A DNA stretch of 43,907 bases from Oscillospiraceae bacterium. Lineage in GTDB: Bacteria; Bacillota; Clostridia; Oscillospirales; Ruminococcaceae. Positions 1-43,907 of this stretch are shown in pieces (within the stretch, counting starts at the first letter, position 1; each line of letters opens with the position of its first letter). Where the stretch lies: assembly GCA_017461245.1 (NCBI GenBank), contig JAFTYW010000013.1, positions 1 through 43,907 on the forward strand, in the 5' to 3' direction. The position numbers and the translations under genes are program-made. Below the pieces are notes generated by a model. That model ran no database searches. It had not been told where the DNA came from and saw only the letters and a list, made by a program, of their open reading frames with translations.

Positions 1-1295
1 CCGGGTTTACCGAGAAGGGCAAACATATTCTTTTTATAAGCCTCAACTCCGGGCTGGTTAAAGGGGTTGATGCCCAGCATATAACCCGAAATTGCGCAAG
101 CCTTTTCGTAGAAATAAACCATATAACCAAACTCAAACTCGTTTGCCTCGGGAATTTCTAAGATAAGGTTGGGAACGCCGCCCTCATTGTGAGCTAAGAT
201 AGTTCCCTCAAAAGCCTTGGCATTTACCTGCGACATCGTTTTACCTGCAAGGAAGTTGAGTCCGTCAAAGTTCTCAGCCTCTGCCTCGATCACGATATCT
301 CTGTTAGGCTTTTTGATATTAACAACGGTTTCAAAGAGATTTCTTGTACCGTCTTGAATGAACTGACCCATAGAGTGAAGGTCTGTCGAGAAGACTACGG
401 ATGCGGGGAAAATACCCTTCTGATCCTTGCCCTCACTCTCGCCGTAGAGCTGCTTATACCACTCGTTCATCATGGTAAATCTCGGCTCGTAGCTGACCAT
501 GATCTCGATTGCCTTGCCCTTGCGGTAAAGGATGTTACGCATAGCGGCATATCTGTAACAATCGTTATTTTCAAAGTCCTCGGTTGCAAAGTCCTTCATT
601 GCGGCCTGTGCGCCCTGCATAACCTTATCAAGATCAATGCCGGCAACTGCCATGGGAAGAAGACCAACTGCGGTAAGTACCGAATATCTGCCGCCGACAT
701 CATCGGGCACTACAAAGGTCTGATAGCCCTCGCGGTCAGCAAGCTCTTTAAGGGTTCCTCTTGCCTTATCGGTGGTACAGAAGATGCGCTCGCGCGCTCC
801 CTCTCTGCCATACTTTTCTTCAAGAAGCTTTTTGAAGATACGAAATGCGACTGCAGGCTCGGTCGTTGTTCCCGACTTAGAGATAACGTTGACCGAAACA
901 TCTCTGCCCTCGCAGATATTGAGGATCTCGTTCATATAATCAGCGCTGATGCTGTTGCCCACGAAGTAGATATCTGGGGTATCCTTTTTAAGCTGATTAT
1001 ACATAGGAGAGCGGATAAACTCTATCGCGGCTCTGGCTCCTAAGTAAGAGCCTCCTATGCCGATAACGATGAAAACATCTGTGTTTTTCTTGATTTTTTC
1101 AGCCGCGGATTTGATAGCAGCAAATTCTGCCTTATCGTAATTCTCGGGAAGATCGAGCCAGCCGAGAAAATCTGCACCGAGGCCGGATTTTTCATGCACA
1201 GTTTTGTGAGCGGCGAGAACCTGAGGTTTTATAGCCTCAACCTCGTGCTCTGCGACAAAGCCCTGCGCATATTTGTCAATAAATTTAAGCGCCAT
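1..1295 (-). CDS. pgi: Glucose-6-phosphate isomerase (3' end cut by window edge)
   Basis: Cytoplasmic glycolytic/gluconeogenic enzyme interconverting glucose-6-phosphate and fructose-6-phosphate. The reverse strand reads 431 codons from ATG ([13 protein letters not shown]) to the window edge without a stop. Visible family landmarks are the SIS sugar-phosphate loop SKSGTTTEP, the [12 protein letters not shown] segment, and the C-terminal isomerase signature [18 protein letters not shown]. The last is near the edge, so only about 15-20 residues should be missing compared with the usual ~450. An AAGGGG-type ribosome site sits just before the ATG. It lies downstream of the carboxypeptidase gene on the same strand (114 nt gap) but has its own likely promoter at 1334-1362. 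Confidence 0.97.
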
Positions 1296-1333
1296 TTTTG
1301 TTTCCCCTTTGAAACTTTGTATTTCTTTACTAT

Positions 1334-1362
1334 ATTTTACTATACTCCTGTAAATTTTTCAA
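1334..1362 (-). promoter_or_regulatory. Probable sigma-A promoter of pgi
   Basis: On the minus strand, TTGAAA (1362-1357) and TAAAAT (1339-1334) are separated by exactly 17 nt and lie about 40 nt upstream of the pgi start. Inferred from consensus match only. Confidence 0.55.
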
Positions 1363-1409
1363 GACAAACATACAAACAAAATGAAAAAAATTTGTGTTTT
1401 TATTCACAT

Positions 1410-2621
1410 TTAAAAGATAGCGGCAAGAATTTTGCCCAAAGCATACAAAAAGGTAAGTTTCGGAGCGTTCTCTGCGGCGTTTATCTCATAGGTCGCGTAG
1501 GGCTTGCCGTCTACAAAAATTTGAGCCGTTCCCACGCTCTGCCCGCTTTTTACAGGGGCGGTCAGACTTTCGGGCAACTTGATTTCGGTCGTAATATTGC
1601 CCTCGCTTTTTCTCTCGACCAGCACCGAGGGACTCTGACCTGCCGCGATTTTAACGCTATCCACTATTCCCTTTTTAACCTCTAAGCTTTCGGGAATATC
1701 GGCGCTTACCTCAGGAGTGATAATTTTCCAGTTTGCAAAGCCAAAGTCTAAAAGCTTTTTGGCGGCGGCGTTTCTGGTTTTACTGTCGGGAAAGCCCATT
1801 ACAACGCCGATAAGGGAAAGTCCGTCGCGCTCAGCGGTTGCCGAAAGGCAGCTACCCGCTCCGTCGGTCGTTCCCGTTTTAAGTCCTGTTGCGCCCTTAT
1901 AAAAGCGGATAAGCTTATTGGTGTTTACAAGCTCGGTTTCGCCGCCGCGCAGGGTGTCCATCCATATCTTTGTGTACTCGAAAATCTTATCGTGGCGCAT
2001 AAGCGCTCGCGACATTATAGCTATATCGCGGGCGGTCGAAAGATGACCCTCGGCATCAAGTCCCGATGCGTTTTTAAAGGTGGTGCCCGTCATTTTAAGA
2101 GAGGCGGCGCGCTCATTCATCATAACAACAAAGCCGTCCTCGCTTCCGCCGACAAGTTCCGCAAGCAATACGGCGGCATCGTTTGCAGACTTTATGCAGA
2201 CGGCTTTAAGAAGATCGTCAACGGTCATTTTTTCGCCCTCTTCGAGCCATATCTGAGCGCCGCCCATTGAGGCGGCGTGCGCCGAGCAGGTGACAACTGT
2301 ATCAAGCGAAAACGCTCCGCTTTCCATCGCCTCCATAGTTAAAAGCAATGTCATAATTTTGGTAATCGAGGCGGGCGGCATTTTAATATCTGCGTCCCGC
2401 TCATACAGCACCTTGCCAGTTGTTTCTTCCATTAAAAGAATTGATTTTCCGCCGAGGTTTAGGGCAGATGCGTCTGCAATTACCGCGCTATCGCCTACCG
2501 CCCAGTCGGGCGCGGTTACATAGTCAGACACCGAAAGGGCATCGTTTGCAGACGCGCAGACGGTAAGCGAAACTATGAGCGCCAGCAAAATCGCTAAATA
2601 TTTCAAGCTTTTTCTAAACAT
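1410..2621 (-). CDS. D-alanyl-D-alanine carboxypeptidase, peptidase S11 (DacF/PBP5-like)
   Basis: Low-molecular-weight penicillin-binding protein that trims the terminal D-Ala from peptidoglycan pentapeptides outside the membrane. The 403-residue product starts with a Sec signal peptide (MFRKSLKYLAILLALIVSL, cleavage near ASA-ND). It carries the three serine-peptidase motifs: SITK (S85-K88), SAN (145-147) and KTG (248-250). A PBP5-type C-terminal beta domain follows (roughly 290-375), and the tail is hydrophobic (FLYALGKILAAIF), suited to membrane anchoring. The GGAGG ribosome site is contained in the 3' arm of an inverted repeat at 2629-2665, so translation may be controlled by that hairpin. 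Members are named DacB, DacF or DacC in different species; I do not assign one. Confidence 0.95.
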   Translation of the reverse strand: MFRKSLKYLAILLALIVSLTVCASANDALSVSDYVTAPDWAVGDSAVIADASALNLGGKSILLMEETTGKVLYERDADIKMPPASITKIMTLLLTMEAMESGAFSLDTVVTCSAHAASMGGAQIWLEEGEKMTVDDLLKAVCIKSANDAAVLLAELVGGSEDGFVVMMNERAASLKMTGTTFKNASGLDAEGHLSTARDIAIMSRALMRHDKIFEYTKIWMDTLRGGETELVNTNKLIRFYKGATGLKTGTTDGAGSCLSATAERDGLSLIGVVMGFPDSKTRNAAAKKLLDFGFANWKIITPEVSADIPESLEVKKGIVDSVKIAAGQSPSVLVERKSEGNITTEIKLPESLTAPVKSGQSVGTAQIFVDGKPYATYEINAAENAPKLTFLYALGKILAAIF

Positions 2622-2665
2622 AAAAAATCCTCCTCACATACAGTACTAAATTGTATGTGAGGAGG
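2622..2665 (-). terminator. Perfect 14-bp hairpin overlapping the carboxypeptidase ribosome site
   Basis: Arms 2629-2642 and 2652-2665 are perfect reverse complements with a 9-nt loop. On the minus strand the 3' arm ends in GGAGG, followed by A and six T residues, and then directly by the ATG of the carboxypeptidase. It therefore has the form of an intrinsic terminator for the zinc-ribbon gene (stop at 2681) and also sequesters the next gene's ribosome site. Confidence 0.8.
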
Positions 2666-2680
2666 GTTTAATAAATTCAT

Positions 2681-3673
2681 TTATCCTAATATACCAGGAC
2701 TTCCCGTCATAAAAAGAACAGTCCATACAGAAATCATATACAAAACGCCCAGAGTTATTATAACTGCGCGATTAACTCCGCCCTTTTTATTAGCCGCTTC
2801 TACAAATTCTTCGCGGCTATTTGCAGTTTTGTCTATCGAGGCGGCGATCTTTTTGCATTTCTTAAAATACAGCCAGTTTGAATACAGTCCGCAGACAAAG
2901 CGGGTTGCAGTCAAAAGCAGCGAGCATATATAGGTTGCATACATAAGAATAGTTATGCTGTCTTTGGAAAGGCTGAGCCCATAGGTAACGGTCGTGCCCG
3001 CAATCTTGGAAAGGTATTCATTGGTGAGACTCACAATAATGCTGGGAATATTAAGGGCGAGCATAAGCGCCATAACAGCTATTCCCAAGCCGTACATCTT
3101 TCTGTAAAGGAAATAGAAAGGGCCGAACAGAAACGCGCCAAAGTTAAAGCTTGTTTTGCTCTTTCTGCTGCTCAAGGTTTTGAAGAACAGGAGAAATCTC
3201 ATCTTATTTTCTTTTACCACCGAGGTAAGCTTCCAAGCCTCTACCCCATCGATCTGCTCGTTTTCATGCTGAGCGGCAAAGGGAGCGCCAAAGGGCATCG
3301 AGCCGTAAAAATGTCCCTGCGAGAAGTGAGGTTCGCCCTCTCTCCTGCAAAAGCCCTGAGAAATGGGGGCGCCGCAGCGGTTACAGAAAATGGCCTGCGA
3401 GTCGTTATGGGCCGCGCATCTGGGACAGACCACGGTTTTCTTTTCCTCGCGCTCTGCGTCGGATTTACTTTGCTCCTCGTCTATTCTACTGCGCTCTTCT
3501 TCTATATTATATGTCTTATTTTCCTTATGCCAAGCGGTGTTTGCGCATTTACCCTCTTTTGCCCAGCAGGCTCTATGGTGAGGTGTGCCGCAAATTGGGC
3601 AGACAACGATATCGTCCTCTACCGCAAATTTTTCTTTACACACGGGGCATACAAGATTAGTATAATCAGCCAT
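2681..3673 (-). CDS. Zinc-ribbon membrane protein (RING-like N-terminus, DUF2628-like)
   Basis: Function unknown. The 330-residue product has a RING/zinc-finger-like N-terminus with C9-C12, C25-C28, H32/H33, C36 and C43. A charged linker follows, then a classic zinc ribbon (C83-C86 and C97-C100), then a C-terminal half with several hydrophobic segments (about 175-330). The pattern FGAFLFGPFYFLYRKMYGLGI resembles DUF2628 membrane proteins of Firmicutes. The start is supported by GGAGG 7 nt before the ATG. The gene is followed by the hairpin at 2629-2665 and may share a transcript with the carboxypeptidase gene. Zinc binding and membrane location are inferred from motifs; a role in envelope quality control is only a guess from context. 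Confidence 0.8.
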   Translation of the reverse strand: MADYTNLVCPVCKEKFAVEDDIVVCPICGTPHHRACWAKEGKCANTAWHKENKTYNIEEERSRIDEEQSKSDAEREEKKTVVCPRCAAHNDSQAIFCNRCGAPISQGFCRREGEPHFSQGHFYGSMPFGAPFAAQHENEQIDGVEAWKLTSVVKENKMRFLLFFKTLSSRKSKTSFNFGAFLFGPFYFLYRKMYGLGIAVMALMLALNIPSIIVSLTNEYLSKIAGTTVTYGLSLSKDSITILMYATYICSLLLTATRFVCGLYSNWLYFKKCKKIAASIDKTANSREEFVEAANKKGGVNRAVIITLGVLYMISVWTVLFMTGSPGILG

Positions 3674-3707
3674 ACTCTTCCTCCGAGTTTTTTATATCCT
3701 TAAAATA

Positions 3708-3736
3708 ATTATAACGACTTTATTTATAAAAATCAA
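3708..3736 (-). promoter_or_regulatory. Probable promoter of the zinc-ribbon gene
   Basis: Minus strand TTGATT (3736-3731), 17-nt spacer, TATAAT (3713-3708), about 35 nt upstream of the start codon at 3673. Confidence 0.6.
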
Positions 3737-3768
3737 ATAATAATATGTAAATTTTCCGTGTACTGCTA

Positions 3769-3797
3769 TTGCAATCTAAAAAAAACAGTTTTATAAT
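3769..3797 (+). promoter_or_regulatory. Probable promoter of the pyridoxamine-kinase/ECF operon
   Basis: TTGCAA (3769-3774), 17-nt spacer, TATAAT (3792-3797), 30 nt before the ATG at 3828. An AGAAGG ribosome site lies between. Confidence 0.65.
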
Positions 3798-3827
3798 ATA
3801 ATAAATTATTTTAGAGAAGGTTTTTAA

Positions 3828-4673
3828 ATGAAGCTACCCGTTAAAAAATGTGCAGTTATAAACGACTTTTCCGGTTTCGGAAGATGTTCAATAGCCGTCG
3901 CATTGCCTGTTCTTTCGGCAATGCGTGTTCAGTGCTGCGCTCTGCCCACTGCAATTTTATCCAACCACACGGGTTACCCCAACTATCATTTTGACAGCTA
4001 CACCGACAAAATGGCGGCCTACGCGGCACAGTGGAAAAAGCTTTCTCTACAGTTTGACACTATTTTTTCGGGATTCTTAGGCTGCAGCGAGCAGATAGAC
4101 ATTGTTCTTAAATTCTTTGACGATTTTAAGACCGACAATAATATCATAATTGTTGATCCCGTTATGGGCGACAACGGCAAGATCTACTCTACATATTCAA
4201 AAGAGCTTTGCGAGAAAATGAAGCACCTTGCAGAGCGTGCCGATATTATTACCCCTAACATCACCGAGGCCTGCATTTTGGCGGGTGAAAAATACATTGG
4301 CGAGGATATTTCAGAGGATTTTGCAAAAAGGCTTGCATACAAGCTAAGCGGCAATGGTGCGCGTTCAGTCGTTATTACCGGAATTACAAGAGGCGACAAA
4401 ATAATCACCTTTGTTTTTGACAGGGAAAGCGGCAACTACCACAGCGTTGAGACCCGCAGAATAAAGGAATCTTATCCCGGAACGGGGGATCTGTTCGCAT
4501 CGGTTTTATGCGGCGCGGTTACCAACGGAATCCCGCTTTTAGAGGCTACCGAGTTTGCATCAAAATTCGTTGAGGAGACTACCGAATACACCTCCCGCTT
4601 TGACACAGACCACAACGACGGTATTGCATTTGAGCCGTTTCTTAATAAACTTTGCAAATTTAACAAGGACTGA
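3828..4673 (+). CDS. Pyridoxamine kinase (PfkB/ribokinase superfamily)
   Basis: Cytoplasmic kinase phosphorylating pyridoxamine/pyridoxal/pyridoxine with ATP in vitamin B6 salvage. The 281-residue protein begins KKCAVINDFSGFGRCS, typical of the Clostridial pyridoxamine-kinase group. It contains DPVMGD (110-115), the TPNITEA segment (142-148) and the anion-hole/catalytic GTGD (218-221). Length is normal for the family. It is followed after 4 nt by an ECF S-component gene, which suggests uptake and trapping of the same vitamin. Substrate choice within the B6 vitamers, or hydroxymethylpyrimidine as an alternative, cannot be settled from sequence. Confidence 0.88.
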   Translation: MKLPVKKCAVINDFSGFGRCSIAVALPVLSAMRVQCCALPTAILSNHTGYPNYHFDSYTDKMAAYAAQWKKLSLQFDTIFSGFLGCSEQIDIVLKFFDDFKTDNNIIIVDPVMGDNGKIYSTYSKELCEKMKHLAERADIITPNITEACILAGEKYIGEDISEDFAKRLAYKLSGNGARSVVITGITRGDKIITFVFDRESGNYHSVETRRIKESYPGTGDLFASVLCGAVTNGIPLLEATEFASKFVEETTEYTSRFDTDHNDGIAFEPFLNKLCKFNKD

Positions 4674-4677
4674 TTTT

Positions 4678-5193
4678 ATGACAAACACAAGCAAAAAGAT
4701 CTTAAACCTTTCACTTGCGGCAGTTTTTGCCGCAATCATTTTTTTAGCGACGATGATCCACATAGGAATCGGCTTTAACGGCGGTTACATACACTTAGGC
4801 GACGCGCTCATTTATCTCTGTGCCGCTTTTCTGCCCGCTCCTTATGCCGCTTCTGCCGCGGCTATCGGCGCAGGTCTTGCAGATGTCGCAAGCGGCGCTC
4901 CCGCATGGGTTCCTGCGACCGTTTTAATTAAGGCGTTATCCACTCTGTTTTTCACGAGCAAAAAGGAGACTGTTCTCTGCACACGCAACGTTATTGCCTG
5001 CATTATAGGCGCGGTAATCTGCTGCGGCGGATATTACGTTGCCGAGGTTATTATTTATGGATGCGGTTGGGTCGTTCCTCTTGCGTCTGTTCCCTTTAAC
5101 CTTATCCAGACAGGTGCCAGTGCAATTCTCTTTATCTCGACTGCGGTTATTTTTGACCGAACGGGGCTTAAGAAAAAACTTTCTTCTATGTAA
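4678..5193 (+). CDS. ECF transporter substrate-binding (S) component, probable vitamin (B6-type) uptake
   Basis: A 171-residue integral membrane protein with about five to six hydrophobic helices. It has the N-terminal LAAVFAAIIFLAT helix and the GYIHLGDALIYL segment typical of ECF S components (TIGR04002/PF12822-like). The ATG at 4678 was chosen because AAGGA precedes it by 8 nt and the protein then starts at a normal MTNTSKKILNLSL. A longer upstream reading would overlap the kinase. No ECF ATPase or T component is present here, so it probably uses a shared EcfAAT module encoded elsewhere. Ligand specificity for a B6 vitamer is inferred solely from the upstream kinase. Confidence 0.82.
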   Translation: MTNTSKKILNLSLAAVFAAIIFLATMIHIGIGFNGGYIHLGDALIYLCAAFLPAPYAASAAAIGAGLADVASGAPAWVPATVLIKALSTLFFTSKKETVLCTRNVIACIIGAVICCGGYYVAEVIIYGCGWVVPLASVPFNLIQTGASAILFISTAVIFDRTGLKKKLSSM

Positions 5194-5198
5194 ATTAA

Positions 5199-5235
5199 AA
5201 TCTCCGATGCTAAAGGGCATCGGAGATTTTTTTGC
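5199..5235. terminator. Bidirectional terminator between convergent ECF and radical-SAM genes
   Basis: Perfect 12-bp arms 5199-5210 and 5217-5228 with a 6-nt loop. The right side is followed by a T run and the left side is preceded by A residues. The right arm lies just inside the 3' end of the radical-SAM coding sequence (stop at 5210-5212), so its last codons (SDAL) are part of the hairpin. Confidence 0.9.
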
Positions 5236-6127
5236 CTTGAAGTATATCGTTTTCTTCTAAGTAACGATTTAATGAATTAAGAACATCCTTTTTATCGGCG
5301 CTCCAGAGGGGCGCTATGAGTATTTTTTTGGCGCCGTCGCCTGTAAGGCGGTGTATAACCATATCGGGCGGCAAAATTTCCAGCGCCTTTGCTACGAGAG
5401 TAAAATACTCCTCTTTTGAAAAGACCTTAAATTCCCCTCTGTTAAACATTTTTTCAAGTTCGGTGCCCTTTAAAATGTGAAGAAGCTGAATTTTTATTCC
5501 ATCAGCGCCGCTTTTTCCTACATAGCGCACGGTTTCCAAAAACTCCTCCTCGGTTTCAAACGGCAGACCCGCTATGATATGATAGACCACCTCTATCCCC
5601 AGCGCTTTAAGCTTTTCAAGCGAGGCTTCATATTCGTTTAAATCACAACATCTATTTATAAGCCTAGCAGTCTTATCGTGAATGGTCTGCAGACCCATTT
5701 CGACAGTAATCGGAATTTTGTAAGAGAACTCGGAAAGCACCGCCAAAATCTCATCGCCGAGGCAGTCGGCGCGGGTCGCAATAGAAACGGCGCAGATGTC
5801 CTTATCCTTCAGCACTTCGTTTAAGGCATCGCGCAGCTTTTGCGGGGCAATATACGTGCTGGTAAAGCTCTGAAAATAGGCTATATATTTTCCGCCGCGG
5901 TTTTTGCGGCTCACAAGTTTTTTAGCATCCTCTATCTGCTCAGTAATACTTTTGCAGTAAGCCGCGGCAAAATCGCCCGAGCCGCCCTCACTACAGAAAA
6001 TGCAACCGCCCGCTCCCTTAGTGCCGTCGCGGTTTGGGCAGGTGTTTGAAATGCTGAGGCTCAGTTTATACATTTTACAGCCGAACTTTTCCCTCATATA
6101 CTGATTGTACGAATAAAATCTTTGCAT
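5210..6127 (-). CDS. TIGR01212-type radical SAM protein (YhcC-like)
   Basis: The 305-residue product matches the TIGR01212/YhcC group, whose members are Elp3-like radical SAM proteins of poorly defined role. The cluster-binding cysteines are C30, C42 and C45, in the unusually spaced C-x11-C-x2-C arrangement of this group (SNTCPNRDG...GCIFC). Later family segments include FQSFTSTYIAP, ATRADCLGDE, VEMGLQTIHD and YHIIAGLPFETEEEF. The start at 6127 has GGGGAGA nearby. The gene is divergent from nnrD and shares the palindromic intergenic region at 6152-6184. Its function is unassigned; tRNA or small-molecule modification are both possible. Confidence 0.9.
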   Translation of the reverse strand: MQRFYSYNQYMREKFGCKMYKLSLSISNTCPNRDGTKGAGGCIFCSEGGSGDFAAAYCKSITEQIEDAKKLVSRKNRGGKYIAYFQSFTSTYIAPQKLRDALNEVLKDKDICAVSIATRADCLGDEILAVLSEFSYKIPITVEMGLQTIHDKTARLINRCCDLNEYEASLEKLKALGIEVVYHIIAGLPFETEEEFLETVRYVGKSGADGIKIQLLHILKGTELEKMFNRGEFKVFSKEEYFTLVAKALEILPPDMVIHRLTGDGAKKILIAPLWSADKKDVLNSLNRYLEENDILQGKKISDAL

Positions 6128-6151
6128 TTTCTCCCCTGCCTTTCTTATTTA

Positions 6152-6184
6152 AGTATAGCATAGTTTGAAAAAATATGCTATACT
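6152..6184. promoter_or_regulatory. 11-bp inverted repeat carrying symmetric TATACT boxes (divergent promoter/operator)
   Basis: Arms 6152-6162 and 6174-6184 are perfect reverse complements around an A-rich 11-nt spacer. Each arm contains TATACT reading outward, towards the radical-SAM gene and towards nnrD respectively. No good -35 matches were seen, so activator or repressor binding is an inference. Confidence 0.45.
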
Positions 6185-6203
6185 GTCTTTGGAGGTTTTC
6201 TGT

Positions 6204-7073
6204 ATGGTTATTTTAGACAAAACTTACATAAAAGAGCTGCTCCCCAAAAGAGAGCGCAACTGCAACAAGGGAAGCTTTGGAAAGACCCTTATAGTAGCAT
6301 CCTGCCGCTCTATGAGCGGAGCCTGCGTTTTAGCTACAAGAGCGGCCTTAAGAAGCGGCTCGGGGCTGACCTATACTGCAAGTGCAGAAAGTGCGCTGTT
6401 GCCGCTTAAAATCTCAACACCCGAGGCAATTACCCTGTCGATTTGCGAAACTGAGGATGGCTCAATTTCCTTTGAAAGCACAGATTTTCTTATAGAAAAG
6501 GCTAACTCTATGACCGCAGTTGTTTTAGGCTGCGGACTCTCGGTATGCAAAGATACAAAAAAGCTTGTTAAAAAGCTTTTGAGCCACATAAATGTTCCTG
6601 TGGTTTTAGACGCTGACGGAATAAACATACTCGCGCAAGACATAAATATATTAAAGAACACCTCTGCCCCGCTTATTTTAACGCCGCACATAAAAGAGTT
6701 TTCCCGCCTTAGCGGCTTGGATGTTTCTTATATCAAAGAAAATCGTGAGAAGGTCGCGAGCGAGTTTGCCGAAAAGCACGGTGTTACTCTTGTTCTTAAG
6801 GATTTCGAAACGGTTATTGCCGATAGTGGCGGAGAGCTTTACAAGAGTATCGGCGGGCATCCCTGCATGGCAAAGGGCGGCAGCGGAGATATGCTCGCAG
6901 GAATGCTAGGTGCGCTTATCTCTCAAGGGTTATCCGCTGAGAATGCCGCCTGCGCCGCCGTTTTTCTGCACGCGCGAGCGGGAGAAATTTGCGGTGAGAG
7001 AATGGGAGAGCGCTCTGTTATCACCACCGACCTTATAGAAACTCTGCCCGAGGTGTTCAAAGAATTTGAGTAG
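6204..7073 (+). CDS. nnrD: ADP-dependent (S)-NAD(P)H-hydrate dehydratase
   Basis: Metabolite-repair enzyme that converts the S form of damaged NAD(P)H hydrate back to NAD(P)H with ADP. The ATG at 6204 is preferred because GGAGG lies 8 nt upstream; this gives 289 residues, starting MVILDKTYIKELLPKR. Family features are the GSFGKTLIVA segment, SGSGLTY, the LDADGIN strand, LTPHIKEFSRL, and the nucleotide-binding KGGSGDMLAGMLGA near residue 225-235. The NnrE epimerase domain, often fused, is absent. An unknown lipoprotein gene follows after 29 nt and is probably co-transcribed. Confidence 0.93.
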   Translation: MVILDKTYIKELLPKRERNCNKGSFGKTLIVASCRSMSGACVLATRAALRSGSGLTYTASAESALLPLKISTPEAITLSICETEDGSISFESTDFLIEKANSMTAVVLGCGLSVCKDTKKLVKKLLSHINVPVVLDADGINILAQDINILKNTSAPLILTPHIKEFSRLSGLDVSYIKENREKVASEFAEKHGVTLVLKDFETVIADSGGELYKSIGGHPCMAKGGSGDMLAGMLGALISQGLSAENAACAAVFLHARAGEICGERMGERSVITTDLIETLPEVFKEFE

Positions 7074-7102
7074 GCGCACGCCTTTGACACGGAGGAGTTT
7101 TT

Positions 7103-7618
7103 TTGAAAAGATCAATAACCGCGCTCTTTACTATTTTGGTTTTATTGTTTAGTGTTTCCTGCGGCAAAAAAGAGGAAGAGCCTCAGAGCATACAGACCAA
7201 CGTTCCTTTTACCTGCACGGCACAGATAAACTACGACACACTTTCTCTTGAAGCGAAGCTTACCTACAGAAATGCTGCGGGCGCAACGCTTGAGGTCTTA
7301 TCGCCCGACACGCTCAAAGGTTTGATTTTTGAATACAACGGCGAAAACACGACCGCAAGCTACAAGGGGCTATCATTTTCGCTTGCAGAGCTCAATTCTG
7401 CTCTGCCCTCTGCCGCAAGGCTGATATTCTCTTCCCTCGCTTCTGCCTCGAGTGAGAAGAACACCGAGGACGCGGGCGACAGCTTTAAAATAAGCGGCAA
7501 TCTTGACTCGTCGCCTTACACCCTTTATTTTGACAAAAAAAGCGGTTATTTAGAGAAATTTTCTTGTCCGTCGCTAAAATTTACGGCAGACTTTAAAGAT
7601 TTTAAATTTTTAGACTGA
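7103..7618 (+). CDS. Small predicted lipoprotein, unknown function
   Basis: A 171-residue product read from TTG at 7103, preceded by GGAGG at 7091-7095. The N-terminus MKRSITALFTILVLLFSVSC looks like a lipoprotein signal ending at C20, although the -3 position (Ser) is not the ideal lipobox residue. The mature part is short-stranded and rich in Ser/Ala, with repeated aromatic/hydrophobic alternation (FTCTAQINYDTLSLEAKLTY, YTLYFDKKSGYLEKF). This resembles outer-face LolA/lipoprotein-carrier-like beta folds seen in Clostridial lipoproteins. I do not recognise a named family. It is probably in an operon with nnrD, but no functional link is evident. Confidence 0.75.
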   Translation: MKRSITALFTILVLLFSVSCGKKEEEPQSIQTNVPFTCTAQINYDTLSLEAKLTYRNAAGATLEVLSPDTLKGLIFEYNGENTTASYKGLSFSLAELNSALPSAARLIFSSLASASSEKNTEDAGDSFKISGNLDSSPYTLYFDKKSGYLEKFSCPSLKFTADFKDFKFLD

Positions 7619-7634
7619 TTTTTGCAAAAAATGT

Positions 7635-7663
7635 TTGACAGCACAAGCGGTTTTTGCTATAAT
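7635..7663 (+). promoter_or_regulatory. Consensus sigma-A promoter for tRNA-Ala genes and purC
   Basis: TTGACA (7635-7640), 17-nt spacer, TATAAT (7658-7663): a perfect consensus. It lies 41 nt before the first tRNA, as expected for a strongly expressed stable-RNA unit. Confidence 0.85.
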
Positions 7664-7704
7664 AATTATCGTAATTTTGTTTGTAGCTTAAAAACCGTTT
7701 ATAC

Positions 7705-7780
7705 GGGCCTGTAGCGCAGCTGGGAGCGCACCACACTGGCAGTGTGGGGGTCGTGGGTTCGAATCCCATCAGGTCCACCA
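7705..7780 (+). tRNA. tRNA-Ala (anticodon GGC)
   Basis: 76 nt with encoded CCA. The acceptor stem GGGCCTG/CAGGTCC contains the G3-U70 wobble that identifies alanine tRNAs. The anticodon stem CCACA/TGTGG closes the loop CTGGCAG, giving anticodon GGC (reads GCC/GCU). The T arm GTGGG-TTCGAAT-CCCAT is canonical. Confidence 0.95.
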
Positions 7781-7783
7781 ACC

Positions 7784-7826
7784 AATGCCCTTTGTCGAGC
7801 TAACTCGGCTATGGGCATTCTCTTTT
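7784..7826 (+). terminator. Hairpin between the two tRNA-Ala genes (processing signal or partial terminator)
   Basis: Outer arms AATGCCC (7784-7790) and GGGCATT (7813-7819), inner arms CGAG (7796-7799) and CTCG (7804-7807), followed by CTCTTTT. It could be a weak terminator or a spacer processed with the tRNAs. Confidence 0.5.
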
Positions 7827-7827
7827 C

Positions 7828-7903
<76 letters not shown>

Positions 7904-7962
7904 GCCGAGAGGCAACTCTCAACTTAATTTTTAGCAGGATTTACCTGCAAAGGAGCAAAAAT

Positions 7963-8646
7963 ATGAAAAAAGTTTATCAGGGCAAAACAAAGGATGTTTA
8001 TTCACTTGACAACGGCAACGTTCTCCTTAAATTCAAGGACGATTGCACAGGCAAAGACGGCGTTTTCGATCCCGGTGAGAACACTGTAGGTCTTACCATT
8101 GAGGGTATCGGCAAGGCTAACCTTGAAACCTCTATTCATTATTTCGAGCTTCTTAAAAAAGCAGGCATCAAGACCCACTACGTTAGTGCTAACATTGACG
8201 AGGCTACCATGGAGGTTCTTCCCGCAACTGTTTTTGGCAAGGGCCTTGAGGTTATCTGCCGCCTTGTTGCAACAGGCAGCTTTATCCGCAGATACGGCGA
8301 GTACATAGCTGACGGCACAGTTTTAGAGGGCGGATATGTTGAGTGCACCTTAAAGGACGATGCAAAGGGCGATCCCCTTGTTACCTGCGAAGGACTGGCC
8401 GCGCTTAATATTATGACCCCCGAAATGTTTGAGAGCATGAAGGAGCAGACCTTAAAGATTACCAAAATCGTTGCAGATGACTTAAAGTCGATTGGCCTTG
8501 ACCTTTGGGATATCAAGTTTGAGTTTGGCTACAACAACGGCGAGGTTATCCTCATTGACGAGATTGCTTCGGGCAATATGAGAGTTTACAAGGGAAGCGA
8601 AATTGTTGAGCCCGTTGAGCTCACAAAGCTTATTCTTAACAGATAA
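7963..8646 (+). CDS. purC: Phosphoribosylaminoimidazole-succinocarboxamide synthase (SAICAR synthetase)
   Basis: Cytoplasmic purine-biosynthesis enzyme joining CAIR and aspartate with ATP to form SAICAR. The 227-residue product shows the N-terminal ATP loop [15 protein letters not shown], the FKDD substrate segment, [34 protein letters not shown], and the C-terminal [22 protein letters not shown] with GNMRVYKG. It is slightly shorter than the common 235-240. AAAGGAG precedes the ATG. The gene follows tRNA-Ala(CGC) by 59 nt with no clear terminator, so it is probably driven by the tRNA promoter. A small hairpin (arms 7934-7938/7944-7948) abuts the ribosome site. No other pur genes are in the window. 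Confidence 0.96.
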
Positions 8647-8665
8647 ACAAATCTAAATAAAATGT

Positions 8666-8697
8666 AAAGAGCCTGCCGTGCGGCAGGCTCTTTTGAT
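8666..8697. terminator. Bidirectional terminator between purC and the LURP-one gene
   Basis: Arms 8666-8677 and 8682-8693 (AAAGAGCCTGCC/GGCAGGCTCTTT) with loop GTGC, T-rich on the right and A-rich on the left. Serves the convergent genes on either side. Confidence 0.92.
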
Positions 8698-8698
8698 T

Positions 8699-9172
8699 TT
8701 AGTTATCGCGGGAGCATTTTTCGGCATCGATTGCGATGACGAGCATAAGGGCGCAGAGGGCGTCTCTGGGGTCAAGCACCTCGATTTCGTATGTATCGGT
8801 CCAGTTCCAAATCTTTTTGGAAACGCTTGCGACCTGCTGTCCCGAGTGGTTTACAATGCTGTAATCCCACTCAAACCAGTCGCCCTCAACATGCCAGCCG
8901 TTGCAGTCAATATTATATTTAGGCTTAAAAAATGTAAATTCCCTGCTGATACAGCCGACATACTGGTCTCCGAAGTACATTTCAAACTTGGGCATCCATG
9001 TAAATATCTTTTGCTTTACAGTTGCGATCTCGTTTCCCGAGGCGTCGTAGATCTTAAGGCAATGGCCCCAAGAGAGCTGTCCCTTTACTTTATAAAGGGT
9101 TTCGCCTGCCTCACTGAAAATATCATAGCTATCAAACCAGGAAAACATTTTCTGTTTAAAAAGAAGCTTCAT
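8699..9172 (-). CDS. LURP-one-related / YxjI-like protein
   Basis: A 157-residue soluble protein matching the LURP-one-related family (tubby-like C fold), whose bacterial members such as YxjI have no proven function. The repeated beta-hairpin wording is clear: LLFKQKMFSWFDSYDIF, YKVKGQLSWGHCLKIYD, VKQKIFTWMPKFEMYF, EGDWFEWDYSIVN, VSKKIWNWTDTYEIEVLD. It lies 24 nt downstream of pyk on the same strand with only a short spacer carrying a GAGGG ribosome site, so it is probably in the same transcript. A role tied to membranes or phospholipid is suggested for the fold but is unproven here. Confidence 0.88.
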   Translation of the reverse strand: MKLLFKQKMFSWFDSYDIFSEAGETLYKVKGQLSWGHCLKIYDASGNEIATVKQKIFTWMPKFEMYFGDQYVGCISREFTFFKPKYNIDCNGWHVEGDWFEWDYSIVNHSGQQVASVSKKIWNWTDTYEIEVLDPRDALCALMLVIAIDAEKCSRDN

Positions 9173-9196
9173 ATCATTACCCTCTTTTTTTAAAAT

Positions 9197-10609
9197 TTAA
9201 ACCGTTTCAACCTTTATCATATTGGTGTTGCCCGAGGAGCCGTTTATCATTCCGCCGGTTATAACTATTCTATCGCCTTTTTTGAGGCTATATGTTGAAA
9301 CGGCAAGCTTTTTAGCGGTGTAGAACAGAACATCGGTCGAATCGTAAAGCTCGCACTTAACGGGAGTTACCGCCCAGGAAAGCGAAAGCTGGCGCCAGGT
9401 CTTTTCGTCGGTGGTAAGGCCGAGAATATCGGCAGGAGAACGGAAACGCGAAACCATTCGCACAGTCGAGCCGGAAAGCGAGCAGACGGCAATTATCTGC
9501 GCGTCAATGTCTATCGCCATATTGCAGGTTGCGTGGGAAATGGCGTCAACTGTGTTTCTTATATTAAACTCGGAATTTAGGAACATCTTTTTATAGGAAA
9601 TGCTGTTTTCAGCCTGCTCGACAATTTTTGCCATTGTCTGCACGGTAAGCACAGGATATTTACCTGCGGCGGTCTCGCCCGAGAGCATTACAGCGCTTGT
9701 TCCGTCAAAAACGGCGTTTGCAACGTCAGAAATTTCAGCTCTGGTGGGGCGGGCGTTGTGAATCATCGATTCAAGCATTTCGGTTGCGGTAATTACTCGT
9801 TTGCCTAAAAGGCGGCATTCCGAGATAAGCTCCTTCTGAATAGCGGGAACCTCTTCAAAGGGAATCTCAACACCGAGGTCACCGCGGGCGACCATAATTC
9901 CGTCGCACTCCTCACAGATATCTTCAATATTATTTACGCCCGAGCGGTTCTCTATCTTTGCGATAAGGTCAATATTCTCGCCGCCGTTTTCAGAGAGGAT
10001 CTTCTTTATATCAAGCAGATCCTGCTTACAGGAAACAAAGGAGCAGGCGATAAAATCAACATCATTCTGTATGCCGAAGATTATATCCTTTTCATCTTCC
10101 TCGCTTACATATTTCTGCCCTAAGACCTTATTGGGAAAGCTCATACTCTTTTTATCGCGAAGCTCGCCGCCGACTATTGTTTTACAGATAACGTCGGTTT
10201 CGGTAGTATCAACGACCTCAAAAACCAAAAGACCGTTATTGACCTTTATAATGTCAGAGCGCTTCATCTCAGAAGCGATGCCCTTATAGCTTACCGAAAC
10301 ACGCTTATTGCTACCGACAACCTCTTTTGTTGTAAAGGTAAACTCAGCGCCGTCCTCTATCATAACGCTACCGTTTTCAAAGGTTCCTATTCTATACTCG
10401 GGGCCCTTGGTGTCAAGCATAATGGCGATGGGCAGATTAAGGTCTGTTCGCACCTTTTTGATTGTTTCGATCACCTTAAGATGCTGCTCGTGCGTGCCGT
10501 GCGAAAAGTTAAGGCGCGCAACGTTCATTCCCGCCATACAGAGCTCTGCAAGCGTTTTTTCATCGCTGCAGGCAGGGCCTATTGTGCAGATAATTTTTGT
10601 TTTTCTCAT
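9197..10609 (-). CDS. pyk: Pyruvate kinase
   Basis: Cytoplasmic glycolytic enzyme converting phosphoenolpyruvate and ADP to pyruvate and ATP. The 470-residue product has the classic start RKTKIICTIGPA, the NFSHGTHEQH motif, LDTKGPEYRIG, and the substrate/metal region IAKIENRSGVNNIEDI followed by IMVARGDLGVEIPFEEVP. RVITATEMLESMI completes the core, followed by an allosteric C-terminal domain ending VITGGMINGSSGNTNMIKVETV. It lacks the extra PEP-utilising domain that lengthens Bacillus Pyk to ~585. GGAGG precedes the ATG and a promoter is visible at 10646-10674. Confidence 0.97.
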   Translation of the reverse strand: MRKTKIICTIGPACSDEKTLAELCMAGMNVARLNFSHGTHEQHLKVIETIKKVRTDLNLPIAIMLDTKGPEYRIGTFENGSVMIEDGAEFTFTTKEVVGSNKRVSVSYKGIASEMKRSDIIKVNNGLLVFEVVDTTETDVICKTIVGGELRDKKSMSFPNKVLGQKYVSEEDEKDIIFGIQNDVDFIACSFVSCKQDLLDIKKILSENGGENIDLIAKIENRSGVNNIEDICEECDGIMVARGDLGVEIPFEEVPAIQKELISECRLLGKRVITATEMLESMIHNARPTRAEISDVANAVFDGTSAVMLSGETAAGKYPVLTVQTMAKIVEQAENSISYKKMFLNSEFNIRNTVDAISHATCNMAIDIDAQIIAVCSLSGSTVRMVSRFRSPADILGLTTDEKTWRQLSLSWAVTPVKCELYDSTDVLFYTAKKLAVSTYSLKKGDRIVITGGMINGSSGNTNMIKVETV

Positions 10610-10645
10610 ACTATGCCTCCGAGGAAAAATTTTTGCTCATTATAT

Positions 10646-10674
10646 AGTATATCACCTCTTTTTCCCCATTTCAA
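10646..10674 (-). promoter_or_regulatory. Probable promoter of pyk
   Basis: Minus strand TTGAAA (10674-10669), 17-nt spacer, TATACT (10651-10646), about 37 nt before the start codon. Confidence 0.6.
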
Positions 10675-10693
10675 GCAATTTTTATAAGTTACG

Positions 10694-10725
10694 TAAAACA
10701 AAAGAGGACCGTTTTCACGGTCCTC
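10694..10725 (-). terminator. Orphan intrinsic-terminator-like hairpin upstream of the pyk promoter
   Basis: Perfect arms GAGGACCG (10704-10711) and CGGTCCTC (10718-10725). On the minus strand the hairpin is followed by TTTTGTTTT. No gene ending here on the minus strand was found. It lies between the pyk promoter and the divergent DeoR gene. Confidence 0.6.
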
Positions 10726-10823
10726 CTCTGCCCTCTCTTACAACATACAGATGGCATAGTATGAATTTGTAAAAGCGGAAAGTAATTTATGTAAAAATTA
10801 CTTTGCTGTATTTATATATCCGA

Positions 10824-10852
10824 TTGACATAATTGATCGGTTTTTGTATAAT
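10824..10852 (+). promoter_or_regulatory. Consensus promoter of the DeoR-family gene, overlapped by inverted repeats
   Basis: TTGACA (10824-10829), 17-nt spacer, TATAAT (10847-10852). The -35 lies inside a CCGAT...ATCGG dyad (10820-10840). ATTGACATA (10823-10831) recurs inverted as TATGTCAAT at 10875-10883. These are candidate autoregulatory operators. Confidence 0.7.
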
Positions 10853-10944
10853 TAATTATACACTATCAATCAAATATGTCAATGTATGGCTCTAAAATTT
10901 ATAAATGCTCAATTTCGTGCAATCAGAAGGGAGCGAATTTAATC

Positions 10945-11697
10945 GTGATTCGTGAAGAGCGCTTAAGCAGAATTTTAGAAATTCTTACCAAAAACAAGTT
11001 TGCAAGCGTTGAGGACCTAAGCAAGACCCTTTATGTAAGCGAGCCGACCATAAGGCGAGATCTTGCCGAGCTTACTCGCCGCAAGGCTATAATAAGGAGT
11101 CACGGCGGCGCCATGCCCATCCCCGAGAACAACACAGTTATTCCCATTGACTTTCGCAACGGCATTGACCCTAAGGGCAAACTACTTTTGGCAAGAGAGG
11201 CCGCCAAGATGGTAAAAGACGGCGACGTTATCTACATAGACGCCTCCACCACCACCCTTAGAATCGTTGACTTTGTGAGGGAGCGCAAAAACATTATTGT
11301 TATAACAAACAGTATGCAGGTGGCGCACCTACTTAGAAAGTACAACATCACGGGCTACTGCACCGGCGGAATGCTTATTGAAAATTCCCTTGCATTTGCG
11401 GGCTCTTATGCCGAGGCGACCGTTTCAAACTTTAACATAGATATTATGTTTTTCTCAACCTCGGCGGTCACTCATACAGGCTATATTGCGGACTATTCTG
11501 AGATGGAAACAAATTTGAGGCGGGTTGCTATGAAAAATGCTTGCAAGAAGGTCTATTTATGCGACAAGGAAAAGTTTGAGAAAAGCTCGGTTTTCCACGT
11601 GGCGCACCTTAACGATATGGACTGCATTATCACAAACGACAATCTGCCCAAATACCCCTGCAATATCACGGCAAACGTTATAATAGTTAAAGAGTAG
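10945..11697 (+). CDS. DeoR/GlpR-family transcriptional regulator
   Basis: A repressor-type regulator: N-terminal winged helix (REERLSRILEILTKNKFASVEDLSKTLYVSEPTIRRDLAEL) and a C-terminal sugar-phosphate-binding domain (VIYIDASTTTLRIVDFV, VITNSMQVAHLL, FSTSAVTHTGYIADYSE, YLCDKEKF). I chose GTG at 10945 because AAGGGAG lies 11 nt upstream and it gives the family-typical 250 residues. An upstream ATG at 10876 would add 23 residues unlike the family. It is a lone gene between pyk and the liv operon, so its target sugar phosphate is unknown. Inverted repeats at the promoter suggest autoregulation. Confidence 0.9.
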   Translation: MIREERLSRILEILTKNKFASVEDLSKTLYVSEPTIRRDLAELTRRKAIIRSHGGAMPIPENNTVIPIDFRNGIDPKGKLLLAREAAKMVKDGDVIYIDASTTTLRIVDFVRERKNIIVITNSMQVAHLLRKYNITGYCTGGMLIENSLAFAGSYAEATVSNFNIDIMFFSTSAVTHTGYIADYSEMETNLRRVAMKNACKKVYLCDKEKFEKSSVFHVAHLNDMDCIITNDNLPKYPCNITANVIIVKE

Positions 11698-11700
11698 CAA

Positions 11701-11732
11701 AAAAGGCTTCAGCGAACGCTGAAGCCTTTTTA
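11701..11732. terminator. Bidirectional terminator between DeoR gene and liv operon
   Basis: Perfect 14-bp arms 11701-11714 and 11717-11730, with A tract on the left and T tract on the right. Confidence 0.92.
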
Positions 11733-11747
11733 ATGCAAATAAGAATA

Positions 11748-12446
11748 TTAACCGCCGAGGTAAGCTTTCTTAATCTCATCACTACCGAGAAGTTCTTTAC
11801 CCGTTCCCGAAAGGACAAGCCTGCCCGACTCAAGAACGTAAGCTCTGTCAGCAATTTCAAGCGCCATACCAGCGTTCTGCTCAACTAAGAGCACGGTTGT
11901 GCCCATTTCATTCATTTCCTTAATGATGCTGAAAATCTGCTCAACCAGGATAGGCGCAAGACCCATTGAAGGCTCGTCAAGCATCATAAGCTTGGGGCGG
12001 CTCATAAGAGCTCTACCCATTGCAAGCATCTGCTGCTCGCCGCCCGAAAGGGTTCCTGCTATCTGATTTTTACGGTGTTTAAGGCGGGGGAAACGCTCAA
12101 AAACATCCTCAATTCCTGCCTTGACGTTTGAGGGGTCGGTGTAGGCGCCCATCTCAAGATTTTCCATAACGGTCATCTGAAGGAAACAGCGTCTACCCTC
12201 GGGAACGTGAGCAAGGCCCTTAGCAACAAGCTTATGAGCCTCGGTGTGAGAAATATCTTCATCAAGGAAGCTGATGCTGCCCGTTTTTGTTCTGAGCATT
12301 CCCGAAATAGTTTTAAGGGTCGTTGACTTACCTGCGCCGTTTGCGCCGATGAGAGCAACTATCTCTCCCTGCTTAACATCGAGGGAGATTCCCTTAAGGG
12401 CGTGGATCTTGCCGTAATATACATTTATATCGTTTACCTTAAGCAT
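11748..12446 (-). CDS. livF: Branched-chain amino acid ABC transporter, ATP-binding protein LivF
   Basis: Cytoplasmic ATPase subunit of the high-affinity Leu/Ile/Val uptake system. The 232-residue protein has Walker A GANGAGKST, the Q-loop region, the ABC signature LSGGEQQML, Walker B KLMMLDEPSMGLAP, and the terminal H-loop replaced by the usual LivF VEQNAG. It is the last gene of a five-gene minus-strand operon; livG precedes it by 3 nt. Confidence 0.96.
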   Translation of the reverse strand: MLKVNDINVYYGKIHALKGISLDVKQGEIVALIGANGAGKSTTLKTISGMLRTKTGSISFLDEDISHTEAHKLVAKGLAHVPEGRRCFLQMTVMENLEMGAYTDPSNVKAGIEDVFERFPRLKHRKNQIAGTLSGGEQQMLAMGRALMSRPKLMMLDEPSMGLAPILVEQIFSIIKEMNEMGTTVLLVEQNAGMALEIADRAYVLESGRLVLSGTGKELLGSDEIKKAYLGG

Positions 12447-12449
12447 TTC

Positions 12450-13280
12450 TTAGCCCTCCCTCTTCTTTCCGAGGTAAGCTTCGATTACCTTGGGATTTTG
12501 TTTGATCTCATCGGGAGTTCCCTTTGCGATAACTTTACCGTGGTCAAGAACGCAAATTCCCTCGCAGATATTCATAACAAGATTCATATCGTGCTCGATA
12601 AGAAGAACAGCGATATTAAAGGTGTCACGAATTTTGCGGATATTGTTCATAAGCTCTGCAGTTTCAGAGGGGTTCATACCCGCTGCAGGCTCGTCAAGCA
12701 GAACGATTCCTGGGTTTGTTGCAAGAGCGCGCACTATCTCGAGGCGGCGCTGAGCTCCGTAAGGCAGGCTTCCTGCCTCCTCGTAAGCTAGGTCTGCCAT
12801 CTTAAAGAAATCAAGCAGTTCTAGGGCACGGCTCGTATATTCCTTTTCAGACTTTTTAAAGCCAAAGCTATGGGTAAAGTTTGAGATAAGGGACTCCTTA
12901 ACCGAATTGTGAAGGCCGACCTTTACATTGTCGATAACCGACATATCAGAGAAAAGGCGGATATTCTGGAAAGTTCTGGCGATGCCCATACGGTTGACCT
13001 GCGCGGTGCTTTTGCCTGCGGTTGATTTTCCGTCAAGGAGAATTGTTCCGCGAGTGGGGCTGTAAACGTTGGTGAGCAGATTAAATACTGTTGTTTTACC
13101 CGCTCCGTTAGGGCCGATAAGACCTGCAATTTCGGTTCTTCCGACCGCCAAGGTCAAGTCGTCAACGGCGGTAAGTCCGCCAAAGTCAATACCGAGGTGG
13201 TGGGTCTCCAAGATAGGAGTTTTATCAACATCGCGCTCAGGCACGATGCTTTTACTCGGCACCTGTACCATTTTACTCAC
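12450..13280 (-). CDS. livG: Branched-chain amino acid ABC transporter, ATP-binding protein LivG
   Basis: Second ATPase subunit of the Liv complex. It has Walker A GPNGAGKTT, the long LivG insert (NSVKESLISNFTHSFGFKKSEKEYTSRALELL), the signature LPYGAQRRLEIVRAL, Walker B GIVLLDEPAAGMNP, and H-loop IEHDMNLVM. The start is set at GTG 13280 because GGGAGG (13294-13289) lies 8 nt upstream. This gives 276 residues and an 8-nt overlap with the end of livM. A GTG at 13289 would sit inside the ribosome site, and an ATG at 13271 is too far from it. Confidence 0.95.
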   Translation of the reverse strand: MSKMVQVPSKSIVPERDVDKTPILETHHLGIDFGGLTAVDDLTLAVGRTEIAGLIGPNGAGKTTVFNLLTNVYSPTRGTILLDGKSTAGKSTAQVNRMGIARTFQNIRLFSDMSVIDNVKVGLHNSVKESLISNFTHSFGFKKSEKEYTSRALELLDFFKMADLAYEEAGSLPYGAQRRLEIVRALATNPGIVLLDEPAAGMNPSETAELMNNIRKIRDTFNIAVLLIEHDMNLVMNICEGICVLDHGKVIAKGTPDEIKQNPKVIEAYLGKKREG

Positions 13281-14367
13281 TGTCAGCACCTCCCGCCTCT
13301 ACTTTTTTGTTCTTTGATCTAGCAAAGAGGTTTTTAACAAAATCAACGATTTTATCCTTAAGCATTTTTGCACCCGAGCTATTGGTTGCAAGCATAACAA
13401 CGATAAGAACGACTGCATAGATAAGCATTCTGTACTCGCCGAACTCACGGAAGATCTCGGGGAGCATATAAAGAACCGTTGTTGCAACTATAGTGCCGAA
13501 GAATTTGCCCATTCCGCCGAGAACGACGAAAACGAGGATCAAGATCGAGGTGTTGAAATCGAATTTCTTTGCAACGATGCTGGAATAGTTCATAGCGTAC
13601 ATTGCGCCTGCCATTCCTGCTAAAGCAGCCGAGGTTATAAAAGCGATCATCTTATACTTAGTGATGCTGATACCGACAGACTCGGCGGCGATCTGGTTAT
13701 TTCTGATAGCCTTTATTGCACGGCCTGTGCGGCTGTGAACCAAGTTGATTACAACAAAGAGTGTTATCAGAATAAGAATGATTCCCGAAAGGAAGCTTGC
13801 GACCTTGGGGATACCGACAGCACCCTGAGGTCCTTTCAAAATAACTGTTCCGTTGGTCATATGAAGCGATGCAACGTCGGTCATCGAGAAGTGAAGACCT
13901 GCCGCATCAACGCCAACGTAAAGGCAGTTTACAATATTTTTGATGATCTCGCCGAAGGCAAGGGTTACTATAGCAAGATAGTCGCCCTTAAGACGAAGAA
14001 CGGGGATGCCGATTAAAAGGCCCGAAATTCCCGCAAGAACGCCGCCGATGAGAACTCCGAGAACAAGGCGGAGAACATCGGGAGTGCCATTGCCGAGAGA
14101 AACTGCGGCAATTGCTCCGCTGAAAGCGCCGATGCTCATAAAGCCTGCATGACCAAGGCTGAGCTCGCCGAGAACGCCGACGGTAAGGTTTAATGAAATT
14201 GCCATAACGATATAGGCGCAGATGGGAACCAACATTCCGCTGAAGGAATAGCTAAGAGCGCCTGCCTGCTGAAGCGGGAACAGGATCACAAATGCAAGCA
14301 GAATGATACCGTACGTGCTTATAGAGGTGCGGGCATAGTTACTTAAGTTTTTATATTTTTTAAGCAT
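13273..14367 (-). CDS. livM: Branched-chain amino acid ABC transporter, permease LivM
   Basis: Membrane-spanning subunit, 364 residues with about ten hydrophobic segments. It shows LivM landmarks such as AISLNLTVGVLGELSLGHAGFMSIGAFSGA, IGIPVLRLKGDYLAIVTLAFGEII and the coupling segment RTGRAIKAIRNNQIAAESVGI. The C-terminus is basic and Lys-rich (LFARSKNKKVEAGG). The start has GAGGTGAG upstream. It follows livH by 9 nt and overlaps livG. Confidence 0.96.
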   Translation of the reverse strand: MLKKYKNLSNYARTSISTYGIILLAFVILFPLQQAGALSYSFSGMLVPICAYIVMAISLNLTVGVLGELSLGHAGFMSIGAFSGAIAAVSLGNGTPDVLRLVLGVLIGGVLAGISGLLIGIPVLRLKGDYLAIVTLAFGEIIKNIVNCLYVGVDAAGLHFSMTDVASLHMTNGTVILKGPQGAVGIPKVASFLSGIILILITLFVVINLVHSRTGRAIKAIRNNQIAAESVGISITKYKMIAFITSAALAGMAGAMYAMNYSSIVAKKFDFNTSILILVFVVLGGMGKFFGTIVATTVLYMLPEIFREFGEYRMLIYAVVLIVVMLATNSSGAKMLKDKIVDFVKNLFARSKNKKVEAGGADSE

Positions 14368-14376
14368 ATTCTCACC

Positions 14377-15258
14377 TCACACCTTCTCATTGATCTTTTT
14401 GCCGAGAAGACCTGTAGGCTTAACCAGCAAAACAACAATGAGCACTGCAAAAACGATAGCGTCTGCAAGCTCGCTCGAAATATAGGCTCGTCCGAAAATC
14501 TCGATAATTCCGAGCAGAATACCGCCGAGCATAGCGCCGGGGATAGAGCCTATTCCTCCGAAAACGGCCGCAGTAAACGCCTTGATACCGGGCATTGAGC
14601 CTGTTGTGGGAATCAAAATGGGGTAAGCCGAGCAAAGCAGAACGCCCGCAACAGCGGCAAGCGCACTACCGATCGCAAAGGTTACCGAAATGGTTAAATT
14701 AACATTTATACCCATAAGCTCGGCAGCGCCCTTATCCTCAGAAACGGCGCGCATTGCTTTACCCATTTTGCTCTTTTTGATAAATAACGTGAGCGCAATC
14801 ATTATTACGATACAAGCAATAACGGTTACGATAGACTCACTTGTAATGATCAGCTTGCCGCCCGCAAGAGATATAGAATCAAAGCTTACTATCGAGCTGA
14901 AATTCTTAGGAGCGCTTCCCCAGATGAGCAGAGCTGAGTTCTGGAGGAAATAGCTGACGCCGATAGCGGTTATAAGAACTGCAAGCGCAGGGGCTTTTCT
15001 CAAGGGCTTATAAGCAAGTCCCTCGATAATAATACCCAGCGCTGTACAAACGACCATTGCAATTACCACAGAAAGAAGCGGGTTAAGACCCATATATGTA
15101 GTAGCGCAGTAGGATACGTATGCTCCGATCATAATAACATCGCCGTGGGCGAAGTTAAGCATCTTTGCAATACCGTAAACCATTGTGTATCCAAGCGCGA
15201 TAATGGCATAAACGCTACCGAGACTGATTCCATTGATCAGGTTAAAAATAAAAGTCAC
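14377..15258 (-). CDS. livH: Branched-chain amino acid ABC transporter, permease LivH
   Basis: Second permease, 293 residues, beginning with GTG (ribosome site GAGGTG). The first helix LINGISLGSVYAIIALGYTMVYGI and the MLNFAHGDVIMIGAYVSY segment are diagnostic of LivH. The coupling loop is KSKMGKAMRAVSEDKGAAELMGI. About 118 nt separates it from livK, including a strong hairpin at 15285-15324 that could lower expression of livHMGF relative to the binding protein. Confidence 0.96.
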   Translation of the reverse strand: MTFIFNLINGISLGSVYAIIALGYTMVYGIAKMLNFAHGDVIMIGAYVSYCATTYMGLNPLLSVVIAMVVCTALGIIIEGLAYKPLRKAPALAVLITAIGVSYFLQNSALLIWGSAPKNFSSIVSFDSISLAGGKLIITSESIVTVIACIVIMIALTLFIKKSKMGKAMRAVSEDKGAAELMGINVNLTISVTFAIGSALAAVAGVLLCSAYPILIPTTGSMPGIKAFTAAVFGGIGSIPGAMLGGILLGIIEIFGRAYISSELADAIVFAVLIVVLLVKPTGLLGKKINEKV

Positions 15259-15277
15259 GGTTACACCTCAGTTTTCT

Positions 15278-15324
15278 AAAAACGCCGAAATCAGAAGGCA
15301 GGTTTCCCTACCTTCTGGTTTCGG
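15278..15324 (-). terminator. livK-livH intercistronic hairpin (attenuator/stabiliser)
   Basis: 18-nt arms 15285-15302 and 15307-15324 pair with two G-U pairs and loop of 4 nt. On the minus strand they are followed by CGTTTTT. This looks like an intrinsic terminator that is read through, common after periplasmic/lipoprotein binding-protein genes. Confidence 0.7.
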
Positions 15325-15356
15325 ATTAGTTTTTTATTCTTTTGTTAAGGCAGAAA

Positions 15357-16538
15357 TTACATACCTACGTATTCGCCGTTTTCAATTACAACAGCCATAG
15401 GAGCCTTGGAAACCTCGCCGCTCTCGCTCCACTTCATACCTGTACCGGTAAGACCGTCAAAGGTGAAATCGTCAGCGGTGATCTGAGCGCAAAGCTTGTC
15501 ATTAATTTCCTCTGCAGTCATATCCATGGTGATACCCTGAGCCTTGCAAAGCTCATAGAGAGCATACATACAGTCATAAGCATCAGCAGCAAACTGGTTG
15601 GGAACATCGCCGTATTTCTCTTTGTAGTTCTTTACAAAGTTCTGAGTTTTCTCGTCCTCAGCGTCAGCCGAGAAGGGAGTGAGGAGCATAACGCCCTCTG
15701 CAAGAGAGGTGTCAAAGTTCTCAACGGTGAGGATTCCGTCCATACCGTCAACTCCGAAGAACTTGGGAGCATAGTCGATATCCTTAGCCTGCTTTAAGAT
15801 AAGGGAAGCAGGGGTATAATAGATGGGAAGGAATACGAGGTCAGCACCAGCCTGCTTTGCAGCGTTAAGCTGGGTCTTGAAATCGGTTGTTTCATCGGTG
15901 CAGGTTCCTACGCTGACGATCTCGAGGTTACGAGCCTTTGCCTCAGCGTCAAACTTCTGATAGATACCGGTTGAATAGTTATCAGCGTTATTGTAGATAA
16001 CAGCAACCTTGGTTGCAAGCTTCTGCTCGCTGATGTACTGTGCCGAAGCAGTTCCCTGGTTAGGATCAGAGAAGCACATCTGGAATACATTGTCCTTACG
16101 CTCGATAGTGTTACCATCCTCGTCCTTATAACCGCCGATTACGTCGGTAGAAGAAGCAGAAGGAGTGAGAGTAAAGATGTTGTCAGCATTGGTTTCGGTA
16201 GAAACAGCTGTGCAGGGACCCGAAGTAACGGTTCCCATAAGGATCTGCATACCCCAGTCCTTAAGAGTGTTATAAGCGTTGACTGATTTCTCAGCGTCGT
16301 GCTCATCGTCTTCCATCTTGAAGTCAAACTTAATGTCAGAATCAAGAGCGTTAATTTCCTCTACAGCCATCTCTGCTGCATTCTTAACAGCCTGACCGTA
16401 AATTGCAGCGCCACCGGTGATAGGTCCGATTCCGCCTACTCTGATACCTGTCTGCTTCTCTCCGTTACACGAAGCAAAGCAAGCAGCCATCATAACTGCA
16501 GCAACTGCTACTGCGAGAACTTTTTTAAAGTTTTTCAT
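15357..16538 (-). CDS. livK: Branched-chain amino acid ABC transporter, substrate-binding lipoprotein
   Basis: Surface-anchored solute-binding protein of the Liv system (periplasmic-binding fold type I). The 393-residue protein starts with a lipoprotein signal (MKNFKKVLAVAVAAVMMAAC); C20 (MAAC) or C24 (FASC) could be the acylated cysteine. The mature part has IRVGGIGPITGGAAIYGQAVKNA, TSGPCTAVSTE, TLTPSASSTDVIG and FGVDGMDG, typical of the Leu/Ile/Val-binding family (PF13458). AAGGAG precedes the ATG. It is the promoter-proximal gene and is separated from livH by an attenuator-like hairpin. Confidence 0.95.
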   Translation of the reverse strand: MKNFKKVLAVAVAAVMMAACFASCNGEKQTGIRVGGIGPITGGAAIYGQAVKNAAEMAVEEINALDSDIKFDFKMEDDEHDAEKSVNAYNTLKDWGMQILMGTVTSGPCTAVSTETNADNIFTLTPSASSTDVIGGYKDEDGNTIERKDNVFQMCFSDPNQGTASAQYISEQKLATKVAVIYNNADNYSTGIYQKFDAEAKARNLEIVSVGTCTDETTDFKTQLNAAKQAGADLVFLPIYYTPASLILKQAKDIDYAPKFFGVDGMDGILTVENFDTSLAEGVMLLTPFSADAEDEKTQNFVKNYKEKYGDVPNQFAADAYDCMYALYELCKAQGITMDMTAEEINDKLCAQITADDFTFDGLTGTGMKWSESGEVSKAPMAVVIENGEYVGM

Positions 16539-16569
16539 AAGTTTTCTCCTTTGTATAGTTTTTTATCGA

Positions 16570-16585
16570 ATCCGAATTTTCGGAT
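16570..16585. promoter_or_regulatory. 16-bp palindrome in the livK leader
   Basis: ATCCGAA-TT-TTCGGAT, seven-base perfect arms, located 32 nt upstream of the livK start and downstream of its promoter. Candidate operator or small leader hairpin. Confidence 0.4.
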
Positions 16586-16641
16586 AGGTTTACAAAAACA
16601 GTTTCTTCATTAAATAAATATACTATTTTTGAATAATATAT

Positions 16642-16671
16642 ATTATACTTGACTAATACTTGTTTTGTCAA
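16642..16671 (-). promoter_or_regulatory. Probable promoter of the liv operon
   Basis: Minus strand TTGACA (16671-16666), 18-nt spacer, TATAAT (16647-16642), giving a ~100-nt leader before livK. Confidence 0.7.
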
Positions 16672-16723
16672 TGCTTTTTTGAAACTTTTTATTCATAAAA
16701 TATGCAAAATATTCACCCTTTTA

Positions 16724-16739
16724 ATGAATAAAAATTCAT
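16724..16739. promoter_or_regulatory. Arg-box-like palindrome in the liv/VTT divergent region
   Basis: ATGAAT-AAAA-ATTCAT, a perfect dyad matching the TGAAT-W4-ATTCA core known for ArgR/AhrC operators. A second AT-rich TTCAT/TGCA/TTCA cluster lies at 16691-16715. Regulation by an ArgR homologue is an inference; no argR gene is in the window. Confidence 0.4.
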
Positions 16740-16770
16740 CATATTTAACAAATACTTAATTTTTAATCAC

Positions 16771-16799
16771 TTGCGCATTGCTAAAAAAAGGTATATAAT
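16771..16799 (+). promoter_or_regulatory. Probable promoter of the VTT-domain gene
   Basis: TTGCGC (16771-16776), 17-nt spacer, TATAAT (16794-16799), 30 nt before the chosen start. Confidence 0.6.
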
Positions 16800-16828
16800 T
16801 ACATTATACTTTGTCAGGGAGATTTATT

Positions 16829-17533
16829 ATGTCAGAAAAATTTTGGGACAAGCACAAGAAATTACTTGGCAGCATGCTTATTGCTTTTGCGGTTATTTTT
16901 TGTGCTGTAATAACCATTTTTATAGGCAAGCCGCTTATCGAGTTTGCCAAGGAGCCCGAGAAGTTTCAGGCCTGGATCGACTCGTTTGGCATCTGGGGAC
17001 GGCTTGTATTTATCGGAATAATCGTTTTGCAGGTCATCATTGCGCTTATACCCGGCGAGCCGTTTGAAATTGCGGCGGGATACGCCTTCGGAAGCATTGA
17101 GGGAACGCTTTTATGCCTTGCGGGAATAGTTATAGGGAGCATTATAATCTTTTTGCTTGTAAGAAAATTCGGCGTAAAGCTCCTTGAGCTATTCTTCCCC
17201 ATGGAAAAGATAAACTCGCTTAAGTTTTTGCAGAACAAGCGAAGACTTAACACCATTTACTTTATTGTTATGTGTCTGCCGGGAACGCCTAAAGACCTGC
17301 TTTCCTACTTTGCGGGGCTTACCGATATGAAAATAACCACCTGGCTTTTGATTGCAACGGTAGCAAGAATACCATCTGTTATTACCTCGACCATAGGCGG
17401 AAGCGCATTGGGAAGCGAGCAGTATCTTTTTGCAGGTATTGCTTTTGCCGCCACATTAGCTTTAAGCGGTGCGGGGCTGCTTATATACAGAAAAATTCAA
17501 AAAGTTCGCTCGAAAAACAATTCTGACAACTAA
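16829..17533 (+). CDS. TVP38/TMEM64-family (VTT/SNARE-associated domain) membrane protein
   Basis: A 234-residue polytopic membrane protein of the DedA/VTT superfamily; bacterial members are implicated in lipid scrambling or flipping, but this subgroup is uncharacterised. The ATG at 16829 follows AGGGAG by 7 nt. Landmarks are the first helix LLGSMLIAFAVIFCAVITIFI, the half-loop IALIPGEPFEIAAGYAFGSIEGTLLCLAGIVIGS, the CLPGTPKDLLSYFAGLTDMK re-entrant segment and the closing VARIPSVITSTIGGSALG. It is monocistronic and is followed by the riboswitch-controlled ATPase, which has its own promoter. Confidence 0.92.
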   Translation: MSEKFWDKHKKLLGSMLIAFAVIFCAVITIFIGKPLIEFAKEPEKFQAWIDSFGIWGRLVFIGIIVLQVIIALIPGEPFEIAAGYAFGSIEGTLLCLAGIVIGSIIIFLLVRKFGVKLLELFFPMEKINSLKFLQNKRRLNTIYFIVMCLPGTPKDLLSYFAGLTDMKITTWLLIATVARIPSVITSTIGGSALGSEQYLFAGIAFAATLALSGAGLLIYRKIQKVRSKNNSDN

Positions 17534-17542
17534 AATCCGCTA

Positions 17543-17571
17543 TTGACAGAAAAAGACAAATAGATTATAAT
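17543..17571 (+). promoter_or_regulatory. Consensus promoter of the riboswitch-ATPase unit
   Basis: TTGACA (17543-17548), 17-nt spacer, TATAAT (17566-17571); transcription should begin just before the aptamer. Confidence 0.8.
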
Positions 17572-17587
17572 TGATGTTGTAAAATAT

Positions 17588-17709
17588 TCCATGAGGGAGT
17601 AGTTAGCGCGAAAGCGTTTTCAAGTTCAACATACATGACGGAATTTCGTCTGGCTTGAATTTATAACAAGACTCATGTATGGGCAAACTCCATACATGAG
17701 TCTTTTTTT
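17588..17709 (+). ncRNA. yybP-ykoY (Mn2+-sensing) riboswitch with overlapping terminator
   Basis: The aptamer (about 17588-17678) shows the conserved GGGAGTAG loop, a small GCGC-GAAA-GCG stem, and the second conserved docking strand TTCAACATAC, with paired TGACG/CGTCT and TTCAAG/CTTGAA stems. P1 pairs CATGAG (17590-17595) with CTCATG (17672-17677). The same 3' P1 strand is the 5' arm of a 14-bp terminator (17669-17682 with 17690-17703, then a T run to 17709). The two structures are mutually exclusive. Metal-stabilised P1 would therefore prevent termination, making an ON switch for the downstream ATPase. The family's response to Mn2+ is established knowledge; it has not been shown for this copy. 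Confidence 0.9.
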
Positions 17710-17737
17710 ACACAATAATAAAAAAGGAGAAACGCAA

Positions 17738-20416
17738 ATGAAATTTTACACCGAGGACATTGCTGCTGTTTTTGATGACATCGGCTCGAACGCCGAGGGA
17801 CTATCCTCGCAAGAGGCTGCAGAGCGTCTTGAAAAGAACGGCAAAAACCAGCTGAAACAAGCAAAAAAAGATTCTCTTTTAAAGAGGTTCTTAAATCAGC
17901 TTAAAGACCCGATGATAATAATCCTCTTGATTGCGGCATTTGTTTCTGCCGCAACAGAGATGGCTGAAGCCGCCGCAAACGGTCACGCTATCCCCTTCCC
18001 GACCGACGCGCTTATAATTTTGGCGGTTGTTATCATTAACTCCGTTCTGGGCGTTTACCAGGAGAGCAAGGCTGAAAAGGCCATCGAAGCACTTCAGGAA
18101 ATTTCAGCCGCAACCTCACGCGTTCTGCGCGACGGAAAGATCAGCTCTGTAAGGAGCGAAGAGCTGGTTGTTGGCGACGTTGTTTTGCTTGAGGCGGGAG
18201 ATGCAGTTCCTGCAGACTGCCGAATTTTTGAAAGCGCAAGCCTCAAAATTGAAGAAGCGGCTCTTACCGGTGAGAGCGTTCCCGTTAACAAATACATTGA
18301 CGTTATTACCCCGAGCGGTGACGACGTTCCTCTCGGCGACCGCAAGAATATGGGTTACATGGGAAGCACCGTTGTTTACGGACGCGGCAAGGCAGTCGTT
18401 ACAGGCACGGGTATGGACACCGAGATGGGCAAGATCGCAGACGCTATTGCCACCGCCGAGGAAGGACAGACTCCTCTGCAGATAAAGCTTGCACAGCTTA
18501 GCAAGATACTCAGCCTGCTCGTTATCGGAATCTGCGTATTTATCTTTGGATTTAACATTGTTGAGCACCTTGTTTTAAACAAGCCTATCGACCTTACCTT
18601 TGGTCTTTCGAGCTTTATGACCGCAGTAAGCCTTGCGGTTGCCGCAATTCCTGAGGGGCTTGTTGCAGTTGTTACAATCGTTCTTTCGATCGGCGTTACA
18701 AATATGTCAGCCAAGAAGGCTATTATCAGAAAGCTTACCGCAGTTGAAACACTCGGCTGCGCTCAGATAATCTGCTCCGACAAGACGGGTACTCTCACCC
18801 AGAACAAAATGACGGTTGTTGAGAGCTACGGTGCTAACAGCGATCTTGTTGCAATAGCATCTGCACTCTGCTCTGATGCAGAAGTTAACAAAGATGAGGC
18901 ACAGGAAGTAGTCGGCGAGCCTACCGAGGCGGCGCTTGTTGCATTTGCTCTTTCCAAAGGCTTTAACAAAAATAACCTCAAAGAGAAAAATCCCAGAGTT
19001 GCAGAGGCCCCCTTTGACTCAAACCGCAAGATGATGTCAACTGTTCACAACACAGAAAACGGCATCGTTCAGTACACCAAGGGCGCTCCCGACGAGGTTC
19101 TTCGCCGCTGCACAAAGATACTCACTGAAAACGGAATCGTTGACCTCACCGACGAGGCTCGAGGCGAGATCTTAAACGCCAACAAGGCTATGGCTGACAA
19201 GGCGCTTCGTGTTCTCGCAGTTACCGAGCGCTTCCACGATGACGTTCCTACCGACTGCAGCCCCGCGGCTCTTGAAAACGACCTTGTTTTCATCGGTCTT
19301 ACCGGAATGATCGACCCCGTTCGTCCCGAAGTCAAGGCGGCTATCGCAGAGTGCCGCGAGGCAGGAATTACACCCATTATGATTACTGGCGACCACTACG
19401 ACACCGCCGTCGCGATAGCCAAGGAGCTTGGAATTGCAACAGACTCTTCACAGGCTATAACCGGCGCACAGCTCTCTGCTATGAGCGACGAGGAGTTTAG
19501 CCAGAAGGTTAAGGAAATCTATGTTTACGCCCGAGTTCAGCCCGAGCACAAGACCAGAATAGTCAACGCTTGGCACGATCTTGGAATGGTTACTGCTATG
19601 ACGGGTGACGGAGTTAACGATGCTCCCTCCATTAAGAGTGCCGACATCGGCGTTGGAATGGGAATCACAGGAACAGACGTTACCAAGAACGTTGCAGATA
19701 TGGTTCTTGCAGACGACAACTTTGCAACAATTGTTGCCGCAGTTGCCGAGGGCAGACGAATTTACGACAACATCAAAAAGGCAATTCAGTTCCTTTTAAG
19801 TTCCAATCTCTCAGAGGTTTTTGCAATCTTCTTCTCCACCCTCTGCGGATTTACCATCTTAAAACCCACCCATCTGTTATTTATCAACCTTATTACCGAC
19901 AGCCTGCCCGCCCTTGCGCTAGGCGTTGAGCCTCCCGAGGGCGACATTATGAGCCGCAAGCCCAGAAAAGCAAACGAAGGCGTTTTCGCAAACGGAATGG
20001 GCTTTGACGTTGTTTACCAGGGCGTTTTGGTTGCAGTTCTTACCGTTATTTCCTACTTTATCGGAAGATTCTTAGATCCCCACGTTGTTGAAGAAGCAGG
20101 AATGATTATGAGCGGCCACGGAATTACAATGGCCTTCCTCACCCTTTCAATGTGTGAGATATTCCATTCGTTTAATATGCGTTCGCAGAGAAAGTCAATT
20201 TTCAGCCTCGGCAAAAAGCAGAACATGCTGCTGCTCGGTGCAATGCTTCTCTCCTTCGTTCTCACAACCGCAATCATTGAAATTCCTGTTCTTGCAAGCA
20301 TTTTTGATTTCACCACCATCGGTATTCTCGAATACGCTATTTCAATAGGCCTTGCCCTTATGGTTATCCCCGTTGTTGAAATTGTGAAATTTATTCAGAG
20401 AAAGCTCGGTAAATAA
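17738..20416 (+). CDS. P2-type cation-transporting ATPase, probable Mn2+ (or Ca2+) exporter
   Basis: An 892-residue membrane pump resembling SERCA/PMR1-type P2A ATPases. It has the N-terminal cation-ATPase domain, actuator LTGESVPV, M4 AIPEGLVAVVT, phosphorylation site DKTGT (D348), nucleotide domain, hinge TGDGVNDAP (about 622-630), M5 LLSSNLSEVFAIF and M6 NLITDSLPALALG. The start at 17738 follows AAGGAGA by 7 nt, after the riboswitch terminator. Sequence similarity alone would give the label calcium ATPase. The upstream yybP-ykoY riboswitch, which senses Mn2+ in characterised cases, argues that it exports excess Mn2+ from the cytosol. Both ions may be handled. Confidence 0.93.
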   Translation: MKFYTEDIAAVFDDIGSNAEGLSSQEAAERLEKNGKNQLKQAKKDSLLKRFLNQLKDPMIIILLIAAFVSAATEMAEAAANGHAIPFPTDALIILAVVIINSVLGVYQESKAEKAIEALQEISAATSRVLRDGKISSVRSEELVVGDVVLLEAGDAVPADCRIFESASLKIEEAALTGESVPVNKYIDVITPSGDDVPLGDRKNMGYMGSTVVYGRGKAVVTGTGMDTEMGKIADAIATAEEGQTPLQIKLAQLSKILSLLVIGICVFIFGFNIVEHLVLNKPIDLTFGLSSFMTAVSLAVAAIPEGLVAVVTIVLSIGVTNMSAKKAIIRKLTAVETLGCAQIICSDKTGTLTQNKMTVVESYGANSDLVAIASALCSDAEVNKDEAQEVVGEPTEAALVAFALSKGFNKNNLKEKNPRVAEAPFDSNRKMMSTVHNTENGIVQYTKGAPDEVLRRCTKILTENGIVDLTDEARGEILNANKAMADKALRVLAVTERFHDDVPTDCSPAALENDLVFIGLTGMIDPVRPEVKAAIAECREAGITPIMITGDHYDTAVAIAKELGIATDSSQAITGAQLSAMSDEEFSQKVKEIYVYARVQPEHKTRIVNAWHDLGMVTAMTGDGVNDAPSIKSADIGVGMGITGTDVTKNVADMVLADDNFATIVAAVAEGRRIYDNIKKAIQFLLSSNLSEVFAIFFSTLCGFTILKPTHLLFINLITDSLPALALGVEPPEGDIMSRKPRKANEGVFANGMGFDVVYQGVLVAVLTVISYFIGRFLDPHVVEEAGMIMSGHGITMAFLTLSMCEIFHSFNMRSQRKSIFSLGKKQNMLLLGAMLLSFVLTTAIIEIPVLASIFDFTTIGILEYAISIGLALMVIPVVEIVKFIQRKLGK

Positions 20417-20421
20417 AAAAC

Positions 20422-20552
20422 AAAAAGGCTCCCTTGTTAAAGGGAGCTGGATTTTGCGAAGCAAAAGACTGAGGGATTGTAATTTTAAACAGATTACAAT
20501 CCTCCCGTCATCCTTCGGATGCCACCCTCCTTTACACAAGGAGGGCTTTTTT
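20422..20552. repeat. Hairpin repeat copy A (131 bp), also terminator for the ATPase and galK
   Basis: A five-hairpin intergenic element: GCTCCCTT/AAGGGAGC, TTTTGC/GCAAAA, GGATTGTAAT/ATTACAATCC, CATCC/GGATG and CCCTCCTT/AAGGAGGG, with A tract at one end and T tract at the other. A close copy occurs inverted at 24921-25048. It ends 14 nt from the galK stop and can terminate both convergent genes. Confidence 0.85.
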
Positions 20553-20566
20553 AATTTTACCTTCGA

Positions 20567-21853
20567 TTATGCGATTGCGACAACGCCGCCGTCAGCACGG
20601 ATATTAAGCACCTTGCAGGCGCCCTCTCCAAAAACGCTGTCCATAGTTTCCTTATATGTAGAAAGCAGGTCTGCGGGAACAAATGCCTGAATTGTTCCGC
20701 CAAAGCCGCCGCCGTGAACTCTGTAAGCTCCGCGCTCGCCGAGCACTCCGTCGCTGATGCAGAGAGCAAGCGAAAGGCCCTGCTCTGCGGTGTTAAGGCT
20801 TGTGTAAACATTCTGCAGATACATAAACGAGGATCTGCCCGAAGCCTTGATAAGCTTTAAGAAGGTATCAAAATCACCCGACTTTAGAGCCGCCGCTTGA
20901 GCGTCTACCCTATCGTTTTCTTGGGCAAAGTGAAGCGCACGAAGAACTGCTCTGTCGCCGAATTTTTCTCTCAAAACTGCGGCATTCTTAACAATTTCCG
21001 CTCTGTTAAGACCTCTTAAGGTTTCTTTTCCAAAGAAGCCCGCAACAGCCTTCATTTCGCTGGGTATCGCGGCATATTCGTGTGTAAGATCGGAGTGGTT
21101 TCCACCTGTATCAACAATGCAGAGAGCGTGCCCTGCTGATGCGAAATCAAAATCAATCTTTTCAATAGCGGGCATCTTAGGATCGGCAAAATCAATGGTG
21201 ATAAAGCCGCCGACCGAGCTTGCGGTCTGATCAAGAAGTCCGCAGGGTTTGCCGAAATACTTGTTCTCGGCAAACTGCGAGATCTGTGCAACTGTAACAG
21301 CATCGACCTTGCCGTCGTTATACAGATGATTTAAAATTGTGCAGAGAAGCACCTCAAAGGCTGCCGAGCTTGAAACGCCCGAACCCTTTAAAACATTAGA
21401 AGTAGTGTAAGCGACAAAGCCGCCAAAGCTTAAGCCGCGCTCCTTAAAGCCGTTACAAACGCCCTTGACAAGCGCCTTAGCGGTGTTGAGCTCGCTCTCG
21501 CAAAACTCAACATTATCGGTTGTGAGAATGTCGGGTTTAAAGCCCTTGGACTGCACCTCAAGCCTTTTTTCGCATTTAGCAACAACGCCTATAACGTCAA
21601 GGTCGATACCTGCGGCGAGGGTCTTGCCGTTATTGTGGTCGGTATGATTTCCGCAAACCTCTGTTCTGCCGGGCGCAGAAAAGATGCTGACCTCGGTGTA
21701 TTCGGGGTAAAGCGCCGCGAAAGCTTCGAGCGCCTCAATATATCTTGTTCTCTGATACGAGATGATATCGTCTGTGTTTCCGTACAGCCTTACAAAAGCG
21801 CTATCGTGCGCACCGCTTGCAATCTGCTCTTTAAGTGTTAAAAGCTGACTCAT
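20567..21853 (-). CDS. galK: Galactokinase
   Basis: Cytoplasmic GHMP-family kinase that phosphorylates galactose at C1 with ATP (Leloir pathway). The ATG at 21853 is preferred because GGAGG lies 9 nt upstream; this gives 428 residues, longer than the ~390 of E. coli GalK but usual for Clostridial forms. Motifs are the galactokinase signature SAPGRTEVCGNHTDHNNGK, the GHMP ATP loop LKGSGVSSSAAFEVLL, and the C-terminal VHGGGFGGTIQAFVP. It has its own promoter (21892-21920). It is divergent from an AraC regulator that probably controls it. No galT or galE is adjacent. Confidence 0.95.
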   Translation of the reverse strand: MSQLLTLKEQIASGAHDSAFVRLYGNTDDIISYQRTRYIEALEAFAALYPEYTEVSIFSAPGRTEVCGNHTDHNNGKTLAAGIDLDVIGVVAKCEKRLEVQSKGFKPDILTTDNVEFCESELNTAKALVKGVCNGFKERGLSFGGFVAYTTSNVLKGSGVSSSAAFEVLLCTILNHLYNDGKVDAVTVAQISQFAENKYFGKPCGLLDQTASSVGGFITIDFADPKMPAIEKIDFDFASAGHALCIVDTGGNHSDLTHEYAAIPSEMKAVAGFFGKETLRGLNRAEIVKNAAVLREKFGDRAVLRALHFAQENDRVDAQAAALKSGDFDTFLKLIKASGRSSFMYLQNVYTSLNTAEQGLSLALCISDGVLGERGAYRVHGGGFGGTIQAFVPADLLSTYKETMDSVFGEGACKVLNIRADGGVVAIA

Positions 21854-21891
21854 TTTACAAAACCTCCGAAAGTTTTTGTCGTTCTTTTTAA

Positions 21892-21920
21892 AGTATAGCA
21901 TATAGTTTTCGATTTGTCTA
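21892..21920 (-). promoter_or_regulatory. Probable promoter of galK
   Basis: Minus strand TAGACA (21920-21915), 17-nt spacer, TATACT (21897-21892), 38 nt before the galK start. Confidence 0.6.
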
Positions 21921-21953
21921 TAAGTCCAAATTGTTAATTTTTATGGATTATTG

Positions 21954-21982
21954 TTGCTTTGATGGAAATAATATGGTATACT
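21954..21982 (+). promoter_or_regulatory. Probable promoter of the AraC-family gene
   Basis: TTGCTT (21954-21959), 17-nt spacer, TATACT (21977-21982). It is divergent from the galK promoter with ~33 bp between the -35 boxes, so one bound regulator could affect both. Confidence 0.5.
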
Positions 21983-22006
21983 AAAATAAATTTGGGGGTG
22001 CAGAAG

Positions 22007-22873
22007 ATGAAACAATACTTCAAATATTCCTTATATTCTCCTATGCTCGAAAACGTCGGGCTTAATGTTTACAACTGCGGATACCAGCAATGCAGCGGCG
22101 GTCACAGCTGGGGTCCTGCCGTTCGCGACCATTATCTTATCCACCTCGTTGTGTCGGGCAAGGGAGCTTACACAGTCGACGGGCAGGAATACGCTCTAAG
22201 TAAGGGTAGCGCATTTATAATCCGTCCGCAGTCGCTGGTTTCGTATTCTGCCGACGAAAATGACCCTTGGGAATACTGCTGGGTAGGCTTTAACGGCGCT
22301 GACGCTTCCCGCCTTGTTGAGCTTACCGCTTTTGAGGACGATACCCCCGTTATTACAATTGGCGACGACTCGCTCAGTGCGCTTCACGAGGCGTTTATCA
22401 GCATATATTCAAGCTTTGGCACCGCTGCCGAGCAGGAGACCCTTACCGTTTCAAAGCTTTTCGAGGTCTTCTCCCTGCTTATCAAGGCGGCTCCCAACAA
22501 AAAGCCCGATTCGTCTTCGGGCAGGCTTTACATTAAAAATGCCGTTAAATTTATTCAACGAAATTTCTCCGACAGCATCGACATTTCGGACATTGCGGGG
22601 CACGTTGGACTTAGCCGAAGCCATCTTTACAGAATTTTTGTAAAGCATCTTTCGCTTTCTCCCAACGAGTATTTAACGCAGTACCGAATAAATCAAGCCT
22701 GTGTTCTCTTGCGAACCTCGGGGCTTTCGGTCGGCGAGATCGCAAGCTCTGTCGGCTTTGACGACCAGCTTTATTTTTCGAGGGTATTTAAAAAAGTCAA
22801 GGGCGTTCCGCCCTCTCAATATTTAAAAGAAATTGCTGACACCAAGCAGCACGGCGACAATAGTGAGTTATGA
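22007..22873 (+). CDS. AraC-family transcriptional regulator (cupin + HTH)
   Basis: A 288-residue regulator with an N-terminal sugar-sensing cupin (HLVVSGKGAYTVDGQEYALSKGSAFIIRP) and a C-terminal AraC DNA-binding pair of helix-turn-helices (IDISDIAGHVGLSRSHLYRIFVKHL and GLSVGEIASSVGFDDQLYFSRVFKKVKGVPPSQY). The ATG at 22007 is preferred over an upstream ATG because GGGGGTG lies 6 nt before it. Divergent placement from galK suggests a galactose or galactoside sensor (inference). The LTA-synthase-like gene begins 10 nt downstream and is probably co-transcribed. Confidence 0.93.
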   Translation: MKQYFKYSLYSPMLENVGLNVYNCGYQQCSGGHSWGPAVRDHYLIHLVVSGKGAYTVDGQEYALSKGSAFIIRPQSLVSYSADENDPWEYCWVGFNGADASRLVELTAFEDDTPVITIGDDSLSALHEAFISIYSSFGTAAEQETLTVSKLFEVFSLLIKAAPNKKPDSSSGRLYIKNAVKFIQRNFSDSIDISDIAGHVGLSRSHLYRIFVKHLSLSPNEYLTQYRINQACVLLRTSGLSVGEIASSVGFDDQLYFSRVFKKVKGVPPSQYLKEIADTKQHGDNSEL

Positions 22874-22883
22874 AGGTGAAACA

Positions 22884-24806
22884 ATGAATTTTGGCGATAA
22901 GCTCTATAGTTTCTACAAGCGGCACGACACGGCAATCTTGCGAGTTCTTGCTATGACGGTCTACTGCTTGTGCCTGCCGATACTTACCGAATGGGTGGTG
23001 CGAGGCAGCTTTACCGAGGCGCTCGGCTGGGTCTCTGACAGGCCTGCTGCCTACCTTTTTACCTCGGTTTTCTTTTACTTTTTAACATTCTTTTTCTTTA
23101 CGCTGATGCGCAGGATAGATTTCCCTATTCTGATAGTTTCGGTCATCGCATTCGGCTTGGGCGCAGCTTCGTATTTTAAGAGCAGTTACCGAAGCGAGCC
23201 GCTCTATCCCTGGGACCTTGGAATTGTTTCTGAGGCGGCGGACATTTCGTCAGAAATGGACCTTACCCCGACCACTGCGATGCTTACGGCAGGAGCAATA
23301 ATTTTAGCGGTCTTTGCCCTGCTTTTAGCCTTACACATTGTATTTTTCAAAAAGCAGATATTCAGAAAACACCCGCGCACCAAAAAGCGCAACATTCAGC
23401 TCGCGACGCAGATCTTTGTTTCGCTTTCAGTTTTAGTTTGCTACACCTTGTTTGTTCTTAACAACACCGCTATAATGACGGCTTTCGGCATTACCGAAAG
23501 CGCATTTCGTCAGCCGCAGGCTTATAGACGCAACGGCTTTGTGCAGTCCTTTATAATGAACACAAAATACATTCTGCCCGAAAAGCCCGACGAATACAGC
23601 AGCAATTCTGTAAGCGAGGCCGTCTCCTCTGTTAAGGATTACAGCAACAGCGAAACGGGCAACGTAAAGCCTAACATTATTTATCTTATGAGCGAGTCGT
23701 ATGCCGACATCTCGCTCTGCGAGAACGTAACCTATCACGATAACATTTTTGTTGCTACCGACCATTTGAAGAAACACTACGTTTCGGGAACGCTCTTAGG
23801 GGCGCAGTTTGGCGGCGGCACCTGCAACAGCGAGTTTGAGGTGCTGACAGGCTTTTCGATGAGCTATCTGCCCGCGGGCTGCACGCCGTATCAGCAGTAT
23901 TTTAATACCGAAACAGTCAGCTACCCGCGTTTTCTTAAAGAGCTGGGTTACACAACGGTTGCGATCCACTCTTACGGCAGACAATTCTGGAACAGAGACG
24001 TTGCCTATCCCAACATGGGCTTTGACAAGTTCCTCGCCGAAGAAAGCTTTGTTGACCCGCTCCGCCGCCGCGGTCTTATAAAGGACGACGAGCTGGTGGC
24101 AAAAATAATTGAGGAGTACGAGGCAAATCTCCCGAGCGGTAAGCCTTTCTTCAACTTCTCGGTTTCGATGCAAAATCACGGCTCGTTTACCGACGGGCAG
24201 TATTTAGAAAACTACCGTGTAAATCTTTCCTGCGATGAGCTTACAGACGAGCAGGAGGGCATCCTTATCACCTACGCAACTGGAATAAGGGATGCCAACA
24301 TTGCGCTCGACAAGCTTATAAATTATTTCTCGAGCGTCAGCGAGCCGACTATAATCTGTATGTTCGGCGACCACTTAGGCTCGCTTGGCGGAAGCGATGA
24401 GATCTACATCAAGAGCGGATATATGGGCGACCCCGAAGAGAGCGCCGAGGAAGCGTCAAAGAAATACACAACACCCTTCTTTATCTGGGACAATTTCACG
24501 ACGCTTAATTTCACCGCAGATAAAATGAGCTTTTATCAGCTTATACCCTCGATATGCAACTGGTACAATCTTGATAGGCCTGCATTTTTCGATTACCTCT
24601 TGGAACAGCAGGACTATTTCCGCGGCGCCGCTCTCGGCACCTATCTTGACGCTGACGGTAACGCAAGTTATGAACTACCCGCCGCGGCGCAGGAATACTA
24701 TGACAAGCACAAGCTGCTGCAGTACGACCTTATGTTCGGCAAGGGCTATAGCGAAAAAGAGCTTTACACCCACACCGCACAAACAACGTCGGTCAAAACA
24801 GAATAA
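22884..24806 (+). CDS. LTA synthase / phosphoglycerol transferase family membrane sulfatase-fold enzyme
   Basis: A 640-residue protein with about five N-terminal membrane helices (first ~200 residues) and an extracellular alkaline-phosphatase-fold domain. Motifs match LtaS-type enzymes: NIIYLMSESYADI, the nucleophile segment GGGTCNSEFEVLTGFS (T313), AIHSYGRQFWNRD, FNFSVSMQNHGSF, and the metal site ICMFGDHLGSLGG. The ATG at 22884 has AAGGTG upstream; a longer start would overlap the AraC gene. The likely reaction is transfer of glycerol-phosphate from phosphatidylglycerol to a surface glycolipid or glycan. Whether it makes true lipoteichoic acid or decorates another glycan is open. A terminator follows at 24814-24840. 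Confidence 0.9.
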   Translation: MNFGDKLYSFYKRHDTAILRVLAMTVYCLCLPILTEWVVRGSFTEALGWVSDRPAAYLFTSVFFYFLTFFFFTLMRRIDFPILIVSVIAFGLGAASYFKSSYRSEPLYPWDLGIVSEAADISSEMDLTPTTAMLTAGAIILAVFALLLALHIVFFKKQIFRKHPRTKKRNIQLATQIFVSLSVLVCYTLFVLNNTAIMTAFGITESAFRQPQAYRRNGFVQSFIMNTKYILPEKPDEYSSNSVSEAVSSVKDYSNSETGNVKPNIIYLMSESYADISLCENVTYHDNIFVATDHLKKHYVSGTLLGAQFGGGTCNSEFEVLTGFSMSYLPAGCTPYQQYFNTETVSYPRFLKELGYTTVAIHSYGRQFWNRDVAYPNMGFDKFLAEESFVDPLRRRGLIKDDELVAKIIEEYEANLPSGKPFFNFSVSMQNHGSFTDGQYLENYRVNLSCDELTDEQEGILITYATGIRDANIALDKLINYFSSVSEPTIICMFGDHLGSLGGSDEIYIKSGYMGDPEESAEEASKKYTTPFFIWDNFTTLNFTADKMSFYQLIPSICNWYNLDRPAFFDYLLEQQDYFRGAALGTYLDADGNASYELPAAAQEYYDKHKLLQYDLMFGKGYSEKELYTHTAQTTSVKTE

Positions 24807-24813
24807 AAAAACC

Positions 24814-24840
24814 AAAACCCCTCTAACGAGGGGTTTTCTT
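24814..24840 (+). terminator. Terminator of the LtaS-like gene
   Basis: AAAACCCCTC (24814-24823) and GAGGGGTTTT (24828-24837), 4-nt loop, then CTT. Confidence 0.9.
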
Positions 24841-24901
24841 GTAGGGGCGGGTCTCTGCGCCCGCCCGTTTTTTGCGGGACGATGTGGCATCGTCCCCTAC
24901 A
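24840..24901. repeat. TGTAGGG/CCCTACA double-hairpin repeat, copy 1
   Basis: A 62-bp element with inverted termini TGTAGGGG and CCCCTACA. It encloses two hairpins, GGGCGGG/CCCGCCC and GGGACGATG/CATCGTCCC. A related element lies at 38880-38952. Confidence 0.75.
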
Positions 24902-24920
24902 AAATATCTGATACAGGCAT

Positions 24921-25048
24921 AAAAAAGCCCTCCTTATGCAAAGGAGGGTGGCAGCCGAAGGCTGACAGGAGGATTGCTAATTAACCTGCAATCCCTCAGT
25001 CTTTTGCTTCGCAAAATCCAGCTCCCTTTACACAAGGGAGCCTTTTTG
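24921..25048. repeat. Hairpin repeat copy B (128 bp, inverted relative to copy A), terminator of glgB
   Basis: The reverse complement of this segment matches copy A (20422-20552) almost throughout. Its inner small hairpin is CAGCC/GGCTG where A has CATCC/GGATG, a compensatory pair change. It abuts the glgB stop codon (25049-25051) and supplies a T run on the minus strand. Confidence 0.85.
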
Positions 25049-27040
25049 TTAGTCGATTTTCTTAAAGGCGGCGGCGGTTCTTGAGGGCAGGTAGCATTTA
25101 AAACCTATCTTGCCGTCGGGGGCTTTTTCGGCGGTGTAGACGTACTCGGTGTCTATTCTGTCAAAGCCGCCGAAGGCGGCATCGTCAGTCGACAAAACGG
25201 CTTTGTACTGCCCTATTTCGCCCGTCGGGACAAAATAGCCCTCAAAGGACTTTTCGGGGTGAAAATTAAATGCAAAAACGGTTTTGCCCTTTGAAAAAAT
25301 GAGCACCTTATCGTCCTGATGAAGCCAGCGGTTTACCGCTTTCTTAGTCATAATGCGCTCTTTCTTTAAAAGGGTGAGCATCGCCTTATCAAACGCCTCG
25401 AGGTCGCCATAACGCAACTTCTTATTATCAGCGAGGCTCCATTGGCGGCGGCAGTAGTGGTAGCTCCAGCCGTTGCCCTCACGGGGAAAATCTATCCACT
25501 CGGGGTGGCCAAACTCATTGCCCATAAAGTTAAGGTAACCCTCGCCTGCAAGGCTCGACGTTACAAGCCGCAGCATCTTGTGCAGGGCAATTCCCCTATC
25601 AATAACGGCGCTGTGACTGTCTTTATTCATAGCGCCGTACATCTCGGCATCGCAAAGGCGAAACATTATGGTCTTATCGCCGACAAGTGCCTGATCGTGC
25701 GACTCGCAGTAGCCAATATTTTTTTCAAGGGGGCGGCGGGTCGTAAGCTCGTAGTAAAGCTTGCCCATATCCCAATCCCAGTCGGAATATTCCTTTAAAA
25801 GCTTGATCCAGAGGTCAGGAACGCCCATTGAAAGCCTAAAGTCGAAGCCTATTCCGCCCGCTTCTATCGGCAGAGCCATTCCAGGCATACCCGACATATC
25901 CTCGGCAACGGTAAGCGCATCGGGTTTAATAGAGTGAACAAGCTCGTTTGCAAGCTGGAGATAGGTCACCGCCTCGGTATCGGTATTGAGCGAGAAATAC
26001 ATATCGTAATTGCAGAACGCACTGCCGAGGCCATGATTGTGATACAGCATTGAAGTTACGCCGTCAAAGCGGAAGCCGTCAAAGTGATATATCTCAAGCC
26101 AGAATTTTAAGTTTGAGAGCAGAAAATGCAGCACTTCGTTTTTGCCGTAGTTAAATAGCTTGGTGTCCCAGGCGCTGTGGTTACCCCGCTCCCCAGCGTG
26201 AAAATACTGATACTCTGTGCCGTCAAACATATTCAGACCGTCGCCTGTGTTTTTAACAGCGTGGGAATGAACAACGTCAAGCAGCACCGCGATGCCCATT
26301 TTATGAGCGGTGTTTATAAGCCTTTTAAGTTCCTTTCCCCTGCCAAAGCGTGAGGAAACGGCAAAAAAGTTTGAAACCTGGTAGCCAAACGAAGCATAAA
26401 AAGGATGCTCCATAATTGCCATTATCTGAATGGTGTTGTAACCGAGCTTTTTAATTCGGGGCAGGATTTTATCGGTAAACTCGTCAAAAGAGCCGACCTT
26501 ATAATCCTCCTGAGCCATTCCTATATGGCACTCATAGATATAAGGCGTCTTTTGAGGCTTGAAAGCGGCGTCGGTCCACTCAAAATTGTCGAAAAGAACG
26601 TCGTCAACCTCGGCGCACCAGATATACGTATCCTTATCCTGCACGACTCTTGTGGCATAAGACGGGATACGGAGCAGAGTTTCGCCGTTATGGATAACTA
26701 TTGCCTGCACCTTTTGACCGACCTTAAGGGCGTCCTTGCCCACAAGTTCAATTTCAAAAACGCCGTTATCGAGACGGCGCATCTCGTTGGCATAAATATC
26801 CCAATTATTAAAATCGCCTGCAAAGAACATTTTTTCAGCGGCGGGCGCCCATTCTCTGTAGACCCAGCCGTTCTTGGTTTTATGAACACCGAAATACTCA
26901 TAGCCGTTTGCAAAATCGCATAGCGAAGCTGCCCCACTCAAAAGCTCATTCTTCTTTTGAGCAAAGCTTTCCATTCTTAAGTCAATATCTTTTTTAAACG
27001 GCTTTAAATAGGGGTCAATTTTAAAAATTTTGTAGTTCAT
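25049..27040 (-). CDS. glgB: 1,4-alpha-glucan branching enzyme (GH13_8-type)
   Basis: Glycogen-branching enzyme that cuts alpha-1,4 chains and rejoins them as alpha-1,6 branches. The 663-residue protein has an N-terminal CBM48 domain (WAPAAEKMFFAGDFNNWD, about 55-145). The GH13 barrel carries VLLDVVHSHAVKN, nucleophile D326 in FDGFRFDGVTSM, acid/base E380 in LTVAEDMSGMPG, and D449 in NIGYCESHDQALVGD. The wording MEHPFYASFGYQVSNFFAVSSR and length match the eukaryote-like GH13 subfamily 8 rather than E. coli GlgB. AAGGAG precedes the ATG. No other glg genes are adjacent. Confidence 0.95.
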   Translation of the reverse strand: MNYKIFKIDPYLKPFKKDIDLRMESFAQKKNELLSGAASLCDFANGYEYFGVHKTKNGWVYREWAPAAEKMFFAGDFNNWDIYANEMRRLDNGVFEIELVGKDALKVGQKVQAIVIHNGETLLRIPSYATRVVQDKDTYIWCAEVDDVLFDNFEWTDAAFKPQKTPYIYECHIGMAQEDYKVGSFDEFTDKILPRIKKLGYNTIQIMAIMEHPFYASFGYQVSNFFAVSSRFGRGKELKRLINTAHKMGIAVLLDVVHSHAVKNTGDGLNMFDGTEYQYFHAGERGNHSAWDTKLFNYGKNEVLHFLLSNLKFWLEIYHFDGFRFDGVTSMLYHNHGLGSAFCNYDMYFSLNTDTEAVTYLQLANELVHSIKPDALTVAEDMSGMPGMALPIEAGGIGFDFRLSMGVPDLWIKLLKEYSDWDWDMGKLYYELTTRRPLEKNIGYCESHDQALVGDKTIMFRLCDAEMYGAMNKDSHSAVIDRGIALHKMLRLVTSSLAGEGYLNFMGNEFGHPEWIDFPREGNGWSYHYCRRQWSLADNKKLRYGDLEAFDKAMLTLLKKERIMTKKAVNRWLHQDDKVLIFSKGKTVFAFNFHPEKSFEGYFVPTGEIGQYKAVLSTDDAAFGGFDRIDTEYVYTAEKAPDGKIGFKCYLPSRTAAAFKKID

Positions 27041-27071
27041 AGCATTTCTCCTTGCTTGTCCTTACCCTTTT

Positions 27072-27100
27072 ATTTTAGCAGATTATTTTACCTTTCGCAA
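27072..27100 (-). promoter_or_regulatory. Probable promoter of glgB
   Basis: Minus strand TTGCGA (27100-27095), 17-nt spacer, TAAAAT (27077-27072), 31 nt upstream of the start. Confidence 0.5.
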
Positions 27101-27150
27101 CCGCAACTTTTTGTCGAAAACCGTGCTATATAATTATTTGTAGTTTTTGA

Positions 27151-27179
27151 TTGAAAAATGAAAAATAATTTAGTATAAT
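27151..27179 (+). promoter_or_regulatory. Probable promoter of proBAC
   Basis: TTGAAA (27151-27156), 17-nt spacer, TATAAT (27174-27179), 35 nt before proB. Confidence 0.7.
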
Positions 27180-27214
27180 AAAGTTTAAAGAAAATTTTAT
27201 TTGGAGATAGGCTT

Positions 27215-27982
27215 ATGCGAATTGTAGTTAAAGTCGGAACGTCTACACTTGCCCACCCGACAGGCAGAATGAATATTTTTTTGGTTGAGGAACTTTGCAA
27301 AGTTTTAAGCGACCTTAAAAACATCGGTCACGAGGTTATTTTAGTTTCCTCGGGCGCAATCGGAATGGGAATGGGAAAATTAAACTTTAAAGAGCGCCCC
27401 TCCGACATACCTACAAAGCAGGCGGCCGCCGCAGTTGGTCAATGCGAGCTTATGTATACATACGACAGGCTTTTCTCGCAGTACAACCACACCACCGCGC
27501 AGGTTCTCATAACGGGTTCTGACCTTAAAAACGAGCAGCGCCACCAAAACTTTGAGAACACCCTAAACCGCCTTTTAGAGCTTGACGCTCTGCCTATCAT
27601 AAACGAGAACGACACCGTTGCCACCGAGGAGATAGTTATCGGCGACAATGACACGCTCGCCGCAATTGTTTCGGTAAGCGTTAAGGCAGATCTTTTGGTT
27701 CTGCTCTCGGATATTGATGGGCTTTACACCGCTGACCCAAGGCGCGACAAAAATGCAAAGCTGCTCTCTGTAGTTGAGGAACTTACGCCCGAAATTATGG
27801 TTCTCGGTGAGGGCAAAGGCTCGTCACTTGGCACGGGCGGAATGAAGACAAAACTGCACGCCGCCGAGATTGCCACAAGTGAAGGCATTGATATGGTTAT
27901 TGCAAACGGCTCCGACCCCTTAAAGCTTTACGACATTATTAAGGGCGAGGGTGTTGGAACCCGTTTTATTGGAAAGAAGTGA
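27215..27982 (+). CDS. proB: Glutamate 5-kinase (short form without PUA domain)
   Basis: First enzyme of proline biosynthesis, ATP-dependent phosphorylation of glutamate in the cytoplasm. The 255-residue product is a complete amino-acid kinase domain: RIVVKVGTSTLAHPTGRMN, VSSGAIGMGMGKL, QAAAAVGQCELM, IINENDTVATEEI, FGDNDTL-like IGDNDTLAAIVS, DIDGLYTADPR and GTGGMKTKLHAAEIA. It ends right after VGTRFIGKK, so the C-terminal PUA domain of E. coli or B. subtilis ProB (~365 residues) is absent. This is common in Clostridia. GGAGAT precedes the ATG. The stop is 4 nt before proA. Confidence 0.96.
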   Translation: MRIVVKVGTSTLAHPTGRMNIFLVEELCKVLSDLKNIGHEVILVSSGAIGMGMGKLNFKERPSDIPTKQAAAAVGQCELMYTYDRLFSQYNHTTAQVLITGSDLKNEQRHQNFENTLNRLLELDALPIINENDTVATEEIVIGDNDTLAAIVSVSVKADLLVLLSDIDGLYTADPRRDKNAKLLSVVEELTPEIMVLGEGKGSSLGTGGMKTKLHAAEIATSEGIDMVIANGSDPLKLYDIIKGEGVGTRFIGKK

Positions 27983-27986
27983 TCTT

Positions 27987-29222
27987 ATGCTGACAACACA
28001 GCAGATTCTTATAAATGCAAAAAGCGCAAAGAACGCCGTTTGCGCCCTCTCTGACGAGGTGCGCTCAAAGGCAGTCTGCGCCATGGCAGACGCTCTTTTA
28101 GAGGATGCCGAAACTATTTTTAGCGAAAACGCCAAAGATTTAGAGGCGGCGCGCGGCAAAATATCTGACGTTATGCTCGACCGACTTCGCTTAACGGAGC
28201 AAAGAATAGCCGATATGGCGGCATCTATGAAAAAGGTTGCCACGCTTTCCGACCCTCTTAGCAAAACTTTAATTGAATACCGCAGAGATGACGGCCTATT
28301 GATCAAAAAGGTTTCTGTTCCCATCGGCGTTGTGGCTATCATTTACGAAAGCCGCCCCAATGTTACCGCAGATGTTGCGGCGCTCTGCCTTAAAAGCGGA
28401 AACGTAAGTGTTCTGCGAGGCGGAAAAGAGGCTTTCCGCTCGGCTAATGCTATCGTTACTGCTATGAGAAAGGGGCTCGCCTTACTTAATTTGCCCGAAA
28501 CGCTTATTAACTTGATCGAGGATACCTCAAGAGACAGCGCAAACGAACTTATGCGCGCAAACGGCTATGTTGACCTTCTTATTCCCCGAGGCGGAAAAGG
28601 GCTTATTGACGCCTGCGTTCAGAACGCGACCGTTCCCTGCATCCAGACAGGAACGGGAATATGCCACATTTACGTTGACAAGGCCGCAAACTTTACAAAA
28701 GCGCTTGACATTATTGACAACGCCAAGACCTCGCGTCCCTCTGTTTGCAATGCGGCTGAGGTATGCCTTGTTCACAAGGAGATAGCAAACGAGTTTTTGC
28801 CTCTGCTTTCTGAAAGGCTAAGTGGCAGAGTTGAACTTCGCCTTTGCCCCGAATCCATCAAAATTATAGACGGAACACCTGCATCAGACACCGATTTTGA
28901 CACAGAGTTTCTTGATTACATTCTCGCCGTCAAGGTGGTCGACGATGTAAAGGCGGCGACCTTGCATATCTCAACTCACTCGACAGGACACAGCGAGGCA
29001 ATCGTTTCTGAGGACACAGCGGCGCAGGAGTATTTTACTCGGTTTGTTGACAGCGCGGCGGTCTACGTTAACGCATCGACAAGGTTTACCGACGGCGGCG
29101 AGTTTGGTCTCGGCTGTGAGATGGGCATCTCGACACAGAAGATGCACGCAAGAGGCCCTATGGGAATAGCTGAGCTTACCGCGTACAAATACATTATCGA
29201 AGGAAACGGACACACAAGATAG
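27987..29222 (+). CDS. proA: Gamma-glutamyl phosphate reductase
   Basis: Second proline-pathway enzyme, NADPH reduction of glutamyl-5-phosphate to the semialdehyde; an aldehyde-dehydrogenase-fold protein. The ATG at 27987 gives 411 residues; an upstream in-frame start at 27951 would overlap proB. Motifs are VPIGVVAIIYESRPNVTADVAALCLKSGN, LRGGKEA, LIPRGGKGLI and the catalytic C254 in SRPSVCNAAEVCLVH. The C-terminus has EFGLGCEMGISTQKMHARGPMGIAELT. Co-directional and tightly spaced with proB and proC. Confidence 0.97.
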   Translation: MLTTQQILINAKSAKNAVCALSDEVRSKAVCAMADALLEDAETIFSENAKDLEAARGKISDVMLDRLRLTEQRIADMAASMKKVATLSDPLSKTLIEYRRDDGLLIKKVSVPIGVVAIIYESRPNVTADVAALCLKSGNVSVLRGGKEAFRSANAIVTAMRKGLALLNLPETLINLIEDTSRDSANELMRANGYVDLLIPRGGKGLIDACVQNATVPCIQTGTGICHIYVDKAANFTKALDIIDNAKTSRPSVCNAAEVCLVHKEIANEFLPLLSERLSGRVELRLCPESIKIIDGTPASDTDFDTEFLDYILAVKVVDDVKAATLHISTHSTGHSEAIVSEDTAAQEYFTRFVDSAAVYVNASTRFTDGGEFGLGCEMGISTQKMHARGPMGIAELTAYKYIIEGNGHTR

Positions 29223-29233
29223 GAAGTGTTTAT

Positions 29234-30031
29234 ATGAAAAGTGCCGGATTTATAGGCACGGGAAAAATGGGCGGTGCGCTTGCATCTACCGTTATCAAAA
29301 ATCTTGGCGGCGAGAACGTTTTACTTGCTGACAATTTTATAGAAAAGGCAAAAGAAGTTGCAGGCGAGAGCGGCGCTGAGTGTACCGATGCCGCCACATT
29401 ATGCCAAAACTGCAAATTCATCTTTATCGGGGTAAAGCCACAGGTAATCGGCGAAACGTTTGAACAAATCAAGTCCACCCTACTCTCGCGAGAGGACAGA
29501 TTTATAATAGTTTCAATGGCGGCGGGGGTTACCACCGAGCGAATTTCTGCGATGCTTAGAAAAGACGTTCCCGTTATCAGAATTATGCCCAACACCTCGG
29601 TTTCAGTCGGCGCAGGAATGACTCTCTACTGCCCCAACACCCTTGTAACAGACGAGGAGGTCGCCGAGTTTACCTCTATGCTCTCGCTTTCGGGAGAACT
29701 TGAGCGCATTGACGAAGGTCTTATCGATGCGGGAATGGCAGTTTCAGGCTGCGGACCTGCATTTATCTATCTTATTATGCAGGCGCTCGCCGACGGAGGC
29801 GAAAAGCTTGGCTTAGAGGTCGACACCGCGCTAAAGCTCGCGCGGCAGACGGTTTTGGGAGCGGCGAGCCTTGCTATAGAGAGCGGCATATTGCCCGAAC
29901 AGCTTAAAAAAGATGTTTGCAGCCCCGGCGGCGCTACCATTGAGGGAATTTACGTTCTTGAGGATGCGGGCGTACCCAATGCGTTTATCGACGCCGTAAA
30001 AGCCGCCTACGATAAGGCAAAAAAGCTATAA
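29234..30031 (+). CDS. proC: Pyrroline-5-carboxylate reductase
   Basis: Last enzyme of proline synthesis, NAD(P)H reduction of pyrroline-5-carboxylate. The 265-residue product opens with the Rossmann loop FIGTGKMGGALAS. It continues with FIGVKPQ, the IRIMPNTSVSVGAGM strand and the family signature near SGCGPAFIYLIMQALADGG, then DVCSPGGATIEGIYVLED. It is 11 nt after proA, completing a proB-proA-proC operon that ends at the hairpin 30039-30068. Confidence 0.97.
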   Translation: MKSAGFIGTGKMGGALASTVIKNLGGENVLLADNFIEKAKEVAGESGAECTDAATLCQNCKFIFIGVKPQVIGETFEQIKSTLLSREDRFIIVSMAAGVTTERISAMLRKDVPVIRIMPNTSVSVGAGMTLYCPNTLVTDEEVAEFTSMLSLSGELERIDEGLIDAGMAVSGCGPAFIYLIMQALADGGEKLGLEVDTALKLARQTVLGAASLAIESGILPEQLKKDVCSPGGATIEGIYVLEDAGVPNAFIDAVKAAYDKAKKL

Positions 30032-30038
30032 AAAATAA

Positions 30039-30072
30039 AAAAGCGGTAGCCAATCGGCTGCCGCTTTTAACT
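30039..30072. terminator. Bidirectional terminator between proC and pduL
   Basis: AAAAGCGGTAGCC (30039-30051) with GGCTGCCGCTTTT (30056-30068), one G-U pair, 4-nt loop, T-rich right and A-rich left flank. Confidence 0.9.
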
Positions 30073-30084
30073 TTTAATATTTAA

Positions 30085-30654
30085 TTAGTCGATAATTTCG
30101 CCCTTTGAGCCTGCGCAAGCTGCATTAGACTCGTCGGTGTCGATGTGCATTGCGGTTGCAAACTTTTCAGAAACGCGGACAACAACATCATCAAAAATGG
30201 TTGAACGCTGTTCAGAAACGATCTTAACCTTTATATTCTGCTTATCGCAAACGCCGAACTTTGCGGCATCCTCAGGGGTGATGTGCAGGTGGCGCTTTGC
30301 AACGATAACGCCCTCGGAAATCTCAACCTCGCCGCAGGGACCAACAAGCTTACAGCCTGCGCTACCCTTGGTATCGCCCGACTCTCTGATGGGAGCGGCA
30401 ACGCCGATGCTGCGAGCATCGGTAAGCGAGATCTCAACCTGAGTTGCGGGGCGGACAGGGCCTAAAATAGAAACGCCTGCAAGCTCTCTCTTGGGGCCGA
30501 CAACGGTTACACGCTCGTTACAAGCGTACTGACCGGGCTGAGAAAGATCCTTTTTAACTGTGAGCTTAGCATCCTTACCGAAAAGGATCTCAAGGTCTGC
30601 CTGCGAAAGATGAACATGACGGGCAGAGGTTTCAACTAAAATTTCCTTAGACAT
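30085..30654 (-). CDS. pduL: Phosphate propanoyltransferase / acyl phosphotransacylase PduL
   Basis: Zinc enzyme exchanging acyl-CoA and acyl-phosphate (propionyl or acetyl). The 189-residue protein starts directly at the catalytic fold (VETSARHVHLSQADLEILFG). It shows CNERVTVVGPKR, LGPVRPATQVEIS, AKRHLHITPEDAAKFG and the third His site TAMHIDTDESNAA. The ATG at 30654 has GGAGAT 6 nt upstream. There is no N-terminal microcompartment-targeting extension and no shell genes nearby. It is therefore probably a free cytosolic enzyme serving acetate or propionate fermentation (inference). Confidence 0.95.
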   Translation of the reverse strand: MSKEILVETSARHVHLSQADLEILFGKDAKLTVKKDLSQPGQYACNERVTVVGPKRELAGVSILGPVRPATQVEISLTDARSIGVAAPIRESGDTKGSAGCKLVGPCGEVEISEGVIVAKRHLHITPEDAAKFGVCDKQNIKVKIVSEQRSTIFDDVVVRVSEKFATAMHIDTDESNAACAGSKGEIID

Positions 30655-30701
30655 AGTATTATCTCCATTCTTCTGCAAAAGCAGTTATTATTAACATCTT
30701 C

Positions 30702-30730
30702 ATTTTACGACTTTTACTGCTGTTTTTCAA
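30702..30730 (-). promoter_or_regulatory. Probable promoter of pduL
   Basis: Minus strand TTGAAA (30730-30725), 17-nt spacer, TAAAAT (30707-30702), 47 nt upstream of the start. Confidence 0.5.
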
Positions 30731-30846
30731 GGGTTTTATAGAAAAAATCGGTAATTTTAATCGAAAAAGAGCCTTTTTGTAACAAAACTTAAAAAAGACG
30801 AATATTTTAAACTATATCGCATCAAAATTTTGTGCGGAGGTTTACT

Positions 30847-31911
30847 ATGTTACATAACAGTCAGGTCTACCACTTTTTTATGAGCGCCTCTACCCCAAAT
30901 GGCTTTATTTCTCATTTTCCGTCAATAGACTGTACCCAGCGCCACCTTTTAAAAGGCCCGTCGGGCTCGGGAAAATCCACACTTATAAAACGCGCGATTT
31001 CCACCATCTCATCAGACGGCGTCTGCGAGCTTATCCACTGCTCTGCCGACAAGGACTCGCTTGATGCGGCCATTTTAGATAAAAAAGGTATCTGTTTCAT
31101 TGATGCCACACCGCCGCACAGCCTTGAGCCTGTTCTGCCGCAAGTTAAAGACAAGGTCATCTCATTATATGATTTTTTTGACAGCGAAATTCTATCCTCG
31201 AAAAAGGATGAGATATTAAAGGCGGCAGATGAAGAGGAGCTTCTTTTGCAGAAATACACGGCGTTTATAAAAGCGGCGGGAATGCTTTTATCCTCTAACG
31301 AGCGCCTTTGCTCACGCTTTATAAACAAAGAAAAACTTTCAAACTTTCTCTCCCGCCTATGCTCTCGGGAGATCAAAAAGCGCGGCGGCAAAGGCAAACT
31401 TAAACTAAGGTATCTTAGCACCATTTCTGAAAACGGCGTTTTTATGTTCACCGACACCGCCAAAAAAATGTGCTCCCGCCTTTATGCCATAGACGACGCA
31501 AGCGGCGCAGTTTCGGGAATTATCTTAGAGGGGCTTTGCGAGTTTGCCCTCTCGGCCGGCTACACAGTCTACTGCTGCCTATGCCCGCTTTCTGACAGCG
31601 GCAGAATCGACCACATTTTAATTCCCGAGCTATCTCTCGGTTTTATGACCTCAAACAAGTTTCACCCAATAACCGACAAGGAGATAAAGAAAATTCACAC
31701 CTCGCGTTTTTACGACAGGGAAAAGCTATACGACTACTCTACCCGCACCTCGTTTCAGCTAAAGGCAGCGCGGGAGATGCTCAAAGAGGCAGCAGCATTT
31801 AACGCCGAAAAACTAAGGGCTCATCAGAGGGTTGAGAGCTGTTACACCGCCGCCTGCGACTTTAAAGCACGCGACAAATATTTTGACGGTTTTACAGAAA
31901 AACTCAAATAA
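30847..31911 (+). CDS. P-loop ATPase of the PRK06851 type, unknown function
   Basis: A 354-residue soluble protein with an N-terminal Walker A loop KGPSGSGKSTLIKR (about 34-47). The following segments ELIHCSADKDSLDAAI, ICFIDATPPHSLEP and DKVISLYDFFD match the wording I associate with the Firmicute PRK06851 group of hypothetical ATPases. The C-terminal half (SGAVSGIILEGLCEFALSAGYTVYCCLCPL, IDHILIPELSLGFMTSN) reads like a second, degenerate P-loop half without GKST. The ATG at 30847 follows GGAGG by 6 nt. It is a single gene ending in a strong terminator. Its substrate and role are unknown. Confidence 0.8.
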   Translation: MLHNSQVYHFFMSASTPNGFISHFPSIDCTQRHLLKGPSGSGKSTLIKRAISTISSDGVCELIHCSADKDSLDAAILDKKGICFIDATPPHSLEPVLPQVKDKVISLYDFFDSEILSSKKDEILKAADEEELLLQKYTAFIKAAGMLLSSNERLCSRFINKEKLSNFLSRLCSREIKKRGGKGKLKLRYLSTISENGVFMFTDTAKKMCSRLYAIDDASGAVSGIILEGLCEFALSAGYTVYCCLCPLSDSGRIDHILIPELSLGFMTSNKFHPITDKEIKKIHTSRFYDREKLYDYSTRTSFQLKAAREMLKEAAAFNAEKLRAHQRVESCYTAACDFKARDKYFDGFTEKLK

Positions 31912-31955
31912 AAACAAGGGGTTTTGTTTTTTGACAAAACCCCTTGTTTTCTTTG
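31911..31955. terminator. Terminator after the PRK06851-like gene
   Basis: 17-bp perfect arms 31911-31927 and 31934-31950 (ACAAAACCCCTTGTTTT), 6-nt loop; the 5' arm starts at the last base of the stop codon. Confidence 0.92.
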
Positions 31956-31981
31956 ACATATCAGCAAAAAAATACTATAAT
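31953..31981 (+). promoter_or_regulatory. Consensus promoter of addBA with a ~95-nt leader
   Basis: TTGACA (31953-31958), 17-nt spacer, TATAAT (31976-31981). The leader (about 31988-32084) contains a hairpin with arms TGTAAAGC (32011-32018) and GCTTTACA (32043-32050). Confidence 0.75.
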
Positions 31982-32084
31982 ATAAGCAGAATGCATTAAT
32001 GTAAGATGTGTGTAAAGCGTTATGCCTTTATAAAGCAAATATGCTTTACAGGCTATGTAGAAGTACAAAAGGGAGGAAAACGGC

Positions 32085-35000
32085 GTGTTTGAGCCAATTT
32101 TTGCAAGAGCGGCAAGCGCTAAGGGCGACTACATATTAAATAAAATAACCTCTTTACTCAGCAGCAGTACTAAAAAGGTTATGCTGCTTGTTCCCGAGCA
32201 GTCCTCGTTTGAAACCGAAAAGGCGCTTTACTTATCCTTAGGTGACAAGAATTTTTCTCGCCTTGAAGTCGTTTCCTTTACCCGCCTCTGCTCTCTTATA
32301 AAGGCGAGGTACGGTTCTGATAGCGGCGAGAGGCTCTCTGCCGCCGGAAAGATCATACTCACTTCCTGCGCCGCGAAAAACGCCGCCCCCTCTCTTAAAA
32401 TTTACACCTCGCAGTCTAAAAGCACCGCCTTTGCAGGCGAGGTTTCCTCGCTTATCGACGAGCTTAAAGTTGCGGGTGTTTCCCCAGAGCAGTTTGAAAA
32501 AAGTTTAGAGAGCTTTATCGACGAGCCTATTCTTTACGGCAAGCTTTCCGACATCTCTGTCATTTATCATTGGTACAGCGCCCTTTTAGAAAAGGGATAT
32601 CTCGACCCGAGCAGCGAGCTTGCATCTGCCGCCGCGCGCCTTGGGGACGGAGAGTTTTTCAAGGATTACAACATTATAATAGACGAGTTTGCCTCCTTTA
32701 ACGGCGCACAGCTTTCCATTATCGAAAAGATGTTTATGCGTTCACCGTCGGTTTCGGTTATTCTCTGCTCTGATGCACCGAACGGCAAAATACCCGCATC
32801 AGTTTTCCGTACCCCGCTTGACACCTACGCAAAGCTTTTGCGCCTTTGCAGTAAAGTCGGCTGTGAGGTTGCGGCACCTATTGTTTTAAAGGCGGGGGAG
32901 CTATTTAAAAGCGAGTCCTTGATTGCGCTTGAACAACTGCTTTCTGCAAAAATGCCCGAAAAACCCGAAAAGCCCACCGACATTACGATCAGTGCCGCTC
33001 TCTCTATAAAGCTCGAGTGCAGAAGCGTTGCCGCTCAGATAAGAAAATTGATCAGCGAGGGAAGTCTGCGCTACCGCGATATTGCGATCATAGGAAGAGA
33101 TATGGACAGCTACCTCTCTCATTTAGAGGACAGTCTGCATTTATACGATATTCCCTTTTTCAGCGACCAGAGAAGCTCGCTTACCAGCAGACCTGCCGTT
33201 GTTTTTATTATTAACCTTATCGAAACCATAATCAGCGACATTGAGCCTTCTACGCTTATAAAATATCTAAAATGCCCCATCTCCCCCATCAGCGCTGACG
33301 AAGCCGCCGAGCTTGAAAACTACATTGACCTCTGGCGCCTTAGCAAGAAAGAAATTCTCTCACCCTTTGTCAAAAACCCCAACGGTCTTGACGGAGAGAT
33401 TGACGAAAAGGGGCTTATTCGCTTATCCAAGCTTAATGAGATAAGAGAAACTGCAGTTTCGCCGCTTTTAGAGCTTAAAGGGCAAATTCTAAGAGCAGAC
33501 GGAGCCACTATTACCCGCGCCATTTACAATTTTATGAAGCAAAGCGGTGTTATCAAAAAGCTCTCTGAGCTAACTGCCGCTCTCTCTGAAACCGACAGCG
33601 CTCTTGCAGGTGAGCAGCACAGAGCATATCAGGTTTGTTTGGGCGTTCTCTCACAGCTTGCGGCGCTTTTAAAGGGTGAAAACGTTTCGCTCAAATACTA
33701 CCTTGAGCTTTTCAAGGCCGCAATAAACGCCGAGGACGTCGGCTCTATCCCCCACCATCTTGACGAGGTACAGATTGGCGACGCCGTAAGAATGAGAGCG
33801 AGCGGTGCAAAGGTCGCATTCCTTGTTGGAATGAACGAGGGCGTATTCCCCAAAAGGCATAGTGACAGCGGTCTTTTCTCTGACCGCGACCGCAAAAACG
33901 TGAGAGCGTCAGGAATTGACATTTTAACACCTTCTGCCGTTATGAATCAGAACGAGGATTACTACCTCTACTGCGCTCTTACCTCGGCGAGCGAAAAGCT
34001 TTACATAAGCTACTCCAAAAACACCCTGCAGGGCGAGCCTATTTTTGAATCTAAGATTGTAAACAAAATTAAAAAGTTCTTTGATATCAATATAAAAAAT
34101 CTATCTGATCAGCCCTTAAACGAGCTTTTTGGAACAGATGCGGCAAACTTTGAACTTTTATGCCGCCAGTACCACTCAGACAACGAGTTTTCAAGCAGCC
34201 TTAAAAAGTACTTCTCAGATTTTGCCGATGATATTTACCGCATAAAGCTTATGGGCATAGACAAGAGTCTTTCATCAAAGACGCAGACTCTCTCGGCCGA
34301 GCAGGCGTCATCGCTTTACGGCAGTCCTATGATGGTTTCGCCGTCGCAGATAGAAAAATATCATCTATGCCAGTTTGCGCATTTCTGCCGTTACGGACTT
34401 AGACTTAATCCCCTTAAAGTTGCAGAGGTTACTGCTATTGACACCGGAAACGCAATTCACGAGGTTATGGAGCGTCTGCTCAGCAGCTACAGCGTTTCTG
34501 AGCTTGCACAGCTTGGCGACAGCGAGCTTTCCTCACTTTGCGATGCCTATCTTAAAGAGTTTTTAAGCCTGCGACTTGGCAGCAGCGTTTTTGACGACAA
34601 CAGAATCGTTTACAGCATCACAAGGCTTAAATCCACCATTGTTCCCGTTATTAAGTATGTCATAAGAGAGCTTGAGGCCAGCGGATTTGTACCGCAGGAC
34701 TTTGAGCTTGAGATTCGCCGCGGGCGCGACATTGAGCCTTATATGCTCAGCTCCGACTCTGGAAAACAGATCGGTGTCTACGGAAAGGTCGACAGGGTCG
34801 ACACACTTAAGACCGACAGCTCCACCTATGTGCGAGTTATCGACTACAAGAGCGGCGGCAAGGCCTTCAGCCGCGCCGAGCTTGATTACGGATTAAATCT
34901 TCAGATGTTTTTATACCTTTTCTCTATACTTAAAAACGGCGGCAGTCGATACAGCGACACTCTTACCCCGTCGGGCGTGCTTTATATGCCCGCAAAGCGC

Positions 35001-35357
35001 AGTGAGGTTACAAAAAAAGACGGTGCTGACGACGCGAGTGTCAGCAAGGATATAGAAAAAGGCTACAGAATGAACGGCTTACTGCTTGACGACGAGCAAA
35101 ACAAAAAGGGCGCGCCGTTTTTCAGCGCGTCTTACGAGAGCAGCTTAGAGTTTTCGCTTATACAAAACAAAATTGAGGAGCTTATAAAGAAAATGGCGGA
35201 TGAGCTTATCGGCGGCAAGCTGTCGGTAAATCCGCTTTACGTAGGGCGTGAAAACAAGGCCTGCAAATACTGCGATTTCCATAAAATCTGCGGCTTTGAG
35301 GACGGAGATGCCTGCAGAATGATAACCAAAGGCGAGGAGGTAAAGAGCGATGGCTGA
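32085..35357 (+). CDS. addB: ATP-dependent helicase/nuclease subunit B (AddB)
   Basis: Subunit of the AddAB (RecBCD-like) helicase-nuclease that resects double-strand breaks for recombination and recognises Chi. The 1090-residue product begins with GTG at 32085 after GGGAGG. The N-terminal Walker A position reads ARAASAKGDY (7-16), so the P-loop glycines and Ser/Thr are lost although K13 remains. The LVPEQSSFETE segment follows as in other AddB proteins. The C-terminal RecB-like nuclease has DRVD, VRVIDYKSGG, and iron-sulfur cysteines: one in YHLCQFAHFC and the C-x2-C-x5-C group in ACKYCDFHKICGFE. It overlaps addA by 8 nt. Confidence 0.96.
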   Translation: MFEPIFARAASAKGDYILNKITSLLSSSTKKVMLLVPEQSSFETEKALYLSLGDKNFSRLEVVSFTRLCSLIKARYGSDSGERLSAAGKIILTSCAAKNAAPSLKIYTSQSKSTAFAGEVSSLIDELKVAGVSPEQFEKSLESFIDEPILYGKLSDISVIYHWYSALLEKGYLDPSSELASAAARLGDGEFFKDYNIIIDEFASFNGAQLSIIEKMFMRSPSVSVILCSDAPNGKIPASVFRTPLDTYAKLLRLCSKVGCEVAAPIVLKAGELFKSESLIALEQLLSAKMPEKPEKPTDITISAALSIKLECRSVAAQIRKLISEGSLRYRDIAIIGRDMDSYLSHLEDSLHLYDIPFFSDQRSSLTSRPAVVFIINLIETIISDIEPSTLIKYLKCPISPISADEAAELENYIDLWRLSKKEILSPFVKNPNGLDGEIDEKGLIRLSKLNEIRETAVSPLLELKGQILRADGATITRAIYNFMKQSGVIKKLSELTAALSETDSALAGEQHRAYQVCLGVLSQLAALLKGENVSLKYYLELFKAAINAEDVGSIPHHLDEVQIGDAVRMRASGAKVAFLVGMNEGVFPKRHSDSGLFSDRDRKNVRASGIDILTPSAVMNQNEDYYLYCALTSASEKLYISYSKNTLQGEPIFESKIVNKIKKFFDINIKNLSDQPLNELFGTDAANFELLCRQYHSDNEFSSSLKKYFSDFADDIYRIKLMGIDKSLSSKTQTLSAEQASSLYGSPMMVSPSQIEKYHLCQFAHFCRYGLRLNPLKVAEVTAIDTGNAIHEVMERLLSSYSVSELAQLGDSELSSLCDAYLKEFLSLRLGSSVFDDNRIVYSITRLKSTIVPVIKYVIRELEASGFVPQDFELEIRRGRDIEPYMLSSDSGKQIGVYGKVDRVDTLKTDSSTYVRVIDYKSGGKAFSRAELDYGLNLQMFLYLFSILKNGGSRYSDTLTPSGVLYMPAKRSEVTKKDGADDASVSKDIEKGYRMNGLLLDDEQNKKGAPFFSASYESSLEFSLIQNKIEELIKKMADELIGGKLSVNPLYVGRENKACKYCDFHKICGFEDGDACRMITKGEEVKSDG

Positions 35358-38300
35358 AAGAAAATGGACTAGCGCCCAAAGCGATTTTATCTCTGCACCC
35401 CGCGGCCCGATACTTGTTTCGGCGGCGGCAGGCTCTGGAAAAACCTCTGCCATAGTTGAGAGGGTCAGTCGCAGGCTTTGCGATGCTGACAATCCGCTAT
35501 CTGCCGACAAACTGCTTATGACCACCTTCTCGAATGCCGCGGCGGCAGAAATGCTCTCGCGCATCGAAACCAAGCTCTACGAGCTTTCTGAATTAGACCC
35601 CGACAGCGCCGCACTCAGCGCCCAGCTTGAGCGCCTGTCGGAAGCACAGATTGGGACTATTCACAGCTTTTGCCTTAAGATAATCAGAGAAAACTTTTCT
35701 CTTTTAGAACTTTCCTGCGATTTTCGCATTGCTGACGGCGCCGAGAACGAGATTTTGATGTATTCGGCAGTCGACAGGGTTATCAAAAAGGCTTATGCCG
35801 AAAACGACGAGGTATTCTACAAGCTGATCGAAAATGTTTGCAGCAGCCGAAACGACGCCGAGCTGACACAAATTATTTTAAAGCTCTACAGAACACTTAT
35901 CGCTATGCCCTTCCCCATTGATGTTCTGGACGGGTGGTACAACAGCTTTTTACCGAGCGAGGAGAACTACAAAAAGCTCACTGCTCCTATCATAGAAAGG
36001 GCAAAAAAGACCATAAATCAAGCCATTTTAATCTGTCAAAAGCACATTGACGCTATTGCAGACGAAAAGATGTACGCCTTTATCCTTGACGACCTTGTAG
36101 AGCTGAAGAACGCCGAAAAGGCACTCTCTAACGGCGACATTCCCGCCGCCTGCGAGGCTGCTCATGCCGTTAAGATGAGCAACCGCTCGCTTAGTCGCAA
36201 AATGGAGCCGTGCCTTAGAGAGCAGGTGAAACTCGGGCGAGAAAATGTGCGCAAAAGCGTTGCCGAAACATACGGTCTGCTTTGCGATGTTTCATACGAG
36301 CTTTACTGCTCGCAGCAGGAATATCTACTGCCATTGGTTCACAAGCTTTTCGAGCTTGTGCGCGCATTTTTAGAGGAATTTGCGGCGGCAAAAAGGAACA
36401 AAAATCTTGTTGATTTTAACGATGCCGAGCAGTTTATGCTCTCTCTTCTTTGGGAAAAGCGTGACGGCGAGTATACAAAAACCGCGCTTGCAAAGGCCCT
36501 GAGCCGCCGATATGACGAGATATACATCGACGAATATCAAGACGTTAACGCTGCGCAGGAAATGATCTTCAAGGCAATCGAGCCGGAAAGTCACAATATC
36601 TTTATGGTTGGCGACGTTAAGCAGAGCATTTACGGTTTCAGACAGGCAGATGCCGACATTTTTGAGGACAAAAAGCAGGCTTTCTTTGACTACGATGAAA
36701 AGAACTTCCCCGCCAAGATATTCTTTGACAACAATTTCAGAAGCCGCGCGGGAGTAACCGATTTTATCAACGAGGTATTCTTTAAAATAATGATTGAGGG
36801 CGTTGGCGCAGGGCTTTACACCGACGGCGACAGCTTAAAGGCTTCCGGAACCTTTCCCGAGAGCCAAAACGAGTCGGTCACTCTGCTTTTCCATAGCGCG
36901 CCCAAAGGCAGCCGCGGAAACACCTGGGTTGAGATCGAGGCAAAAATTATAGCCGAGCAGATTGACCAAATGGTAAAAAGCGGCTACAAGGTTGCAGATG
37001 GCGACGCAATGCGCCCCTGCCGTTACAGCGATTTTTGCATCTTATCGCGTGCTGACTCGGGCAGATTTTCCGCCTACAGCGACGCGCTTAAAGAGATAGG
37101 AATTGACGTAGTTGTTGACAAGAGCGGCGCCGACTTTTTGGAGAGCCGCGAGCTGCTGATGACCCTTTCTATCCTAAAAGCCATCGATAATCCCTACGAT
37201 GACGTTGCCCTTTGCAGTGCAATGATGTCCCCTGTTTTTCTGTTCACCCCGTCTGATCTGGCGGAAATTAGGTCAAACAAGTACGCCAGAAACACCGAGC
37301 TTTACACCTCGGTTAAAAATGCTGCCGAAGCGGGAAACCAAAAATGTAAGGAATTTCTAGACAAGCTTGCACAGCTTAGGCGTCTGTCGGCAGGACAAAG
37401 CGTTGACAGTCTGCTCTCTGTTTTGTATGATAGGTACGGCATTTACTGGCTTGTCGGCGCATTAAGCGGCGGCGATGAGCGAATGAACAACCTCGATATG
37501 TTCCGATATTATGCAAGGCATTTTGAGAGCAGCGGCTACAGAGGTTTGGGTCAGTTTTTGCGCTTTCTCGACAAGACTAAGAACAACAAGGACAAGCTCA
37601 AAGGCTCGCAGGGGCTTTCAGAAAATCACAACGCCGTTAAAATTATGACGGCGCACAAATCAAAGGGACTTGAGTTCCCTATCTGTATACTTGCGAATAC
37701 CGTTAAGCCTTTCTATCAGCGTGACACCATTTCAAACACTCTGCTTTGCAAAGAAATTGGCTTTGCCTGCAGGATAAACGACACAGAAAGGTCTGTAAGA
37801 TACTCTACCGTGGCGCACAAGGTTGCTCGTCTTTTGATCGAGGAGCGCCAGCTTGCTGAGGAAATGCGGCTTTTGTATGTTTCGATGACGCGAGCCAAGG
37901 AAAAGTTGATCTTGCCCATCGTTCACTCAAACATAGAAAAGCTTTTAAACGACGCGCTTATTTCGCGCGAGATCGACAACGACCCCGCCGCAGTTTTGGA
38001 CTGCAGCAGTTGGGCGCAGTGGTTTATATACGCCTGTGTTAAGTCGCCCGCTATGAGAGATGCCCTGCTTGAATTTGCCGTAAACGGCGAATACACCGAC
38101 TGTGCAAAATTTGAGATAAAGTTCGCTGATATTGCGGGCGAGCATCAAGCGAGCGAGGAAAGAGCAAAGACGGCGGCAAATGACGAGATTATTTCGCTTA
38201 TTCGCGACGCCGCAAGCTTTAAATATCCATACGCCGAGCAGACAAGCATAGCAAGCAAGCTTTCGGTCAGCGAGATTTCAAAATCAGCGGGCGAGGTTTA

Positions 38301-38859
38301 CGACTTCGAGTCTACCCCCGACTTTATGCTTGAAAACTCTATGACGGGCGCCCAGAGAGGAACTGCCCTGCATACATTTATGCAGTTTGCAGATTACGAA
38401 AAGGCGCGCGAGGATATAAAAGCGGAGCTTGAGCGCATTGAGAGCTTGGGGCACATTACCAAGAGGCAGCGCGCAGTTATCGACGAGAAAAAGCTCGGAG
38501 CCTTTTTCAGTTCCAAACTTTGCGACAGAATACTTAATTGCGACGCGGCCTTGAGAGAATACAAGTTTATGACAGGGCTTGATTCAGCACAGTTTGGCGG
38601 AACAGAGGGCGCAGGAGACACCGTTATACTGCAGGGCGTTGCCGACTGTATTATTATCGAGGGCGGCAAGGCATCTATTATCGACTACAAGACAGATTAT
38701 GTCAAAACAGAATCAGAACTTATTGAGCGATATGCCATGCAGCTTGCGCTGTATAAGGGCGCAATAGAGAAGCTGCTTGATATGCCTGTAAAGGAATGTC
38801 TTATCTATTCCTTCTGCCTTGGCAAAGAGATTTCAGTCAGCACCGAGAGCATGTTTTAA
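35350..38859 (+). CDS. addA: ATP-dependent helicase/nuclease subunit A (AddA)
   Basis: UvrD-family motor and nuclease subunit of AddAB, 1169 residues. Helicase motifs include Q motif WTSAQSDFI, Walker A AAAGSGKT (25-32), IGTIHSFCLKII, Walker B IYIDEYQDVN, motif III VGDVKQSIYGFRQAD, motif IV NNFRSR, motif V MTAHKSKGLEFPICIL and motif VI RLLYVSMTRAKEKL. The C-terminal nuclease has GTALHTFMQF, GVADCIIIEGG and IIDYKTDYVKTE. It starts inside the end of addB, giving translational coupling, and is terminated by the hairpin repeat at 38880-38952. Confidence 0.97.
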   Translation: MAERKWTSAQSDFISAPRGPILVSAAAGSGKTSAIVERVSRRLCDADNPLSADKLLMTTFSNAAAAEMLSRIETKLYELSELDPDSAALSAQLERLSEAQIGTIHSFCLKIIRENFSLLELSCDFRIADGAENEILMYSAVDRVIKKAYAENDEVFYKLIENVCSSRNDAELTQIILKLYRTLIAMPFPIDVLDGWYNSFLPSEENYKKLTAPIIERAKKTINQAILICQKHIDAIADEKMYAFILDDLVELKNAEKALSNGDIPAACEAAHAVKMSNRSLSRKMEPCLREQVKLGRENVRKSVAETYGLLCDVSYELYCSQQEYLLPLVHKLFELVRAFLEEFAAAKRNKNLVDFNDAEQFMLSLLWEKRDGEYTKTALAKALSRRYDEIYIDEYQDVNAAQEMIFKAIEPESHNIFMVGDVKQSIYGFRQADADIFEDKKQAFFDYDEKNFPAKIFFDNNFRSRAGVTDFINEVFFKIMIEGVGAGLYTDGDSLKASGTFPESQNESVTLLFHSAPKGSRGNTWVEIEAKIIAEQIDQMVKSGYKVADGDAMRPCRYSDFCILSRADSGRFSAYSDALKEIGIDVVVDKSGADFLESRELLMTLSILKAIDNPYDDVALCSAMMSPVFLFTPSDLAEIRSNKYARNTELYTSVKNAAEAGNQKCKEFLDKLAQLRRLSAGQSVDSLLSVLYDRYGIYWLVGALSGGDERMNNLDMFRYYARHFESSGYRGLGQFLRFLDKTKNNKDKLKGSQGLSENHNAVKIMTAHKSKGLEFPICILANTVKPFYQRDTISNTLLCKEIGFACRINDTERSVRYSTVAHKVARLLIEERQLAEEMRLLYVSMTRAKEKLILPIVHSNIEKLLNDALISREIDNDPAAVLDCSSWAQWFIYACVKSPAMRDALLEFAVNGEYTDCAKFEIKFADIAGEHQASEERAKTAANDEIISLIRDAASFKYPYAEQTSIASKLSVSEISKSAGEVYDFESTPDFMLENSMTGAQRGTALHTFMQFADYEKAREDIKAELERIESLGHITKRQRAVIDEKKLGAFFSSKLCDRILNCDAALREYKFMTGLDSAQFGGTEGAGDTVILQGVADCIIIEGGKASIIDYKTDYVKTESELIERYAMQLALYKGAIEKLLDMPVKECLIYSFCLGKEISVSTESMF

Positions 38860-38879
38860 TCGCTTCGCAATTTATAATT

Positions 38880-38952
38880 TGTAGGGAACGACCTATGTGT
38901 CGTTCCTTTTTTATTGAGGTTTTTCGGCAGGACACGCAGGTCGTGCCCTACA
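38880..38952. repeat. TGTAGGG/CCCTACA double-hairpin repeat, copy 2; addA terminator
   Basis: A 73-bp element with inverted termini TGTAGGG and CCCTACA. The first hairpin GGAACGAC/GTCGTTCC (38885-38906) is followed by T residues and can terminate addA. The second, near 38926-38948, pairs GGCAGGAC with GTCGTGCC with one mismatch. Same architecture as 24840-24901. Confidence 0.75.
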
Positions 38953-38980
38953 ATACAAGACATACGTTCTATATAATTTA

Positions 38981-39010
38981 GGGGCGCCTCACGAAGCGCC
39001 CTACTTTTTT
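38981..39010. repeat. Partial repeat/hairpin GGGGCGC...GCGCCCTAC
   Basis: GGGCGC (38982-38987) pairs with GCGCCC, followed by TAC and a T run. It carries the CCCTAC end of the double-hairpin repeats and may be a decayed third copy. Confidence 0.5.
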
Positions 39011-39045
39011 ATAATAATTTAATTTGCAATTTAAAATTCTCAGTT

Positions 39046-39080
39046 AAAAAGGCTCCCTCGTAAGAGGGAGCCTTTTTGTT
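39046..39080. terminator. Terminator after the small acidic-peptide gene (bidirectional)
   Basis: Perfect 14-bp arms 39046-39059 and 39064-39077 (AAAAAGGCTCCCTC core) with loop GTAA. It starts with the same AAAAAGGCTCCCT as the 130-bp repeats. Confidence 0.9.
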
Positions 39081-39096
39081 TTGATTTTTTCAGAAC

Positions 39097-39243
39097 TTAG
39101 ATATTAACAAGGTTATCGTAGTTCTGAGTGTCGTCCTCGTCTAATCCGGGGAGATTGGTGTCGGGATCACCCGAAGCGGTGATTACGTCAACTGACTCAA
39201 AAAGGGTTATGTTCATTTCAGGATCTAAATACTTTTTGTTCAT
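39097..39243 (-). CDS. 48-residue acidic peptide of unknown function
   Basis: Too short for routine gene calls. On the minus strand an ATG at 39243 opens MNKKYLDPEMNITLFESVDV and runs 48 codons to TAA (39099-39097). An AGGGGTG ribosome site lies in the last codons of the preceding surface-protein gene, whose stop is only 5 nt upstream, so the two are very probably co-transcribed and translationally coupled. After the N-terminal block (KKYLDPEM-ITLFE-VDVITASGD) the tail is strongly acidic (LPGLDEDDTQNYD). There is no signal peptide, cysteine or membrane helix. Similar KY-x2-PEM-I-x2-F-x3-DVI-T-x-SG peptides occur, to my recollection, in other gut Clostridia without assigned function. Confidence 0.7.
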   Translation of the reverse strand: MNKKYLDPEMNITLFESVDVITASGDPDTNLPGLDEDDTQNYDNLVNI

Positions 39244-39248
39244 TTGGT

Positions 39249-42200
39249 TCACCCCTTTTTCGCATCGTTAAGCGGTTTGAATTCGACCGCTGCGTCACCG
39301 TATTTCATCATTGCGAGAACAACATTTGAAAGGTTGTCGTTGGGATCCTCAGGTCTGTATTTCTCTCTTGCATAAGCCGAGATGGTGTATGCGAGAATAT
39401 CACTAACCTGTGTATCGCCATTGTAAACGGTTACATATACTGTCTTGTTCATTTCAACTGAGGTAAGCTCATTGAAGTAAACAGCATATTCAGTCTTGCC
39501 CTTTACAAATTCATCGTTTGTAATTGTAGCAAGTACGTTTTCTCCCGCCTTATCAGACGAAATAACAACCTTATAATCTGCAACATCTTCCTCTGTTGCG
39601 AAGTTGAACTTCAAGCGAACATTGTTATGGAAGTTGAGGTTTGCAGAAACCCAAGTTGCCTTATCGTCTGCGCAGGACTTGGTGTAGATACCCTTAAGTC
39701 CCTTCATCTCAGGAATCTCTGCAGAAGCAAGTGCCTTCTGATCTCTTGTAAGATCGTCTTTTACAAGCTTATCTGTGTTAGTTCCTGTAAGGGTCTGAAC
39801 ATAAGAACCGTAGTAGAGAAGATCAACGATAACCTTCTTGAATGCGTCTGCATACTCGGTGTCTTCCTCGTAATCAGTTGTACCCACTTCATATTTTTCG
39901 AGTATATTGTAGCAGTACTCTTTTACGCTATACTCAATTGTGTTGCTGCACTCATTACCATTAGCATCGTTTGCTTTGAGTGTAGCGGTAATGGTGTTAG
40001 ACATCATTTCAGCAGGAACATCATCAAAGGTAAACACAAGGTTATTCTCTTCGTCTAACTCAAGGTCTCCGTTTTCATCAAGAGGAGCGTCAATTACAAC
40101 TGTTCCCTCTACACCCTCGATAGTAAACTCTGCTTTAACATCAGTGTATCCGCCCTCAGTAAGTGCGGTACCATCTGCTTTGAAGTTAACAGCAGTGTTG
40201 GCGTCAAGGGTGAGCGATGCGTTCTGGAATGTTACGTCTGCATACTCGCTTACGATTGTAGCAAGCTCGTTGCCCTCTGCATCGAAGTTCTTTCCGCAAA
40301 CTGAGCAGTGCTTATGTTCAACGGTTCCGTTTACATCAGCGGTTGCTTCAACAGCGGCAACATCTTCGAGGTTGTGGAGACCGTTAGCGCAGTAACGAGT
40401 CTTTACAAAGAGATCGTCATCTTCGAGAACGAGCATATCTCCGATATAGAGAATCTTGTCGTCCCAACCCTCTAAAGCATACTGGTCTCCGCCGGTTCCG
40501 ACGTCGTGACCGGTTTCGTCACCTACTTCACTATGAACATAGGCAGTAATGCTAAGACTGCCAGCATCGCTACCATTGGTAATCTTATCCTTGCCATAAA
40601 TGTCAAGGGGAATGACTACCCATCCGTCAAAAGCGCCCTCAAAGATGTAGCTCTTGCAGTTCCATCTCTTCCAGGTGTTAGGAGTGCTGATAGCGCCTGT
40701 TGCGTTGTCGATCATATAAGCGGTTCCCAATGTAGAGGACATCTGTCTTCCATTGATATAGAGATAGAAGCCGCTTGTTTTATTGTTCTCGTCCTCAATC
40801 TTAATTCTGATTGCCATATACTTAAGATTGGTCTTGTCAATAGAGCTGTGAAGTCCTGAGGTGCTAACAGAACCATATGTAATAGTATCAGCTAAAACAG
40901 TCTGGTTTACACAACCTGAAACCTCTTCATTTCTGTCTAACTCAATAAAGGTTTCTTTGTTGCCTCTTGCATCGGTAAACTCTCTTAAGAATAAGCGGGC
41001 GCCGTTTGCAGAGGCATCTCTGGTAGCTGTATGCGTGCCTTCGGCATTCTTACAGAATGTTGCAGAACCTGAAGGCCAACCAATTTCCTGTTTACCGGTA
41101 AGTCCTACTGCATATCCAAGATAGGGATGAGCGGTACTGTCATCATAGACATTCATAAAGTAGCTTGCGCCGTCCTCAAGGCCGGAGCTGTAGTAAGAGG
41201 TCTTGACTTCTTTGGATACAACATCATCAGACCAAGGATACTTAGCCTTAATGGTGTAGATGTAATCCTTCTCTAAGGTGATAGCGTTGATGTAATCAAT
41301 ACCATACCAGTTTGTATTGTCGATCGAGTAAACTGTTCTATTAGCGGTATCAGCCTCATTTGTAAGAACAAATTTGGTGCTGTCTTCGTTAACAGTTACA
41401 TCAAACTCGGGAGGAAGGAGAGTTGACACAAAGTCATTAACATCTTTGAGGATCTTCATATCGCCTTGATAGAAGGTCTTGCCGTTGGTGTTAGAAAGGT
41501 ATCTAAAGCCAACATTTGTAACATTTTCCATAGCGATAGAGCTATAGAACTGCGACTCGGGAACTATGATCCAACCATCAAAGTTTGCAGGAAGTGAATA
41601 GGTTGTTCCTGACTCTGCTATGGTTGTGCAAGAAGAATCGGTAAAGTTGATTAAAACAACATTCTGCCAATCACATTTTGCGCCATTAGCATGTGATGTA
41701 CCAATATGGAGATAGGTAGGAGTTTCTGTGTCTCCAACGATCTTCTGGCGGATCGCAATATAGTTGTAATCAGCAGCGTCAGAGTAAAGTGCGCTTATAG
41801 GCTGAATTCCGTAAAGCTCGCCTTCCTTGGTGCCGCCTGCAGCGGTATTATCTGCTGTAGCATCATAGCAAACGTTAAGCTCATAGGTTACAGGAAGATA
41901 TGTCGGCTGACACTCTTGTTCTGCAGTAACCTCGGTCTTAAACATATACTCGCCGTTAACATCTACGCTGGATTGACCATGGAACTTAGCGGTAGTTGTG
42001 TCGGTGGTATTCCATCTGGCAAGGCCCCAATAATAGCCTGTTCCTTCAGGTTTATCCCAACCGGCGTTGTTATAGTAAATATAGTTATTGCTGGGAACGG
42101 TAAAGATATTCTTGCTGTCCTCAAGAGTCCAAACGGTCTTGCTGACAATGTTCTTAGCCTGTGCGTTGGGATATTTTGCATATACAGTGTAATTTGTGAA

Positions 42201-43907
42201 GAACTCACGAGTTACCTTGTTGAATGCATCAATACCAAGCCAGTTTTTGCCGTCTACAGAGTAGAGAACTGATTTAACAGCATCGGTTTCGTTAGAAACG
42301 ATGACTTTATTGTAGTCATCAGTTACATCAAACTCGGGATAGAAGTGAACACGCTTAAAGGATTCAATTTCCTTAACGATCTGGATATCACCAACATAAA
42401 GATGGAGATTATCCCAGTTGCTTGTTGCAGATATATCATACAACATAAGTCCAAAGACAGTTAACTCTGAAAGGGTTGCCTTAAGAGTTGCCTTGGGAAC
42501 AAAGAGCCAGCCATCAAATCCGTTTTCAAGGGTTACATAGCTGTCGCTGCTTGTGTAGGTTGTTGTTTCGCCTGTAGCGTAGTTAACAAGTACAGTACCT
42601 GCAAGGGATACAGCGTTGCTTCCGTCGCTGTTGATCTTAAGCTGAGAAATAACGCCATCGTTGTTGCTGACCTTCTTAAGTCTGACTCCAACATAGTTGT
42701 AATCATCAACATCGTCATACAACTCGCTGATTGCTATCGAATCCCCGTATTTTGCAGTTGTGCTGTAAGTACCGGGCAAGAAGCTTACCTTCTGAACATC
42801 GGCAGTCTGGTCAACAGAATAGTATACGCTCGGGGAAACCTCAACATCAAAGAAGTTTTCGCCGTTAATGGTTACAGAATGCATCTGGTAGAACGATTTA
42901 CCTGCTTCAACCAGAGCTGCGTCATAATATAAGCTACCATTTTTCAGAACCTTTTCACTTGTGGTCCATCTTGTAAGACCGAAGTTTGTGCCCTGATTGT
43001 AGTTGATCGATCCGCCCTCTGCAGGAACAGTAAGAATGTTCTTAGCTGTGTCGCTGAGAGTCCAGACCTTTTTGCTGGTGATAAAGGACTTATCAGCAGC
43101 GTTTGCAAAAATTGCAGTAACAGTATGCTCAACAAAGCTCTTTCTGTTTGTTGCTTTGTTAAACTCGGTCTTAGTAAGCCAGGTCTTCTGGTCTACCGAG
43201 TAGAGAGCTACGCCGTCCTCATATTCATCGGTAACGGTGATGCTGTTATTATCAGCTTCAACCTCAAAGTCGGGCTTGGTGTGAGCCGCCTTGAACTTTT
43301 CGTCGCCTTCGAGAAGGAGGATATCGCCGAGATAGAGGATCTTGTCGTCCCAACCATCTAAGGAATACGTATTACTGTCGTGGCAAGGCGATTCGGCACC
43401 GGCTCCGTTATGCATATAGGGCACAATGGAAAGTGCACCAGTACTGCTGCCGTTGGTAATGTTGTCCTTACCATAAACATCAATGGGGAAAACTACCCAT
43501 CCGTCAAAGGCACCTGTAAAGATATAGTCTTTGGATTTCCAGCTGTCAGGAGTGCTGATAGCACCTGTTGCCTTATCAATAGTATAAGCGGTACCAAAGG
43601 TTGATGTTGCTTGTCTTCCGTTTAAATAGAGATAGAAGCCGCTTTTCTTGTTGTTCTCGTCCTCAATCTTAAGTCTGATTGCAATATGAGTAAGATTGGT
43701 TCTATCAATAGAGCTGTGAATTCCCGAGGTGCTGGCAGCGCCATATGTAATAGCATCGGGTAAAATAGTCTGGTTTACACAGGTAGCAATAGGCTGGCCT
43801 GCGATAGAATCTTTTACTCCATCACCATCAGCATCTTCGCTACCTACGGCTCCTTCAGGGTATACTTCAGCTTTATCAAACTCAATAAAGGTTTCGCCGT
43901 CAAACTC
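39249..43907 (-). CDS. Giant repetitive surface/secreted protein with FDGW repeats (5' end beyond window)
   Basis: At least 1552 residues; the frame is open to the window edge, so the N-terminus and signal peptide are not seen. At least four beta-rich repeats of about 312-330 residues are marked by FDGW at window residues 134, 464, 776 and 1093. Each is followed by a Y-x-GD-[IM] segment (YLGDILLLEGD, YVGDIQIVKEI, YQGDMKILKDV, YIGDMLVLEDD). Most are separated by a module with YSVD-x2-TWL/YSIDNTNW. A DADGDGVKD calcium-loop-like motif is at residues 25-33. After the repeats comes a small zinc-knuckle-like HCSVCGKNF module (~1200), two Ig-like domains, and a C-terminal domain ending KYGDAAVEFKPLNDAKKG. 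No LPXTG, SLH or dockerin is visible. Cell-surface or glycan-binding roles are inferred from architecture. Confidence 0.85.
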   Translation of the reverse strand, partial: EFDGETFIEFDKAEVYPEGAVGSEDADGDGVKDSIAGQPIATCVNQTILPDAITYGAASTSGIHSSIDRTNLTHIAIRLKIEDENNKKSGFYLYLNGRQATSTFGTAYTIDKATGAISTPDSWKSKDYIFTGAFDGWVVFPIDVYGKDNITNGSSTGALSIVPYMHNGAGAESPCHDSNTYSLDGWDDKILYLGDILLLEGDEKFKAAHTKPDFEVEADNNSITVTDEYEDGVALYSVDQKTWLTKTEFNKATNRKSFVEHTVTAIFANAADKSFITSKKVWTLSDTAKNILTVPAEGGSINYNQGTNFGLTRWTTSEKVLKNGSLYYDAALVEAGKSFYQMHSVTINGENFFDVEVSPSVYYSVDQTADVQKVSFLPGTYSTTAKYGDSIAISELYDDVDDYNYVGVRLKKVSNNDGVISQLKINSDGSNAVSLAGTVLVNYATGETTTYTSSDSYVTLENGFDGWLFVPKATLKATLSELTVFGLMLYDISATSNWDNLHLYVGDIQIVKEIESFKRVHFYPEFDVTDDYNKVIVSNETDAVKSVLYSVDGKNWLGIDAFNKVTREFFTNYTVYAKYPNAQAKNIVSKTVWTLEDSKNIFTVPSNNYIYYNNAGWDKPEGTGYYWGLARWNTTDTTTAKFHGQSSVDVNGEYMFKTEVTAEQECQPTYLPVTYELNVCYDATADNTAAGGTKEGELYGIQPISALYSDAADYNYIAIRQKIVGDTETPTYLHIGTSHANGAKCDWQNVVLINFTDSSCTTIAESGTTYSLPANFDGWIIVPESQFYSSIAMENVTNVGFRYLSNTNGKTFYQGDMKILKDVNDFVSTLLPPEFDVTVNEDSTKFVLTNEADTANRTVYSIDNTNWYGIDYINAITLEKDYIYTIKAKYPWSDDVVSKEVKTSYYSSGLEDGASYFMNVYDDSTAHPYLGYAVGLTGKQEIGWPSGSATFCKNAEGTHTATRDASANGARLFLREFTDARGNKETFIELDRNEEVSGCVNQTVLADTITYGSVSTSGLHSSIDKTNLKYMAIRIKIEDENNKTSGFYLYINGRQMSSTLGTAYMIDNATGAISTPNTWKRWNCKSYIFEGAFDGWVVIPLDIYGKDKITNGSDAGSLSITAYVHSEVGDETGHDVGTGGDQYALEGWDDKILYIGDMLVLEDDDLFVKTRYCANGLHNLEDVAAVEATADVNGTVEHKHCSVCGKNFDAEGNELATIVSEYADVTFQNASLTLDANTAVNFKADGTALTEGGYTDVKAEFTIEGVEGTVVIDAPLDENGDLELDEENNLVFTFDDVPAEMMSNTITATLKANDANGNECSNTIEYSVKEYCYNILEKYEVGTTDYEEDTEYADAFKKVIVDLLYYGSYVQTLTGTNTDKLVKDDLTRDQKALASAEIPEMKGLKGIYTKSCADDKATWVSANLNFHNNVRLKFNFATEEDVADYKVVISSDKAGENVLATITNDEFVKGKTEYAVYFNELTSVEMNKTVYVTVYNGDTQVSDILAYTISAYAREKYRPEDPNDNLSNVVLAMMKYGDAAVEFKPLNDAKKG

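What the first reader, a model, noticed from the sequence alone, without database searches (positions are those of the whole stretch)
39097..39243. Small acidic peptide gene coupled to a giant surface protein
The sequence shows a 48-codon gene with its own ribosome site inside the end of the surface-protein gene, 5 nt after that gene's stop, and followed by a strong terminator. The peptide has a two-part build: an N-terminal block (KKYLDPEMNITLFESVDVITASGD) and an acidic tail (LDEDD). I recall comparable unnamed peptides in gut Clostridia. Possible roles are a precursor peptide, an intracellular chaperone or partner for the secreted protein, or a toxin-like or signalling peptide. No modification enzyme gene is visible here.
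Basis: partly seen in the sequence, partly recalled or inferred. Interest (0 to 1): 0.7.

Follow-up and report, generated by a model that had tools for sequence, protein, structure and literature searches.

The report
RiPP-like precursor paired with surface protein
The small gene after this giant surface-protein gene is real and belongs to an unnamed family of gut-bacterial leader peptides that look like precursors of a recently described class of phosphorylated peptides, here encoded away from their likely modifying enzymes and paired with large secreted proteins.

Summary
In detail: a 48-codon minus-strand gene (39243-39097) starts 5 nt after the giant gene's stop, has its own ribosome site and ends at a strong terminator. 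It is conserved. Relatives share a ~24-residue N-block (consensus YxxPEMxIxxFxxEDVITTS) and a hypervariable acidic tail, mainly in gut and rumen Oscillospiraceae/Ruminococcus. Peptide-positive genomes nearly always hold an HprK-like kinase (28 of 31 against 18 of 266), within 10 kb in 15 of 28, often in a cassette with a PqqD-type RRE, SipW-like peptidase, NTP transferase and ABC exporter. That is the gene set of LPP RiPPs (linear polyphosphorylated peptides, Popov et al. 2026). In a same-genus genome the cassette follows the peptide; in the window's genome kinase, RRE and peptidase sit at the matching place on another contig, so the window peptide would be served in trans. New here: a different leader (P-x6-F, P-x9-F in 0 of 116), coupling to large proteins with an unnamed C-terminal domain (39 of 55 upstream genes against 5 of 312 others), one kinase with up to 11 peptides per genome, and lipoproteins ending in the same tail. 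Best reading: an LPP-like RiPP precursor whose product works with its surface protein. Phosphorylation, cleavage and joint action are inferred.

The parts
39097..39243 (-). 48-codon precursor-like peptide gene
   Evidence: relatives in 31 of 297 same-family genomes (own included)
39193..39243 (-). predicted leader, residues 1-17, ending F15-E16-S17 (counterpart of LPP F-3 E-2 T-1)
   Evidence: family alignment; cleavage inferred from PMC13381572
39220..39231 (-). YLDP = YxxP motif, predicted RRE-binding site
   Evidence: YxxP in 93 of 116 distinct peptides; role from PMC13381572 section 8
39172..39174 (-). codon of Ser24, invariant in the 24-row alignment A1, candidate phosphorylation site
   Evidence: Tyr-to-Ser distance 19 in 107 of 116 peptides; site inferred
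39100..39192 (-). predicted core: VDVITAS plus acidic tail, residues 18-48
   Evidence: inferred
39252..39258 (-). ribosome-binding site (AAAGGGG) in the last codons of the giant gene
39249..43907 (-). giant modular protein gene, 3' part, 1552 codons, 5' end beyond the contig
   Evidence: no Pfam domain over cut-off
39273..39671 (-). C-terminal domain (CT) of the giant protein, last copy; unnamed
39894..40205 (-). second, upstream CT copy
   Evidence: E 1.1e-7
39046..39077 (-). intrinsic terminator, 14-bp stem

Best explanation
The gene encodes a precursor peptide of an LPP-like RiPP pathway. SHOWN by sequence: a conserved leader-like block with a YxxP motif and a variable acidic tail; co-occurrence and frequent adjacency with an HprK-like kinase, itself often in a cassette with a PqqD-type RRE, a SipW-like (S26) peptidase, an NTP transferase and, outside this genus, an MsbA-like exporter; in the window's genome kinase, RRE and peptidase lie on contig C19 and an NTP transferase on C30, so the peptide would be served in trans; it follows a large modular protein with a characteristic C-terminal domain. 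INFERRED: the RRE binds YLDP; the kinase phosphorylates the invariant Ser24 (or Thr22); the peptidase cuts after FES17; the released acidic core is exported and acts at the cell surface together with the co-expressed giant protein.
For: Family: 31 of 297 same-family genomes at E<=0.01; 142 relatives in named genomes, best 79 loci fetched. HprK-like: 28 of 31 peptide-positive genomes against 18 of 266 others; by genus 16 of 17 against 11 of 109; leaving out the nine genomes that supplied the kinase profile, 19 of 22. NTP transferase by the independent Pfam model PF14907: 27 of 31 against 26 of 266. Kinase within 10 kb of a peptide in 15 of 28. 20 of 79 named loci hold two or more cassette genes, 6 all five. 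Same-genus locus L058: surface protein - peptide - HprK - PqqD - S26 - NTase; own genome L059 has HprK - PqqD - S26 at the matching place without peptide. RRE residues aligned to LppB N33 and D70: N 24 of 24, D 23 of 24 (three of the named loci repeat seed contigs). Peptidase Ser and His 21 of 21, Asp 15 of 21; kinase H, K and last D 30 of 30, first D 27 of 30. [IV]xF[DE][TASC], like the IxFET end of the LPP leader, in 81 of 116.
Against: No biochemistry. The published LPP motif is not met: Px9Fx[T/A] 0 of 116, VLxH 0 of 116; the window's own peptide (ITLFES) also lacks the [IV]xF form. The window and same-genus genomes lack the dedicated exporter: best hits 210 and 150 bits against about 1000 in three cassette genomes. 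The kinase's first Asp is Gly in both. PDB profile scores rank lasso RREs above LppB. PqqD alone is not specific: 12 of 12 genomes tested had one, including peptide-negative G002. 29 of 113 tails have no Ser or Thr. Peptide-positive G042 (match inside an 1865-aa frame, likely spurious), G178 and G281 lack HprK at the threshold; G042, G278, G281, G287 lack PF14907. 18 of 266 peptide-negative genomes have the kinase.
Confidence: 0.66

Rival explanations
1. The peptide is not a RiPP precursor but an intracellular partner or assembly factor of the giant protein; its link to the cassette is indirect, through the surface protein that the cassette serves.
For: The CT domain is in 39 of 55 upstream genes against 5 of 312 others; 31 of 64 CT genes have a peptide within 200 nt downstream; G178 and G281 hold peptide plus CT protein without HprK at the threshold.
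Against: 28 of 31 peptide genomes hold the kinase; the N-block has a YxxP element like RRE substrates; hypervariable tails fit a core better than a chaperone; 16 of 55 upstream genes lack the CT domain.
Confidence: 0.16
2. It is a lasso-peptide precursor with a distant cyclase.
For: YxxPx[hydrophobic] leader; RRE profile scores best against lasso B1 proteins; HprK and NTase occur in lasso clusters.
Against: Lasso leader peptidase PF13471 is over cut-off in 0 of 28 peptide genomes; 4 weak hits, none on an HprK contig. No ring-acceptor pattern in the window tail; the residue after the DVITTS block is Gly in 50 of 113. The cyclase family itself was not searched.
Confidence: 0.04
3. A secreted signalling peptide matured by the same cassette, sensed by neighbours or by the surface protein.
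For: Short, variable tails, several per genome (11 in G287); lipoproteins with the same tail that could display the ligand.
Against: No receptor or regulator gene stood out; not searched systematically.
Confidence: 0.1
4. Chance ORF or decayed gene.
For: Short; no curated Pfam or NCBIfam family matches it.
Against: Synonymous excess, 116 distinct related peptides, ribosome-site-like words before 76 of 85 relatives against 103 of 1080 random ATGs.
Confidence: 0.01

Closest known systems
LPP RiPPs, linear polyphosphorylated peptides (Popov et al., Nat Commun 2026, PMC13381572)
   Same: Core gene set SpI/SipW-like peptidase, discrete RRE, HprK-like kinase, NTP transferase, MsbA-like exporter (all five in 6 of 79 named loci); conserved N-terminus with YxxP and an F-E-small end; variable C-terminus; no B2 peptidase over cut-off.
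   Different: P-x6-F not P-x9-F, no VLxHQ, a DVITTS block after FET; mainly Oscillospirales, where the paper works on Bacilli; paired with CT-domain proteins rather than capsule loci; precursors often away from the cassette; lipoproteins with the same tail; dedicated exporter not found in the window's genus.
Paeninodin-like and Bsf phosphorylated lasso peptides (PadeK/ThcoK, PsmK/PsmN, BsfK)
   Same: HprK-like kinase with His-Lys-Asp-Asp, NTP transferase, discrete RRE, [Y/W]xxP leader (passages of PMC9266682, PMC10368454, PMC13381572).
   Different: No B2 peptidase over cut-off, no ring pattern, no conserved C-terminal Ser (4 of 113 tails end in S or T), Asn at the RRE position that is Gly in paeninodin RREs.
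PQQ pathway (PqqA-PqqD)
   Same: PqqD fold and a YxxP-like leader motif (stated in PMC13381572).
   Different: Peptide is unlike PqqA (recalled); PqqC and PqqE were not searched.

Membership tests
LPP RiPP | Conserved core genes: SpI, RRE, HprK-like, NTP transferase, MsbA-like exporter | tested here: inconclusive
   All five together in 6 of 79 named loci, two or more in 20 of 79 (contig ends cut many). Window genome: HprK, RRE, SpI together, NTase on another contig, dedicated exporter not found; genome 88% complete.
LPP RiPP | Precursor motif YxxPxVLxHQxIxFETxxS / Px9Fx[T/A] | tested here: not met
   YxxP 93 of 116, [IV]xF[DE][TASC] 81 of 116 (not the window's own), but Px9Fx[T/A] 0 and VLxH 0 of 116.
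LPP RiPP | RRE Asn33 and Asp70 that fix the leader Pro and Tyr | tested here: met
   Aligned to LppB, PDB 9x8z; N 24 of 24, D 23 of 24, own genome included. The paper says these residues also occur in many lasso and PQQ RREs, so this does not single out LPPs.
LPP RiPP | SipW-like peptidase with Ser-His-Asp | tested here: met
   Ser and His 21 of 21, Asp at the place expected for LppS D93 in 15 of 21, own genome included; LppS itself was not aligned, places taken from its residue spacing.
LPP RiPP | RRE falls in the LPP clade | not tested
   Reference set of the paper was not available; profile scores favour lasso RREs.
LPP RiPP | Polyphosphorylation of a core Ser and RRE-dependent leader removal | not testable with these tools
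   Needs mass spectrometry.
Lasso peptide | B2 leader peptidase (PF13471) | tested here: not met
   0 of 28 over cut-off.
Lasso peptide | Asn-synthetase-like cyclase in the cluster | not tested
   PF00733 was not searched; cassette neighbours were annotated only by my own profiles and two scans of ten proteins.
Lasso peptide | Core residue 1 Gly/Ala/Ser/Cys and acidic residue 7-9 (recalled) | tested here: not met
   Window tail after DVITAS is GDPDTNLPG: no acid at 7-9; family tails start with Gly in 50 of 113.

The most novel reading that the evidence does not exclude
A peptide-tagging system for giant surface proteins: one LPP-like cassette matures several small precursors encoded in trans, each co-translated with its own CT-domain protein, and the phosphorylated or sugar-bearing core binds or is joined to that protein's C-terminal domain; lipoproteins that end in the same tail give a membrane-anchored version, so the shared tail places or holds the surface protein on the cell.
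Probability: 0.17. Interest if true: 0.88.

Novelty: new variant of a known kind. Interest (0 to 1): 0.62.

Why it matters
The role of LPPs is unknown (stated in PMC13381572). A gut and rumen branch whose precursors sit in tandem with identifiable large proteins gives a concrete partner to test. It also suggests that RiPP precursors can be scattered through a genome, each beside its own surface protein, where cluster-based mining would miss them: by the methods of that paper (ORFs within 5 kb of the cluster, Px9Fx[T/A]) the window's precursor would be missed on both counts.

Tried and rejected
Curated families: Pfam and NCBIfam do not know the window peptide or, over 24 relatives, give only chance-level hits (best thiopeptide precursor, 2 of 24, E 0.0099). 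The CT domain has weak scattered hits, none over a cut-off for the window member and each in 1 of 12 members. PDB sequences: nothing for the peptide, nothing convincing for the kinase (best E 0.065) or the CT domain (E 0.19).

Lasso reading rejected on the absent B2 peptidase and lack of a ring pattern. C-terminal Ser as phosphosite rejected: 4 of 113 tails end in S or T.

CT as a strict rule rejected: 16 of 55 upstream genes lack it and 33 of 64 CT genes in the 297 genomes have no peptide within 200 nt. Four of those 33 were inspected: no peptide-like ORF; in the own-genome C51 case the domain lies inside the protein.

Bias told: the CT profile was built from 12 proteins that precede peptides, nine of them among (or on the same contigs as) the 55; without them 30 of 46 against 5 of 312. 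Five of the 64 genome hits are seeds as well, all with a peptide. The kinase profile came from nine peptide-positive genomes; figures without them are given. Cassette profiles also came from peptide loci.

Rows dropped: first counts merged identical peptides and left 81 peptides with an upstream gene in 72 of 79 loci (60 within 150 nt, 49 of them 300 aa or more; CT 33 of 48 against 11 of 319). The recount without merging: 96 peptides in 79 of 79 loci; 4 have no upstream gene in view; 71 of 92 within 150 nt, 58 of them 300 aa or more. I quote the recount. Residue and tail counts use distinct peptides from all loci.

Lipoprotein test: 17 loci chosen by hand after seeing the pattern, 12 after removing near-identical species, so the result is post hoc. 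Clear matches (score 40 or more) 6 of 17: L081, L082, L083, L085, L102, L137; seven score below the permutation mean.

Literature: searches. I saw no paper on this family in Oscillospirales in the rows listed; the motif-string search matched 194 papers, 20 listed, all by chance words. Absence is limited to this library and these rows.

Full report
What is there. The 48-codon gene lies on the minus strand at 39243-39097, 5 nt after the stop of a 1552+ codon gene that runs off the contig (the window is contig C47 of a 1.77-Mb, 88% complete genome). Its ribosome site lies in the end of the giant gene and a strong terminator follows. It reads MNKKYLDPEMNITLFESVDVITASGDPDTNLPGLDEDDTQNYDNLVNI.

It is a real, conserved gene. 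The same genome holds a related peptide at C19:19851, 12 nt after another large protein. A same-genus genome, G001, has a copy 75% identical in the alignment; the other same-genus genome, G002, 84% complete, has none. In the first 25 codons 11 of 13 codon differences are synonymous; pS 0.73 against pN 0.13 (one pair, a simple count). With a profile, 31 of 297 same-family genomes match at E<=0.01 (G042 probably spurious) and 3 of 398 across the phylum at E<=1e-4, own genome included, so the family is concentrated in this taxon. A scan of named genomes gave 142 relatives; the best 79 loci (L074-L152) include Ruminococcus flavefaciens, Faecalibacterium prausnitzii, Oscillospiraceae and some Lachnospiraceae.

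Anatomy of the family. Among 116 distinct peptides, YxxP is present in 93, D[VI]I[TR]xS in 104, and the step from the Tyr to the Ser is 19 residues in 107. After the DVITTS block comes a tail of 4-33 residues, median 14, net negative in 109 of 113. A conserved N-block plus hypervariable C-part is the build of a leader and a core. Ribosome-site-like words precede 76 of 85 peptide starts against 103 of 1080 random ATGs.

Modifying enzymes. Locus maps show HprK-like kinase, PqqD-like RRE, SipW-like S26 peptidase, ABC exporter and NTP_transf_5 next to one or two peptides. In ten proteins from two loci, Pfam supports the RRE (1.6e-13), NTase (5e-34, 1.8e-37) and ABC over cut-off; peptidase (TIGR02228, 3.2e-5) and kinase (ScmC 6.2e-5, HprK 0.0012) are below NCBIfam cut-offs and rest on weak hits and kept catalytic residues. 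20 of 79 named loci hold two or more cassette genes in the fetched stretch and 6 hold all five; the others show peptide and neighbours only, many cut by contig ends. The kinase is in 28 of 31 peptide-positive genomes against 18 of 266 negative (Fisher 7e-24), by genus 16 of 17 against 11 of 109 (3e-12). Genomes are related and nine supplied the profile; without those nine it is 19 of 22. PF14907, an independent model, gives 27 of 31 against 26 of 266. In 15 of 28 genomes with both peptide and kinase they lie within 10 kb; the window's genome is among the 13 that do not. PqqD by itself says little: 12 of 12 genomes tested had one, among them peptide-negative G002.

The window genome in detail. 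In G001 the order is Maf - LplA - large protein - peptide - HprK - PqqD - S26 - NTase (L058); Maf and LplA are names recalled from the sequences, not searched. In the window's genome the matching place reads Maf - LplA - HprK - PqqD - S26 with no large protein or peptide (L059), while an NTase resembling G001's is on C30 (L153). The simplest reading is that protein-peptide pairs move or are lost independently and the enzymes serve them in trans. The dedicated exporter of other cassettes (997-1054 bits in three genomes) was not found in either genome of this genus (best 210 and 150 bits).

What it matches. With family, cassette and co-occurrence in hand, a paper search on the YxxP motif returned PMC13381572, of which I read abstract and outline, sections 6, 7, 8, 11, 12 and 16, and passages. 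It defines LPP RiPPs by the same five enzymes, shows RRE binding of YxxP, polyphosphorylation of core Ser3 by the HprK-like enzyme, and RRE-dependent cleavage after F-E-T by the SipW-like enzyme. I then checked residues: our RREs keep the equivalents of LppB Asn33 and Asp70, the peptidases keep Ser and His and mostly Asp, and the kinases keep His-Lys-Asp and mostly the first Asp, a motif reported for lasso kinases in PMC9266682 (passages). [IV]xF[DE][TASC] is in 81 of 116 peptides, though not in the window's own. But the published precursor motif fails: three residues fewer between Pro and Phe and a DVITTS block after FET. So it works like an LPP precursor on present evidence; membership in the published family is not claimed, because its precursor motif was tested and not met.

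The surface-protein link. 71 of 92 peptides have a same-strand gene ending within 150 nt upstream; 58 of those are 300 aa or longer, median of the 71 is 814 aa. The proteins are modular: of 41 scanned, 8 have InlB-type repeats, 5 BspA leucine-rich repeats, 5 DUF285, 3 transglutaminase-like, 2 amylase. An unnamed C-terminal domain, present twice in the window protein, is in 39 of 55 upstream genes and 5 of 312 other genes of at least 300 aa in the same loci (30 of 46 without seed proteins). Genome-wide it is in 27 of 297 genomes, 23 of them peptide-positive, against 8 of the 270 without it. 31 of 64 such genes have a peptide within 200 nt downstream, 33 do not, and 34 of 77 peptides have the domain just upstream.

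Lipoproteins with the same tail. Some loci hold a 110-192 aa lipoprotein, often with a Thr/Ser-rich stalk, whose last residues repeat the tail of a neighbouring peptide: for example IELPLVPLR in both (L082, L083) and DDGLDWSPL[VT]PVN in both (L081). Cognate pairs score above shuffled pairs (34.5 against 21.0, 0 of 20000 shuffles), a post hoc test on hand-picked loci with clear matches in 6 of 17 and seven below the permutation mean. I saw no such lipoprotein beside the window peptide: the terminator and an ORF-poor spacer follow. In L062 the lipoprotein frame runs straight into the peptide.

Mechanism. I commit to an LPP-like precursor (0.66). Shown: gene, family, cassette link, trans arrangement, domain pairing. 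Inferred: RRE binding at YLDP, phosphorylation at Ser24 or Thr22, cut after FES17, export, and action with the giant protein. The weakest steps are the exporter, not found in this genus, and the reason for the pairing.

Noticed in passing
L081:2704-3036, L082:9145-9612, L083:9145-9600, L085:8018-8596, L102:8505-8978, L137:2476-2829: Lipoproteins end in nearly the same residues as the tail of a nearby peptide, several after a Thr/Ser-rich stalk.
   Followed up: partly
L062:6481-6996: A lipoprotein frame runs without a stop into a peptide (YTTPKIEV...DVITTS...IELPIIPIR), a natural fusion or a lost stop.
   Followed up: no
L058:8148-11895: Downstream of the same-genus cassette, beyond a regulator-like gene, lie an S26-type gene and short exported proteins with FAKY-type starts that recall SipW and TasA/CalY biofilm proteins (recalled, not searched).
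   Followed up: no
39045-39090: The terminator hairpin sequence recurs, 83-96% identical, at C15, C55, C1 and C34 of the genome.
   Followed up: no
32085-38859 (+): Two long overlapping plus-strand ORFs (1090 and 1169 aa) converge on the peptide gene; the end of the second (IDYKTDYV) recalls a RecB/AddA-type nuclease (recall only).
   Followed up: no
L169:858-5660 (C51 of the same genome): A third protein with the CT domain, 1600 aa, domain internal, signal-like N-terminus; no peptide-like ORF follows it.
   Followed up: partly
   Followed up: partly
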